Notes under the pieces: model-generated
Database searches by the model: none
Told to the model about the DNA's origin: nothing
Seen by the model: only the letters and a program-made list of their open reading frames with translations
IMG/VR virus record: IMGVR_UViG_3300006874_000039
Coordinates: 1 to 38,338 of that record
Length of the DNA: 38,338 nucleotides
Origin: a virus
Strand: one strand, 5' to 3'
Part shown: positions 1 through 38,338 of the stretch, piece by piece
How positions within the stretch are numbered: position 1 is the first letter of the stretch
How the letters are laid out: each line of letters begins with the position of its first letter
Translations under genes and position numbers: made by a program

Positions 1-3
1 ATC

Positions 4-53
4 AAAAAATAGCATCCCGTGAGTAACAATTACGCACGAGATGCTAAATTTTT
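4..53 (-). terminator. Terminator of the leftward replication operon
   Basis: Read on the minus strand, TAGCATC (46-40) pairs with GATGCTA (16-10). Inside that stem CGTG/CACG and GTAA/TTAC pair further, leaving a tiny loop, and a run of six U follows (9-4). The plus strand also shows a T-run after the stem (49-53), so the element could stop transcription from both sides. It lies just past the last leftward gene. This is a canonical intrinsic terminator shape. Confidence 0.85.
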
Positions 54-71
54 ACGCAAACCCTTTAGGGG

Positions 72-302
72 TTAGACCTTATCCCATCCTTTTTCAGCTA
101 AATGATGTAAAACTTGCTCGCGAAGGTGAGCAATCTTACGCTCGTTTTCAGACTTTTCTATGCGGAGTGAATTGTTTTCATCCCAAAGCTGGGACGCCCA
201 ATGCTCCACCTCAACTCTGTTGCGATACTCAGAATACCATAGAGCGGCCATCCCAGTCAATAGTAACCCGAATGTTCCGACAGAAATTATAAAATATTCC
301 AT
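72..302 (-). CDS. Small membrane-anchored coiled-coil protein (76 aa)
   Basis: Residues 2-22 are a hydrophobic membrane segment. They are followed by a highly charged helix (about 27-70) rich in Glu, Lys, Arg and Leu that looks like a coiled coil. The protein would therefore be inserted by its N-terminus with a helical tail. This resembles an inner-membrane spanin in outline, but it is far shorter than usual and sits at the end of the replication operon, directly behind dUTPase, not beside the peptidase. No family is recognised. The reading frame ends just before the operon terminator. The frame is credible because it abuts dUTPase without a gap and has a coherent domain pattern; the function is unknown. 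Confidence 0.6.
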   Translation of the reverse strand: MEYFIISVGTFGLLLTGMAALWYSEYRNRVEVEHWASQLWDENNSLRIEKSENERKIAHLREQVLHHLAEKGWDKV

Positions 303-722
303 TTAAACCCCCGTCGATCCGAAACCAGAGTCACCCCTGGTTGTCTCATGTGAAAACTCTGAGGCTTGGAACATCCCAGCCATCATGACCTGCTGGAACA
401 CCACCTGAGCAATTCTAGTACCGGGGGCAGCAGTCCAAGTGAACTGCCCATGATTGATCAGAATCACCTTCACTTCCCCCTGATAACCGCTATCCACCAC
501 ACCTCCCAGGACATCAATGCCGTAATCAGCAGCCAAGCCTGACCGTGGCCAGATTAAGCCAACGTGCCCCTGTGGGATATCGAATGCCAACCCAGTGCTG
601 ACCACCTGTCGAGTCCCCGGCATGATGGCGATATGTTCATCAGCATATAGGTCCCAGCCCGCATCAAACGTATGTCCTTTAGTTGGTGGGACGGCACTAT
701 CTGTTAAAAGCTTAAATTTCAT
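303..722 (-). CDS. dut: dUTP diphosphatase (dUTPase)
   Basis: Hydrolyses dUTP to dUMP and pyrophosphate, keeping uracil out of DNA and feeding dTMP synthesis. All five trimeric dUTPase motifs are visible in the 139-aa product: AGWDLYA (21-27), PRSG (59-62), GGVVDSGYQGEV (73-84) with the catalytic Asp and Tyr, RIAQ (103-106), and the C-terminal arm RGDSGFGSTG (129-138). The start at 722 is preferred over an upstream in-frame start at 818: homology begins at MKFKLL, a GGGG ribosome site lies about 7 bases upstream, and the longer form would overlap the preceding gene entirely. The length matches the family. It follows the 58-aa gene by one base and works with the ribonucleotide reductase in the same operon on dNTP supply. 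Confidence 0.95.
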   Translation of the reverse strand: MKFKLLTDSAVPPTKGHTFDAGWDLYADEHIAIMPGTRQVVSTGLAFDIPQGHVGLIWPRSGLAADYGIDVLGGVVDSGYQGEVKVILINHGQFTWTAAPGTRIAQVVFQQVMMAGMFQASEFSHETTRGDSGFGSTGV

Positions 723-723
723 G

Positions 724-900
724 TCAATACCCCATATCCAAATCTTGTGCCTGCTTCGCCAACTCGTCAGCCGCCTGATATCGTGCCAACTCCTGACGAA
801 GTTTCTCGTTTTCCGCAATTAAATCCCCTATTTCCGCGATCAATGCACGGCAGAACTCAGGGTCATTCAGGCGTTTCTCTAGCGTATCCTTAAAATCCAT
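724..900 (-). CDS. Small helical protein (58 aa), unknown function
   Basis: The product is a short, strongly charged protein whose middle and end (about residues 20-52) form a likely coiled coil with the pattern LIAENEKLRQEL. The start at 900 is chosen because GGAG lies 8 bases upstream; an earlier in-frame ATG at 924 has no ribosome site and would run into the 26-aa gene. The stop codon is separated from the dUTPase start by one base, so the two are probably translated together. The family is not recognised. A leucine-rich, Glu/Lys-rich helix suggests dimerisation or a partner-binding role, but nothing more can be said. Confidence 0.55.
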   Translation of the reverse strand: MDFKDTLEKRLNDPEFCRALIAEIGDLIAENEKLRQELARYQAADELAKQAQDLDMGY

Positions 901-902
901 TA

Positions 903-983
903 TTATACTCCGAACATTAAACATCCAAGGGCGAAGGACATGATCACCATTAAGGTGTATGCCAGAACTTCTTTACCACTCAT
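903..983 (-). CDS. Tiny single-span membrane peptide (26 aa)
   Basis: An open frame of 26 codons begins at 983 with a strong ribosome site (GAGGAGG, 9 bases upstream) that lies inside the end of the preceding gene. After a short polar start (MSGKE) the rest is almost wholly hydrophobic (residues 6-26, rich in Leu, Met, Val, Phe), enough for one membrane span. The stop codon lies 2 bases before the next gene's start, and that gene's GGAG site is formed by the end of this frame. The tight packing between two genes is the main support. No homologue can be named at this length. Confidence 0.5.
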   Translation of the reverse strand: MSGKEVLAYTLMVIMSFALGCLMFGV

Positions 984-1146
984 AAACCATAACCTCCTCG
1001 TCAATATGAAAAAGCACATAACTCCCGCAAGCAGGATCGCCTGCTGGACGACATCCGCGATGATCTCCGAAAAACTCATCTACTCTCCAGTTCACATTCC
1101 CATGCCTAAATGTCTCGCCACCAGACAGTTCGTAAAGCTTTTTCAT
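973..1146 (-). CDS. Small hypothetical protein (57 aa)
   Basis: The start at 1146 is preferred over the ATG at 1158. The sequence GGAGG sits 6 bases upstream of 1146, whereas the 1158 start overlaps the reductase stop (TAATG) without its own site; a 61-aa form by coupled re-initiation is possible. The product has two central Cys residues, a GxxRPAGDPACG stretch and an acidic, aromatic C-terminus (DEEVMVYEW). The residue pattern is that of a compact soluble domain rather than a membrane protein. It sits between nrdJ and the tiny membrane gene in the nucleotide-metabolism end of the operon. No family is recognised. Confidence 0.55.
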   Translation of the reverse strand: MKKLYELSGGETFRHGNVNWRVDEFFGDHRGCRPAGDPACGSYVLFHIDEEVMVYEW

Positions 1147-1157
1147 ATCATCCTCCA

Positions 1158-3281
1158 TTAGATTTCACAAGATCCACCTGCACAGGCAAGCTCTTGCTGT
1201 GGTGTGGTGTTATCTTGCAGTTCGATCAACTCCGTGTAGTCAACCGCAACTGCTCCTTCCTTTATAGAACAGTATCGATCGTATGTCCATAGGTCCTTTA
1301 GCAAATAAGTCACTTCTTTTTGTGAAATGTTGTACTTGTCTGAAAATGCCTGCAACTTCGCATCAAACTCCCTGTTTTTATTAAAGTCAAACAAGGCATC
1401 ATGGCACAATTGCCACAGTTCACCATCATTGTTGATGCCACTCAATAGCTCCCACCCATGAAGGACTGGGTCATTGCCGTAGTGTTTCATCATCTGCGAT
1501 GGCAAGTAGACCGCAGCAAACGGAGCTTGGGCATAGTCTTTATCGCCGGTGGCCGACAGCAGAGACACCCCGCAAAGGTGCTGCCGATTGTCGTAGATAA
1601 AGTCCTCCACAGTATCCCACTCTTCAGGCTCTACGTTGATTGTGTTGCTAACATTATGGGTAATTCCTTTTAGCTGGCAAAGATCCTCATTTGTACCTGG
1701 GACGACCCAGTGCTGTTGGGTGCTAACAACCGCCTTGAGCAAGCCCTCTGCCGATACCTTTCGCTTTGTGATTGCCCCTGATTTTGTTTCAATTGCGAAT
1801 GACACAACATCATCTGTTTGGTTTGCCGACCATACTGATGATTCACAGGAATCGCCATTAAACAACTTATAATGCCGATAAACTGGGTCGAGAGTGTTAG
1901 CCTGCACTCTGCGAATGTATCTTTTATAATGGTGTGGGTGGATCCCGCTAGATGTCCCTAATACACAACTGGCTGTTCCCTCTGGCTTTACACAGGTAGT
2001 CCTCGCAGCTGGTCTAATGCCGATCATATGAGCTATCAACCCATTAGCATACTTAACAACTTCCGCACCGTTCTCTTGTATCTTCTGATCCAGCAAGACT
2101 GAAGGATTCTCTTGCATACCCGTAATGGAAACGCCAAGTAAGCTTTCATATCCGAAGATGTTTTCACTTGCGGCTCCCAAGTATGGGAACTCGACAAACC
2201 CAGCCTGTAGCGTTCCGATGACCGCCGCCGAGAAAGCCGCCGAGTAAAAGTCGAATTCATCCTTAACCTTTGATCCATTGACTGTCGACAGGTTGCACCC
2301 CTGCCATCCCGTCTCGCCTGTGAGAGGACATTTTGGATACATGCCAATTTCAACGCATGGGTTTACGATCATGTCCAAATCATCCATCCAGACAAACCCA
2401 GGTTCGCCAAACTCCTTGACTGACCTCATTATCTCAGCGAACTGTTCTCGCGTCGTTTCATTTCTAAGTAGTGCGACGGAATTGTTGCTGCGTCCACGTT
2501 GCGGGTTTTCGACGAACCAGTTGCCTGTCTTTGCTTTAAGCATCTCAATATCATGCGGGGAGAAAACACAGATCGTCGCAGACCTGCGAACGCCACCACT
2601 AATAACTGCGTCAGCAAGGTGGCATACAATATCATAACAATCAATTGGGTGTAGTTTCTCATTCTTTACTGCGTTCTCCAGTACGAATTCAACTTTTTGT
2701 AATGCTTTCACTAATGGCTCTGGACCTGGGGCCTTCCCACCTGCCGACAATGGCGAACCTTTAGGTCGGATATCTGAGAAGTCGAACTCTGGCTTTTGGT
2801 TGTAGCCGAAGTAACTCTTGATTAAAAGGTCAGCAGCTGTTGACCATCCTTCGATGCTGTCAACAACCTTCATTGGTAATATCTTATCTGACGGGGTAAG
2901 CTTAGGAAGCTTTCTGACATGCTGCTCTTGAACGCTGTATCCGGTTCCACAGCCGCAAAGCAAAAGATAAAAGCATTCGCGAAAGAATTCAACACGGTCG
3001 CAATGTGAAGCCACACAGTTGAACATGCGAGCGTTATGCTTAAAGATAGGATCGCCAGCGAATTGCATTGAACGCATCGACGGCAGAACCTTCTTTGACA
3101 AAACATCGTCATATGCCCTGACAATAAAAGGTATAGACTCTGGGTAGTTTTTATATTTCTCCAGCATCATTGCTCGTGAACGCATGACACACTCTTCCCA
3201 AGTCTCGCGTCGTTGTTCATCAGGAAGGTATTTAGCGTATTTACTTTGGAAAGTGAAGTCGCTTAGGTTTTTGAGAGTCAT
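1158..3281 (-). CDS. nrdJ: Class II (adenosylcobalamin-dependent) ribonucleoside-triphosphate reductase
   Basis: Reduces ribonucleoside triphosphates to deoxyribonucleotides using a cobalamin-generated thiyl radical, supplying dNTPs for phage replication. The 707-aa length is close to the monomeric Lactobacillus leichmannii type (about 740). Visible landmarks are FNCVASHC (87-94) with one redox Cys, GGVRRSATI (229-237), NPQRGRSNNS (259-268), the active-site NPCVEI (307-312) carrying the radical Cys309 and Glu311, QGCNLS (327-332) with the partner redox Cys, and a C-terminal pair Cys700/Cys705 in CAGGSC for re-reduction by thioredoxin. No intein is seen. AGGA lies 7 bases before the start. Dependence on B12 implies a host that makes or imports cobalamin. 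The next gene starts within the stop codon. Confidence 0.95.
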   Translation of the reverse strand: MTLKNLSDFTFQSKYAKYLPDEQRRETWEECVMRSRAMMLEKYKNYPESIPFIVRAYDDVLSKKVLPSMRSMQFAGDPIFKHNARMFNCVASHCDRVEFFRECFYLLLCGCGTGYSVQEQHVRKLPKLTPSDKILPMKVVDSIEGWSTAADLLIKSYFGYNQKPEFDFSDIRPKGSPLSAGGKAPGPEPLVKALQKVEFVLENAVKNEKLHPIDCYDIVCHLADAVISGGVRRSATICVFSPHDIEMLKAKTGNWFVENPQRGRSNNSVALLRNETTREQFAEIMRSVKEFGEPGFVWMDDLDMIVNPCVEIGMYPKCPLTGETGWQGCNLSTVNGSKVKDEFDFYSAAFSAAVIGTLQAGFVEFPYLGAASENIFGYESLLGVSITGMQENPSVLLDQKIQENGAEVVKYANGLIAHMIGIRPAARTTCVKPEGTASCVLGTSSGIHPHHYKRYIRRVQANTLDPVYRHYKLFNGDSCESSVWSANQTDDVVSFAIETKSGAITKRKVSAEGLLKAVVSTQQHWVVPGTNEDLCQLKGITHNVSNTINVEPEEWDTVEDFIYDNRQHLCGVSLLSATGDKDYAQAPFAAVYLPSQMMKHYGNDPVLHGWELLSGINNDGELWQLCHDALFDFNKNREFDAKLQAFSDKYNISQKEVTYLLKDLWTYDRYCSIKEGAVAVDYTELIELQDNTTPQQELACAGGSCEI

Positions 3282-3330
3282 TTAAAATCCTTAGTTGTAG
3301 CAGTTGGGTTTGAGGATGTGATTGATTTAA

Positions 3331-3576
3331 TTAAAAAGCACCGGACCTAATTTCACAGGTCTTGTCATAGTTGTTAGCAGAAGAACGGCGATTAATTTCA
3401 CGCTCGATATACCATACAGCCTTTCTGAGATCCTCAATCGGCTTCCCCTTGTGGTCGCACCTGATAATGTATTTAAGAGCGTTTCCCAGGCAGAAATTAA
3501 ATTGCTCAGTGACATCGATTGCCTCCCACCCAGAATTCTGGTTGTAATGTGAAGGATGGTTGACATTATCCTGCAT
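3331..3576 (-). CDS. DUF3310 family protein (81 aa)
   Basis: The sequence carries the signature of DUF3310, a small domain common in phage nucleotide-metabolism regions: NHPSHY near the N-terminus (6-11), then EAIDVTEQFNFCLGNALKYI and a second helix with DLRKAVWYIEREI. Function is not established in the family. The helical layout resembles MazG-like or nucleotide-associated small proteins, but I do not claim activity. GGAG lies 8 bases before the start at 3576, and the first 11 bases overlap the end of the PD-(D/E)XK-like gene. Position immediately upstream of the ribonucleotide reductase fits a link with dNTP metabolism. Confidence 0.85.
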   Translation of the reverse strand: MQDNVNHPSHYNQNSGWEAIDVTEQFNFCLGNALKYIIRCDHKGKPIEDLRKAVWYIEREINRRSSANNYDKTCEIRSGAF

Positions 3577-4135
3577 ACTTAAAACTCCTTAATCTGAAAT
3601 ACTTGCCATAGTTGTTCTTCCCGACAACTATTCCCATTTTGTTTCCCATATATGGAATGTGGTGGTGTTCCTCGTTCTCGTACATTTCCTGAAGTGTAAC
3701 AGGACCAACCAACGCCCACTTAAGCTCTCCACTCTTCCATGTATCACCGATCCTTTTCCAATGCTTTTTGATGTCAAGATCGGCAGGGACTTTAAGTGAC
3801 CTTTCGGACAGATTGAAGATTAGCAAGACCGTGGCATTCTTTTTAATGTAGTTACGCATATCGTTTGTTTTTAGCGTAAACTTCCCAGATGTTGGAACGA
3901 ACTTCATTTCCAGTGGAACCTCAAGCCCGTTTATCTTAGCAATGAAGTCCACATCCGAAGTGTCAACTCCGTCTGGGATGTAACCACCACCATTGTCTAC
4001 ACCGTTGTCAATATACCACTCACAACCAGAATTACTAGAGCTAGACCAAGCTTCCATTAGCTTGCCTTCTATGGCTGTAGTAAACTCTATGTGAGACTTA
4101 AACTGTTCAATCGTTCTGTTGTCCAGTCTTCCCAT
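3566..4135 (-). CDS. Probable PD-(D/E)XK-fold nuclease (189 aa)
   Basis: A D-x(14)-E-x-K arrangement (Asp61, Glu76, Lys78, within DVDF and LEMKF) follows a predicted strand-turn-strand, and the hydrophobic strand TVLLIFNL comes after it. This is the core pattern of the PD-(D/E)XK nuclease fold found in Holliday resolvases, VRR-NUC and restriction-like enzymes. An N-terminal helix (res. 9-30) may hold an extra Glu. The start at 4135 directly follows the stop of the RuvC-like gene and has GGAGGG 7 bases upstream. Its position next to a resolvase and the PrimPol supports a role in DNA processing. The fold call is from motif only; a non-catalytic or unrelated domain cannot be excluded. Confidence 0.55.
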   Translation of the reverse strand: MGRLDNRTIEQFKSHIEFTTAIEGKLMEAWSSSSNSGCEWYIDNGVDNGGGYIPDGVDTSDVDFIAKINGLEVPLEMKFVPTSGKFTLKTNDMRNYIKKNATVLLIFNLSERSLKVPADLDIKKHWKRIGDTWKSGELKWALVGPVTLQEMYENEEHHHIPYMGNKMGIVVGKNNYGKYFRLRSFKYAG

Positions 4136-4606
4136 CTACAGGCCCTCCTCCACTATCGATCCATAAGTTGCGATCAACAAAGCGTCCGCCGACCATAACG
4201 TAATCGGGAGTTTCCCACCCGTTTTGCCCAAAGATCCATACAGCTCTTCCGCTGCCTCCTTCAGCATGTTCTTGTCCCCTTTGCTCGTCGTCCCGATGAC
4301 TCTCTTTTGCCACGCTGCTGGCATCACCTCGTGATACTTCCATTCCAAAGCCTCGATTAACCCTAATATTCTCCCGACGCCACGACCAAAGTTAAAAGAT
4401 TGGGTTGCTCCCCAACCTCCTCGTCCTCGAACCGCTTCGATATAAACTATAACTTCATGCGATCTAATACCTGTTGTATATTCCCGGAACTGCTGCAATA
4501 TCAGATTGCCTGTTTGTGGTAACTTCTCCACAGCAATCCAGTCAGTATGAAAGTAAGCTACACCACCGTTCACACCTGGGTCGATACCTATGATCATCTT
4601 ATGCAT
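4136..4606 (-). CDS. RuvC-like Holliday junction resolvase
   Basis: Likely cuts four-way DNA junctions formed during recombination-dependent replication or before packaging. The 156-aa product has the RuvC/RNase H-fold pattern: GIDPG (7-11) with catalytic Asp9, the second-strand YIEAV with Glu57, and a C-terminal SADALLIA helix with Asp141. RuvC proteins are about 160-175 aa, so it is near full length. A glycine-rich run after Glu57 (GRGGWG) fits the substrate-facing loop. It overlaps the PrimPol gene's end by 8 bases and its stop abuts the next gene's start, showing tight coupling. The alternative start three codons later (MIIG) is possible. Catalytic residues are intact. Confidence 0.88.
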   Translation of the reverse strand: MHKMIIGIDPGVNGGVAYFHTDWIAVEKLPQTGNLILQQFREYTTGIRSHEVIVYIEAVRGRGGWGATQSFNFGRGVGRILGLIEALEWKYHEVMPAAWQKRVIGTTSKGDKNMLKEAAEELYGSLGKTGGKLPITLWSADALLIATYGSIVEEGL

Positions 4607-6668
4607 TTAAAAACAAAACCTTCTTTCTGTCGATAATCTTTTCTTCGAGCCTTCCGCTTTCGACAAGAGTACCGATCACACTTTGGTAAAGTTTGTTATC
4701 GCAGCCAATCTGCTTTAGTAAAGCAGTCTTTCCTATTGTTCCTTTAGCGTCTTTGATTATGCTAAACACCTCCATCTTCACCGCCTCAAATGAGCCACCA
4801 ATACCTAGTCGCTTGCGGCCCTCGGTTAGAACATATTCGCTAGTGTGGATGGCCCAGTCGATTCCCCATCGAGCATCAGCCTCAGTGACTTTCCAAGAAT
4901 CGGGGCTGCGGTCTAGGGCTCGCATTAAAGCGAGCTTCCTTGCCTTCTCTGGAGCCCGTCCCCAAATAGCTTGCTCCTCGTCAGTGGTGTATCCCTCTAC
5001 GACATCCCACAATTCATCATAAGCTCTTTCTGCTTCAGCCGAGACGGGAATGATCTCCGCATCTGGGTTGTCCTCTATCCCGATAGTTGATCCGAAGGTT
5101 GTGAATCGATTGATCCAGAAGTTTGTCCTGTCGACTAGTCGCTGGGGCGGATACATAAATTTGCGATTTTTTCTCTCTCCGCGTTTTCCAGTGTCAACGA
5201 CCATAATCCGTCCTGCAAATCCATCACGTAATTGCATTCTGGTGAGAGCCGACCAAAAATGGTCTGCTGTTGAATATCCGGAGAAGGAGAAGCAGGGCTG
5301 ATTGATAATAATATCCCGCTCCTTGTCCGCGTAGGCCTTAAGGCGATATCTTGAGTTAGCTGCACCCCAGAGGTCGAGGAGAGTGTCATTGATAGTCGCC
5401 ATGACTCCTCCTTTCGCCTTTTGCAGAAAAAGTCCGTATTCATCCCAGAGGCATAATAAGCTTGGCGTGTCCGAAAGTAACGAGCCAATTGCAGCATCAC
5501 TTGTAACCTTGCCAGCAACCTTGTTGGGATTCGAGCTGCGATCAAAAACAGCACGGATGCAGTCTTGAGGGGCTTGCTTGCCACCGCTAGAAGGTGCCAA
5601 GACCACTGTGTAAAGATTTGTTTTAGTTCCGCTTTCATCCATCACCCCTCGCCCTAAACAGGCACTATACCAACTAATAGCCCCAGTTACCGCAAGGGCT
5701 CGATTTGACCTTGAACTCTGCGATTCAATGTATTCTGCGAATTCGGCCATCCCACTGCCTTGGGGAAGCTTGAGCAGGTTATCTGGAATTTTACTAACCT
5801 GGGAAGTTGCAATTAAATTCGCATTGAGGGTACTCATTTCAATGTCATCGACCGACGCCTCTGGCATCTCCATTCGACCATAATCTTTATGCTTTTTAAT
5901 ATCTTCCTTTCGCAAGACTTCTCCGATTTTCCGTATCACATCATCGTCTCCCCATGGCGGATCACATTTTGGATTGAAGACATCCATGATAAGATCGTAA
6001 GCCACTTTAGGTGGAAGCTTAAAATCTATCAGCATTCGGCAACAAGCCTTGAAAAGGGCGTTGTGCCCATTATGGCCAGAGATGCTAGGATTCATAGTCT
6101 CCAAGTAGGCTCTAGCATCGCCCAGGATTGATTCTGAGACCTCTTCGTTGTCCCAATCGATTGGAGTGTCACACTTCTGCTTTAAGCCCTCAGAACAGTA
6201 TTCCTGCACGACCTCAGAGATGTCCCCTAATTGGGTGTAGTTTATCACATTTCCTGTGATCGTGAAAAATCGTCTAGCTGTGTAAACCTCAATTTTTTCT
6301 TTGGTTATTCCTTTTCGGTCAAACGGGCATGTTCCGATGAACTTAATGCCAGTCCCGCTAGGCGAAACTTCAGCATATGTTTCAAGTCGTTCAAGCATTT
6401 CTTCAGCGATAGGTGTGTACGATCCATCACCTAGAATGCAGTCGTCGAGGTCTATGCCAGCTAACCCATCGCCCTCGCGAAAGACAAAACCTATTCCATC
6501 ATATCCGCTCAGGTTCATGCACTCCACAGCCTCGTCATATGTTCCCCAGGTTGTTGGATCAGTGCTGCTTGCCGCCCCACCTTGAGGGTTAATTGGAAGC
6601 TTGCGGCCAGTGCGTCGATCCCAGCAGACCCATTGTTTGAGGTTTCGCAGGTCAGTAATGTCTTCCAT
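4599..6668 (-). CDS. Primase-polymerase / DUF3987 ATPase fusion (689 aa)
   Basis: The N-terminal part (about 1-160) matches archaeo-eukaryotic primase-type PrimPol domains: GIDLDD (71-76) supplies the metal-binding Asp pair, SPSGTGIK (102-109) is the second motif, and RFFTITG (133-139) the third region. A helical PriCT-like linker with NPKCDPPWGDDD follows (about 195-255). The C-terminal half is DUF3987-like: APSSGGKQ (358-365) in the Walker A position and LLCLWDE (404-410) in the Walker B position, probably a helicase-like ATPase, though the usual Ser/Thr after the Walker Lys is Gln here. This resembles the layout of single-protein phage replicases such as NrS-1 polymerase. It is the only polymerase candidate in the window. 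It overlaps both neighbours. Confidence 0.85.
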   Translation of the reverse strand: MEDITDLRNLKQWVCWDRRTGRKLPINPQGGAASSTDPTTWGTYDEAVECMNLSGYDGIGFVFREGDGLAGIDLDDCILGDGSYTPIAEEMLERLETYAEVSPSGTGIKFIGTCPFDRKGITKEKIEVYTARRFFTITGNVINYTQLGDISEVVQEYCSEGLKQKCDTPIDWDNEEVSESILGDARAYLETMNPSISGHNGHNALFKACCRMLIDFKLPPKVAYDLIMDVFNPKCDPPWGDDDVIRKIGEVLRKEDIKKHKDYGRMEMPEASVDDIEMSTLNANLIATSQVSKIPDNLLKLPQGSGMAEFAEYIESQSSRSNRALAVTGAISWYSACLGRGVMDESGTKTNLYTVVLAPSSGGKQAPQDCIRAVFDRSSNPNKVAGKVTSDAAIGSLLSDTPSLLCLWDEYGLFLQKAKGGVMATINDTLLDLWGAANSRYRLKAYADKERDIIINQPCFSFSGYSTADHFWSALTRMQLRDGFAGRIMVVDTGKRGERKNRKFMYPPQRLVDRTNFWINRFTTFGSTIGIEDNPDAEIIPVSAEAERAYDELWDVVEGYTTDEEQAIWGRAPEKARKLALMRALDRSPDSWKVTEADARWGIDWAIHTSEYVLTEGRKRLGIGGSFEAVKMEVFSIIKDAKGTIGKTALLKQIGCDNKLYQSVIGTLVESGRLEEKIIDRKKVLFLNA

Positions 6669-7045
6669 TATAGAATCACCTTTTTAACTTCAAATTCCCC
6701 AAACGTATCCAGAACATCTTGCAGAAATTTAGCAACACATGGCGGATACTCACCAACTATTGTTTTCTTTACGTTTGGCCATCTACCATCCTGCTCGTAT
6801 TCGGCAAAAGCGGTGGGGCGAACCTTGCCGACGCAGGCAAGGTCCACCGCCACTCTCGCTGAAGTTGGGATAGGAACACTACTTCTACTTGACCACCACT
6901 GATTAAAGGACTTACTCTTCGGGAAAAGCCACTCCTTCAGGACTAGCCCAGTATCACAGTAGTAGCTCACTAAGAAAGCTTCTCTGCCTGACTTAGTGAT
7001 TGTCAGTTCGTATAATGTTCGATCTACCCCAACCTTTATCATCAA
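6668..7045 (-). CDS. Hypothetical protein (125 aa) in the replication operon
   Basis: A compact alpha/beta protein with no motif I recognise. It begins with a strand-rich stretch (MMIKVGVDRTLYELTITKSG), has a basic, Trp-rich middle (FNQWWSSRSS, about 47-56) that could contact nucleic acid, and ends in a helix plus short strand. It is joined to both neighbours: its start overlaps the 73-aa gene by 4 bases (ATGA type), and its stop overlaps the PrimPol start as TAATG. This strict coupling suggests it is made in a fixed ratio with the PrimPol and may act with it. Product role is unknown. Confidence 0.7.
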   Translation of the reverse strand: MMIKVGVDRTLYELTITKSGREAFLVSYYCDTGLVLKEWLFPKSKSFNQWWSSRSSVPIPTSARVAVDLACVGKVRPTAFAEYEQDGRWPNVKKTIVGEYPPCVAKFLQDVLDTFGEFEVKKVIL

Positions 7046-7263
7046 CCAACCTTGATACTAAAGTTGTACTGCTTACCGAATTGACGCATGAGAACTTTCT
7101 GCTCACTACCCTGGTAGTAAACCAAGCAAGGGTGAAGTTCATCAATCGCATCAGCAAGGGCAGCAGCATTGACAAGGCGTTTCTCTTTTGGATTCTGCAC
7201 GATATATCGAGCATCATCACGAGCCACTTCTTCTTTCTTTTCTTCCGCTTTCTTTTTAGCCAT
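7042..7263 (-). CDS. Small basic-tailed hypothetical protein (73 aa)
   Basis: The N-terminus (2-16) is a Lys/Glu-rich, probably flexible segment, followed by a small folded region with helix (VNAAALADAIDEL) and strands (CLVYYQGSEQKVLMRQFGKQYNFSIKVG). No family is recognised. It overlaps the following gene by 4 bases and lies 11 bases after the SSB-like gene, so it belongs to the central DNA replication block. A role as a small accessory DNA- or protein-binding factor is conceivable but unsupported by motif. Confidence 0.65.
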   Translation of the reverse strand: MAKKKAEEKKEEVARDDARYIVQNPKEKRLVNAAALADAIDELHPCLVYYQGSEQKVLMRQFGKQYNFSIKVG

Positions 7264-7274
7264 GTTTTACCTCC

Positions 7275-7769
7275 TTAGAAACTTGAAAAAGGATCGGAAT
7301 TTGAAACCTTACTCATCGTTGTCACTGGCTGCTGACTCGATGATTCACGCTTTTGGAATTCTTTCGGTCCTGGGTCGGAAACATTCTTGAAGATACGCCG
7401 AAGATTCAAATACCCCTTGCGTTCTTCAAGTCTTGCCCCAAAGGTCGAGTCAAGCAGATCATCAATATCATTGCATTTCTTTTCGTTCACCAATGCAATC
7501 TGCTTGATGTATTTAGCATTGGCTTTATTAATCCAATCAAGAGGAGCCCCTTTGATTGTAAGGTTGAACCAATGCCGAACCCCGTTATATTCTCCCTCAT
7601 CGGTGACTTCGCCTACCAGAACAACTTCGGATCGATCATCACCCTGATTAAACTTTGCATCAACAACCTTGAAGTTGTATTCACCCTGAACTAGCTTTTT
7701 AAAGCTGGTCTTCGGAGCAAAAACTTCTTCGCCTTCCAAAGCTTCATCGAGTTCGTTAAAAAGACTCAT
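7275..7769 (-). CDS. DUF669-type single-strand DNA-binding-like protein
   Basis: The 164-aa product resembles DUF669 phage proteins, which occur beside Sak4/Erf-type recombinases and are thought to bind single-stranded DNA. The core is strand-rich (YNFKVVDAKF, EVVLVGEVTD, HWFNLTIKG, residues about 30-73), as expected for an OB-like fold. The C-terminus ends SDPFSSF after a Ser/Gln-rich linker, resembling the partner-binding tip of bacterial SSB (acidic followed by Pro-Phe). Its start overlaps the end of the ATPase gene by one base, linking it to the recombinase. Role as the phage SSB is inferred from family and neighbours. Confidence 0.75.
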   Translation of the reverse strand: MSLFNELDEALEGEEVFAPKTSFKKLVQGEYNFKVVDAKFNQGDDRSEVVLVGEVTDEGEYNGVRHWFNLTIKGAPLDWINKANAKYIKQIALVNEKKCNDIDDLLDSTFGARLEERKGYLNLRRIFKNVSDPGPKEFQKRESSSQQPVTTMSKVSNSDPFSSF

Positions 7770-8506
7770 TATTCTACCCCTTTGTTAATTGCGTCTTGGA
7801 TTACATCCCAGTTCATTGGGATAACATCTTCCATTTCTAGGCGGCGTTTTGCTGTAACGGATGGTTTGCCCGTTGTCCGAAGTAGGACGCCGTTTCCACC
7901 TCGGACCTTAACTTCCTTTTTTCCGAACGCTCCCTTCTCCTCTGAGAATCTTAGGTCTTCAAAACAATAAAACACTTCATCGCAAACCTCAACCAAAGCT
8001 TCACTGAAATCCTTGTTAACAAGCTTTGGGTAATGTTTGTCGTATTCGGGATGTTCAGGATCTCGCTGTGGGATCACCATGTCATGTGCAATAACCAAGA
8101 CATTCTTTCCCATCTTATCCCGAACATACTTCAAAGCTGCCAGAAACTTATTCCATTCCTTACGGAGACTTTGCTTTCCGACACCGTACCCAATGTCGTT
8201 GATTGCGTCGACACCGTGCTGTTCACAAACCTTGGTTGTTAATAGTGTTTCGACCGAGTCAACAGCATCGATAACAAGCCAATCAAAAGACCAATTACCA
8301 GAAACCACATTTTGCCAAGCCTCCGAATGGTCATCATAGGTTGCAAGGTGCGGAGTCCGAGTTGGACCGATTTCGTCAACGCCGTCTTCATAGTTTAGAA
8401 AAAGATGCCCAGGTGCTGCTGCACCAAGAGTTGACTTCCCTTTACCGTGGGCACCGTACACGACCATCATTCGTGGCCGATTCTTCTTTCCACTAGTCAA
8501 TTCCAT
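7769..8506 (-). CDS. Sak4-like RecA-fold recombination ATPase
   Basis: A 245-aa AAA/RecA-core ATPase. Walker A GAHGKGKST lies at 18-26 and Walker B WLVIDAVDS at 76-84. Later strand NVLVIAHD fits the sensor region of Sak4-type phage annealing/recombination proteins, which are short RecA-like NTPases lacking extra domains. It likely promotes strand annealing or exchange together with the RecE-like nuclease upstream and the SSB-like protein downstream. The start at 8506 (MELTSG) is chosen because GAGGGG lies 4-5 bases upstream and it avoids overlap; a start at 8560 would overlap the nuclease gene by 46 bases. An alternative role is a RadA-like helicase loader. Confidence 0.82.
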   Translation of the reverse strand: MELTSGKKNRPRMMVVYGAHGKGKSTLGAAAPGHLFLNYEDGVDEIGPTRTPHLATYDDHSEAWQNVVSGNWSFDWLVIDAVDSVETLLTTKVCEQHGVDAINDIGYGVGKQSLRKEWNKFLAALKYVRDKMGKNVLVIAHDMVIPQRDPEHPEYDKHYPKLVNKDFSEALVEVCDEVFYCFEDLRFSEEKGAFGKKEVKVRGGNGVLLRTTGKPSVTAKRRLEMEDVIPMNWDVIQDAINKGVE

Positions 8507-8514
8507 AATACCCC

Positions 8515-9318
8515 TCACATAAACAAACCGCCAATGCTGTAATCCCCTAGTTCTCGACATTTTCTGGCCGCTGAAATCGCTCTATCGAACGAGCCCACCA
8601 TCCCAGGTGTTTCAAACTCTTCGCTTTCAATTAGCTTGGTATGATATGGATCTTCTTTTTGCACAAAGCCAAACACAAACCTGAAATCTGAAGGCTTGTG
8701 GCCAAGTGCGGAAGCCAGCAGACGTTTATAAGCCACCGACTGCCAACCATACTTAAACCGCATCCCAGACTCGAAGGCCGTTGTAATGTCACCTGTGGTC
8801 TTCAGATCGAAGATCAACTTGTCGCCATCCCAGGCGTCCATCTTCCCCTGGAATTTGACTCCTTCGAGAGTTCCTCGGATAGCCCACTCAACACGATTAC
8901 AGGCCCTAATCAAGTCACCCATCTCTGGGTCGGCCCTACAAGCTTGAGCTATATTTAGAGTTGTTTTGTATTCTTCCTCATTAATTGTTCTCCAGATGTT
9001 GTATTCGTTTTCTCTACAGAATTTCTCCCAAGATTTTGTCTCTCTCCCAAATGACTTCCCAGTCTTGGGGTTAATATGATCGGCAACGCTGAAGTTGTCG
9101 TTAAATGCATCATTACCCTCCAAGGTGAGACAGTGAATTGCTTGACCCATAATTAAGTGCGTTTTAGGGACTTCAAAATCACTGCGATTTGCTAAGTATG
9201 CTTCAAACGTCGTCGCGTCGTCGTAAAACCTTTTTAACAGGCTCACCGACATCATTTCGCCGTAAGAACCGTAATACTCCCTGTCGCTTATATTCTCAAC
9301 CTTCGCTTGTGTCTCCAC
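8515..9318 (-). CDS. RecE-like PD-(D/E)XK exonuclease
   Basis: A 267-aa protein resembling the PDDEXK-type exodeoxyribonuclease VIII C-terminal domain. Motif order is GQAIH (58-62, conserved His), GKMDAWDG (158-165) with Asp161, IFDLKTT (169-175) with Asp171 and Lys173, and QSVAYKR (193-199), the QxxxY helix of RecB-family nucleases. It would resect double-stranded ends to give single strands for the Sak4-like ATPase. The start is GTG at 9318 with GGAGG 5 bases upstream, overlapping the previous gene by 23 bases. Nuclease-recombinase-SSB adjacency is a classical phage recombination module. Confidence 0.85.
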   Translation of the reverse strand: METQAKVENISDREYYGSYGEMMSVSLLKRFYDDATTFEAYLANRSDFEVPKTHLIMGQAIHCLTLEGNDAFNDNFSVADHINPKTGKSFGRETKSWEKFCRENEYNIWRTINEEEYKTTLNIAQACRADPEMGDLIRACNRVEWAIRGTLEGVKFQGKMDAWDGDKLIFDLKTTGDITTAFESGMRFKYGWQSVAYKRLLASALGHKPSDFRFVFGFVQKEDPYHTKLIESEEFETPGMVGSFDRAISAARKCRELGDYSIGGLFM

Positions 9319-9589
9319 AGCAACCTCCGCAATATCCAGTCAGGGAACACCCGCCACATCTCGTGCTTTCCCTACAGTCATCCTTATATTCTTCAGCGAC
9401 ATCTCTCGCGGCACGGTACATCGCGATCTTCATTTCCATTCGCATGTTGATTACACCAACATCTCCGAGCTTCCCAAAAACTTGTTCGTCGAGTCCGTCT
9501 AGTTTAATTAAATAGTCAACAGCTTCCTCGATTGAATTTGCAGCTGCACACGCAAGGCTAATTTCCAGCTGGGAATTTTGCTTTTTCAT
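9296..9589 (-). CDS. Hypothetical protein with Cys-rich tail (97 aa)
   Basis: The body is helical (residues about 8-72), and the last 22 residues hold six Cys in a Gly/Cys-rich run (CGGCSLTGYCGGCC). The tail could bind a metal as a short zinc knuckle or remain disordered; part of it is encoded where the next gene (GTG start at 9318) begins, so overlap limits its sequence freedom. The gene overlaps the one upstream by 32 bases. No family is recognised. It sits just before the recombination nuclease. Confidence 0.6.
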   Translation of the reverse strand: MKKQNSQLEISLACAAANSIEEAVDYLIKLDGLDEQVFGKLGDVGVINMRMEMKIAMYRAARDVAEEYKDDCRESTRCGGCSLTGYCGGCCGDTSEG

Positions 9590-9917
9590 AGTCTTCTTTC
9601 AACTTTTTTGGGTAATTTTTCAAAACATATTTCAAAAACTGATTGGTTGTTTTCATTGAGGCGATGGGGCGTTGATCATCCTCAGACTTCCATCCCCAAT
9701 CGGTCACGCATCTATCCATCCCGAGAGTGATCATGCAGACTCCCAGAAGGGTTGTCAATATTGAATTCTCGGTCGTGACCTCCCCAATTTCACTGTCAAT
9801 TTCAAGTGCCATTGAAGCAGCATCATTAACTAAATCATTCGCATCCGAACTGTCATTAATGCCGCACATTTCACAAAACTCAAATAATATCTTTCTTCCT
9901 TGATCGTTGGATTTCAT
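9558..9917 (-). CDS. Hypothetical protein (119 aa), probably soluble helical
   Basis: The first two thirds are acidic and helix-prone (FEFCEMCGINDSS, then NDLVNDAASMALEIDSEIGEV), with three Cys in the first 65 residues. The last third is basic and ends in KYVLKNYPKKLKEDYEKAKF. No catalytic or metal-binding pattern is clear. It overlaps the downstream gene by 32 bases and is one base from the upstream gene, so it is part of the same transcript. Possibly a phage-specific accessory factor; the function cannot be assigned. Confidence 0.6.
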   Translation of the reverse strand: MKSNDQGRKILFEFCEMCGINDSSDANDLVNDAASMALEIDSEIGEVTTENSILTTLLGVCMITLGMDRCVTDWGWKSEDDQRPIASMKTTNQFLKYVLKNYPKKLKEDYEKAKFPAGN

Positions 9918-9918
9918 A

Positions 9919-10248
9919 TTAATCTCCCGAATCTACTCTAAAGCTGACTTTAGCTGTCATGGAATACCTAACCTTAACACCTCGCCCTTCGGAGATGGTG
10001 TTAAACTTATGTCCGGCATCAAGCATCGCTTTAAATCTATCAAATTCCCTATCTGCCCAACCATTCATATATCCAAGATACTCATGATCTGGGTCGGCCA
10101 TCAAATCCATTAGTTCATTTTCCATTTTCCAAATCCTCCGTATTCGTCTGTTTTCAGGCAGGCATTCTTTAGCCATTCTTTCTTGTTTCCTGCTTCTATT
10201 TAAAAATTGTTCATAACTTTCGCCTGTATCTTTTAATTCAAATGGCAT
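9919..10248 (-). CDS. Hypothetical charged protein (109 aa)
   Basis: The product is very rich in charged residues: a basic helix in the first half (NRSRKQERMAKECL, NRRIRRIWKM), then acidic helix-forming stretches and a short strand-rich end (VKVRYSMTAKVSFRVDSGD). A GGAGGT ribosome site lies immediately upstream (spacing about 4), formed partly by the stop region of the acidic 36-aa gene. No domain is recognised. It lies early in the leftward operon, where phages often keep regulators or host-interaction proteins; that is context only. Confidence 0.6.
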   Translation of the reverse strand: MPFELKDTGESYEQFLNRSRKQERMAKECLPENRRIRRIWKMENELMDLMADPDHEYLGYMNGWADREFDRFKAMLDAGHKFNTISEGRGVKVRYSMTAKVSFRVDSGD

Positions 10249-10253
10249 ACCTC

Positions 10254-10364
10254 CTACTCCCAGTTATCGATATCTTCATATTCAGAAATGTACTCATACC
10301 AATCATCAAACCATTGACAAAAATCATCACAGCACTCTTCGTAATAAAATTCCATTTCTATCAT
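10254..10364 (-). CDS. Tiny, extremely acidic aromatic protein (36 aa)
   Basis: A 37-codon frame exactly fills the gap between the HTH-like gene (one base after its stop) and the 109-aa gene (start 5 bases past this stop). The product has 14 Asp/Glu and no Lys or Arg, with 11 Trp/Tyr/Phe and three Cys. An alternative start three codons later (10355) has AGGA about 8 bases upstream and may be the real one, giving 33 aa. Such a composition, about -14 net charge with aromatics spread along it, resembles small DNA-mimic or enzyme-inhibitor proteins of phages, but this is inference. Support is the gap-filling fit and strong composition bias. Confidence 0.5.
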   Translation of the reverse strand: MIEMEFYYEECCDDFCQWFDDWYEYISEYEDIDNWE

Positions 10365-10365
10365 C

Positions 10366-11217
10366 CTAAAAGTACAAGTGAAGGTGTTCAACACCCAGAT
10401 TCATTTCGTAACCACACCCAGTGTTCGGTATCTCGTCACCATGCGGTGGCACTGGGGTCGTGAAGTCAGGTTTTTCTCTATCAGAATAATAGGTTCCTCG
10501 GTGGTCAACCCAGTCGTTTGTGTTGTGGCCTCCAGATTGGGCTATGCGTTCCTGTTGCTTCCTTGCAGAAGGAAAACTATATTGATGACCCATAAACCAC
10601 ATAATAGAGCCTAATCTTATATTGACAGGTGCGAGAGTATGTTCCATCCGCCTGCAATGTCTCTCAATGCTTCTCCGTCTATATTTGACTTGGTCACGAG
10701 ATAATCCGGTAAGGTTACTTATTGGAATCTCCTGCTCACCCGCCAGCAAGCACTCAAAGATTGTCCTGTAATCTTCGCCAAATAAATCTCCGATGTCAAT
10801 AGCGGCGATGTGGGCATCCGATCCCGGACCAATATCAACAGAAACCACCGACGACATGTTGTTAGCTGTTATCTCCTCGCCCTGCAAATCATCGTCATTT
10901 GATTTTCCCCAAATCTCCTCCATGTTAGGCAATGTCGACTCCCAAGTGCCATCATCATCCTTCTCAATCCTGCCTTGGTTGCTGAGAACTTCAACCAGTG
11001 TTTTTGTAAATGGACGAAACTTTTTCTTGATGACAAACTCAATGTAAACATCATTTAGTGCGTCGTCAACTCCATAGGAGGCGTCTGCACATTTTGAATC
11101 CAGAATCTTCTGGAATCTCTGAATTAACCTCCTTGCAGTAATCTTGCATTTTTTTCCACATGCCGCCTCAGAATCCCTTATCAGTGTTTTGGCATAAGAG
11201 ACAGTTTCATTGTTCAT
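10366..11217 (-). CDS. Putative HTH regulator, possibly sigma-like (283 aa)
   Basis: First gene of the leftward operon, with a very strong site GGAAGGAG 7 bases before the start. The N-terminal half is basic and helical (ARRLIQRFQKIL, ALNDVYIEFVIKKKF). A stretch around residues 165-205 (DYRTIFECLLAGEQEIPISNLTGLSRDQVKYRRRSIERHCRRM) has the spacing and residues of a sigma region 4 or similar helix-turn-helix: variable helix, turn at LTGLS, recognition helix rich in Arg. The final 70 residues are polar, rich in His, Tyr, Pro and Gly and probably flexible. It may control phage promoters such as the paired 30-bp motifs beside it. I cannot see a clear region 2, so a full sigma factor is uncertain. 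Confidence 0.55.
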   Translation of the reverse strand: MNNETVSYAKTLIRDSEAACGKKCKITARRLIQRFQKILDSKCADASYGVDDALNDVYIEFVIKKKFRPFTKTLVEVLSNQGRIEKDDDGTWESTLPNMEEIWGKSNDDDLQGEEITANNMSSVVSVDIGPGSDAHIAAIDIGDLFGEDYRTIFECLLAGEQEIPISNLTGLSRDQVKYRRRSIERHCRRMEHTLAPVNIRLGSIMWFMGHQYSFPSARKQQERIAQSGGHNTNDWVDHRGTYYSDREKPDFTTPVPPHGDEIPNTGCGYEMNLGVEHLHLYF

Positions 11218-11230
11218 TTAACTCTCCTTC

Positions 11231-11260
11231 CCTATCTAACTATATACGGGTGATTGTCGC
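11231..11260 (-). promoter_or_regulatory. Left copy of a 30-bp phage promoter-like motif
   Basis: On the minus strand this reads GACAAT, two variable bases, CCCGTATATA, then an AT-rich stretch ending ATAGG. It lies 14 bases upstream of the first leftward gene's start (11217), so a transcript starting near it would have a short leader. A near copy faces the other way at 11454-11483 (23 of 30 positions identical). TATA-type elements resemble a -10, but the -35 is poor and spacing short, so a phage-modified or alternative holoenzyme, or an activator, may be needed. Confidence 0.6.
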
Positions 11261-11272
11261 TATTTGGGCGAC
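11256..11272. promoter_or_regulatory. Inverted repeat overlapping the left promoter motif
   Basis: GTCGC (11256-11260) and GCGAC (11268-11272) form a 5-bp dyad with a 7-base centre. The left arm coincides with the upstream end of the promoter-like motif, which is where an activator or repressor could act. It is absent from the right copy, which may allow different control of the two arms. A short chance hairpin is possible. Confidence 0.35.
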
Positions 11273-11453
11273 GATTTTATTTTTTCTTTCATGATTATCG
11301 ACCAAAGATTCTTGCTTCTACATCAATTGTCCTGAATACAGGGTTTTCACTAGGTTTGATAACTTGCACGCATTATTCCTCCCCCCAGTTGAGGGTCGTT
11401 AATGGCAAATTTCATGCCAATCTTCATTTTTTTAAATTTTAATTACCCAAAAT

Positions 11454-11483
11454 CAGACAATGCCCCGTATATAATATAATAGG
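11454..11483 (+). promoter_or_regulatory. Right copy of the 30-bp phage promoter-like motif
   Basis: Plus-strand sequence GACAAT, two variable bases, CCCGTATATA, then two overlapping TATAAT hexamers (11470-11475, 11475-11480) and ATAGG. It is placed about 240 bases upstream of the first rightward gene and is the obvious start of the late/structural transcript. The match to the divergent left copy includes the non-TATA parts, so it is not only an AT-rich coincidence. The region between the two copies (11273-11453) holds no credible gene; it contains an AT-rich tract and a small dyad TGGCA/TGCCA (11403-11419). Confidence 0.65.
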
Positions 11484-11725
11484 AGGGAGGGAGGAGTGAG
11501 CTTTGCGAGCGACGACCGACCGACTTGAATTGTACATTTATTTCAATCCTCTAGCAAGTGGAATATCTGTGCATGATGATTGACTAAAGCTGCTGTGGCC
11601 ATCCCAGGCTGCGGCAGCTATCTAAACTGGGATGTTCCTAGCGGGTGCAGGGGCGGCGTTTGAGCCCCTGCAATGGTTAGCACTTTAGGGGGAAGGGTTG
11701 GGATACCCAAGAGGAAGGTAATAAA
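11484..11725 (+). promoter_or_regulatory. Structured 5' leader of the structural operon
   Basis: No gene is seen in these 242 bases. The RNA would contain CATCCCAG (11600-11607) pairing with CTGGGATG (11627-11634), enclosing a second hairpin GCTGC/GCAGC (11608-11618). Next comes a 9-bp hairpin TGCAGGGGC/GCCCCTGCA (11646-11672) without a U-run. A purine-rich stretch and the ribosome site AGGAAGG precede the first gene. Possible roles are an antitermination signal, RNA stability element or translational control. The alternative pairing AGCTGC (11588-11593) with GCAGCT (11614-11619) competes with the first stem, which would suit a switch. Role inferred from structure only. Confidence 0.5.
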
Positions 11726-12088
11726 ATGAGAGAACTTTTCCGTTATCTGCCGGTTCTTATGGAGATCCTGCCGCACGTAACGCACATGACTGGTAAGGAC
11801 TGCCCAATGGAAGAAAAGGCAGAACATGTCATGCAAATCCTGGCCATTCTGGCCGATCAAACCGATACTGAGCTGGACGATCTGATTATTGATCGTGTTG
11901 CTGAGTTGGTCAAATCAGATCAGTTTTGGGACACTATTGAGAGGATTCTATCTGCATTCCGGGATGATCCAAAGGAATTTGGGGCTGTACTTCAAGAGGA
12001 AAGGAATCTCGATCCAGCTACCATCGCCCTAATTATTGAGGTGGTTGGGCTAGTCATTCGACTATGGAGAGATCGCCGTGATCGATAG
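11726..12088 (+). CDS. Hypothetical protein with C-terminal membrane segment (120 aa)
   Basis: First gene of the rightward operon, with AGGAAGG 8 bases before the start. Residues 1-95 are mostly helical and acidic; residues about 96-114 (PATIALIIEVVGLVIRLW) are hydrophobic and followed by the basic end RDRRDR. This is the pattern of a tail-anchored protein with its bulk in the cytoplasm. It overlaps the next membrane protein gene by 11 bases. Together with the following small membrane proteins and the peptidase it could belong to a lysis cassette, for example as a holin regulator, but no family is recognised. Confidence 0.65.
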   Translation: MRELFRYLPVLMEILPHVTHMTGKDCPMEEKAEHVMQILAILADQTDTELDDLIIDRVAELVKSDQFWDTIERILSAFRDDPKEFGAVLQEERNLDPATIALIIEVVGLVIRLWRDRRDR

Positions 12089-12314
12089 TCTTCTTGATTT
12101 TCTTAAAGATCCAGTCTCCTTGGGTCTAATCGGTGTTGCGGCTGCGGTCTTCTTGGGACCGTCAGCGTGGACACTCATCAAAGGTTTGTTGGGAAGGCTA
12201 AAGAAAACAAATAGCACCGGCAAAGTCATCACTGAGCTGCTTGCTCTGAGGGATTCAAATCCCGAAATCAAAGAGGAGCTGAATGCAGCTATCGTAAAAC
12301 TCCTGGGTGAATAA
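12078..12314 (+). CDS. Small membrane protein, holin candidate (78 aa)
   Basis: GTG start at 12078 with GGAGA 7 bases upstream. Residues about 14-38 (SLGLIGVAAAVFLGPSAWTLIKGLL) form one hydrophobic segment, possibly a hairpin because of the central GPS turn. A basic loop (GRLKKTN) and an amphipathic C-terminal helix follow. Size and layout are compatible with a small phage holin or antiholin, and it lies two genes before a papain-like peptidase. It overlaps both neighbours (11 bases upstream; TAATG downstream). No sequence family is recognised, so the holin call is a guess from architecture. Confidence 0.6.
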   Translation: MIDSLLDFLKDPVSLGLIGVAAAVFLGPSAWTLIKGLLGRLKKTNSTGKVITELLALRDSNPEIKEELNAAIVKLLGE

Positions 12315-12946
12315 TGCGACAACTTCAAATTCTAGTCGTTTTCGTCCTGGTGGCGATTGCGATTATGCGGCACGTAGATATTGGCGTTGAGAGCGGAGAA
12401 CAGGCAATCGCTGGTATTCTTTATGAACTATCAGAAACTGAACTTCCAACTTCATCGCATTACGACGTTGCTCGGAGGAATGCATTGCAAATCATCCGAA
12501 GAGAGCATCCAGAGCTTGAGTTCAGTCCACCTTCATGGTTTATCGAGCTAATGGGGACACTCAGCTCTGCCGATCCCGGAAAGGTGCGTGAAACCTTTCA
12601 GGACGCCTCTGAGAGGCTTGGGGGCGATGAGAGCGACAGAGATTACCAGATCGGTCGGGAGGCTGTTAGAAGGGCTCTGGAGCCACCTGAAGACGACACT
12701 CCAAACGGAGGGAAATGCGAAGATTGCGATGGGACGGGGAAGGTCGGAGACGGGCGGGTTTTTACAACCTGTCTCGCCTGTGACGGCACGGGAATTCTCA
12801 AACCCAAGAAAGGGGGTGATGAGGTATCTCGCCAGCCAAGCGTTAATGGCAATCGTAGTAGTTGTGATGTCAATTCTAGCAGACCACTGGGACGGTCGAA
12901 TAAAAGCCGCCCAGTGGTCCGTTTTTTACAGAGGGTTTTTAGATGA
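12314..12946 (+). CDS. Membrane-anchored protein with DnaJ-like zinc-finger repeats (210 aa)
   Basis: Residues 5-18 (QILVVFVLVAIAIM) are a signal anchor. The middle is soluble, and residues 135-160 carry two CxxCxGTG repeats (Cys135, 138, 153, 156), the pattern of the DnaJ cysteine-rich zinc domain, here as a half-domain with four Cys binding one metal. After about residue 167 the sequence becomes Ser/Arg-rich and looks like out-of-frame coding, because a 51-aa membrane gene starts at 12819 in the +1 frame. Either the two overlap, or a shift at the AAA-GGG-GGT run joins the zinc domain to the membrane segment. It starts inside the stop of the previous gene. Confidence 0.6.
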   Translation: MRQLQILVVFVLVAIAIMRHVDIGVESGEQAIAGILYELSETELPTSSHYDVARRNALQIIRREHPELEFSPPSWFIELMGTLSSADPGKVRETFQDASERLGGDESDRDYQIGREAVRRALEPPEDDTPNGGKCEDCDGTGKVGDGRVFTTCLACDGTGILKPKKGGDEVSRQPSVNGNRSSCDVNSSRPLGRSNKSRPVVRFLQRVFR

Positions 12947-12974
12947 GTCGATTCGGATGGAAACCCCACCCTGA
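12819..12974 (+). CDS. Nested small membrane protein (51 aa)
   Basis: An alternative-frame gene inside the end of the zinc-finger gene. It starts at ATG 12819 just after the run AAGGGGG, a ribosome site placed rather close. Residues 4-22 (LASQALMAIVVVVMSILAD) form one clean membrane span, and the rest is an amphipathic soluble tail rich in Trp, Arg and Phe. It reads into the first codons of the peptidase gene. The coherent span, absent in the host frame where the same DNA gives low-complexity sequence, argues it is real. It could be a holin-like or spanin-like partner, or the C-terminal part of a frameshifted product. Confidence 0.5.
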   Translation: MRYLASQALMAIVVVVMSILADHWDGRIKAAQWSVFYRGFLDESIRMETPP

Positions 12975-13893
12975 AGAAGTTGACTGGATCTTGGGAGATC
13001 CTGATGTTCCGGGCGTATATGGTTTAGGTCCGAACGATTCCAATAGGATTAGGAAATCTCATACTAATAGAGAGCCTTTGCTTCTTACAGATGCCCTATT
13101 GGCTCTTGAGCCTAATTTCAAGCGTGGGGCACAAAAGATTGGAAGTTGTGTCGCATGGGGATATGAGATTGGAGTTCGTATCGCTCATGCTGTTGATATA
13201 GTTCTTGATAAAGAGCCTTGGAAGTATGTTGGTGAATTTTCCATAGAAAGCATTTATGGTGGTTCAAGATGTGAAGCCAGGGGGCGAGACTATGCTGGAT
13301 TTAGGGATGGCAGCTTTGGAGCAGCCGCGAGCAAGTTTATAACAAAATGGGGAACGCTTCCTAGAGCGAATTACTCTATTGCCACTGGTAATGCAGAGCA
13401 TGATGTCAGGAAGCATTCTGAAGATAAAACAAAACAATGGGGAGCCTACGGAAATGGTGGGCGATCCGACAAGGGTAAGCTTGACGATGTTGTGAGAGCC
13501 TACCCAGTCAAAGAGGCGGTTATGATAACCGGCTTTGATGACGCAGCGAACGCCATCCTCAATGGGTGGCCTATCCCAGTTTGCTCTGGACAAGGTTTCA
13601 CAAAGACCAGAGATAAAGACGGATTCTGTAGCCCACGAGGCAGCTGGAGCCATTGCATGTGCTTTGTTGGGGTGAGATTCGACAGACCTGGGTTGTTATG
13701 CATGAATTCTTGGGGGTATTCAAACAAGGGGCCGCACGGGATTGAAACCAACGAGAATGTAATGAAAGCATCGTTTTGGGTTGACGCAAATGTTGCAACC
13801 AGAATGTTGCGGGGCCAAGACAGTTTTGCCATCACTGGCGTGAATGGCTTAGAACCTAGAGATGTAGATTTTACCACAGATTGGAATTTATAA
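12943..13893 (+). CDS. Papain-like (C1-fold) cysteine peptidase
   Basis: The catalytic triad pattern of clan CA papain-like peptidases is visible in the 316-aa product: IGSCVAWG (67-73) with Cys69 at the start of the central helix, SWSHCMCFVGV with His237, and CMNSWGYSNKG with Asn255 in the family-typical NSWG. No signal peptide or propeptide is visible, so it would stay in the cytoplasm until released by a holin, or act in the virion. It follows four small membrane proteins, so a lysis enzyme cutting cell-wall peptide bridges or surface protein is a reasonable guess; a maturation protease is the alternative. Start has GAGGG 7 bases upstream and overlaps the previous stop (ATGA). Confidence 0.78.
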   Translation: MSRFGWKPHPEEVDWILGDPDVPGVYGLGPNDSNRIRKSHTNREPLLLTDALLALEPNFKRGAQKIGSCVAWGYEIGVRIAHAVDIVLDKEPWKYVGEFSIESIYGGSRCEARGRDYAGFRDGSFGAAASKFITKWGTLPRANYSIATGNAEHDVRKHSEDKTKQWGAYGNGGRSDKGKLDDVVRAYPVKEAVMITGFDDAANAILNGWPIPVCSGQGFTKTRDKDGFCSPRGSWSHCMCFVGVRFDRPGLLCMNSWGYSNKGPHGIETNENVMKASFWVDANVATRMLRGQDSFAITGVNGLEPRDVDFTTDWNL

Positions 13894-14261
13894 TGGCTAA
13901 TGAGATTTCGGTCAGTTCGACCTTCACTATCAATAACAACAACTTGACATACACAAGCACTGAAACTTTCAATGCAAATCAGGCTCTACAAGGTGGGCCA
14001 TCTAACGGCACTCAACAGATTGGAACATCTCACGAGGCGATTGGAGTAACGGATATCACTTCATTAGGATGGGCCGTCTTTAAAAACTTAGACAATACAA
14101 ATTATATTGATATTGGGCTAGAAGTTTCAGCCACGTTCTATCCTTTCCTTAGACTTCTTGCTGGTGAATCAGTTGTTGTCAGATTGAGCCCTGCAATTAC
14201 ACTTTATGCTCAAGCTAATTCAACTCCTTCGGATTTGCAAACAAGTGCTTTTGAGTTATAA
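13893..14261 (+). CDS. Hypothetical virion-type beta-rich protein (122 aa)
   Basis: The start at 13893 overlaps the peptidase stop as TAATG; an in-frame TTG at 13881 would only add four residues. The protein is rich in Ser, Thr and Asn with alternating hydrophobics, and short strands dominate (ISVSSTFTINNNNLTYTSTETF, FLRLLAGESVVVRLSP). Low charge and lack of Cys fit an extracellular beta-sandwich such as a decoration or fibre component. The stretch AVFKNLDNTNYIDIGLEV resembles small phage structural proteins, but no family is named. The following 40 bases hold a CCTGTT/AACAGG hairpin (14266-14293) that may modulate transcript levels. Confidence 0.6.
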   Translation: MANEISVSSTFTINNNNLTYTSTETFNANQALQGGPSNGTQQIGTSHEAIGVTDITSLGWAVFKNLDNTNYIDIGLEVSATFYPFLRLLAGESVVVRLSPAITLYAQANSTPSDLQTSAFEL

Positions 14262-14301
14262 TAAACCTGTTTTCTAATTTGTTAGCGAACAGGGATTCGT
14301 T

Positions 14302-14613
14302 ATGACAGAGATACTTGTTTCATTATTCGGAGCCATCGGGGCCGTAGTTGCAAGCTATTTTTCGTACGCTGCTAATAGGCAGAGTAGGCGTAGCAATGTG
14401 TCGATTGAGCAGATCAACGACGCTGTTAACCATAGGCACAAGACTGGAACTCCCCGATTATACGACATGGTTTTGTCTAACTTTAATAGGGTTGGGCAAT
14501 TGGAAAAATCAGTAAAAGAAATTAAACGTGATATCAAAGACCTGTCACATGTTGTGTCAGTTCACGAAATTGAATTAGATAGCATAGAAGATAAAATAGA
14601 AGGGACCAACTAA
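14302..14613 (+). CDS. Membrane-anchored coiled-coil protein, DUF2746/holin-like
   Basis: Residues 3-22 form an N-terminal membrane segment (EILVSLFGAIGAVVASYFSY), followed by a basic patch (NRQSRRS), a conserved-looking centre AVNHRHKTGTPRLYDMV (about 41-57) and a coiled-coil tail with heptads (LEKSVKEIKRDIKDL). The central NHR-H-TGTPRLYD pattern resembles DUF2746-type phage membrane proteins sometimes considered holins. AGGGA lies about 6 bases upstream of the start, and the stop overlaps the next start as TAATG. With the peptidase nearby, this is the best alternative holin candidate. Role remains inferred. Confidence 0.6.
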   Translation: MTEILVSLFGAIGAVVASYFSYAANRQSRRSNVSIEQINDAVNHRHKTGTPRLYDMVLSNFNRVGQLEKSVKEIKRDIKDLSHVVSVHEIELDSIEDKIEGTN

Positions 14614-14918
14614 TGGGCAACCTACAAAACTACGAATCAAACGAAATTGGCAAAGCACGCATGGATACTCTCCGACGATTCGGTGGGGACGCCAAGCGAC
14701 TGTGCGATGGCATGTACCAACTAGCGGCTGGCTATGATTCATTCCGCTCACAACTCGATGAAGTCACTGACGCAGAGGACATCGGCTACTCAGATGCAGC
14801 CTTCGATTATTCCGTTGCACAGTGCCTTCCAACTCTTGAAATGCTTACGGCGGAGCAGAAGGTTTGGCTTGATCGGTATCTTGATGGACTGGGTTATCAA
14901 CCTAAACCGCAGGTGTAG
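14613..14918 (+). CDS. Hypothetical soluble protein (101 aa)
   Basis: A soluble helical protein with acidic patches (DEVTDAEDIGYSDAAFDYSV) and aromatic residues near the end (WLDRYLDGLGY). No signal, membrane segment or recognised motif. It starts inside the stop of the coiled-coil membrane gene and ends 4 bases before the first beta-helix gene, so it may be a small virion or chaperone protein for the tail fibres. The function is unknown. Confidence 0.65.
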   Translation: MGNLQNYESNEIGKARMDTLRRFGGDAKRLCDGMYQLAAGYDSFRSQLDEVTDAEDIGYSDAAFDYSVAQCLPTLEMLTAEQKVWLDRYLDGLGYQPKPQV

Positions 14919-14922
14919 GTAA

Positions 14923-15981
14923 ATGGCGACTTATTACACATCCTCCACGGCACTTGGCGGCGGCGTTGGGTCGTATGTCGATCCGTTTACGTTGCAGGAG
15001 GGTTTGAACAATGTAGCCAGTGGCGATGAGCTTCGCGTTCTAAATGACGGGACATATAGTCCTTCGTCCACTTTGACCTATTCGCTAGAACCTACGGATT
15101 TCGTGACAATCAGTGGTCGCAACTCGGCAGATACAGCCTACGAACATGCGACCATTGACGGTACGTTTTTGTCTGGATCTGACATGCTCCAGATGAGCGG
15201 CACTACCTACAATGGGAATAGGACTTATTGGAAAAATTTAATTTTCACAAATTCCACAGTTATTGTCAGGGGGTCATTTTACGGTCGTCAAAACTGGATG
15301 ATAAATTGCCAGTTCATAAACTCGCAGTATGCGTGGCATAGCAACGGATACCAAAACACATTTGTAAATTGTGAATTTGCAAACCTATCGGCAAACGCAC
15401 TCCATGTTGCAAATGAATCTGTTGTGATTGGCTGTTCGTTTCATGACATAAGTGCAAATGCCATGCGGTTATGCAACGGTGCAAAAGTTTACAATTCCGT
15501 TTTTTACGACGTTTCTGGAGATGCAATATATGGCAGTATTTATACTATTTCAGGATGCACGTTTTTTAGAAATTCAATAGATGCCTGCCATGGTGCGTTT
15601 ATTGTTGTAGATAATATCTTCTCTGACAGTGGTGGATATGGCATTGATGGTAGTTATATTAGCTACCTTTACTCCAACAATCTTTTCTATAACAACACGC
15701 TTGGCGATGCTAACTTAACAGCGGGCGGGCAAGGAACGGGGCTTAATTCCATAACAGGCCAAGACCCTCTATTTACTAACACAACTGCTGGCTCAGTGGA
15801 TCTTAGCTTGCAGACTGGTTCCCCGGCAATCGGTGCGGGGTTCGTCGGGACAATTCCGGGCAATAACTCAAGTATCGACATGGTGGGTTATTCAGATATT
15901 GGAGCGTTGCAGTCTCAGGCGTCCACCGGCGGCACTTCCTACACTCCCGCAGCTTCTGCCAAGTTCACCCGTTTGGAATAA
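14923..15981 (+). CDS. Parallel beta-helix protein, tailspike-like (352 aa)
   Basis: Likely a receptor-binding or surface-polysaccharide-cleaving tail protein. The body (about 20-300) consists of imperfect 20-25-residue turns with Asn-rich T2-type corners (NLIFTNSTVIV, NCQFINS, NCEFANLS, GCSFHDIS, NSVFYDVS, GCTFFRNS, DNIFSDS), the hallmark of right-handed parallel beta-helices such as pectate lyase-like tailspikes. The N-terminus YYTSSTALGGGVGSYVDPFTLQEGL is typical of the first turn of such proteins. The C-terminus ends KFTRLE, shared in outline with the next two proteins. No catalytic residues can be assigned. Related in fold to the next gene, so probably an old duplication. Confidence 0.8.
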   Translation: MATYYTSSTALGGGVGSYVDPFTLQEGLNNVASGDELRVLNDGTYSPSSTLTYSLEPTDFVTISGRNSADTAYEHATIDGTFLSGSDMLQMSGTTYNGNRTYWKNLIFTNSTVIVRGSFYGRQNWMINCQFINSQYAWHSNGYQNTFVNCEFANLSANALHVANESVVIGCSFHDISANAMRLCNGAKVYNSVFYDVSGDAIYGSIYTISGCTFFRNSIDACHGAFIVVDNIFSDSGGYGIDGSYISYLYSNNLFYNNTLGDANLTAGGQGTGLNSITGQDPLFTNTTAGSVDLSLQTGSPAIGAGFVGTIPGNNSSIDMVGYSDIGALQSQASTGGTSYTPAASAKFTRLE

Positions 15982-15984
15982 GAT

Positions 15985-17289
15985 ATGACAACTCCTAATG
16001 GTGCAATTGTATTTCACGCCACATCTGGATCAGACACTCAAGCAAGTGGGCTTGGGCCTTCAACGGCAGTATATGGCAGTGGTGCGTCTACTGATGGAAC
16101 GGCGGTTGTCACGGGCATTACCACCACTGGAGTATCTGCTGGGGATTTGCTCTGGGTGCAGACTGCAAGCGGTCGGCAGTTTTCAATTATTGCCAGTGTT
16201 GATAGCAGCACGCAGGTGACTTGTGACGATACGTTTGCTCTAGGTGCTAGTCAGACTTGGGCGATTGGTGGGAAGAGAGCGACCCTAGATAACTCGGACA
16301 GTCGACTTTTGTTTACCGCTGATGCCAAGCCGGGCTGGACGATTGAAACAGAGACAGACCAGAGCTTAACTAGTGCAATTGCTTGGACCGCTGACGGTGA
16401 CAGTACAGGCTGCATAACACTTAAAGGCAGTGATGCAACGACATTAAAAAAGATAAACCAGACAGCAAATGCAAACGGAATTACACTGACAATTGCCAAT
16501 TACGTTGCAATTAAAGATTTGCACATTGTCAGGTCGTCCGGAAGTAACGGTTATACGGCTATCGCGGCTAGAGGCATCCCGATGGTGTTTGAAAACGTCA
16601 AGATAGACAACTCCGGCGGTAATAGTTGGAACCACGGGATTACTCGCAACGGCGGGAATCCTGTGATAACGATGCTGAGGGTAGTTGTCACTAACTGCGT
16701 TTTGGATGGGATCAGCGATGCAGGCGGCGGGGTTGGTGGCGTTGTGTCTGATAGCATTTTCGCAAATAACGGAGGTGACGGTGTAGCGGCAGGCATTTAT
16801 GCACTGACTCTAAGTCGCTGCCTGATTTACGGCAACGGGGCCTATGGAGTTGTATCCAGTCAATATCAGATTAATGTTTCAAATTGCGTCATTCACGGCA
16901 ATACGTCAGATGGTATTAACCTTTCAGGAGTAGCTAATTCTGTGGTGGGGTGCGTTCTGTCTGGTAATGGAGGTTACGGTATTAACGTGGACAGTTCATG
17001 GGCCTTGGGCAGCGTTGAGGACTTTAATGCCTTCTACAACAACACAACCGGAGAAGTCAACAACATCACGAAGGGACCTAGTGACGTCACGTTAACCGCC
17101 GATCCGTTTACCGATACTGCAACGGATGACTACACAATTAACACAACAGCCGGTGGTGGTTCCACTTTACGTTCTACAGCAATCACCCTCGGCTCTACTG
17201 AGACTCGTCCATTCCGCTGGCTTGACGCTGCTGCCGCAGGTGTTGCCGCAGTCTTCTCTTACATGGCTAACTTCACAAGGCTGGGCTAA
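15985..17289 (+). CDS. Second parallel beta-helix tail protein (434 aa)
   Basis: Residues about 1-120 form a strand-rich cap (AIVFHATSGSD, GDLLWVQTASG), and about 145-360 show beta-helix turns with repeated N/C corners (VAIKDLHIVRS, FENVKIDNS, VTNCVLDGIS, VSDSIFANNGGDGV, LSRCLIYGNGAYGV, VSNCVIHGNTSDGINL, VVGCVLSGNGGYGINV). The repeating GNxxxGI/V is typical of pectate-lyase-like sheets. The C-terminal 60 residues (ADPFTDTATDDYTIN and RPFRWLDAAAAG) end in NFTRLG. It follows the first beta-helix gene by 3 bases. Probable adhesin or depolymerase; no active-site residues assigned. Its stop overlaps the next start as TAATG. Confidence 0.8.
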   Translation: MTTPNGAIVFHATSGSDTQASGLGPSTAVYGSGASTDGTAVVTGITTTGVSAGDLLWVQTASGRQFSIIASVDSSTQVTCDDTFALGASQTWAIGGKRATLDNSDSRLLFTADAKPGWTIETETDQSLTSAIAWTADGDSTGCITLKGSDATTLKKINQTANANGITLTIANYVAIKDLHIVRSSGSNGYTAIAARGIPMVFENVKIDNSGGNSWNHGITRNGGNPVITMLRVVVTNCVLDGISDAGGGVGGVVSDSIFANNGGDGVAAGIYALTLSRCLIYGNGAYGVVSSQYQINVSNCVIHGNTSDGINLSGVANSVVGCVLSGNGGYGINVDSSWALGSVEDFNAFYNNTTGEVNNITKGPSDVTLTADPFTDTATDDYTINTTAGGGSTLRSTAITLGSTETRPFRWLDAAAAGVAAVFSYMANFTRLG

Positions 17290-19565
17290 TGTCGTTCACC
17301 AATCCATATCCCGCCAGTCGGCTCACGGTCGATGCTACAAACAGCCTGTCGTCCGGGCTCGTGGGCTTCTGGCCCCTGACCGATGGTACGGGTACGACGG
17401 CGAAGGATATTAGTACGGGTGCGAATGATGGGACTGCGAGTGGTACGGTCAATTGGCTTAGTGGCGATATCGGGATGGCTGCTGACTTTGCTAGCGTAAC
17501 TGGCTATTTCGACACTGGTGCTGGAACTAGTACGCTTGGCATCTCGGGTGGGTCCACCGCATCAATCTCTGCGTGGGTTAATTACACAACTGGCGGAAGT
17601 ATTACGCAGAATGTGTTTGGCGACTTAGGTAGCGGTGGTGTGGCTCCAAATTTTGGCATGTATATTGGGCCTTGGCCTTCTTTCGTAGATGTTTGGCGTA
17701 ACGAAGCTAATGCAAGATTTACATCTGTAACATTTAGTGGATGGATGCACTTCGTTGCTGTATATGACACATCAAACATATACCTATACATCAACGGATC
17801 ACTTCATGGCACGATTGCAAGTTCAGGTAGTATTAACGCTTCTACCGGGAACTGCATGATTGGCAACCAACCTGCCAATAACAGGAACCTTGAAGGGCAA
17901 GAGCAAAACGTCCGCATCTACAACCGTGCCTTATCCGCCACAGAAGTAGCCACCCTCTATAACCGCCCGTGGGAAGGCACCAACTACGGCACGCTTTGGC
18001 CTTACAGTCCTCCAGCCCCGGCAGATGCTACGCTCAGTACTGATACTGCGGCGACGAGTTTGAACGTCGATTTAGAAGGATGGTGGTTATGCACTGACAA
18101 TACTGGCACGACGCTGGTTGATATATCAGGCAATGGGCGAGATGCGACGTTGACTGGTACTAATAGCTGGGTGGCTGATTCTGTAGGGACTGTTAATAGG
18201 TTTGATAACAGTTCAGGCGGGGGGAGTAGTGCAAGTACAACAGACTATCAAATAAGTCTATCAACCTACACCATTGCACTCTGGGTTAATCATGAGGAAG
18301 CTGGGCTTGCATCTGGGAATAAATACGGCGGTGGACTTTCTTTAACTAATGGTAATTCAGCGTCATTGCAGTCAGATGTTGAGTTCTATTTCAATCCAAG
18401 TAGCACTAGTGGTGGTCAATGGCCACAGGTGGTTCATAACAGGTCAAATGGAGGCACGATTGGTTTATGGAGTAGGGCAGAGTCGGCTAAGACATCAGAG
18501 AATGGCGTCTGGAGATTTTATGTTTTAACCTACGACGGCACAAATGCGAGGTTTTACAAAGACGCAGTTTTGGCGGGAACGTCATCATCCTTGGCGGCAC
18601 CGATATCTACAACCGGCAAGCACTTAAATATAGCCACTAATCGCGACCCTGATGGCATCACCTGCTCAATGCAGAACATTAGGCTCTATTCGAGGGCCTT
18701 GTCAGCAGATGAAATCACCATCCTCTACGAACGACCGTGGGAGGGTATCGAATATGGCGATGCTTTCCACTACGATCCGCCCACACCTGCCAATCTCACT
18801 CCGCTCACATCAGATTCCATAAACAATTCACAAATTGGCTGGTGGCCCCTCACCGAAACGGATGATTACGCGAGCGGGGCGGCTGATATTAGTGGGAATG
18901 GGAATAACGGTACTCAGTCTGGCGGCGTGTTGAGCGAGGTGAGTCGGCTGGGTGGTGTTGCTAGTTTTGATGGCGTAAATGACATCATTGATGCAAGTGC
19001 TTACACGATAGCGTCTACATCATCTATGACTATGGCTGGATGGATCAGATACACCTCAACCGTAGGTTCTGTTTGCGTTTTGAATATCTGCAACGCTGGT
19101 GGTGGCACTACTGCTCAATACACCAGAAATATAGCCATCAACTCAAGCGGAAATGCGTCGTGTAATGTCCAGAGTGGAACAGCTATCGCACAGGCGGTTG
19201 GCTCAACCGTGTTTGATATTGGAGAGTGGTACTTCGTAGTAGGTACGTTTGACAAGGTGGGTACTAGCTATGATGTCGAGATATTCGTCAACGGAGTGAG
19301 CGAGGCAACTGCTTCTGGCACTGGTTCTGAACTAACACCGTATACGAACACATGTATCGGAGGTGCTAGAAGATATAATAATGCGATTACGGCTGTAGAA
19401 CCTTGCGAGATTCATAATGTCAGACTTTGGGATAGAGCCTTAACCGCAGATGAAGTATGGGATATCTACGCGAATCCGTGGCTAGGCAGTGCATATACGG
19501 CAACCCCATCCGCCGTTTTATACAATTACATATTACGTTCTAAACGATTTAGGAGGCTAAGTTAA
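17289..19565 (+). CDS. Triple LamG/concanavalin A-like adhesin (758 aa)
   Basis: Three LamG-type (laminin G-3/ConA-like) domains occupy about residues 15-235, 250-490 and 505-745. Each opens with a Trp-rich strand (GFWPLTD, GWWLCTD, GWWPLTE), continues with DISGNGxxGT-like turns (domains 2 and 3), and closes with a conserved segment RxYxRALSAxE, then a PWEG or PWLG exit. Such jelly-roll domains bind carbohydrate or protein ligands, so the protein is likely a host-surface or mucus-binding tail fibre. The domains are diverged, implying old internal duplication. It ends RFRRLS, similar to the two beta-helix proteins. It is the longest protein of the phage. Confidence 0.85.
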   Translation: MSFTNPYPASRLTVDATNSLSSGLVGFWPLTDGTGTTAKDISTGANDGTASGTVNWLSGDIGMAADFASVTGYFDTGAGTSTLGISGGSTASISAWVNYTTGGSITQNVFGDLGSGGVAPNFGMYIGPWPSFVDVWRNEANARFTSVTFSGWMHFVAVYDTSNIYLYINGSLHGTIASSGSINASTGNCMIGNQPANNRNLEGQEQNVRIYNRALSATEVATLYNRPWEGTNYGTLWPYSPPAPADATLSTDTAATSLNVDLEGWWLCTDNTGTTLVDISGNGRDATLTGTNSWVADSVGTVNRFDNSSGGGSSASTTDYQISLSTYTIALWVNHEEAGLASGNKYGGGLSLTNGNSASLQSDVEFYFNPSSTSGGQWPQVVHNRSNGGTIGLWSRAESAKTSENGVWRFYVLTYDGTNARFYKDAVLAGTSSSLAAPISTTGKHLNIATNRDPDGITCSMQNIRLYSRALSADEITILYERPWEGIEYGDAFHYDPPTPANLTPLTSDSINNSQIGWWPLTETDDYASGAADISGNGNNGTQSGGVLSEVSRLGGVASFDGVNDIIDASAYTIASTSSMTMAGWIRYTSTVGSVCVLNICNAGGGTTAQYTRNIAINSSGNASCNVQSGTAIAQAVGSTVFDIGEWYFVVGTFDKVGTSYDVEIFVNGVSEATASGTGSELTPYTNTCIGGARRYNNAITAVEPCEIHNVRLWDRALTADEVWDIYANPWLGSAYTATPSAVLYNYILRSKRFRRLS

Positions 19566-21065
19566 ATGGCTACTTCGGGAGCGTATTACAATACGGCATT
19601 TTCATTTAACTATAGCTTCGTGGATTCGGCAGATCCCACGCTATTGTTTACTGGGACACTGAATAACACTGACATCACCGTTTACAAAAGAACTGGTGGA
19701 ACAACGGTCAGCCCTGGCACATTGACTACGTCTGTACCTGCTGGTTCTGGTGGCGTTTACACGATCACTGTTACTGCTGGTGAGATGCAGTGCGATGAGG
19801 TAGTGCTTGTCTGTGCTGCAAGTGGCATGGTCAAAGAGTCGATTGCAATTACCACTGAGCCAACTCCGGCTGATGTTCTGGAAGTGCAGAAGACTGCTGT
19901 AAGTGGCATTGCTGATTTCCGAGCAACTGGGTTCAGTACGTTTGATCATACAACCAATCAAGTGATTGTTGCGACCAACAATGATAAGACTGGTTACACG
20001 ATCAATGGAACATTGCAAACACTCGATGCGTTGGATACCCAACAGGACTTGCAACACAGTACAACCCAATCAGCCATCTCTGCACTTAACAACTTCAATC
20101 CTGCATCAGATCAGGTGATCGTTGCTACGAACAACGACAAGACTGGCTATTCAATCACTGGTACGCTTACTACGCTTGATGCTCTGGATACTGCTCAAGA
20201 TATTCAACACGCTACTACACAATCTGCTATTAGCGGATTGAATGACATCGCAGCCACCGACATTGTATCGGCGGGACCGATTACTACTCTGAGTGGTGCA
20301 GTTGTTAACGTGGACCTCGTAGATGTTACGACCACAAATACAGACATGCGGGGAACTGATGGTGCCTACACAGGTACTCCAGCGACGGCAGGGCAGATTG
20401 CAGATGCGGTTTGGGACGAGAGCTATGCTGCCCACAGCATTGCTGGGTCATTCGGCAAGCTGATGGACATCATCCGCAAGGCGAATCTATCCACTGAGGG
20501 TACTGTAGCCGGTACTCCAACTGCCTCTGCATTTGACACAAATCTCACTCAGGCAAATGATACATTCAATGCTCAGTTGATTTTGTTTGTTAGCGGTTCC
20601 CTCACTGGAGTATCTGCTCCAATCTTAGACTACGCTCAAACAAACGGACGTATCACTCTTGAAGAATCATTGCCAGCAACTCCGACGGCATCAGACGAGT
20701 TTGTGATTCTGCCCGATCATGTTCATCCGATCACCGAAATTCAGAACGGTCTAGCGACCTCTGCGGCACTGGCAACAGTCGATGCCAATGTGGACTCCAT
20801 ACTCGCGGACACATCGACAGACGGTGTTGTGATTTCTACTGCCCAGGCACAAGCGATTGCAGACGAAGTGCTGAAACGATCTGTTGGCAACGTAGAAGGT
20901 GCTTCTTTGTCTGAGCATAGTCTTGCGACCATCGTTCTGGCGATCCTAGAAAGTCAGAGGGTTGGCTCTACTTGGTCGATTTATAGAACTGATGGAACTA
21001 CGGTTCAGGCCAGTAAAACATTGACGCTAGATCCCTCCGCTGAACCTGTAACACGGGTGCAATAA
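19566..21065 (+). CDS. Tail fibre-like protein with internal repeats (499 aa)
   Basis: Start follows the previous stop directly. The first 105 residues are a beta-sandwich-like domain (FNYSFVDSADPTLLF, DITVYKRTGG, GVYTITVTAGEM). Residues 131-181 and 182-232 are two close copies of a 51-residue unit (QVIVATNNDKTGY, then LDALDTxQD and TTQSAIS). Then AGQIADAVWDESYAAHSIAGSFG, a segment frequent in phage fibre/structural proteins, and a helical C-terminal part. Most likely a fibre or virion protein with a repetitive shaft. No enzyme motif. The stop overlaps a 58-aa gene start as TAATG. Confidence 0.72.
   Translation: MATSGAYYNTAFSFNYSFVDSADPTLLFTGTLNNTDITVYKRTGGTTVSPGTLTTSVPAGSGGVYTITVTAGEMQCDEVVLVCAASGMVKESIAITTEPTPADVLEVQKTAVSGIADFRATGFSTFDHTTNQVIVATNNDKTGYTINGTLQTLDALDTQQDLQHSTTQSAISALNNFNPASDQVIVATNNDKTGYSITGTLTTLDALDTAQDIQHATTQSAISGLNDIAATDIVSAGPITTLSGAVVNVDLVDVTTTNTDMRGTDGAYTGTPATAGQIADAVWDESYAAHSIAGSFGKLMDIIRKANLSTEGTVAGTPTASAFDTNLTQANDTFNAQLILFVSGSLTGVSAPILDYAQTNGRITLEESLPATPTASDEFVILPDHVHPITEIQNGLATSAALATVDANVDSILADTSTDGVVISTAQAQAIADEVLKRSVGNVEGASLSEHSLATIVLAILESQRVGSTWSIYRTDGTTVQASKTLTLDPSAEPVTRVQ
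19956..20261 (+). repeat. In-frame 153-bp direct repeat within the fibre gene
   Basis: Two adjacent 51-codon copies (19956-20108, 20109-20261) encode nearly the same protein unit, with substitutions at many third positions and a few amino acid changes. This points to an older duplication kept under selection for protein sequence rather than a recent slippage event. Confidence 0.75.
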
Positions 21066-21241
21066 TGTTAATTTGGGAATGGGTATTTGGATGGATTAGC
21101 GGTGAGATAACCATATTCGATAGAGTGGGTTATGTCATAAGGCCGTCGAATATACAGCCTAAAAGGGCGATTGTCAGTAGATTTGGCCGTGTTGTTTTGC
21201 GAAGCGATAACAAGAAAATTATATTGAGGGCGAGACATTGA
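21065..21241 (+). CDS. Small basic hypothetical protein (58 aa)
   Basis: A frame of 58 codons starts within the stop of the fibre gene (TAATG) and ends in a TGA that overlaps the TTG start of the next gene. It begins with a Trp-rich hydrophobic stretch (LIWEWVFGWI) and becomes strongly basic (VIRPSNIQPKRAIVSRFGRVVLR, ending KKIILRARH). The strand-rich pattern recalls the small phage proteins found next to structural genes that lead into a beta-sandwich protein. No family is named. Tight coupling on both sides is the main evidence that it is a gene. Confidence 0.6.
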   Translation: MLIWEWVFGWISGEITIFDRVGYVIRPSNIQPKRAIVSRFGRVVLRSDNKKIILRARH

Positions 21242-21597
21242 GCGATCAGTATTACCCTAACGCGACCGCAAACATAGGGTCAAATCAAATAGTCACACTC
21301 TACCTGGGAGACTACCTTTCAAGTGGAGAATCTGTCGATTCAGTTGTATCCGTAACCGAAGTTTCCGGTAAGACTGGGCTGTCAATCGCTAATACCCAGG
21401 TAAACACGGTTGCTGACTATAGTGAGCCTGATTTTGATATCGACATTGGAGACGCTGTTCAGTTTCAGCTTTCAACTTCAAGCACTGTCCCTATAACCTA
21501 TTTAGTTAAGGTTGTGGCTTTAACGAATGGAACACCCGCACAGACAATCACTGAATTCTTTTATTACAGCTTTATCGAGCCTTGTGAGGTAGAGTAA
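21238..21597 (+). CDS. Hypothetical beta-rich structural protein (119 aa)
   Basis: TTG start at 21238 is supported by GAGGG 7 bases upstream and by TTGA overlap with the previous stop; no later in-frame ATG lies near the N-terminus. The product is made of alternating strands (VTLYLGDYL, VDSVVSVTEVSG, ITYLVKVVALTNG, ITEFFYYSF) with few charges, as in an Ig-like or other beta-sandwich virion domain. It has one Cys near the end (EPCEVE). Its stop is inside the next start (TAATG). Likely a small virion protein made with the Cys-rich partner downstream. Confidence 0.65.
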   Translation: MSDQYYPNATANIGSNQIVTLYLGDYLSSGESVDSVVSVTEVSGKTGLSIANTQVNTVADYSEPDFDIDIGDAVQFQLSTSSTVPITYLVKVVALTNGTPAQTITEFFYYSFIEPCEVE

Positions 21598-22832
21598 TGC
21601 CTGGGTGGTATCCATGTTGCTGCGGCGAAGATGGTGTTTTCACATCGGATTGCGGCAAGGTATGTCTAAGCATTACAGGAGCGACGATTAACCCCGCATC
21701 TGTATGCTCGGGGTATACCGACCTAGATATTGATAGAGAAAATTTTGAAGTTGATTTAAAGAAACCACCAGGGGTAAATGAATTTACTGGGGCTTGCAAT
21801 AGCGGGTCGTTTGGACAGCCCACTCCATTCCCATATATTGCGTGGAGAAATTGTCTCGGTTTCCCTGGAGAAATGGGACCGGACATTTATCCTTATGGCG
21901 AAGCGTGCATTGGGTGTTTTCAATTACCTGGTAAGTTCCCCAATCTCGTATACCAGCCCAGCTACGGAACTCCAGCGGCCCCTGCAACGATTACATGCTT
22001 TGATGATGATCATCCAACCTGGGGATCGTACTGGAATCAGTGTACTGGCGGAGTTTATATCGACAGGGAAGGGTATGCATGGGTCACAATAGATAATAAG
22101 ATTATCAATTGGCACACGAGCGGTCTTGGTGCCTCAAATTGGAGGAATTTTATCAATTGGCCTGCCTACTTTAAATCGACTCAAAAGGTCACAAATCCCT
22201 TTAAGTGTGAGCAGAACTTACAGTTTGACTTTGTATGTCAATCTGAACCTTGGGACGCCTATTATAAATCGGATGGCAGTGTCACTATCCCAATGCCTGT
22301 TGATTTCAGTGGTGCCACGATCACCATGAGGATGTCGAATTGCTTCAAGTGCAATTTTTGCACAAACTGCGAAGTTCCTACCGAGCTTTCAGCTGTTGTG
22401 TCAGGAATTACTAATGGGTCATGTTTGAATTGTAATTTGATAAGCGGAACTTGGTCATGTCCAAACTTTTCAACCTTTAGCAGTTCAATTGGTGAAATAT
22501 GCTCTTGGGGGTCGAGCTGCTATAACTGGGGAGCATATTCGGGTCCATGCGGCAATTATGCTGAAAGTGCCTCTATGGTTGTTCAGGGCGTGACTGAATA
22601 TGTTGCTGGGGTGCCAACTAGAAAAATGAGGGCCTATCTGGATTTTTACAACAATATTGCAAATTGCAATCCTTTTGTCCAACCAATTTCAAGAGTAATT
22701 TGGGAAAGGACATATGATCAAGATGGATTAGATTGTTCAAGCTTTGAGAATGAGCTTTTGTTCTATGTCTCAGCAAATAACACACCTTGTGATTTCTCAG
22801 GAAGCAGTGTGCTTGTTTCAGTGGTGCCGTAA
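21597..22832 (+). CDS. Cysteine-rich structural protein, 27 Cys (411 aa)
   Basis: No family is recognised with certainty. The sequence has 27 Cys in 411 residues, opening with WYPCCCGEDG and with dense clusters such as CFKCNFCTNC and CLNC. Between them are Trp- and aromatic-rich loops and beta-prone stretches, and Lys content is low. Such proteins are usually extracellular and disulfide-linked or bind metals. Position between fibre-like proteins and the terminase suggests a virion surface or tail-tip role. Cys-rich CCxC-type proteins are, to my recollection, common in planctomycetes and their phages, a weak host hint. Oxidised folding would have to happen after lysis, since no signal peptide is present. 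Confidence 0.7.
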   Translation: MPGWYPCCCGEDGVFTSDCGKVCLSITGATINPASVCSGYTDLDIDRENFEVDLKKPPGVNEFTGACNSGSFGQPTPFPYIAWRNCLGFPGEMGPDIYPYGEACIGCFQLPGKFPNLVYQPSYGTPAAPATITCFDDDHPTWGSYWNQCTGGVYIDREGYAWVTIDNKIINWHTSGLGASNWRNFINWPAYFKSTQKVTNPFKCEQNLQFDFVCQSEPWDAYYKSDGSVTIPMPVDFSGATITMRMSNCFKCNFCTNCEVPTELSAVVSGITNGSCLNCNLISGTWSCPNFSTFSSSIGEICSWGSSCYNWGAYSGPCGNYAESASMVVQGVTEYVAGVPTRKMRAYLDFYNNIANCNPFVQPISRVIWERTYDQDGLDCSSFENELLFYVSANNTPCDFSGSSVLVSVVP

Positions 22833-23146
22833 TGATAGATGATTGGAAATGCCCGGATTGTGAATATCATATCAGAAATGTTCAGTACCCTGTCCGATGC
22901 AAGTGTGGCGGCACTTTCTTCCATAACTCCTGGGACGGCCCACCATCACGAGAAAGGGTTGAAAGCAGGGGGCTTGGCGATGAGGTTGCCAAGCTAACAA
23001 AGGCCGTTGGGATTAAGCCATGCGGTGCATGTAAGAAGCGGCAACAGAAACTAAATGAGCTGGTGCCGAAGGAGGGGTCATGGGCAAATACAGCAAGACA
23101 GCTAATAAAGCAGGTGACGAGCGGAGGAAAAAGCAAGCCGAATTAA
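22832..23146 (+). CDS. Zinc-ribbon protein (104 aa) upstream of terminase
   Basis: Residues 7-10 (CPDC) and 23-25 (CKC) make a four-Cys zinc ribbon. A second motif CGACKKRQQKLNELVP (about 64-79), preceded by GLGDEVAKLTKAVGIK, is a segment I associate with short phage proteins of unknown role. The gene overlaps the Cys-rich gene as TAATG and runs 67 bases into the terminase gene. Its place and DNA-binding-like ribbon make it a candidate for a packaging or small-terminase-like function, but that is a guess from context. Confidence 0.65.
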   Translation: MIDDWKCPDCEYHIRNVQYPVRCKCGGTFFHNSWDGPPSRERVESRGLGDEVAKLTKAVGIKPCGACKKRQQKLNELVPKEGSWANTARQLIKQVTSGGKSKPN

Positions 23147-25170
23147 TGCGGCGGCAAAGAGCTGCAAGCATTGATCTTGATGTCATCCCAGCTCCAAAGA
23201 ATCAAGAACGTCGCGATGACTGCGAGCGAAACTTTAGGTTGTTCTGTGAACAATACAGGCCAGAGGTCTTCCATTTCGGCTGGTCCGATGATCACCTTAA
23301 GGTCATCGAAAGCATAGAGCAGATCGTATTAAATGGAGGGCTGATGGCCCTTGCAATGCCACGAGGGACAGGGAAAACCACCCTATCTATCACGGCAGCT
23401 ATGTGGGCTTTGTTGTATGGACACAGGAGGTGGGTTTGCCTTGTTGGTGCAACTGGCGGCAAGGCAGAAGCTTTGTTGAAAAGTATAAAGACCGAGCTGA
23501 GATTTAACCCTTCGCTGTTTGAGGACTTCCCAGAGGTTTGCGTTCCAATTAGGGCTCTTGAGGGAAGGCCAGCTAGAACTGTTTCCCAGACAGTTCAGGG
23601 AGTGCCTACAGCAATCCAATGGAATATGGATAAGCTCGTCCTCCCCTCGATTGAAAATAGTACCAGTTCTGGGTCAACTGTCAGTGTTTGTGGCATTACA
23701 GGAGACATTCGTGGGCAGCAAGAGACTACCATTGATGGTACGATTATCAGACCGGACCTATGCATTATCGACGACCCGCAAACTAGAGAATCTGCTGCTA
23801 GTGAAAAGCAGTGTAATGACCGCATTGAAACGATCCAAGGAGATATCCTCGGGCTCGCAGGACCGGGAGTAAAAATAGCATGTATCTTACCCTGCACTGT
23901 GATTCATCAATATGATGCAATTGATCGAATATTAGGTGACGAGTTTAAAGACTGGCGTTCATTCAGAACGAAGATGTTATACGGCAAAGCAAAGCATCCA
24001 GAGGAATGGGAGAAGTATGCGGTAGAACGAGACAGAATCATTTCTAACGACATTGACCTAAAGGTACTTAATGACTATTACCTTGAGCATCAGGAGTTGC
24101 TAGAAGAGGGATTGTACGCCTCGTGGCCGGAAAGAAAGAACGCTGATGAAGTGTCAGCAATACAACATGCTCAACATCTAAGGTTGAGGGATGAAAGAGC
24201 GTTCCTATCTGAATATCAGAATGAGCCTGAAGATCAGTCAGCAAAAGACATGATCACGGCAGATGAATTAAAAAGAAAAACTCATGATCTTGAGTTAGGT
24301 GTTGTTCCAGATGAGAGTGACACTCTGGTCGCTTTTGCTGATGTCCAGAAAGAAGCACTTTTCTGGATGGTAATGGCATTCTCGAAAAGGGACTTCACAG
24401 GCTGGGTTGTCGACTATGGACATTGGCCACAACAGCCCACAATGATGCAGAATTACAGAAATCTCAGAGTTAATGCATCTAGCTTGTATCCGGGAGAATC
24501 GCTTGAGGTTGTCCTTCGAGGACAGATGGAGGGGCTTACAATATATTTGCTGGATAGGGCATGGACTACTGAGCAAGGTATGCCAAGGAAGGTCGATAGG
24601 ATGCTCGTAGATGCAAACTGGGGGCAGTCGAGGGATGCAATCTACCAGTGGATATCAAGATCGCAATGGTCGCATCTTTTATTCCCATCGCATGGTAAAT
24701 TTGTTGGTGCATCCTCAGAGCCATTAAATGCCGGGCAGAAACCAAGTCCAACTAAATTTATTGGTACTCATTGGAGGATGACCATATCAAACGAAGTGAA
24801 AGTTAGATATTTCCTCTACGATGTAAACTTTTGGAAGACATATTCGCACGAGCGGTTGTCAACTGGGCTGTTTCAGGAAGGCAGTGTTAGCTTACCCAAG
24901 CCTCCATCTAAACACTATCATGACCAGCTTGTCAATAATCTGAGATCTGAATACCCGGTCACAGTTGAAGGTCGAGGTAGAACGGTTAAGGAATGGAAGT
25001 TAAAGCCTGGGGAAGACAATCACTTTTTTGATTGTTTTGTCGGATGTTATGTCGCCGCCTCTTCTTTAGGGTGTAGCGGCTCAGAAGAAGAGACTAAGTA
25101 CATTAACAGGAGTGGCAATGGCCAAAAGCAAAGACGACGACGCCGGATGGGATGGAAGCGGATTGAATAG
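23080..25170 (+). CDS. terL: Terminase large subunit (packaging ATPase/nuclease)
   Basis: Packages DNA into the prohead, powering translocation and cutting concatemers. The N-terminal ATPase has Walker A MPRGTGKTT (93-101) and Walker B LCIIDDPQ (227-234), with the first 40 residues basic and flexible. The C-terminal nuclease (RNase H-like) region shows AFADVQ, MLVDANWG and NHFFDCFVGCYVA near the end, each with an acidic residue in the expected strand or helix. The 696-aa length is on the larger side, similar to lambda-type TerL. GGAGG lies 4-6 bases upstream of the ATG at 23080, inside the previous gene. No obvious small terminase gene precedes it. Confidence 0.92.
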   Translation: MGKYSKTANKAGDERRKKQAELMRRQRAASIDLDVIPAPKNQERRDDCERNFRLFCEQYRPEVFHFGWSDDHLKVIESIEQIVLNGGLMALAMPRGTGKTTLSITAAMWALLYGHRRWVCLVGATGGKAEALLKSIKTELRFNPSLFEDFPEVCVPIRALEGRPARTVSQTVQGVPTAIQWNMDKLVLPSIENSTSSGSTVSVCGITGDIRGQQETTIDGTIIRPDLCIIDDPQTRESAASEKQCNDRIETIQGDILGLAGPGVKIACILPCTVIHQYDAIDRILGDEFKDWRSFRTKMLYGKAKHPEEWEKYAVERDRIISNDIDLKVLNDYYLEHQELLEEGLYASWPERKNADEVSAIQHAQHLRLRDERAFLSEYQNEPEDQSAKDMITADELKRKTHDLELGVVPDESDTLVAFADVQKEALFWMVMAFSKRDFTGWVVDYGHWPQQPTMMQNYRNLRVNASSLYPGESLEVVLRGQMEGLTIYLLDRAWTTEQGMPRKVDRMLVDANWGQSRDAIYQWISRSQWSHLLFPSHGKFVGASSEPLNAGQKPSPTKFIGTHWRMTISNEVKVRYFLYDVNFWKTYSHERLSTGLFQEGSVSLPKPPSKHYHDQLVNNLRSEYPVTVEGRGRTVKEWKLKPGEDNHFFDCFVGCYVAASSLGCSGSEEETKYINRSGNGQKQRRRRRMGWKRIE

Positions 25171-25444
25171 CATTTGGGGAAAGCCGAAGTTGTGCAAGGC
25201 TTGCGGTAGCCTGGGTCTAGTAGAAAAAGACAGGCTTGTAATTGGAACAACTAAAGGTGGGGTAGTAAAGGTTCAGGTTCGCTACAGGTGCGAGCGTTGC
25301 AATAAAGAATTCAATTCAGTAGTGGGTTATAATCATGGCGAAAAGCAAGCGGACGCAGGATCGGATCGACTTCGCGAAGGAGATGATCGAGGTTCTGAAG
25401 GAGAGATTGAAGGCATCGGCGGGGATACAGTCAGTGACAGCTGA
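25118..25444 (+). CDS. Zinc-ribbon-like small protein between TerL and gpW-like gene (108 aa)
   Basis: ATG 25118 has AGGAG 5 bases upstream, better than the GTG at 25112. Residues about 26-29 (CKAC) and 52-55 (CERC) make a four-Cys zinc ribbon like those in viral and bacterial DNA-associated factors. The last 35 residues are Asp/Glu/Gly-rich, overlap the next gene by 110 bases, and may be unstructured. It overlaps the terminase gene's end by 53 bases. Position between terminase and connector genes suggests a packaging-related role, not proven. Confidence 0.65.
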   Translation: MAKSKDDDAGWDGSGLNSIWGKPKLCKACGSLGLVEKDRLVIGTTKGGVVKVQVRYRCERCNKEFNSVVGYNHGEKQADAGSDRLREGDDRGSEGEIEGIGGDTVSDS

Positions 25445-25580
25445 TGGCGTTTCAACTACGTTCGCAACGGGCGGATCAGAAAGCGTTCGGGCTCAACTTG
25501 AATACTGGGAAAAGGAACTTTCTCGTCTAACTAGGTCAGGTGGGGCGACAAGAACCATCGATCTTAGTGGAGGGCTGTAA
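25335..25580 (+). CDS. gpW-like head-tail joining protein (81 aa)
   Basis: Small helical protein with the profile of gpW-like head-tail connectors: a long helix (RIDFAKEMIEVLKERLKASAG), a short beta hairpin (QSVTADGVSTTFATGG), and a second helix (RAQLEYWEKELSRLTRSG). It lies directly before the portal gene, where lambda has gpW, and the length (81 aa versus 68 in lambda) is close. The function would be to stabilise packaged DNA and allow tail attachment. It starts within the previous gene and its stop overlaps the portal start as TAATG. Confidence 0.7.
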   Translation: MAKSKRTQDRIDFAKEMIEVLKERLKASAGIQSVTADGVSTTFATGGSESVRAQLEYWEKELSRLTRSGGATRTIDLSGGL

Positions 25581-27070
25581 TGTCCGCAATCAGTACCGGC
25601 TACAATGCCAACTACCCAAAGACAAAACGCAGAAACCCAGGAACGACCGTCAGGTCTGTCGACGCTTCGGTCAGCGACCAGGACAAAAGGCAGCTGATTG
25701 AATCGGCCAGGGATCTGTATAGAAACTTCCCAGTTGCTGCATGGGCAATCAGGAAGCATCTAGACTATGTGTCGACGTTCAACTTTATGATCCAGACCGG
25801 AAATAAAGATTTTGACGATACATTCAGAAAGCTGTTGGAAGAAAATTCAAAGCCCGAGAATTGCGACATCACGGGACGACACAGCCTGAGCCAGCTGATT
25901 AGGCTTGCTGAAGGATTACGCACTACAGATGGTGACGTATTTTTAATGAAGCTCCGGAGCGGTCACCTCCAAGGCATCGAAGCCGATAGAGTGCGTAATG
26001 AGTATGACGGTAAGTTGCTTTATTCTGATGATTACCGTCGCAAGCCATGGCTAAGACCATATAGCGGTCAGGTTGTGTCCCCGTGGGCCACACACGGAGT
26101 TATCCAGAACAAAGCTGGGAAGGCCATAGGCTATAGGTTGTGGCACAAAACAATTGATGACAGATATCAATTCGATCGAGTGATTCCTGCGAGAAACATG
26201 ATTCACTTCGGCTATTTCGATAAGATGTCTCAAACTCGAGGCTACTCCCCGCTGATTGCTGCAATCGACACAATGCATGATGTCGATGAAATGTCAGAAT
26301 TCGCAAGACTAAAGGCAAAGGTCAGCCAGTATTTTGCACTATCGATTTCAAGAGACAAGACTGACTACTTAACTGGGTCAGATGCTTATGATGATGAGTG
26401 TGACAAAGAAGGTCAGTTTGACTCTATCGATTTTGGCACAGGTCCGTTGGTGCTAGACCTTGAGGATGGAGATAAAGCTGACTTCTTGGAATCAAAAACT
26501 CCAAGCACTGAATTTCAAGACTATATCACTCTAGCCTTGCAGATGGGACTTAAAGCTCTTGACATCCCATGGTCAATTGCAGATGAGTCGTTCACTAACT
26601 ACAGTGGCTCTCGAATTGCGATGACTCAGTATATCAAGTCTTGTGAATCAAAAAGAGCTGACGTTGTCCGAGTCCTTAATTCAATTACCGAGTTTTGGTT
26701 TTTAAGGTGGATCAAGGAAGGGAAAATTAAGCTTCCCGCCGGAGTAGAGTTTGGAGACATCCGTTGGAAGTGGATTCCAGCCGGAGTGCCTTGGTTTGAT
26801 CCGAGAGCCGAGGCCCAAGCTGATATCGATCTGATTGCAGCGGGGCTTAAAACTAGATCAGAAGTTAGACTTACCCACTTCGGTGATGATTGGAAAACAC
26901 AAGTTGCTGACAAGCTTAAGGAAGAAGAAGACTATCTTGCAGAGCTTGGTTTAAAACAAACCTCTCCAGTTAGCGGCAGCTCTGGGGTAAAGAACAGGGA
27001 AATTGAAGAGGAAGTTGATGACGATGACAGAGACGATGAAGACCAAGATCGACGAGCTGACGAAGTTTAA
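25580..27070 (+). CDS. Portal protein, lambda gpB-type
   Basis: Forms the dodecameric ring at one capsid vertex for DNA entry and exit. The 496-aa sequence matches the lambda portal family in length and landmarks: SARDLYRNFPVAAWAIRKHLDYV near the start, the segment LIRLAEGLRTTDGDVFL, the IPARNMIHFGYFD region before the wing, GYSPLIAAIDTMHDVDEM (stem helix), and YSGSRIAMTQYIKSCE. The C-terminus ends in an acidic tail that overlaps the next gene. GAGGG precedes the start. It follows terminase and the gpW-like gene and precedes the protease, the usual head gene order. Confidence 0.92.
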   Translation: MSAISTGYNANYPKTKRRNPGTTVRSVDASVSDQDKRQLIESARDLYRNFPVAAWAIRKHLDYVSTFNFMIQTGNKDFDDTFRKLLEENSKPENCDITGRHSLSQLIRLAEGLRTTDGDVFLMKLRSGHLQGIEADRVRNEYDGKLLYSDDYRRKPWLRPYSGQVVSPWATHGVIQNKAGKAIGYRLWHKTIDDRYQFDRVIPARNMIHFGYFDKMSQTRGYSPLIAAIDTMHDVDEMSEFARLKAKVSQYFALSISRDKTDYLTGSDAYDDECDKEGQFDSIDFGTGPLVLDLEDGDKADFLESKTPSTEFQDYITLALQMGLKALDIPWSIADESFTNYSGSRIAMTQYIKSCESKRADVVRVLNSITEFWFLRWIKEGKIKLPAGVEFGDIRWKWIPAGVPWFDPRAEAQADIDLIAAGLKTRSEVRLTHFGDDWKTQVADKLKEEEDYLAELGLKQTSPVSGSSGVKNREIEEEVDDDDRDDEDQDRRADEV

Positions 27071-28088
27071 TGCCATTGGGTTGGACAATGAAAGCAAGAT
27101 CGATTTTGACAAGGGTGTGATTTATGGTGCCAAAGTTATTGAGCTTGGTCGCGTCAATGATCATCGCCCTTTTGTTGTGGATGAAGAAACATTATCGGCA
27201 GTGGTGGCCTTCGGGAACCGTCCGAATAATGGAATCAAGGTAAGGTTTACCCACACTCAAGAGTCCCTGGGAAATCACCTTGGTCGTGCGGTTAATTTCT
27301 ACCGTCGCGGACAGGAGAACTGTGTTCGTTGTGACATCAATTTAGTTAAAGCTGCGAAGTTGGCTCCCTTCAATGCTTATGACTATATCATGTCACTCGC
27401 CATGGAAGACCCTGAAGCGTTGGGGTTATCAATCGCATTTATGATGGACCCTGAAGTAGAGGCAGTGGATGGTCTACTGCCGGTCAGGATCAAGCGTCTT
27501 TACTCCGTAGATTTTGTGGGCGAACCTAATGCAACTCGCGGTGGTTTGTTTTCCGCAGAAAACGAGGAAAGTATGACTATTGAAGAGAAGCTCGAAGGCC
27601 TTCTTGATGAAGAGAAAAAAGATCAAGTTGTCTTTGAGGAAGATGAGAAGAAGGATGAGTATGAGGAGGATGTAAAGGACGAAGAAGCCTCCGAGGACGA
27701 AGACGAAGATAAGATGGAAGAAGATGAGGAAGACGGGGAGAAGGTTGAACAAAGCCAAAAGCCACTTCCTGAGTACGAAGCTTACATTGAAGCCTTCGGT
27801 GAGCAGGGTGCTGTCTGGTACTTGCGTGGAAAGCCTCTGAATGAGTGCTTTGCAGAATATCTTCATTCAGTCAACAAAGAGAATGAAGCATTGCGTGCAG
27901 AGCTAGCTGAAGCTAAGGCCCAGGTTGAAGCATTCTCAGCTGGGTTGGGAGAAGAATCTCCAGCTGCTGCGAACGCTGATGTACAGCTGTCCGAAGCTGA
28001 AATGCGTCACCAAGAGTTTATTGCTCAAAAGAAAGAGCAAGGCTGGAGCGATAAAGAAATTCGCTGGGCAAGCCTCTTCTCTAAATAA
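27018..28088 (+). CDS. Prohead protease with C-terminal scaffold domain (356 aa)
   Basis: The N-terminal part (about 20-180) resembles phage capsid maturation proteases: a conserved VRFTHTQESLGNHLGRA stretch, the putative catalytic His in FTH, and GLSIAFMM with the Ser, followed by VDFVGEPNATRGGLF. Residues about 185-250 are extremely acidic (Glu/Asp/Lys), typical of a scaffold, and a coiled coil and C-terminal helix follow (VNKENEALRAELAEAKAQVEAF). Fusion of protease and scaffold in one chain is known in several phages; the protease would digest the scaffold after assembly. The start could be 27018 or 27024; a TTG at 27003 is less likely. The 5' end overlaps the portal gene. Confidence 0.8.
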   Translation: MTMTETMKTKIDELTKFNAIGLDNESKIDFDKGVIYGAKVIELGRVNDHRPFVVDEETLSAVVAFGNRPNNGIKVRFTHTQESLGNHLGRAVNFYRRGQENCVRCDINLVKAAKLAPFNAYDYIMSLAMEDPEALGLSIAFMMDPEVEAVDGLLPVRIKRLYSVDFVGEPNATRGGLFSAENEESMTIEEKLEGLLDEEKKDQVVFEEDEKKDEYEEDVKDEEASEDEDEDKMEEDEEDGEKVEQSQKPLPEYEAYIEAFGEQGAVWYLRGKPLNECFAEYLHSVNKENEALRAELAEAKAQVEAFSAGLGEESPAAANADVQLSEAEMRHQEFIAQKKEQGWSDKEIRWASLFSK

Positions 28089-28117
28089 CTAATTAAACTT
28101 TCTATAGGATGATTTAA

Positions 28118-29065
28118 ATGAGTTTTCAAACGACTGCTGAAGTTTTGAAGTTGAACCGTAAGGATCTTGATGTCGTCATTCGCGACGTACTCGAGGCCAC
28201 CCCATTCCTTGGAGTTGCAGCCGCTCGATCAGTTGCTTCTGACAACTTCAAATATACTAAATTGATCACCGCACCTTCGGCCACGTTCCGTGCCCCGAAT
28301 GTTGGTGTGGATAATACTCCGAGCGGATACGAAGAAGTCAGCTTGGCTCTGAAATACTTGGATGCCAGCTTCTCCATCGATACCGCAGTTGCCAAAGTTG
28401 ACGAGCGTGGCGTTGATCATGCGATTGGTCTTGAGGCCCTCGCTGCTCTTCGAGCCGCTATGGTTACTGTTGAGAACAACATCTTCCAAGGCAACTCCAC
28501 CAACCCAGCTACGACCGGAGGTGGTATTGCTGGTGGCTTTGAAGGTCTTCCTGGAATCGGAAGTTTGAATGCCATTGCTGACTCCCAGGTTATTAGCAAC
28601 GGCGGTGTTGCTGCTAATGCTCAGACCTCTGTTTACGGTATTACCTTTGGCGAGAATGGATTTGAGTTGCTCTGGGGCGAAGGTGGTGAGCTTACCGTTT
28701 CCGAGCGAATGATGGTCAAGGAAACCTCCTCGGGTGCTTTGCAATTCTGGGCATACGCTCACGAGATTGCTGGCTACTGCGGAATGAAGAATGGTAGCAT
28801 CCACAGCATTCATCGACTTTGCAATGTCGATGCAACTGCTACGTTGGATGATGATGCATTGGCAACCCTGATTGCTAACAAACCGGTTGGGCAGGCTCCA
28901 TTTGATGTGATTGTCATGAACCGACAATCATTGCGTCAACTGCGAGAATCGAGAACGACCTACTCGCCAACTGGTCAACCCGCTCCCTTCCCTTCGGCCA
29001 CACTTGATGGTATTCCGATTGTTGTGACCGATGCTATTCTTAACACGGAAGCAGTGGTTGTATAA
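28118..29065 (+). CDS. Major capsid protein, HK97-fold candidate (315 aa)
   Basis: First gene after the protease, with AGGA about 8 bases upstream, and a composition rich in Ala, Gly, Val and Thr. The sequence has the order of an HK97-like shell protein: long N-arm helix (FQTTAEVLKLNRKDLDVVIRDVLEATPF), the strand/turn region AVAKVDERGVDHAIGLEALAALRAAMVTVENNIFQG (spine helix), and the A-domain strands FDVIVMNRQSLRQLR and LDGIPIVVTDAIL near the C-terminus, where capsid proteins typically end with a VTD-like strand. Length is in the normal range. No scaffold is fused, consistent with the scaffold being in the protease gene. Confidence 0.85.
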   Translation: MSFQTTAEVLKLNRKDLDVVIRDVLEATPFLGVAAARSVASDNFKYTKLITAPSATFRAPNVGVDNTPSGYEEVSLALKYLDASFSIDTAVAKVDERGVDHAIGLEALAALRAAMVTVENNIFQGNSTNPATTGGGIAGGFEGLPGIGSLNAIADSQVISNGGVAANAQTSVYGITFGENGFELLWGEGGELTVSERMMVKETSSGALQFWAYAHEIAGYCGMKNGSIHSIHRLCNVDATATLDDDALATLIANKPVGQAPFDVIVMNRQSLRQLRESRTTYSPTGQPAPFPSATLDGIPIVVTDAILNTEAVVV

Positions 29066-29430
29066 TGACCTTGTTGCCTGACCTCATCAAAGCGATGTTG
29101 TTAGGTTCTGAGGCTGTATTAGGTTCAAGAGTTACCTACACAGATTTGTCCACTGGGTCGTCATGGAGAATCCAGGCGACCCTTGGACGTTCTGTCCGAG
29201 AGGATACTGACTACGCTGGGAACTCGCTTGAGGAGACGACTGTTGATTTCATAGTCAGACTGTCTGAGATGAGATACAACGGAACTACGATCTTCCCTGG
29301 CAGGGGTGATACGATTACTTACAACGGAACCACCTATACCGTTTTGCCTGATGGTACAGAACAAACAGCTGGGTGGGGGTGGACTGATAACTCGCGTTCC
29401 TCTATTCGGATTCATACGAAGGAGATCTAG
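29065..29430 (+). CDS. Head-tail connector/stopper-type protein (121 aa)
   Basis: Strand-rich protein located directly after the capsid gene, where head-closure proteins occur. The C-terminal half FPGRGDTITYNGTTYTVLPDGTEQTAGWGWTDNSRSSIRIHTKEI is typical of small phage head-tail joining proteins with a beta-barrel of the gpFII/SPP1 gp16 type. It would plug the portal channel and receive the tail. Starts inside the capsid gene's stop (TAATG), and the next gene starts with GTG in its stop (TAGTG). Function inferred from position and pattern. Confidence 0.72.
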   Translation: MTLLPDLIKAMLLGSEAVLGSRVTYTDLSTGSSWRIQATLGRSVREDTDYAGNSLEETTVDFIVRLSEMRYNGTTIFPGRGDTITYNGTTYTVLPDGTEQTAGWGWTDNSRSSIRIHTKEI

Positions 29431-29852
29431 TGGGTATCATTAAAGACTCTGTCGACGCTGTAGTGACTGCAATAAACGCAGGCTCGTACTCACAATCGTT
29501 CACAGCACAAAAGAACTACAGACCAGCATTAACCCTCGATGACAGGTCATTGGGGGTTTTTGTTTGGCCTGAATCTTATGACCGAACTGTCGACACACGC
29601 GGTCGCCTTAACTGGACTACAGTTCGAGTTTCTGTCTATGTCAGGAAAGGTGTTACCGTCCCAACTGGGTCGGCTAATACATCGGACGTTGACGGCATGT
29701 TGGACCTCGTGGACGAAATAATTGCTCAGATCACAACAGCAGAAACATCAATTGTGGAAATCTCCTCCGAAGGTGCATACGACGGAGGCAGACTTTACAA
29801 CGACTCTGACTTCGCAGTGGTCATCACTGCTACTATAAGGAAAATGGTTTAA
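29430..29852 (+). CDS. Tail completion/minor tail protein-type (140 aa)
   Basis: GTG start with GGAG 5 bases upstream, overlapping the previous stop. The protein has an amphipathic helix at its N-terminus (IIKDSVDAVVTAINAG), two strands around FTAQKNYRP and GVFVWPESYDR, then VRVSVYVRKGV, and a second helix (DGMLDLVDEIIAQITTAE) before a strand-rich end. This layout is that of tail-terminator or gpU-like completion proteins found between head-tail connectors and the tail tube. The function is inferred from gene order and predicted structure. Confidence 0.68.
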   Translation: MGIIKDSVDAVVTAINAGSYSQSFTAQKNYRPALTLDDRSLGVFVWPESYDRTVDTRGRLNWTTVRVSVYVRKGVTVPTGSANTSDVDGMLDLVDEIIAQITTAETSIVEISSEGAYDGGRLYNDSDFAVVITATIRKMV

Positions 29853-30313
29853 TGGCGTTTGTATTGGGACAAGACGGCAAGCTCTATTTCAATGACGGTG
29901 GAACCTACGCATCGCCCACTTGGACGGAGCTAACTCAGATCAAGGATGTCACCTTGAATCTGACTAAGGAAACGACTGATGTAACAACTCGATCAGCAGC
30001 AGGCTATCGAGAGTATGCAGACGGTCTGAAGGATGTGAATGTTTCATTCAAGATGCTCTGGGATCAAGCAGCTGATGGTTATGATGAAATTCTAGCTGCA
30101 TATGAAAATAACACACCTATCGAGATCCTTTGTGTTGATGGCCCTGAGCCACCGCCGTCTGGGAGTACGATCAAGGGTGTTCGCATGACATGCATGGTCA
30201 GTAACTTTTCCAGGGACGAAACCTTGGGAGAGGCTATGTGGTCTGATGTTGAGTTGAGGCCTGTTGCGAATGATGACGCAGCACCGGCCATTTACACAAA
30301 ATCGACTCCGTAG
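29852..30313 (+). CDS. Tail tube (major tail) protein (153 aa)
   Basis: The sequence resembles phage tail tube proteins: YFNDGGTYASPTWTELTQIKDVTLNLTKETTDVTTRSAAGYREYADGLKDVNVSFKMLWD, the classic strand-loop-strand that lines the tube and bonds subunits, followed by YDEILAAYENNTPIEILCVDG and a final strand region. Length 153 is normal for short tube proteins. The start is inside the previous stop. It lies before the tape measure with one chaperone-like gene and one basic gene between. Would polymerise on the tape measure into the non-contractile tail. Confidence 0.8.
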   Translation: MAFVLGQDGKLYFNDGGTYASPTWTELTQIKDVTLNLTKETTDVTTRSAAGYREYADGLKDVNVSFKMLWDQAADGYDEILAAYENNTPIEILCVDGPEPPPSGSTIKGVRMTCMVSNFSRDETLGEAMWSDVELRPVANDDAAPAIYTKSTP

Positions 30314-30335
30314 TTTTAACCTTGGGAGGGGATAA

Positions 30336-30908
30336 ATGAGAAGCTTTAGAGATACCAAGGGTCGACAGTGGAAGATATCTATCACTGTCGGCATCTTGGA
30401 TGATATTTGCGATGAACTTGGAGATGATCTTTTCAATGATCCGACGAGTATATCACTACATCCTCGAGATCATGTTGCGATGCTATGGTTGGCTATAGCG
30501 GACCAAGCTGAGAAGCAAGGTGTGGAGCCACGAGACTTCGGAAGAAGTCTGGACGGCCCAACTTTGAAGGCTGCAATGGATGAGTTTATGGGTGCCTTGT
30601 CGGATTTTTTCTCAGCCCTTCTGCCCGGAAGAGGGGAGGCTCTGACACAGACATGGGCAGCAGCGAAAGCCCTGAATCAGATCGAGAAGACGATTCTGGA
30701 TATTGTCTCCGGGAAAGAATCTATCGGATCGCAGGAGTTGCAGGAGTTGATCCTCGGCCTTTCGCCTTTTGGCAACTTAGAGAGCTTGCATATGGAAGAA
30801 ATCCAGAGCTTGAAGGAGCGAGTAGAACAGCTCGGGGGCAAGGAATTGACCATCGACGAAGTACAATCTCTGTTCCACTCTCTGGACGAACAATCGACAC
30901 CTTCATAA
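30336..30908 (+). CDS. Tail assembly chaperone-type protein (190 aa)
   Basis: Strong ribosome site GGGAGGGG 4 bases upstream. The mostly helical sequence begins SFRDTKGRQWKISITVGILDDICDELGDDLFND, resembling phage tail chaperones that bind the tape measure (lambda gpG role). It sits two genes before the tape measure. In many phages this gene has a -1 frameshift to a longer product; here the -1 frame stays open to 30979, but I see only a weak slippery candidate (around GGGGG at 30834-30838), so I do not call a fusion. Function inferred from order. Confidence 0.65.
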   Translation: MRSFRDTKGRQWKISITVGILDDICDELGDDLFNDPTSISLHPRDHVAMLWLAIADQAEKQGVEPRDFGRSLDGPTLKAAMDEFMGALSDFFSALLPGRGEALTQTWAAAKALNQIEKTILDIVSGKESIGSQELQELILGLSPFGNLESLHMEEIQSLKERVEQLGGKELTIDEVQSLFHSLDEQSTPS

Positions 30909-30920
30909 AGGTCTTAACTG

Positions 30921-31601
30921 GTGACACTCCGACTAAAACCAAAAATAAAAACAGCGATGGTCCCACCGAAAGTGATTGAACGAGAAGTCAAAAAGGTGTG
31001 GGATGACTTTGGAAAAAATGTTTGGGGTGATAACATGCGGGTCAAAGGCAGGAACCTAATTGGGAAACCAAGTGTTGCTGGAACTTTGACTCCGAGAGGA
31101 AGAGTTAGGAAGTTTAGAAAAACGAGACCTGAAGGGAAACCACCTATCTCGCGTGTTCCGGATTCTGAATTTGGCCTTCGTTATGCGAAACAGCCTCACT
31201 TTGCAACTAGCGGTGATTATACCATTGCGAGTCACTTCATGGGTGATGGCCGAGGTAGTCGAGCCACTCAAACTCTTGAGTATGGTGGGATGACCAGAAG
31301 CTGGTGGGTTTGGCTTCCGGAGTCTGGCCCACGTTTTAAGCGTATTAAGGGAAAGAGAAAGGGGAGAAAACCAGATAAGGTTATTTTCAACCCACAGATT
31401 GCCCGACATTTTGCTTATGCTGTGGAGGGGACAATTGTAAAGGCAAGAGATAAATTTACCCATCGTCCAGTTTTAAGTGTAGCGGCTTCATACGTAACAC
31501 CTAGAGCTGGTAAAGAATTTGCATCAATCCTACAAGAGAGATTCCGCCCAGGTGGGATGTCTGGCAAGGTTAGAGGCTGGAAAGGCAGGGCTAAAAAATG
31601 A
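30921..31601 (+). CDS. Basic hypothetical tail-region protein (226 aa)
   Basis: GTG start at 30921 with AGG 9 bases upstream. The product is strikingly basic (many Arg/Lys, clusters RVRKFRKTRPEGK and RIKGKRKGRKPDK) with a few strands (DYTIASHFMG, TQTLEYGGM, SWWVWLPE). Its final part (VLSVAASYVTPRAGKEFASIL) has some resemblance to HK97 gp10-like tail-completion proteins, which also carry a TLEYGG-type segment, but the match is partial. It overlaps the tape measure start by 4 bases (ATGA). Could be a minor tail protein or nucleic-acid binding assembly factor. Confidence 0.65.
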   Translation: MTLRLKPKIKTAMVPPKVIEREVKKVWDDFGKNVWGDNMRVKGRNLIGKPSVAGTLTPRGRVRKFRKTRPEGKPPISRVPDSEFGLRYAKQPHFATSGDYTIASHFMGDGRGSRATQTLEYGGMTRSWWVWLPESGPRFKRIKGKRKGRKPDKVIFNPQIARHFAYAVEGTIVKARDKFTHRPVLSVAASYVTPRAGKEFASILQERFRPGGMSGKVRGWKGRAKK

Positions 31602-33259
31602 GTGCAGCTGCTTACGCAGGTGGTGCCTTTATTGAACTCCACCTTGAGGGTGCTGATGTCGTCGAGCGAGAGCTTGAAGATATCGAAAAGGATCTTAGAG
31701 CATTTAAGAAGCTCGCTAAAACTATTGGTGATGCTTTCGGGGTTAAAATAGATGTTAAAGATTTAAAGACGTTTACAGCTGAAGGTAAGCGTGCCGCCGA
31801 AGCTATAGACATGTTGCAAAAGGAGCTGGCTAAAACTGGCCATTATGCTGACCACATTGATAAGATTGATGACGAGCTTGATGAGACGGCTGACTCTGCA
31901 AGACGGGCAGCAAGAGGTATTAAGAAGGTAGGTGATGAGGCCAAAAAGGCTGGGGACTCAGGTGCGGGTGGATTGACCAAGCTTGGTAAAGGCTTGTCGA
32001 AGATTCACTTTGCGATTCGAGTTGTTAGAAATGCTTTATGGGTTATTAATACTCTCGGAGGTGCATTGTACAGATCAGCCGAGGCTGCTGACCAGCTTGT
32101 CAAGGCGGCACAAGGATCTGGTGTTGCGTTTAGGAACATGCAGGCACTCTCATTTGCTGCTGAACAGTCTGGGGCCAGTCAAGATGCCATGATCAGGACG
32201 TTGCAGCACATGCAGCGGAACCTTGCACTGGCCACGTTGAAAGGTGGTGAGTTCAAGGAAGCATTAAACTGGATTGGCATGGAGGCGGAAGACTTCGCTG
32301 GGATGTCTCCAGAAGAAAAGTTTGAGGTCATTGCAGATGCTGTTGCCAATACAGCTGATAAAGGAGAAGCACTCGCCCTGGCCGAGAGGTTGATGGGTGA
32401 AGGTGCTAGAGAGATGATGCCTCTGCTCATGCAGGGTGCTGATGGGATTAGGGCCTACGGAAATCAAGCTCGAGCGTTGGGTATTATTCTCGATGATGAT
32501 GCAGGATCGGCAATCGCAAAATTCATGGATACATTGAATATGGCGAAGCGGTTCTTTATGGGTCTTTTCCAACAGATAGCCGCCAGGGTTGCTCCCGTCC
32601 TGCAAGATGCAATCACTTGGTTTATTGCTTTTACTCATACACTACTTGGTGGTGCCGAGGGTTTCCAAGGGTTTGGAGATGCAATAGCGACAGTCACAGA
32701 GGGTGTTATCGCGGTTTTGAAGTTCCTTCTTCGAGGGGCACAGCGTGTGATCTCGGGTCTTATGTCTTTGTGGCATGGAGCCAAAGCTGGTGTTGCTTTA
32801 TTTGGTGGCATGTATGCAAGGGTGATGGAGGGAGTGCTTTCCGCTCAAGAAAAGTTTTTCAGGGGCATTGGGTTTAAGGAGTGGGCACAAAAATCCGCTG
32901 AAGCCCGAGACGCTGCCAAGGCTATCCGGGAGGACTTCCAGAAGGAATTTAATGAGCAGATGGATCTCTCGCATTCGTTCGGTGCTGATGCTGTTGGCAC
33001 TGCGTTTGGTGAGAGGTTAAATGAAAAGCTTGATGAGATTCGGGAGTTCATGAATTTTGACTTCTCAAAAGATGGAGAGATGGTTCTAAAGCCATCCCAG
33101 GACATGAAGAGGGTTGCGAGCCAGATGGACTTCAAGGCTATGGAGTTTGGCGTCGAGGCCCTTGGGTTGGCCCAGAAAGTCGCGACAGACAAGCAGATCG
33201 AACTTTTAGGTTCAATCGATAGGAAACTTGACAACCCAATCATCATGGGTGCTTTTTAG
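31598..33259 (+). CDS. Tail tape measure protein (553 aa)
   Basis: Determines tail length and probably enters the membrane during infection. Long alpha-helical chain with heptad-like repeats (DVVERELEDIEKDLRAFKKLAK and DKIDDELDETADSARRAARGIKKV), Ala/Gly-rich stretches, and hydrophobic segments around residues 305-400 (FFMGLFQQIAARVAPVL, TWFIAFTHTLLGG, GVIAVLKFLL), as is common in tape measures. At about 0.15 nm per residue the tail would be about 80 nm, rather short. No lysozyme or peptidase domain is seen. It is followed by two distal tail genes. Confidence 0.85.
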   Translation: MSAAAYAGGAFIELHLEGADVVERELEDIEKDLRAFKKLAKTIGDAFGVKIDVKDLKTFTAEGKRAAEAIDMLQKELAKTGHYADHIDKIDDELDETADSARRAARGIKKVGDEAKKAGDSGAGGLTKLGKGLSKIHFAIRVVRNALWVINTLGGALYRSAEAADQLVKAAQGSGVAFRNMQALSFAAEQSGASQDAMIRTLQHMQRNLALATLKGGEFKEALNWIGMEAEDFAGMSPEEKFEVIADAVANTADKGEALALAERLMGEGAREMMPLLMQGADGIRAYGNQARALGIILDDDAGSAIAKFMDTLNMAKRFFMGLFQQIAARVAPVLQDAITWFIAFTHTLLGGAEGFQGFGDAIATVTEGVIAVLKFLLRGAQRVISGLMSLWHGAKAGVALFGGMYARVMEGVLSAQEKFFRGIGFKEWAQKSAEARDAAKAIREDFQKEFNEQMDLSHSFGADAVGTAFGERLNEKLDEIREFMNFDFSKDGEMVLKPSQDMKRVASQMDFKAMEFGVEALGLAQKVATDKQIELLGSIDRKLDNPIIMGAF

Positions 33260-33268
33260 GAGTGGGTA

Positions 33269-34366
33269 ATGGCAGTTAGTATTGGCAATTCCAAGATCCT
33301 CGGAAAGAAGATGTTATCCATTGAGGGTGGATCTTCTTATGAGGGTAAAAAAGGTACTATCCGGCGAGGTGGGGACACCTACATCGTCAAGATAATGACT
33401 GATGATCCCACTCCAGTTGCCGCATTAGATGCCTACCCAAAGCATGTCGAGCAAGTCTTAAAAGGGCAGGGTATCGAGATTGGATATCAGAGCCCTGACT
33501 ATGACAATCTGTATATCACTGCTATCACATATTCTGAAGCTGGCCCAGGCATTTGGGAAGCTAAGGTTACCTACAGCAACCCGTCAGAAGAGAAGGAAGG
33601 TGGTGATAAGAACAACCCAGGTGGTGGTGGTGGTGACCCAAACAAGCCCTGGACGCAGCCTCCAACCGTTTCCTGGGGCACTGAGACTGCAACGGTTGCT
33701 AAACTAGTTGATGGATCTGGATTGGTTCTTCAGAACTCGGCTGGCGTTCCATTCCAGGGAGGTGCGGAGTTCCCCATTGTTATCCCGACTGCAACCCTGA
33801 CATACACTCGGCTGTGGGATGGCCGCTTAAACCCAACAGCTATGCAAAGGGCTTATGTGGGGCATGTGAACGCCGATAAATGGTCTGGATGGAAACCTGG
33901 GCAGGCGTTGATCAGGGCACTTGATGTCCAACTGTCTTACAAAGACGGCCTTGCATTAATGGAGATGAGTGTTACTGTAGCAATGAAGAGCTACAATGTA
34001 CCAAACTCAAGATTCGTTAAAGAAGAAGGGAAGGCAGTTGCTGCCCTCATGGCTGGCAAGTCGGCATACGGGCCAAATGATGTGGGATGGCATAAAGTGA
34101 TTGTTGATCAAGGTCCTACCTACTTAGAAAAGACATTTGCAAAAAATCCAAACAATGATCCTCGGCTTCCCAAGTACGAGGATGCAATGGTTTCTTTTAC
34201 AGACTCAAACGGAAACCCGTTTATTGGGTTGCTCAATGGGCAGGGCAGAAAACATCCGGTATATGATGCAGCGGGCACAGATAAGCTAAGTACGCTTCCT
34301 TTTTTTCTTATCTATGACGAGTTCCCTAGCGTTAACTTTATAGGTGCTGTCCCGCAGATTGGTTAG
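33269..34366 (+). CDS. Tail protein downstream of tape measure, probably distal/tip (365 aa)
   Basis: AGGAG lies 6 bases before the start. Two parts are linked by a Gly/Pro-rich segment (NNPGGGGGDPNKPW, about 115-130). The first (1-110) is strand-rich with SIGNSKILGKKMLSIEGG, and the second (140-365) contains mixed strands and short helices. Position right after the tape measure is where distal tail and tip proteins are encoded. The family is not recognised; a distal tail or hub-like role is a guess. Confidence 0.65.
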   Translation: MAVSIGNSKILGKKMLSIEGGSSYEGKKGTIRRGGDTYIVKIMTDDPTPVAALDAYPKHVEQVLKGQGIEIGYQSPDYDNLYITAITYSEAGPGIWEAKVTYSNPSEEKEGGDKNNPGGGGGDPNKPWTQPPTVSWGTETATVAKLVDGSGLVLQNSAGVPFQGGAEFPIVIPTATLTYTRLWDGRLNPTAMQRAYVGHVNADKWSGWKPGQALIRALDVQLSYKDGLALMEMSVTVAMKSYNVPNSRFVKEEGKAVAALMAGKSAYGPNDVGWHKVIVDQGPTYLEKTFAKNPNNDPRLPKYEDAMVSFTDSNGNPFIGLLNGQGRKHPVYDAAGTDKLSTLPFFLIYDEFPSVNFIGAVPQIG

Positions 34367-34374
34367 GTGAATGA

Positions 34375-34944
34375 ATGATCTATGGAGCAACTAAGAAAAC
34401 AGCTGACGGAATTACAACCTTACTTGAGTCAAGGCATGTAGATTCAAAATCGTCAGACCCGACAATGAGGCTTGCCAGAGGCAAAGACACAATACTTATA
34501 AGGCTGGACGAGGATTTAATCTCACCACCATCTCTTAATTCACCTTTCACAAAGGCTTATGGGAAAGTTCTGAAATATCATCCAGACCGAGGTGGAACTA
34601 CAGAGACTAGCGGAAGGATCTTGGTTTACAATCCATGGCTTGACTGCTCATATATTAGGACATCCATTATCATGGCCCAGAGGTCATCTGGTAATATATT
34701 ATTCCCACTAGACCCAACTGGACGCCCTGGGATTTTCACAACAGTCTCCGAGTTCATAAACAGCACCGCATCCTGTGTTCCATCGGTCGCATCTGGGTTG
34801 GTGACAACAGGACATGCTGCTGGGGCTGGATACCAAGTCCATGACCACTTGGGTATTTTTACTGCTGCCCCAGTTGGAACTAAACTGTTAGCACAGTGGC
34901 TCAATGGAATGTGGGTCTGCTTCCAGATGGAATGCTTGGTTTAA
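34375..34944 (+). CDS. Hypothetical tail-region protein (189 aa)
   Basis: Last gene of the structural operon. The start at 34375 is the ATG in frame with the long product (AGGTGA lies 4 bases upstream); a nearby ATG at 34371 is in another frame and dead after 7 codons. The protein is mainly beta-prone with several Pro/Gly turns and a His/Gly-rich segment GHAAGAGYQVHDHLGIF (about 145-162), ending in a Trp/Cys-rich tail (LNGMWVCFQMECLV). No domain is recognised. Its place after the tape measure suggests a tail-tip or fibre-attachment component. The operon terminator starts 19 bases after its stop codon. Confidence 0.6.
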   Translation: MIYGATKKTADGITTLLESRHVDSKSSDPTMRLARGKDTILIRLDEDLISPPSLNSPFTKAYGKVLKYHPDRGGTTETSGRILVYNPWLDCSYIRTSIIMAQRSSGNILFPLDPTGRPGIFTTVSEFINSTASCVPSVASGLVTTGHAAGAGYQVHDHLGIFTAAPVGTKLLAQWLNGMWVCFQMECLV

Positions 34945-34962
34945 TTTGATACCCCTCCCCCT

Positions 34963-35000
34963 ACCCCCTTCAGGCTTCGGCTTGTTGGGGGTCTTTTTTT
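34963..35000 (+). terminator. Terminator of the structural operon
   Basis: ACCCCC (34963-34968) pairs with GGGGGT (34987-34992), with an inner AGGC/GCTT pairing around a UUCG tetraloop, followed by seven T (34994-35000). It lies directly behind the last tail gene. The UUCG-capped stem plus U-run is a strong intrinsic terminator. Confidence 0.85.
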
Positions 35001-35311
35001 GTTTCTTGGGACTTCCCAGCAAAACGGGTTGACCGATTTTAAAAACACCCCCTCCCCCCCTCTGGTTTTGGGGGTTAATTCGGGTGGAATTTAGGCATAT
35101 CCCTCTCAAGGCTCCTGAGAGCCTTTCTAACGCACTCTAGGCGTTTCCCGCATGATATGTCAAAAAGCACGAGAAATTATCACAGGAGGCGTCTGAGAGC
35201 CTCGAATTCCTCCACGGGCCGCTGAAATGCCGCACAACAAACATCTGGGATGGCCAACAAGCACAAAAAAGCCCACAGTCACCTAAAGAGGGGGTTTGGG
35301 GACTTCCCAGC
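35001..35311. repeat. Gene-free stretch with dispersed short repeats
   Basis: No supported gene lies here. The 13-mer GGGACTTCCCAGC occurs at 35008-35020 and 35299-35311. CTGAGAGCCT occurs at 35115-35124 and 35193-35202, the first also forming a CTCTCA/TGAGAG hairpin (35103-35121). CCTAAAGAGGG occurs at 35282-35292 and again at 35377-35387 next to the tandem array. Such paired repeats in an untranslated stretch suggest protein-binding sites, for example for replication or packaging, though chance similarity of G/C-rich words cannot be ruled out. Confidence 0.45.
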
Positions 35312-35413
35312 GTTGGCTTAATTATTTCCCACGGGGATATTTTTCTGAAATTTCCGGGCCAAAAACCCCACACTTGCCTAAAGAGGGCTGGGGGCGAGGG
35401 GAGGAGGGGGAAA

Positions 35414-35638
35414 TTGCCCATTTTGCCTATCTTGCCTATTTTGCCTATTCTGCCTATTCTTCCCATCTTGCCTATTCTACCTATCCTGCCTATCTTGCCT
35501 AACTTGCCTAGTTTACCTAGTTTGCCTAAACCGCCCAAAATACCCAATTCGCCTAATTTGCCTAGTCTGCCCAATTCGCCCAAAACACCCAGTCTACTTA
35601 GTTTACTTATTTTGACCATTTTACCTAACCTGCCCAAG
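35414..35638 (+). repeat. Tandem array of 25 units of 9 bp
   Basis: Twenty-five contiguous 9-base units with consensus TTGCCTAtt, degenerate towards the right. A solitary unit lies just upstream (35373-35381). Because the period is three codons, frames stay open on both strands. The plus frame from TTG 35414 would encode 25 Leu-Pro-X triplets then a polar tail, ending 35698; AGGAGG lies 6 bases before that TTG. I class it as a repeat because nothing else supports translation: no promoter close upstream and no known protein. Alternatives are an origin iteron array, a partition or packaging site, or a coded LP-repeat peptide. Confidence 0.8.
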
Positions 35639-35715
35639 TTAACATCAACCCTGAGTTGTAGTCAAATTGACAACAAGCCGAAAAAAATGTCAATATAACC
35701 GATTTTTTGCTTGTT

Positions 35716-35732
35716 TTGGCATAGTAGTTGCA
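35716..35732 (+). promoter_or_regulatory. Sigma-54-like promoter site
   Basis: TTGGCATAGTAGTTGCA fits the sigma-54 consensus (YTGGCACGRNNNTTGCW) at all but two positions, with the correct 12-base spacing between the GG and GC cores. It points right, toward the 80-aa gene at 35852, and lies about 50 bases upstream of a sigma-70 promoter. No enhancer-binding protein is encoded nearby, so activity would depend on the host. A chance match in an AT-rich tract is possible. Confidence 0.4.
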
Positions 35733-35767
35733 CACAAAAAAAAATCTAAAAAAATTTATTTTTACTA

Positions 35768-35796
35768 TTGACAACCACTAGTCGATCCGATATAAT
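35768..35796 (+). promoter_or_regulatory. Consensus sigma-70 promoter for the right gene cluster
   Basis: TTGACA (35768-35773), a 17-base spacer, and TATAAT (35791-35796): both hexamers and the spacing are perfect. Upstream is an A/T-rich tract (about 35735-35767) that could act as an UP element. Transcription would start near 35803, about 50 bases before the 80-aa gene. Such a perfect promoter is typical of early phage genes read by the host polymerase. Confidence 0.85.
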
Positions 35797-35851
35797 ATAA
35801 GGACAAGCGGGACAAATCCGCATTCGATCTTTAACAATTGGAGTTTGATAA

Positions 35852-36094
35852 ATGGCAAGGGTAACTTGGCGGTTAGTTGCGAGTTTTAAAGGTCCGAATG
35901 GCAATAATGTTGACCTAGTGCAAATGCATTCCGGGACAACCGGGAAAGGGTTACACTACTTCCTCAGAATCCCCGGAAACCGTGTCTTCCTTTATCTTAA
36001 AAAGGAAGACCAGAACGACCTTGGAGCCATTAGGCACGTCGAATCGTCCGGGATTATTTCGGATGAAGAGGTATGGGAAAAACACGTATTGTAG
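35852..36094 (+). CDS. Hypothetical early protein (80 aa)
   Basis: First gene behind the consensus sigma-70 promoter, with GGAG 8 bases upstream of the start. The sequence alternates strands (VTWRLVASFKG, DLVQMHSG, LHYFLRIPGNRVFLYLKK) with a helical, acidic C-terminus (DEEVWEKHVL), so it is likely a small beta-rich soluble protein. No family is recognised. By position it would be made early after infection by host polymerase and could interact with host functions; that is inference. Confidence 0.6.
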   Translation: MARVTWRLVASFKGPNGNNVDLVQMHSGTTGKGLHYFLRIPGNRVFLYLKKEDQNDLGAIRHVESSGIISDEEVWEKHVL

Positions 36095-36121
36095 AACTTT
36101 GGAAAATATCGGTTTTGGGTG

Positions 36122-36150
36122 TTGACAATCAACACCCTTGCCGATATATT
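36122..36150 (+). promoter_or_regulatory. Second sigma-70 promoter in the right cluster
   Basis: TTGACA (36122-36127), 17-base spacer, TATATT (36145-36150; one mismatch). The start of the spacer (AATCA) and the CCGA before the -10 resemble the first promoter (AACCA and CCGA), so the two share more than the hexamers. It lies 46 bases upstream of the 88-aa gene, inside the gap after the 80-aa gene. Confidence 0.8.
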
Positions 36151-36195
36151 ACTAACAGACACGGACAGCAACCCAAACAATAAAGGGGTAAAGAA

Positions 36196-36462
36196 ATGAA
36201 GACTAAAACAGACGTAGAAAAGTGGGTTGACACCCACTTGCCGGTCGACGGTGTTTCCGAATGGCGGTGGTGTCGTTTTGAAAGGGTAGTAACGATCGAT
36301 GGCGATCGATACTATTACACTCGCAAGCCCAACCTAGAATTAGGTGAACCGTTAACGGAGTCTGACTTGTGGAAGGTCCGATCGATTGCAATAGACTACG
36401 CGTCATTGAATGGCCAGCCCAACCTAGCACAAGCTTGCTGGTTAGCTTCACAATTAGACTGA
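36196..36462 (+). CDS. Hypothetical protein (88 aa), Trp-rich
   Basis: Sits behind the second sigma-70 promoter. AAAGGGGTAAAGAA precedes the start as a ribosome site. The sequence has five Trp residues, a strand pair (WRWCRFERVVTIDGDRYYYTRKP) and a C-terminal helix (VRSIAIDYASLNG...ACWLASQL). It looks like a small globular protein of unknown role. No motif or family can be named. Early expression is implied by the promoter. Confidence 0.6.
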   Translation: MKTKTDVEKWVDTHLPVDGVSEWRWCRFERVVTIDGDRYYYTRKPNLELGEPLTESDLWKVRSIAIDYASLNGQPNLAQACWLASQLD

Positions 36463-36512
36463 TTTGTAGGTTGTATTTCGTGTGTTTGTTGGTTCAATTC
36501 ATTAGGGGTTTT

Positions 36513-36896
36513 ATGATGAATATTAGACTAGGTGAAAAGGTTACGGTTCACGAGTATAAAGGGCAATTAAGGGTGTTTACAATCAATAGAAAGGGAGTTT
36601 TGGAGTATCATGGTGTGATGACATCTGTTTGCCTATCAAACGCAATTAGGAAGAATTCGCACACCATTGAGGGTGTTCTTGAAGGTTACGGTTTAGGGGA
36701 TTCTCACTCCGTCGCCATTCCTGCCGTATACGTTAAAGAATTCTTTCCTATGATAGGTAAAGATGACGGTTTTGGTTTGATTGGGGATTTTGTCGACGGT
36801 TCAAAAATTGGGGTTTCCGAGTATCATATTCTTTATGACAATAAAGAGTATGACGGTTTAGACTGTTTTTTAGGGGTTTCCGTTGATGATAATTGA
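36513..36896 (+). CDS. Hypothetical protein (127 aa)
   Basis: The start at 36513 (AGGGG 4-5 bases upstream) is chosen over an in-frame ATG at 36369, which would lie inside the previous gene. The product opens with a short strand-rich region (NIRLGEKVTVHEYKGQLRVFTINRKG), has a middle VCLSNAIRKNSHTIEGVLEGYGL, and an acidic, aromatic end (DDGFGLIGDFVDGS, YDNKEYDGLDCFLGVSVDDN). No family is recognised. Its stop lies about 90 bases before the GP88-like gene, most likely on the same transcript. Confidence 0.6.
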   Translation: MMNIRLGEKVTVHEYKGQLRVFTINRKGVLEYHGVMTSVCLSNAIRKNSHTIEGVLEGYGLGDSHSVAIPAVYVKEFFPMIGKDDGFGLIGDFVDGSKIGVSEYHILYDNKEYDGLDCFLGVSVDDN

Positions 36897-36988
36897 AGGG
36901 ATTCTTTACTCGGTTTTGCTTGTTTGTTTGTTTGTCCGTGGGTTTTGGTGTTTGGTCAATGAAGAGAAGGGATATGGGGACTACTAAA

Positions 36989-37822
36989 ATGAGTTACAAG
37001 CTTTTAGATCGTGTAGATAATGTTAATGAGATGACATTGAGAGATGCAAGGGAAGCTTGTGGGGATTATGGTTTTGCCGATTTAATAACGTCCCCGGACG
37101 CAAATTCCAAACTTGCTAAATCGGAAGGTTATCGAAATATCGGTGTTAGTCTAACTCCGTCGACGGTAGGTGTTTTGGATAATTGTCCCAATTCAACCCC
37201 TAAATGCCGTGCGGCGTGTTTGGCGTTTACTGGCCGTATTGAGATGGAGTCCGGAAAGGGTGGTGTTATCACGCGTAGTAGGCTAGGACGTACTAAACTA
37301 CTTGCCGATAACCCACGATTGTTTGCCGATGTTCTTTACACTCAATTACTGAGGGAAGAACGTAAGGCTAAACGAGACGGGGTAAATGTGGCATTTCGTC
37401 CGGACGTTTTGAGTGATAGGTTTTGGCATTTAGAGAATCCGTGGATTTTTGAAGCTTTCCCTAGTTGGGAAATCTACGGTTACACAAAATCCGCTTTAAA
37501 GGTTCAGCAGTTTACCGACGGGGAATTGCCTAAGAACTACCACATAACCTTTAGTTGGTCTGAATTGGCTAATCCGTTGTATTGCCGGACGATTTTGGAA
37601 TCCGGGGTAAATGTTGCGGTTCCATTTTATGACCGTCAAACCCTTAAAGGGTGTTTGTCTGATTCTTTTTTGGGGTTTCCGGTTATCGACGGGGATAAAT
37701 CAGACTTGCGGTTTTTAGACCCTAGTGGGGTTATCGTGGGATTACGGGCCAAACTACCTAAGCTTAGGGCTAGGGCGAACAAGAGGGTTTTGGGGTCTTC
37801 CGGTTTTTTTGTGGGGGTTTGA
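36989..37822 (+). CDS. GP88-family protein (277 aa)
   Basis: Matches the phage GP88 family (named from mycobacteriophage gp88), whose function is unknown. Characteristic features are the N-terminal NIGVSLTPSTVGVLDNCPNSTPKCRAACLAFTGR block, with three Cys spaced Cx6Cx3C, and RSRLGRTKLLADNPRLFADVL, followed by VAFRPDVLSDRFWHLENPWIFEAFPSWEIYGYTK, a row of strands with short helices that looks like a TIM-barrel-type order. The Cys trio may bind a metal or Fe-S cluster; that is speculation. The start is uncertain: ATG 36989 has GGGG 9 bases upstream, and 36974 or 36959 would give 282 or 287 aa. Confidence 0.75.
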   Translation: MSYKLLDRVDNVNEMTLRDAREACGDYGFADLITSPDANSKLAKSEGYRNIGVSLTPSTVGVLDNCPNSTPKCRAACLAFTGRIEMESGKGGVITRSRLGRTKLLADNPRLFADVLYTQLLREERKAKRDGVNVAFRPDVLSDRFWHLENPWIFEAFPSWEIYGYTKSALKVQQFTDGELPKNYHITFSWSELANPLYCRTILESGVNVAVPFYDRQTLKGCLSDSFLGFPVIDGDKSDLRFLDPSGVIVGLRAKLPKLRARANKRVLGSSGFFVGV

Positions 37823-37823
37823 T

Positions 37824-38000
37824 ATGTTGCAAGACTGGACAAATGACCGGCCATTGAACCGAAACGGGGTATTCGACTATGAAACCAACACCAACAAATC
37901 AAACCCCGATTGGCTACTCGGTTTTTTCCTGCTCTTTATTGTTTGGCTACTGCTTACAATTGGGGGATGGAAAAAGCTAACCGACTATCTTGGAATCTAA
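37824..38000 (+). CDS. Small C-terminally anchored membrane protein (58 aa)
   Basis: Start at 37824, one base after the GP88-like gene's stop, is preferred over an in-frame ATG at 37725 that lies in that gene. After a polar Asn/Asp-rich half (LQDWTNDRPLNRNGVFDYETNTNKSNPD) comes a single hydrophobic segment WLLGFFLLFIVWLLLTIGG (about 30-48), then KKLTDYLGI. This is a tail-anchored or simple one-span protein. Its stop is 16 bases before the first of three terminators, so it ends the rightward cluster. Function unknown; a host-membrane modifier is possible. Confidence 0.6.
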   Translation: MLQDWTNDRPLNRNGVFDYETNTNKSNPDWLLGFFLLFIVWLLLTIGGWKKLTDYLGI

Positions 38001-38015
38001 CCCCGTTTAAACTAC

Positions 38016-38043
38016 AACCCCGGATTTTTTCCGGGGTTTTTTT
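38016..38043 (+). terminator. Terminator 1 of three stacked at the right end
   Basis: AACCCCGG (38016-38023) pairs with CCGGGGTT (38031-38038), loop of seven, and a T-run of seven begins inside the arm (38037-38043). Strong intrinsic terminator, directly after the last gene of the cluster. Confidence 0.88.
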
Positions 38044-38058
38044 GTGTTTGTACTTTAC

Positions 38059-38082
38059 CCCGGATTCTAACCGGGTTTTTTT
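38059..38082 (+). terminator. Terminator 2 of three stacked
   Basis: CCCGG (38059-38063) pairs with CCGGG (38071-38075) over a 7-base loop, followed by seven T (38076-38082). It begins about 15 bases after terminator 1 and shares its CCCCGG...CCGGG core, so it probably arose by duplication. Confidence 0.75.
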
Positions 38083-38097
38083 GTGCCTATCGTGGGA

Positions 38098-38129
38098 CGC
38101 CCTAGAATCGATTCTAAGGGCGTTTTTTT
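38098..38129 (+). terminator. Terminator 3 of three stacked
   Basis: CGCCC (38098-38102) pairs with GGGCG (38118-38122), enclosing the self-complementary TAGAATCGATTCTA with one bulged A, and then seven T (38123-38129). An 11-bp stem with the ClaI-type centre ATCGAT is unusually long, and the same ATCGATTCTA word recurs at 38163-38172. Confidence 0.8.
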
Positions 38130-38338
38130 ATTGGGTTGACATAACACACGGTTTTTATTTCGATCGATTCTAGGGGTATTCTGGGACGCCCTACGGGGTA
38201 GTGTAAAATTGACTACCCCATAGTGGGTGTTTGTACTCAATACGATTACAGGGTTTTTACTATGATTTTTTTTCGTGGGTGTAGGTGTGTTCAATATGAT
38301 TACGCACCCCTAATCAGTGGGGGTTTTGTGGTGTGGTC
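38130..38338. repeat. Gene-free right end with direct and inverted repeats
   Basis: No gene is supported here. TGGGACGCCCTA occurs at 38093-38104 and 38182-38193, and ATCGATTCTA at 38107-38116 and 38163-38172, in opposite order. CTACGGGGTAGT (38191-38202) and ACTACCCCATAG (38212-38223) form a long hairpin (8 bp plus 3 bp around one mismatch). TCAATAYGATTAC occurs at 38237-38249 and 38291-38303. A weaker terminator-like ACCCC/GGGGT stem with TTTT lies at 38306-38327. The set suggests a regulatory or end-processing site. No copy of the window's start is seen here, so no direct terminal repeat. Confidence 0.6.

Follow-up and report, generated by a model that had tools for sequence, protein, structure and literature searches.

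A lysine- and arginine-free acidic peptide probably encoded by a short gene in the leftward operon of an uncultured phage

The minus-strand frame at positions 10254-10364 of the window (the whole 38,338-base IMG/VR virus record that was analysed) encodes an acidic peptide of 36 aa, MIEMEFYYEECCDDFCQWFDDWYEYISEYEDIDNWE, which is probably the product of a real gene and is best read as a lineage-specific, translationally coupled early gene of an uncultured phage. The peptide exhibits 14 Asp/Glu among its 36 residues (39%), 11 Phe, Trp or Tyr, three cysteines and no Lys or Arg, with a computed charge of -14.9 at pH 7.5 and a pI of 4.05, and both the composition and the net charge of about -14 given in the original prediction, which had been made from the sequence alone, were thereby confirmed. 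The frame was also rightly described there as filling the gap between two leftward genes and as the second gene of the left operon: it occupies a 117-nt gap between a 283-aa and a 109-aa gene, its start and stop fit this gap almost exactly, and, counted from the divergent region at 11218-11725, it comes second among the leftward genes. The ATG at 10355-10353 (Met4) is preceded by AGGA at 8 nt, whereas the outer ATG lacks any such Shine-Dalgarno site, and Met4 is therefore the likelier start, giving a probable gene of 33 aa (MEFYYEECCDDFCQWFDDWYEYISEYEDIDNWE) at 10254-10355 on the minus strand. The AGGA core (10364-10367, minus strand) overlaps the TAG stop codon (10366-10368) of the 283-aa gene, and the 109-aa gene starts 5 nt past the stop codon of the peptide.

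The leftward operon is ordered as an HTH-like gene, the peptide, three small genes, an exonuclease and Sak4, and further holds genes for an SSB-like protein, a DUF3987 primase-like protein and a class II ribonucleotide reductase. Its first gene (10366-11217, minus strand) encodes a probable HTH protein of 283 aa, itself acidic (pI 5.4), which appears weakly ECF-sigma-like: its homologue in a syntenic relative gave HTH and Sigma70_r4_2 scores, all below cut-off, and a low-confidence structural model gave weak Foldseek matches to ECF sigma factors and sigma region 4. No family was assigned to this protein, which is possibly a divergent phage sigma-like factor. The third gene (9919-10248, minus strand) encodes the 109-aa protein, whose function is unassigned. 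The PDDEXK exonuclease (DUF3799 or exonuclease VIII-like; 8515-9318, minus strand) and the Sak4-like ssDNA-annealing ATPase (7769-8560, minus strand) belong to the same operon. The class II (B12-dependent) ribonucleotide reductase at 1158-3281 on the minus strand shows about 42% identity to proteins of Pseudaeromonas and Rhizobium phages.

The open frame by itself is weak evidence for a gene, because a frame of at least 33 aa also arose in 5.4% of dinucleotide shuffles of the gap. The composition is a clearer outlier and makes a chance origin unlikely: an equally acidic frame free of Lys and Arg was obtained in 0 of 20,000 dinucleotide shuffles of the gap; the peptide is the most acidic among the 232 window ORFs of 30-60 aa; no Lys/Arg-free ORF with at least 10 acidic residues was detected in 357 kb from other loci, which contain 2,014 ORFs; and in 432 kb of phage DNA, a set which takes in T7 and parts of T4, none of the 3,718 ORFs 25-70 aa long exceeded a net acidic fraction of 0.22, vs 0.39 in the peptide. 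Of about 5,700 small ORFs elsewhere, none matched this composition; one (in contig L016) was richer in acids than the peptide, yet carried seven Lys/Arg. Stretches of 36 aa within the longer proteins of the window reach a net charge of -12, indicating that the charge of the peptide is extreme and still within protein norms. Under a codon model trained on the long ORFs of the window, the frame scored +8.6 and the other five frames scored negative; the synonymous part of this score was just 0.16, indicating that the coding signal lies in amino-acid composition and not in synonymous choice. A 73-aa ORF on the plus strand at the same place was rejected as an antisense shadow, as the antisense coding scores were negative. 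The GC content of the peptide region is 32%, compared with 46% for the window, placing it among the lowest 0.6% of equal-length window stretches, so that a recent acquisition of the region is possible. The claim of a hidden small protein is thus supported by the positive score of this frame alone, the unmatched composition, the helical amphipathicity, the tight packing and the Shine-Dalgarno site.

Conservation of the frame in relatives, which had been named as a check, is partly contradicted: the gene is absent from contig 3300010297_000211 (L006), the sole informative relative, and the twin contig 3300007345_000180 has the same sequence as the window across the peptide region and thus carries no information on selection. 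L006 is a true syntenic relative, fairly distant, with identities to the window of 66% for Sak4, 51% for the exonuclease, 39% for the 109-aa protein and 31% for the 283-aa protein; its upstream gene has a TGA that overlaps the start of the next gene, leaving no gap, and no small Lys/Arg-free ORF of like acidity was seen in its 12.4 kb. The peptide gene is therefore not a core gene, and from this comparison it would be either lineage-specific or else lost in L006. The L006 homologue of the 283-aa protein also lacks a C-terminal stretch of roughly 45 residues, which lies at 10366-10500 on the minus strand of the window, and this tail and the acidic ORF may form a single inserted or deleted segment. 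Queries with the neighbouring genes, alone and as alignments, returned only window-like contigs (the twin and L009, the latter ending short of the gap) and the L006 group (L006, L007 and L013, with the junction spanned by L006 only), with no matches among genome contigs. Searches of viral, phage, genome, Pfam, PHROG and PDB collections yielded no homologue of the peptide; tblastn against phages was negative, under a low-complexity filter that may hide weak matches; and the DNA patterns for WF[DE][DE]WY[DE]Y and CC[DE][DE]FCxW, searched in viral and genome contigs, found their real match in the twin contig only. Other pattern matches in these contigs had no acidic context and were chance-like, and a PDB sequence match was discounted because its target was a designed helix bundle of repetitive sequence, with 5.7 bits for the best single stretch. 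A one-base indel between the window and the near-identical twin was also observed at about 11500, apparently in the divergent intergenic region.

The hydrophobic moment of the peptide at 102.9 degrees stands out against shuffles of the same residues (p about 0.001), and heptad a/d positions are hydrophobic in 10 of 11 cases (shuffle p 0.007), a coiled-coil pattern that is a general property and no proof of kinship with T7 gp5.9. The single-sequence AlphaFold2 model displays, at moderate confidence, one helix over residues 3-29 with a mean pLDDT of 67, and of 76-77 across residues 11-30. These predictions support an amphipathic helix with an acidic face, for which pairing may be envisaged; a lone 33-mer at a charge of about -14 may not fold or pair unaided. 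Foldseek comparison of the helix with viral structures gave no matches.

By analogy with known phage inhibitors, the favoured reading of the peptide, a possible and tentative one, is that of an acidic helix acting as a decoy for a protein that binds nucleic acids. The 33-36 residues would fold into one acid-coated amphipathic alpha-helix, which would probably pair via its aromatic stripe, and the paired helix would then mimic DNA or RNA, its negative charge engaging the basic surface of the protein that it decoys. The leading candidate target is a recombination nuclease of the host, for example RecBCD or AddAB, because the exonuclease and Sak4 recombination genes share the operon of the peptide. 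Phages that carry recombination genes of their own frequently inhibit the RecBCD of the host, as with lambda Gam, T7 gp5.9 and P22 Abc. The strong net negative charge typical of DNA-mimic inhibitors is present; counting against the decoy, three genes stand between the peptide and the exonuclease. We infer the expression, pairing, decoy action and target of the peptide alike, and the narrowest form of the reading, in which about 33 residues make a natural DNA mimic by pairing as acidic helices along an aromatic stripe and so inhibit a nuclease or polymerase of the host, is considered quite unlikely.

The closest likeness of the peptide is T7 gp5.9, the RecBCD inhibitor of 52 aa, to which it has no detectable sequence relation. 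T7 gp5.9 is an acidic parallel coiled coil which blocks RecBCD through DNA mimicry (PMC9836394), and like it the peptide is small, acidic, predicted to be helical and encoded in a DNA-metabolism region near an exonuclease gene. In the T7 annotation the gp5.9 gene directly precedes the gene 6 exonuclease, whereas the peptide gene does not adjoin the exonuclease gene, and gp5.9 has 13 Asp/Glu, 5 Lys/Arg and 3 aromatic residues in its 52 aa, as opposed to 14, 0 and 11 in 36 aa. No gp5.9 homology of the peptide was found in the phage collection (T7 included), PHROGs or PDB sequences, so that the analogy is the best lead on mechanism, yet no evidence of kinship. T7 Ocr (gp0.3), an early, Asp/Glu-dense anti-restriction DNA mimic (PMC2806950), has 116 residues in an elongated curved dimer with 34 Asp/Glu and 6 Lys/Arg per monomer; it is about three times as long as the peptide, with no sequence similarity to it. 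The DNA mimics compared range from 52 to 117 aa against 33-36 aa for the peptide. The earlier claim of DNA mimicry is plausible by analogy only, as neither a homologue, nor a conserved partner, nor a confident structure was found.

Small ORFs without relatives abound in phages. The peptide frame could also be a fortuitous acidic one in lineage-specific, AT-rich gap sequence, with little or no translation and no function. The lack of relatives, the absence of the gene from L006, the low GC content and the missing synonymous-codon signal are all consistent with such a young or neutral ORF, which we nevertheless regard as somewhat doubtful, given a charge and Lys/Arg absence unmatched in shuffles of the same gap, a helical periodicity that exceeds composition, a well-spaced Shine-Dalgarno site and the almost exact match of start and stop to the gap. 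It is unlikely that the peptide instead regulates or partners the HTH/sigma-like 283-aa protein encoded upstream, or else host sigma or RNA polymerase, with tight coupling setting the ratio. The peptide directly adjoins the 283-aa gene, its Shine-Dalgarno site overlaps the upstream stop codon, and that neighbour carries the weak HTH, Sigma70_r4_2 and ECF-sigma-like signals, but none of these signals reaches any cut-off, the neighbour too is acidic, and L006 retains a homologue of it and has no peptide, so that the peptide is not an obligate partner and a regulatory role is weakened. Binding of host RNA polymerase by small phage proteins has precedent (PMC11323111). TraR homologues, T7 gp2 and T4 AsiA are small phage regulators that target RNA polymerase or sigma of the host; they are folded, longer than the peptide (64-90 aa) and without detected similarity to it, and the sole tie of the peptide to transcription regulators is that it adjoins a possible HTH/sigma-like gene.

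Two further readings concern the cysteines and the upstream frame. Three cysteines inside six residues (CCxxxC) and 14 carboxylates would suit a metal- or redox-binding acidic peptide, a chelator with no nucleic-acid mimicry, which is very improbable for a peptide with no His, known motif or family match. The acidic residues might also form a C-terminal tail of the 283-aa protein through +1 slippage on TTT-TAG (TACTTTTAGG), which would make a DNA-binding protein whose acidic tail is optional, as tRNA-Phe can re-pair on TTT and the acidic frame then runs without a stop. This is extremely improbable: no stimulatory Shine-Dalgarno-like element lies upstream, the RNA of the gap shows no unusual structure (z -0.64), the peptide ORF possesses a Shine-Dalgarno site and a start of its own, and the L006 homologue of the 283-aa protein has no such tail. 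An RNA element in the gap was considered separately and found unsupported, the folding being ordinary and Rfam giving no matches in the window.

If the peptide is made and active, one acidic amphipathic helix about 33 residues long would suffice as a phage inhibitor and offer a minimal scaffold to block DNA-binding proteins, and short gaps would deserve a broader search for overlooked phage genes; if it is not made, the case would be a warning against inferring function from charge alone. Elsewhere in the window, the plus-strand gene at 17289-19565 encodes a protein of 758 aa that has three Laminin_G_3 (concanavalin A-like) domains and may be an adhesin of the virion.

Follow-up and report, generated by a model that had tools for sequence, protein, structure and literature searches.

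The window analysed here, the whole of a 38,338-base virus record, holds two oppositely transcribed gene blocks that meet in a divergent junction at 11.2–11.7 kb (Table 1). The leftward genes (0.07–11.2 kb) belong to replication and nucleotide metabolism and encode an exonuclease, a Sak4-like protein, an SSB-like protein, a primase (DUF3987), a class II ribonucleotide reductase and a dUTPase, together with a RuvC-like gene assigned by inspection. The rightward genes (11.7–34.9 kb) are structural (tail-type proteins, terminase, portal and capsid), and a set of small rightward genes occupies 35.8–38 kb, preceded by sigma-70 promoters of near-consensus sequence at 35768 and 36122. A preliminary description of this DNA had called both of these promoters perfect, which holds for the first; the second is not quite perfect. 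Close to where these small genes begin, a repeat tract (35137–35698) reads PILPILPIL and LGKLGK on opposite strands. We take the phage to be estuarine, going by the sample numbers that near-identical contigs carry in IMG.

Table 1. Coordinates of genes and predicted elements in the window; L017 is the contig of a related phage.
Feature	Position	Strand	Remarks
283-residue sigma-like protein	10366..11217	−	First gene of left operon; sigma-4-like HTH at about residues 133–192, after low-confidence N-terminal helices
Rest of left operon	72..10248	−	Expected customer of left promoter
Left promoter, predicted (−50 to +3)	11230..11282	−	−35 CCAAAT 11262–11267; GACAAT 11253–11258 and CCCG in spacer; −10 TATAGT 11239–11244; putative +1 G at 11232
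Right promoter, predicted (−50 to +3)	11432..11484	+	TTAAATTTT 11432–11440; −35 CCAAAA 11447–11452; GACAAT 11456–11461; CCCG; −10 TATAAT 11470–11475; putative +1 G at 11482
Structured 5' leader of right (structural) operon	11482..11725	+	244 nt; fold z-score −3.3
Leader element GCAAGTGGAATATCTGTGCA	11554..11573	+	20 nt; 20/20 identical at L017 2180–2199 (−)
First gene of right operon	11726..12088	+	120 residues, function unassigned; L017 counterpart 41–43% identical
Host sigma-70 promoter, TTGACA-17-TATAAT	35768..35796	+	12/12 consensus positions; candidate early promoter
Second host sigma-70-type promoter	36122..36150		11/12 consensus positions

Twin sites at the divergent junction

Each operon is preceded by a copy of the same motif, and the pair is real, not a product of chance. 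As had been noticed before, the copies point outward: the window has exactly two copies of GACAATNNCCCGTATATA, at 11241–11258 (minus strand) and 11456–11473 (plus strand), where 0.16 matches with up to three mismatches would be expected by chance. The core from GACAAT to ATAGG spans 28 nt, with 22 identical (30 and 23 in the preliminary description), and the likeness extends beyond it into inverted arms of 38 nt that are 74% alike (11231–11268 and 11446–11483). Aligned outward, the arms score 100, compared with a shuffle mean of 50.6 (s.d. 6.6), and none of 2000 dinucleotide shuffles reached this value; the junction halves read inward score 71. A matrix scan yielded no third site within the 38 kb (the two sites score 46 and 46, the next best 10.8). 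Among viral contigs, the exact motif was found only in L001, a 99.98% identical copy of this phage, and as chance matches in coding sequence.

Two smaller features accompany the sites. First, a terminator-like hairpin on the plus strand (11252–11276; GATTGTCGC..GCGACGATT followed by a T-run) overlaps the left promoter in its upstream portion, and could halt rightward transcripts that enter the junction. Second, a one-base insertion just downstream of the right promoter (L001 1487–1493, window 11501–11506) separates the two near-identical phage copies. A candidate leader peptide at the right site (GTGAGCTTT...) was dropped because this insertion breaks its frame.

T7-class promoters are similar to the motif in length and in their ATAGG end, and the 28-nt motif ending in ATAGG might thus serve a T7-like single-subunit RNA polymerase. 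We consider this highly improbable, as no such polymerase is among the ORFs seen (in a record that may be incomplete) and a PF00940 search of the record found none, with a control search likewise empty.

A related phage and the layout of the predicted promoters

A scan for the ribonucleotide reductase led to a second lineage, represented by contig L017 (reductase 79% identical). Its gene order matches that of the window, running from the 316-residue-type gene of the right operon across the junction to the dUTPase gene, with protein identities of 29–93%. The L017 junction has its own outward twin (2252–2274 and 2435–2457; 23 nt, 83%), which differs in sequence (CAATCTTnTTATnnAnTAGGGAG) and scores 93 against a shuffle mean of 47.4, with 0/2000 shuffles as high. 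The comparison therefore covers two independent phages, the window lineage and L017, between which a predicted twin outward promoter is kept at the junction with most of its letters changed.

Single-protein queries with the portal and the 283-residue protein returned only copies of the same phage, and a search of viral contigs with the alignment of the 283-residue protein returned the same two phages. Two scans of genome contigs found no relatives, so they gave no hint of a host. In distant primase relatives (L021 and L026–L039), a homologue of the 283-residue protein was not detected. Short lone ORFs resembling sigma region 4 are present in the distant primase relatives L043 (1453–1866), L021 (6275–6697) and L046 (1219–1677), where they sit between an SSB-like gene and downstream replication genes.

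The search for the motif in relatives, which the preliminary description had proposed, has a divided outcome: the twin arrangement and the −35/−10 layout are conserved, but the literal motif is absent from the sole syntenic relative found. That description had also named loss of the motif beside retained genes as a finding that would speak against it; on this count the exact motif falls, and the promoter pair survives as a feature.

The four sites, two from each phage, were aligned without gaps on their terminal GG, an anchor (TAGG) picked by eye before the shift test; in the left sites this GG coincides with a Shine–Dalgarno stretch, which counts against our reading of the sites. Common to all four are a T-rich tract (−46 to −41), CCA (−35 to −33) and a box resembling TATAAT (−12 to −7). 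With a spacer of 17 bp, the −10 boxes read TATAGT and TATAAT in the window and TGTTAT and TATTAT in L017, whose left box (TGTTAT) is poor. The −35 position reads CCAAAT, CCAAAA, CCAGAT and CCAAGG, none of them TTGACA-like, and the sigma-70 scans listed none of the twin sites. The two right sites have TTAAATTTT exactly in common. Over the unanchored part (−50 to −19), the four sites agree in 6/32 columns, and 55/128 cross-phage pairs match, compared with at most 5 columns and 48 pairs (means 2.4 and 34.6) in 60 misregistered shifts; six identical columns were reached by 1 of 20,000 shuffles.

Both junction sites are best read as predicted bipartite sigma-type promoters in which CCAAA replaces TTGACA. 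The preliminary description had seen no good −35 at normal spacing, which is true of TTGACA; at a distance of 17 bp, TATAGT is preceded by CCAAAT and TATAAT by CCAAAA. Its view that these are not plain sigma-70 promoters is borne out in that the sites are promoter-like, phage-specific and outward-facing, with a shared consensus before each main operon that recurs in L017. One correction concerns GACAAT and CCCG, spacer features that are common only to the sites within the window phage. These are probably not core recognition elements across relatives, since only the twin arrangement and the −35/−10 layout are conserved. They may be extra contacts, or leftovers of duplication or gene conversion.

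Duplication might also account for the sites as a whole, if the arms were a neutral inverted duplication, homogenised by gene conversion and carrying ordinary −10 boxes without a dedicated factor. Consistent with this, the sites are more alike within each phage (30/46 and 28/46) than across phages (17–23/46). However, two diverged phages have the twin at the same junction, its mismatches cluster between conserved blocks, and the cross-phage −35/−10 register beats every shifted alignment, and we give this explanation little credence. We consider it similarly improbable that the twin sites are operators, at which an autoregulatory protein (possibly the 283-residue one) would act on plain host promoters to repress the two divergent operons. 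An inverted repeat, GTCGC-N7-GCGAC, does overlap the left −35, and divergent twin operators beside a regulator gene are a common layout, but none of the other three sites has the repeat. The elements common to the sites are non-palindromic and stand in −35/−10 register with the direction of the genes, and the record yielded neither an HTH_3 repressor nor an integrase.

Downstream of the right promoters, the leaders of both phages (209 nt in L017, with a fold z-score of −4.0 against shuffles) carry tandem strong hairpins, which are preceded by GCAAGTGGAATATCTGTGCA; otherwise the two leaders can be aligned only poorly. An Rfam search of the leader gave no credible family. Our guess is that GCAAGTGGAATATCTGTGCA may act as an antitermination or protein-binding RNA element.

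The 283-residue protein as candidate reader of the predicted promoters

The gene for the 283-residue protein adjoins the junction in both phages. Its L017 counterpart (231 residues from its GTG) is 30–32% identical, through the HTH. This is one of the two least conserved proteins common to both phages (30%, vs 79% for the reductase), as expected if factor and promoters co-diverge. The window protein had no sigma family match in Pfam, NCBIfam or PHROGs, no tblastn match in annotated phages and none in a PDB sequence search, and TIGR02937 had no match in the window record. The L017 homologue, by contrast, matches TIGR02937 (sigma70-ECF) over region 4 (E=2.5e-5 for the whole protein and 1.3e-5 for the C-terminal part), below the curated cut-off.

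AlphaFold models of the two proteins, built on two-sequence alignments, are weak overall (mean pLDDT 42 and 48) but agree in helix order. Four N-terminal helices are predicted at low confidence, and the C-terminal domain is modelled better, with blocks of about 67–87. Of the 50 structures that align best with the L017 model, nearly all are sigma region 4 (best Z 7.1 over 56 residues, 1.1 Å), and the fold matches of the window model are a mixture of sigma-4 and other HTH structures with sigma-4 leading; values of Z below 8 are no proof and may reflect a common arrangement. The N-terminal 96–100 residues had no Pfam or NCBIfam match. Region 2 has no sequence support, and hhalign comparisons with E. 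coli RpoE and phage 7-11 gp47 were uninformative, a whole-protein comparison having no power here.

Profile and models together indicate, with moderate confidence, that the C-terminal domain of the L017 homologue is of the sigma region 4 type. It was recognised directly in this homologue only, and is ascribed to the window protein because the two are 30–32% identical. The preliminary description had put forward the 283-residue HTH protein as a natural reader of the motif, and the likeness of the HTH to sigma region 4, seen in the L017 homologue, does make it the best candidate. We infer that it binds these sites, that transcription begins at the putative start sites, and that early transcription precedes middle/late. 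The protein may also be a genuine sigma with both domains, as opposed to an activator with region 4 only.

The activator is the less likely alternative. The protein might be a sigma-4-type activator that supplies the −35 contact while host sigma-70 reads the −10 element, in the manner of RinA/Ltr or MotA. In favour of such an activator, region 4 alone is recognisable in the factor, the −10 boxes TATAGT, TATAAT and TATTAT are near TATAAT, short lone sigma-4-like ORFs occur in the distant primase-module relatives, and phage late regulators are commonly encoded beside the promoter they control (PMC13123087). Against it, the predicted order of four N-terminal helices, linker and C-terminal HTH corresponds, at low confidence, to an ECF sigma in length and arrangement, 283 residues is twice the size of Ltr (~130 residues), and the left −10 box of L017 (TGTTAT) is without the key A.

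Our preferred reading, which we hold to have about an even chance of being right, is a sigma-like factor that reads a matched, phage-specific promoter pair for both operons, its own gene included. From the one junction, matched promoters would drive outward transcription of the left operon, for replication and nucleotide metabolism, and of the right, structural one. The C-terminal sigma-4-type HTH of the factor would recognise the CCAAA −35 region and recruit host RNA polymerase to both promoters, with the result that the factor would feed back on its own gene, amplifying its own operon, while the structural operon is opened. The 5' ends of left transcripts would be very short (the putative +1 lies 15 nt ahead of the ATG of the 283-residue gene; 11 nt in L017), and right transcripts would have a leader of 209–244 nt. 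A first supply of factor might come from weak host promoters before its gene (window 11301–11274, 9/12; L017 2363–2391, 10/12), matches that are near chance level. The host sigma-70 promoters near 35.8–36.1 kb would act early, followed by middle/late transcription. The examples of phages 7-11 and phiEco32 (PMC8948821) make such early/middle/late timing plausible.

Comparison with known systems and implications

Salmonella phage 7-11 resembles the window phage, as read here, in its sigma-type factor and its bipartite promoters with elements ~16–17 bp apart (PMC8948821, PMC4331800), as well as in the opposite transcription of functional and structural clusters, the sigma-70 consensus promoters for early genes, and a motif that differs among related phages at similar positions. 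The bipartite motif of its sigma gp47 (SaPh711_gp47), GTAAtg-(16)-aCTA, differs from the motif that phiEco32 has at similar positions of its genome (PMC8948821), and pairwise alignment of intergenic regions has been proposed as a route to such low-copy promoters (PMC4331800). The two phages differ in number of promoters (eight in 7-11, two in the window phage), and the motifs are unrelated (GTAAtg/aCTA vs CCAAA/TATAAT). Moreover, 7-11 gp47 has 185 residues and is annotated as a sigma, whereas region 2 is not recognisable in the window factor, a prediction from sequence.

With phiEco32, the window phage would have in common a phage sigma (gp36) and few, strongly conserved phage-specific promoters (PMC8948821). 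However, phiEco32 uses the single element tAATGTAtA without a −35, whereas in the window phage and L017 the −35 is the part most conserved across phages. RinA and Ltr of Staphylococcus phages, like the window factor as read here, are encoded beside the promoter they control and switch on structural genes (PMC13123087). They are ~130 residues long and act at one late promoter with upstream repeats, and neither a twin promoter nor self-feeding is described there (PMC13123087). A regulator of the RinA/Ltr kind is a small protein encoded directly upstream of its promoter; the factor has 283 residues (231 in L017), is encoded across the junction and lies downstream of one promoter of the pair. The T4 late (gp55) and SPO1 middle/late (gp28 and gp34) proteins are essential phage sigmas that redirect host polymerase, as proposed here (PMC9429907); their motifs and families differ from those of the window phage.

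A bolder possibility, which we think unlikely, is that the two factors found a new family. This would combine a sigma-4 domain with an N-terminal domain of a new type, co-diverge with exactly two promoters to give incompatible switches between close phages, and be coupled to an RNA element, conserved in the late leader, by which polymerase would get past the leader hairpins.

Few systems are known in which a phage sigma-like factor redirects host RNA polymerase, and the window phage would add a small environmental case. Here the predicted factor has just two cognate promoters, and in L017 the factor and both promoters changed together. The pair would thus form a compact natural case for the co-evolution of sigma region 4 with the −35 element. 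Because the window factor escapes the family libraries and was recognised only via L017, pairwise intergenic comparison of related phages may reveal other hidden phage sigma factors.

Follow-up and report, generated by a model that had tools for sequence, protein, structure and literature searches.

On balance, the locus at 11726-13893 of the tailed phage IMGVR_UViG_3300006874_000039 is probably a phage lysis cassette built around a C1 papain-type protease and not a peptidoglycan hydrolase, and we infer both the lysis function and the substrate. Because the papain-type enzyme is encoded beside membrane proteins, no peptidoglycan-cutting enzyme is recognizable, and the host appears to be of the planctomycete type, the cell is probably opened by digestion of envelope proteins. 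The usual view is that peptidoglycan cleavage releases tailed phages from their hosts, and a widespread phage papain-type protease in the place of the endolysin would offer a testable answer to the question of how planctomycete phages exit. The whole 38.3 kb record, referred to here as the window, was analyzed; it contains genes for terminase, portal, major head protein, and tape measure.

The three upstream ORFs and the peptidase ORF overlap head to tail, all on the plus strand (Table 1). Codon usage of the three upstream ORFs is similar to that of the long genes of the phage (+0.15 to +0.18 bits per codon, versus +0.23 for the peptidase). Four small membrane proteins had originally been predicted in front of the peptidase; three of them (11726, 12078, and 12314) are retained, each with a hydrophobic segment and coding codon usage, whereas the ORF nested out of frame at 12819 stays a candidate only. 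Its frame scored +0.04 bits per codon versus −0.08 for the C-terminal tail of the 12314 frame, and it is preceded by the Shine-Dalgarno-like sequence AAAGGGGGTG, a plausible ribosome-binding site. A simple hydrophobicity score was passed by nine of the 44 window genes, and for a given trio of neighboring genes to pass together the probability is approximately 0.006, a value that refers to genes picked after the fact. Searches among the window genes revealed no convincing match to a holin or spanin family, and six small membrane proteins encoded by relatives gave none either. For the 14302 protein, PHROGs without an assigned function matched with E values as low as 3.9e-5, and the holin phrog_1296 matched only at E 0.075. 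We consider the 12078 protein a holin candidate and the 14302 protein a candidate for a second holin or a spanin-like protein.

Table 1. Coordinates of the proposed lysis cassette and of a further membrane protein gene in the window.
Coordinates	Strand	Feature	Basis
11726..12088	+	120-aa helical protein with C-terminal hydrophobic segment (95-114); first cassette gene	ORF, coding codon usage
12078..12314	+	78-aa protein, GTG start, TM 8-26, amphipathic tail	ORF, coding codon usage
12314..12946	+	210-aa protein with N-terminal anchor (TM 1-27) and DnaJ-like double CxxCxGTG motif (residues ~134-161)	
12819..12974	+	Candidate 51-aa ORF, out of frame inside the 12314 gene, hydrophobic N-terminus	
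12943..13893	+	316-aa predicted C1-type papain-like cysteine peptidase, proposed lysis enzyme; Q64, C69, H237, N255	
14302..14613	+	103-aa protein, TM 1-23, coiled-coil-like tail	PHROG search

The catalytic residues of the window peptidase follow the papain order, with C69 in a GSC and N255 in an NSWG motif. As a single query, the protein gave no match in Pfam (E up to 1), PHROGs, the PDB (phmmer), or INPHARED (tblastn; 50,697 phage records); tblastn with four of its relatives against INPHARED gave none either, and a search with the back-translated peptidase retrieved one identical contig only. The family was found by means of a degenerate DNA pattern for WxHCM...NSWG. At least 120 IMG/VR stretches matched this pattern; among the matches listed, all except L010 and L084 encode a profile-matching ORF, and at least 118 IMG/VR contigs carry a family member (DNA pattern, then family profile). 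Complete pattern matches also carry an upstream G[SDT]C, which is absent from the search pattern. Across 50 aligned members, C69, H237, and N255 were invariant and Q64 was conserved in at least 90%; HCM and NSWG are invariant by construction, as both lie inside the DNA search pattern, and thus only Q64 and C69 count as independent evidence. The phage contigs bearing the family range from about 30 to 238 kb. Among large phages of the L007 type, the cassette is present in three contigs of 226-238 kb, i.e., above 200 kb (L047, L057, and L082). In a few records, the peptidase domain is present two or three times, in partial or full form.

The window protein alone gave no match to PF00112 at E up to 1, whereas 13 of 50 relatives matched with E values of 0.05 or lower, the best being 5.7e-9. 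The family profile identified the bacterial protease xylellain (E 2.5e-5), followed by weaker matches to silicatein, papains, and cathepsins. An AlphaFold2 model of the window peptidase (mean pLDDT 87) had its best structural match to xylellain (3OIS) with a Z score of 21.0 over 238 residues, followed by Z scores of about 18 to pro-papain and cathepsin B, and 17.5 to Cwp84 (4CI7). CHAP or NlpC chains were absent from the fold matches listed, which proves nothing alone, and PF05257 and PF00877 (CHAP and NlpC/P60) matched in none of 44 records, the window included. Based on the family profile, the PF00112 matches in relatives, and the modeled fold, the window enzyme is predicted to be a distant C1A-type peptidase. 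The papain-like peptidase with an intact Cys-His-Asn pattern that had been recognized in the sequence is thereby confirmed at the level of residues and model, and the comparison with C1 families proposed along with it yielded a papain fold with no CHAP or NlpC sequence match. Most family members are single-domain proteins that are not fused to tail proteins.

Neither Pfam searches with 29 ORFs nor six-frame searches revealed a lysozyme, amidase, SLT, NlpC/P60, CHAP, or M15 domain in the window, in accordance with the earlier observation that it holds no lysozyme, amidase, or transglycosylase. When the search was extended in six frames to 44 viral contigs, all of them peptidase-bearing, the window included, and some possibly incomplete, each of the seven lysin families covered (Amidase_2, Phage_lysozyme, SLT, NLPC_P60, CHAP, M15_4, and M15_3) was present in 0/44. 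Control genomes gave matches in the same search.

The genes around the peptidase are conserved across the family. Directly upstream, a single homologous family occupies 104 of the 119 loci with enough upstream DNA among the matches listed, and independent seeds converged on 101-104 loci. This partner family has an N-terminal membrane segment and, in some members, a lipobox; the model of a representative (L098; pLDDT 90) consists of a membrane helix and a compact four-helix bundle, for which fold comparison gave no meaningful match. A small protein, often a lipoprotein, with a cysteine motif of the type CxxCxGTGxxGDGR[IV]xxxCxxC is encoded no more than 4 kb from the peptidase gene, and on its strand, in 46 loci among the matches listed, and the stretches retrieved contain it at no other place; one such protein matched weakly to the DnaJ CXXCXGXG domain. 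An additional exported thioredoxin-like protein is encoded near the peptidase in some loci. The Cys motif was ruled out as a marker of the upstream partner, because a different protein, in most cases encoded downstream, carries it. The window has the motif inside its 12314 gene (CEDCDGTGKVGDGRVFTTCLACDGTG), where it aligns with the lipoprotein of the L052 cassette (pairwise E 4e-9). Membership of the upstream window genes in the four-helix partner family is unsupported, and none was detectable for the 12314 protein. The nearest relative among the matches listed, the viral locus L104, has a four-gene order identical to that of the window. Compared with their positional counterparts there, the 11726 protein showed weak full-length similarity (BLASTP E 1e-4, single comparison) and the 12078 protein borderline similarity (E 0.03). 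The window's own upstream proteins are orphans or weakly similar to proteins of relatives, which weighs against the lysis reading, as does the lack of a convincing holin or spanin match.

Cellular relatives point to the host. A pattern scan of 84,980 genomes yielded 34 bacterial loci with a family member, several of which share one metagenome-assembled genome (MAG), and 28 of the 34 belong to Planctomycetota. Among them are the isolates Blastopirellula marina, Gemmata sp. IIL30, Zavarzinella formosa, Limnoglobus roseus, and Planctomycetales bacterium 10988; the remaining loci come from Mucilaginibacter (two), Flexithrix (one), an alphaproteobacterial MAG (two contigs), and one unnamed bacterium. 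In even genome draws, 4/246 Planctomycetota versus 0/200 Pseudomonadota had a complete or nearly complete copy (E below 1e-50). Maximum-likelihood analysis paired the window with L104 (100/95), and both fall in a supported 19-row clade that includes B. marina as well as a MAG of the Planctomycetaceae. The B. marina peptidase gene is followed by a thioredoxin-like and a terminase gene, which places this copy in a provirus or a provirus remnant. Some cellular copies, namely those in Limnoglobus and Mucilaginibacter, have no evident phage context, another point against the lysis reading. In L. roseus (L164, about 4036-6088), the trio of partner, peptidase, and thioredoxin-like genes lies among apparently cellular chromosomal genes and is possibly a domesticated copy of the cassette. 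The two Mucilaginibacter loci (L127 and L138) each have a lone peptidase gene beside glycosyltransferase-like genes, without the partner family.

From these relatives, the host of the window phage is probably a planctomycete. One paper and works cited in it (PMC8567305) describe planctomycete walls as mainly protein, with cysteine-rich YTV proteins in wall preparations, and report that peptidoglycan synthesis genes are missing in most Planctomycetales species. The original suggestion of a host with a proteinaceous or unusual wall thus gains support by way of the relatives. The cassette is supported as widespread among uncultured viruses of probable planctomycete hosts and was not described in the open literature searched, where we also found neither planctomycete phages with papain-like lysins (open-access papers) nor a phage-lysis role for C1A enzymes.

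An N-terminal hydrophobic segment was present in 24 of 61 representative peptidases and a Tat-type signal in two, i.e., about 40% carry a Sec/Tat-like export signal, and thus much of the family is, as judged from sequence, probably exported. Such a signal is absent from the window peptidase, and holin-like release would therefore be needed; a small membrane protein, 12078 or 14302, might accordingly act as the holin. The protease would then reach the periplasm and cut wall or envelope proteins, and the cell would burst. As may lipoproteins and thioredoxins in other cassettes, the 12314 protein with its membrane anchor and Cys motif could keep the catalytic cysteine reduced; alternatively, it may help to open disulfide links or join the membranes in a spanin-like manner. 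The position of Cys-motif and thioredoxin proteins beside the protease suggests redox help, directed at either the catalytic cysteine or disulfide links. As a tentative extension, planctomycete phages might share a protein-wall lysis system composed of the C1 protease and redox helpers (Cys-motif lipoprotein, thioredoxin), in which a disulfide-bonded wall would be cut and un-crosslinked in place of peptidoglycan hydrolysis, while the anchored four-helix partner would control or position the protease. For the papain-fold endolysin distinct from CHAP and NlpC enzymes that had been proposed, the fold, the neighbors, the export signals of relatives, and the absence of the classical lysins searched for are all in favor; the endolysin role is the part that we infer.

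The window enzyme resembles the C1A peptidases (papain, cathepsins, xylellain 3OIS) in its predicted fold over about 240 residues, the oxyanion glutamine and Cys-His-Asn residues, and the NSWG motif; it differs by an identity of only about 15%, by being phage-encoded, and by the conserved anchored partner and Cys-motif protein in its family. PeiW and PeiP (C71) are archaeal-virus cysteine peptidases that lyse hosts without ordinary peptidoglycan; their oxidation sensitivity has been reported, PeiP being active in vitro only under reducing conditions (PMC2989375). They share with the window enzyme the viral origin, the cysteine peptidase type, and, on the proposed reading, action on a wall without ordinary peptidoglycan, but have a Cys-His-Asp triad and pseudomurein-binding repeats (PMC2989375), in contrast to its Cys-His-Asn set, and neither a C71 domain nor such repeats were matched in Pfam at E up to 1. 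CHAP and NlpC/P60 endolysins are likewise papain-like Cys-His enzymes used in phage lysis (PMC10318531), but neither matched by sequence in the window and 43 other cassette-bearing contigs, and the closest solved structures are C1A. Cwp84 of Clostridioides difficile has a C1-type fold and acts at a bacterial protein surface layer, but is cellular, has a lectin-like domain of its own, and has no phage lysis role. As in holin-endolysin-spanin cassettes, genes for small membrane proteins are packed closely around that of a single enzyme, one product is anchored in the inner membrane, and relatives also encode a lipoprotein; here, however, a protease takes the place of the murein hydrolase, Cys-motif or thioredoxin proteins are added, and no holin or spanin family was convincingly recognized.

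Other functions of the protease were weighed against lysis. A virion-associated enzyme that digests the protein envelope of the host locally at DNA injection would follow the same substrate logic, and the window cassette lies directly upstream of fibre-like genes (a beta-helix-like gene at 14923 and the LamG protein gene at 17289-19565). We regard such an entry role as rather unlikely, since the export signals of relatives and the conserved membrane-anchored neighbors fit action inside the infected cell and most family members are single-domain proteins unfused to tail proteins. An exported, partner-held protease might instead remodel the host surface during infection or lysogeny, e.g., for phage exclusion, or trim the envelope for non-lytic release. 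The trio among cellular genes in Limnoglobus, the lone copy in Mucilaginibacter, and the report of a chronic, non-lytic planctomycete phage (PMC10945688) are in line with this function, but it appears unlikely, as lysins of the seven other families were found in 0/44 contigs and the gene occurs in diverse phages of about 30 to 238 kb, as an essential function predicts.

Several papain-like folds are peptidoglycan hydrolases (PMC10318531) and a few family members occur in Bacteroidota, so that the enzyme could also be an endolysin cutting peptide stems or cross-links of peptidoglycan in the manner of CHAP and NlpC/P60 enzymes. This activity is considered improbable: the closest structures are protein-cutting C1A proteases, the surface-layer-associated Cwp84 among them, and the peptidoglycan synthesis genes are, according to PMC8567305, missing in most Planctomycetales. 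The least probable function, with very little in its favor, is processing of capsid proteins inside the cell. One cassette (L012) does immediately precede the gene for a major head protein, but the export signals of relatives and the matches to head maturation protease PHROGs among the neighbors (3 of 99 large neighbors on cassette-bearing contigs, as tallies without positions) argue against head maturation; moreover, the window gene is 10-15 kb away from those for terminase, portal, and major head protein, and directly upstream of the latter lies another gene of the window that is a candidate for the head protease/scaffold (27003-28088, by position and motif). If the preferred reading of a lysis protease holds, the enzyme could be used for opening planctomycete cells and for probing load-bearing parts of their envelope, and its gene as a marker for assigning uncultured viruses to the phylum.

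Further genes of the window were annotated. The product of 27003-28088 looks like a fusion of a prohead protease and an acidic scaffold; no family, PDB, or PHROG match confirmed this, the only one being an 'ATPase' PHROG at E 5e-4. Head maturation proteases guessed from motifs in L019 and L023 were unconfirmed. The protein encoded at 17289-19565 has three concanavalin A-like/LamG domains and is probably a fibre or receptor-binding protein. On the minus strand, 1158-3281 encodes a divergent ribonucleotide-reductase-like protein with partial Pfam matches to the B12-dependent (class II) enzymes, and 303-818 a dUTPase with a TTG start. A TTG start was also assigned to the gene at 36893-37822, whose product belongs to the Pfam GP88 (gene product 88) family.

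Follow-up and report, generated by a model that had tools for sequence, protein, structure and literature searches.

The iteron origins of phages lambda and P4 and of the iteron plasmids consist of direct repeats on a single strand, adjoined by promoters and an AT-rich stretch; DnaA boxes beside the iterons are common, though not universal. Classical iterons usually measure about 18-22 bp and lie in helical phase. The polymerase of phage NrS-1 recognises the 8-nt sequence 5'-TTTGGTTA-3' and starts DNA synthesis there without a primer, and this motif has been proposed to mark the origin (PMC8718748; PMC7102993); it is present in two copies, located mid-genome and on opposite strands (PMC7102993). 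At the left end of T7, CCTAAAG repeats with a 13-bp pitch stand on one strand, beside the terminal repeat and just left of the early promoters. Finally, the centromeres of type Ib plasmid partition systems (pSM19035 parS, pCXC100) are made of contiguous short direct repeats that adjoin promoters and are bound by a protein helix around the DNA.

The stretch of DNA analysed here, hereafter the window, is a 38,338-bp virus record of IMG/VR. At 35414-35638 (+ strand) it carries a tandem array of 25 abutting 9-bp units, with the consensus TTGCCTATT/TTGCCTAAT and the degenerate core NN[G/A]CC[T/C]ANN. The array shares with iteron origins the direct repeats on one strand, the adjoining AT-rich stretch and promoter and a primase-helicase of the phage's own, DnaA boxes being found in family relatives (see below). 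It differs from them in that its units are of 9 bp, abut without spacers and number 25. The likeness to NrS-1 lies in a PrimPol-helicase whose Prim/Pol domain matches the NrS-1 structures and in the array sequence TTTGCCTA, which resembles TTTGGTTA at 6 of 8 positions. However, the NrS-1 motif itself is not the window unit, and its two mid-genome copies contrast with 25 copies on one strand of a terminal noncoding region. As in T7, short directional CCTA(A) repeats are found just upstream of early sigma-70 promoters, but the pitch is 9 bp instead of 13 bp, and the two phages have no proteins in common. The contiguous short repeats adjoining a promoter recall the type Ib centromeres, whereas no partition genes were recognised in the window. 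A near-identical tandem unit, TTGCCTAYC, also forms minisatellites in a rumen Prevotella (G006), which occur at many loci genome-wide, show no link to an early module and have T or C at position 8, where the window has T, A or G. In that Prevotella (L145, L147, L182-L193), at least a dozen intergenic YYGCCTAYC arrays were seen, with up to 28 units and often at contig ends.

Structure of the array and constraint on its unit

The preliminary description of this DNA had reported 25 head-to-tail units of 9 bp, and this was confirmed: all lie in one phase and on one strand, with no indel across 225 bp. Self-identity at a lag of 9 is 0.69-0.70 over the 225 nt of the array and at most 0.41 in 225-nt stretches of the rest of the window. 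The left half is indeed more regular than the right, units 1-9 being mostly TTGCCTATT/C and the right units having diverged; within this diverged half, a 5-unit (45-bp) block is duplicated (units 11-20). The array has no match in Rfam, no related DNA was found for the window among sequenced phages, and the array-bearing sequence is a single one in the collections searched (n=1).

At positions 4, 5 and 7 of the unit (CC.A), 72 of the 75 letters are conserved; elsewhere in the unit, 95 of 150 are. Position 4 is C in 24 of the 25 units, position 5 is C in 23 and position 7 is A in all 25. At position 3, G is found 17 times, A 7 times and T once; positions 2 and 6 accept T or C only, and positions 1, 8 and 9 vary freely among the 25 units. 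The degenerate core of the unit is RCCYA, at positions 3-7. When the units are joined in a minimum spanning tree, positions 4, 5 and 7 receive only 2 of its 29 substitutions, where about 9.7 are expected (binomial ~0.001), a statistic that is suggestive and not strict because the repeats share ancestry. The array is real, and the distribution of its substitutions is suggestive of selective constraint on the core of the unit.

The noncoding region around the array

The array belongs to a noncoding region of 907 bp (34945-35851) that contains a terminator, hairpin repeats, the array, an AT-rich stretch and a promoter. The terminator previously attributed to the structural operon (~34957-34998) is visible in the sequence; a simple scan missed it owing to its long loop. 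The consensus promoter proposed for the right gene cluster also stands: a sigma-70 promoter of this early cluster, TTGACA-N17-TATAAT (35768-35796, + strand), matches at 12 of 12 positions. A solitary unit, TTGCCTAAA, is present upstream of the array on the + strand as had been described, although at 35374-35382 and not at 35373-35381. It is held within a 27-bp direct repeat, CCTAAAGAGGG (35361-35387, + strand), which is 85% identical to a first copy at 35266-35292 (+ strand) ending in ACCTAAAGAGGG. The heptamer CCTAAAG is found exactly at 35282 and at 35377, as two isolated copies left of the array. The noncoding region also contains GGGACTTCCCAGC in two copies (35008-35020 and 35299-35311) and a hairpin, AGGCTCCTGAGAGCCT (35109-35124), with a near copy at 35187-35202.

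The right flank of the array, at 35650-35800, is AT-rich (66-76% A+T in 50-nt steps). An AT-rich stretch beside the repeats is a trait of iteron origins, and this one would be a candidate unwinding element.

Gene content and genome ends

The leftward early genes include a PrimPol-helicase (4599-6668, - strand), the sole replicase recognised in the part of the window's open reading frames that was scanned. Its residues 7-168 match the Prim/Pol structures of the NrS-1 primase-polymerase (E 9e-21), and its C-terminal part is a DUF3987 helicase, making it a candidate initiator and replicase. Also on the - strand are a Holliday junction resolvase (4136-4606), a single-strand DNA binding protein (SSB; 7275-7769, a weak phrog match), a Sak4-like single-strand annealing ATPase (7769-8560) and a PDDEXK exonuclease resembling exonuclease VIII (8515-9318). 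The leftward genes further include a dUTPase and a ribonucleotide reductase (RNR); the latter (1158-3281, - strand) is a class II, B12-dependent enzyme whose best phage relatives are ~42% identical. The structural operon, which is directed rightward, includes the genes for TerL (23080-25170), the portal (at 25580) and the tape measure (at 31598). A gp88-family gene (PF17338/phrog_1617; 36893-37822, + strand) is the marker of an early module that the window has in common with G001, G604, G605 and other contigs.

The window and a second contig of the same species (G003, L148), ~3% diverged over 12 kb, have an identical starting base, and a common start is also seen for G001 with G002 (L138 1, L140 1). 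Such coinciding starts of independent contigs, in two phage species, suggest fixed physical genome ends, situated away from the array.

A family of RCCYA-9 sites in other phages

Units of the same kind were found in other phages. In this analysis, units of 9 bp that stand in tandem and read RCCYA at positions 3-7 define what we call the RCCYA-9 phage site family. Clusters of 2-7 units of this type (TAGCCTAAA, CCGCCYAAA, TGACCYAAA) were seen at 20 or more IMG/VR loci, and their grammar, N N R CC Y A A N, has its fixed and variable positions where the window array has them. A scan of IMG/VR with TAGCCTAAACCGCCYAA gave 21 stretches, mostly clusters of pairs spaced 9 bp apart, and a second pattern scan gave further loci with arrays of 3-7 units (4 in L012, 5 in L007, 7 in L110); contigs with a 463-residue open reading frame match this second pattern inside the gene and were left out of the family. 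Array lengths vary from phage to phage, so that the 25 units of the window are an extreme, and even close relatives (L096/L058 and L110) have either 4 or 7 units.

Family sites occupy the noncoding region between divergent terminase and early genes, with the TerS/TerL genes adjoining, and in the whole contigs of 15 family records the two-unit pattern is limited to that region. The window array, too, is confined to a single noncoding region upstream of the early module, with one stray pair at 14376. In an alignment of 12 genomes, 85% of the columns within the core but 13% of the remaining columns are invariant, distinct clades being just 45-49% identical outside the core. The family sites are arranged in inverted orientation around an AT-rich centre, as dispersed clusters of 18-27 bp; the window does not have this trait, every one of its units being on the + strand. 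The two-unit RCCYAA pattern is absent from the related phage DSL-LC05, from two Manatee Spring phages and from T7. Phages with the same terminase as the family have other repeats at this place, for example three ACCCACTGGGT palindromes in DSL-LC05. Among family-related loci without RCCYA-9 sites, L237 carries ACCCACTGGGT palindromes (3554-4292) and L238 carries GTTTACGTAAAC (3939-3975), suggesting a fast turnover of the site code. On sequence grounds, the window array is best described as an expanded version of the 9-bp unit clusters that are found in unrelated phages.

One member of the family is linked to the window by a longer word. A 17-mer, GCCTAAACCGCCCAAAA, in units 13-14 (35524-35540, + strand), has an exact match upstream of gp88 in contig G604/L136, in a region that holds several TAGCCTAAA-CCGCCYAAA copies. 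The gp88 proteins of the two phages are 29% identical, and one further weak BLAST match (E 0.01) was found between them. None of 1000 dinucleotide-shuffled arrays reaches 17, and the same length is attained by 1 of 2000 column-permuted arrays, in which core and period are kept, and by 0 of 2000 position-permuted ones. With the weight matrix of the family, the real array scores above 1999 of 2000 position-permuted versions. Since some 13 gp88 regions were examined, the link to G604 is not free of selection, yet it is strong.

The family phages encode their own primase-helicases, and the helicase of G604 matches the C-terminal ring of NrS-1 at 3e-8. A perfect DnaA box, TTATCCACA, occurs three times in all in the family contigs searched, once in each of three contigs, and every copy is inside the site region, within ~130 bp of the sites; there is none near the window array. 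No protein turned up that the window has in common with every site-bearing phage. Gp88 was ruled out as the binding protein, several site-bearing phages being without it, and DUF3310, a second small protein in common, is generic. An early protein of L210 (4636-4881, + strand) resembles the DNA-binding domain of DnaA (PF08299, E 9e-6, under the Pfam cut-off); as it is common to several site-bearing phages, it is a candidate binder of their 9-bp sites.

The nearest relatives

The nearest relative of the window phage is G001 (36,990 bp, ~45% amino-acid identity), and the structural genes common to the window, G001 and G002 are roughly 30-70% identical in amino-acid sequence. A search of related genomes for the array had been proposed as a check on the origin idea: G001 is without it, and a search of G001 and G002 revealed no array comparable to that of the window. 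The primase of G001 is 33% identical to that of the window, and one 13-mer, TTTGCCTATCTTG, is common to the two regions. In G001, the gp88 module sits after the primase gene and not after the structural operon. Upstream of it is a noncoding stretch of ~0.8 kb, repeat-rich as in the window, but with other repeats; they include 11-bp tandem repeats in three copies, AT-rich repeats of 28 bp, also in three copies (AAAAAAGTTGAGA..CTCTATATATG), and hairpins rich in GC (L139, 14703-15210). Thus, a repeat-rich region accompanies the gp88 module in both phages, while the repeats differ. Compared with the window, G001 (L138/L139) has the gp88 module and the right end in place and the remaining genome inverted. 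Iteron-like repeats upstream of gp88 were also observed in L127 (five TTCTTAAACGCAGTA copies, 5080-5186) and in L133 (four ~25-bp CCATAAATCGTAT copies, 5129-5238).

Possible functions of the array

The array is constrained and shares its repeat word with the control region of unrelated viruses, and for these reasons it probably serves as a docking array to which a protein binds, most likely where DNA replication would start. The interpretation to which we tentatively incline, giving it a little less than an even chance, is that of a cis-acting protein-binding array (iterons) in the early (gp88) control region, most likely forming part of the replication origin. The repeated and constrained units would be candidate binding units for an initiator. 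A phage initiator may bind contiguous units and form a spiral about the DNA, with one unit every 9 bp, and the bound protein would then open the AT-rich right flank and load the replisome. The most plausible initiator would be the phage's own PrimPol-helicase, as a relative of the NrS-1 polymerase; the AlphaFold model of its C-terminus (pLDDT 45) is too poor for a DNA-binding domain to show. The origin or iteron function suggested in the preliminary description fares unevenly. It gains from the RCCYA clusters of other phages, the DnaA boxes of three of them and the NrS-1-type PrimPol, and it loses from the lack of an array in G001 and of a skew switch. Indeed, the change of GC skew looked for at 35.4 kb was not seen, the cumulative minimum being at 11.5 kb, and cumulative GC skew shows no switch at the site regions of G604 and G609. 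A narrower version, which we regard as rather unlikely, is the origin of a PrimPol-only replicon, in which an NrS-1-like enzyme would recognise each RCCYA unit and start synthesis without a primer on a 25-fold template motif; TTTGGTTA is absent from the array, and its single copy in the window is at 6300. If true, RCCYA-9 would be a new origin code, recurring horizontally in unrelated phages with quite different replisomes.

A somewhat unlikely alternative makes the array an operator with no role in replication: a regulator of phage or host origin would bind cooperatively to the units and thereby govern the early promoter, which is 130-160 bp further downstream. The array does stand upstream of a perfect sigma-70 promoter, the family sites are flanked by terminase and early genes that diverge from each other, and in L058, L096 and L110 the array is directly downstream of a TTGACA...TACCCT promoter; moreover, the other repeats of close same-terminase phages such as DSL-LC05 are as expected of fast-changing regulator/operator pairs. 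However, 25 adjoining units would be a large number for an operator, ~130 bp separate the end of the array from the -35 box, the early window proteins scanned include no recognised regulator, and the DnaA boxes in three family regions, together with their AT-rich centre, point to replication. Origin and operator are not separated by the present data, and both can coincide. The array could also be a functionless 9-bp minisatellite grown by replication slippage, its likeness to the phage family being a matter of convergence. The left-right gradient of regularity fits one-sided growth, and the unit number differs between the close relatives L096/L058 and L110. Similar TTGCCTAYC arrays exist in unrelated genomes, chiefly in a single rumen Prevotella with a dozen or more such intergenic loci, and tandem TTGCCTATY is also found in a few bacterial genomes; since the same word can evidently arise independently, this explanation is kept alive. 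Yet drift should strike all nine positions, and here the core is kept and the phase is free of indels; constraint on the family core is clear among phages whose identity elsewhere is ~45-49%; and the Prevotella match came from a word search of 257 billion bases, the phage match from 13 gp88 neighbours. We hold slippage without function to be decidedly improbable.

The packaging and partition roles that had been envisaged for the array find no support. A packaging or concatemer-processing site would be the counterpart of the short CCTAAAG repeats of T7, which likewise run on one strand just left of early promoters, and the two exact CCTAAAG copies left of the array and the TerS/TerL genes adjoining the family sites go in the same direction. 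This is nonetheless highly improbable: the window TerL is 10 kb away, T7 is without the two-unit RCCYAA pattern and differs in pitch and unit, and the fixed contig starts (two contigs begin at base 1) put the genome end at window base 1, which is 2.9 kb past the array across the right end. A role in partition, with the array as a centromere bound by a ribbon-helix-helix protein in the manner of the type Ib plasmids, would be in keeping with the short contiguous direct repeats typical of such centromeres, that of pCXC100 having direct repeats only (PMC5016525). It is hardly credible here, because the early proteins scanned include no ParA/ParB or ribbon-helix-helix match, and the small protein adjacent to the promoter is modelled mostly as beta-strands (pLDDT 67), not as a ribbon-helix-helix, with no match in the PDB. 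Just as improbable is a protein-coding repeat, either (LPx)n in the + frame (35414-35698) or ([LIM]G[KRE])n in the - frame (35137-35637). Both frames are open across the array, the + frame has a TTG start 7 nt past AGGAGG, a good ribosome-binding sequence, and the one protein-family match of the two frames is that of the - frame to the Pfam collagen-repeat model, a match due to its period-3 glycine. Against this, neither frame has a significant excess of synonymous changes (12/29 for 9.2 expected; 11/29 for 8.6), the tails and flanking residues of the open reading frames look random, a promoter scan gives none for either, and the family sites form scattered clusters of 18-27 bp that face both ways.

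Two other candidates were set aside. A Rho utilisation site would account for a C-rich, G-poor sequence but leaves the invariant A at position 7 unexplained, and in G001 the noncoding region goes with the gp88 module and not with the structural operon; it was judged unlikely. An origin of the cyanobacterial tandem-repeat kind was rejected as well: the guess of a cyanobacterial host, made from tail-protein matches, was not confirmed, and the long CCYA-9 arrays of 291 cyanobacterial genomes are mostly CCCATGCCG-type repeats, coding-like in appearance.

Significance for phage replication

Outside a few models, the origins of phages are mostly unknown. The window array is the largest of the phage RCCYA-9 arrays seen, and it belongs to a phage with a relative of a self-priming polymerase; it would therefore be a good substrate with which to study motif-directed, primer-free initiation. 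More generally, a 9-bp RCCYA code, which dozens of contigs from uncultured phages carry at a single place, offers a testable handle on the start of replication or on an early-gene switch in these phages.
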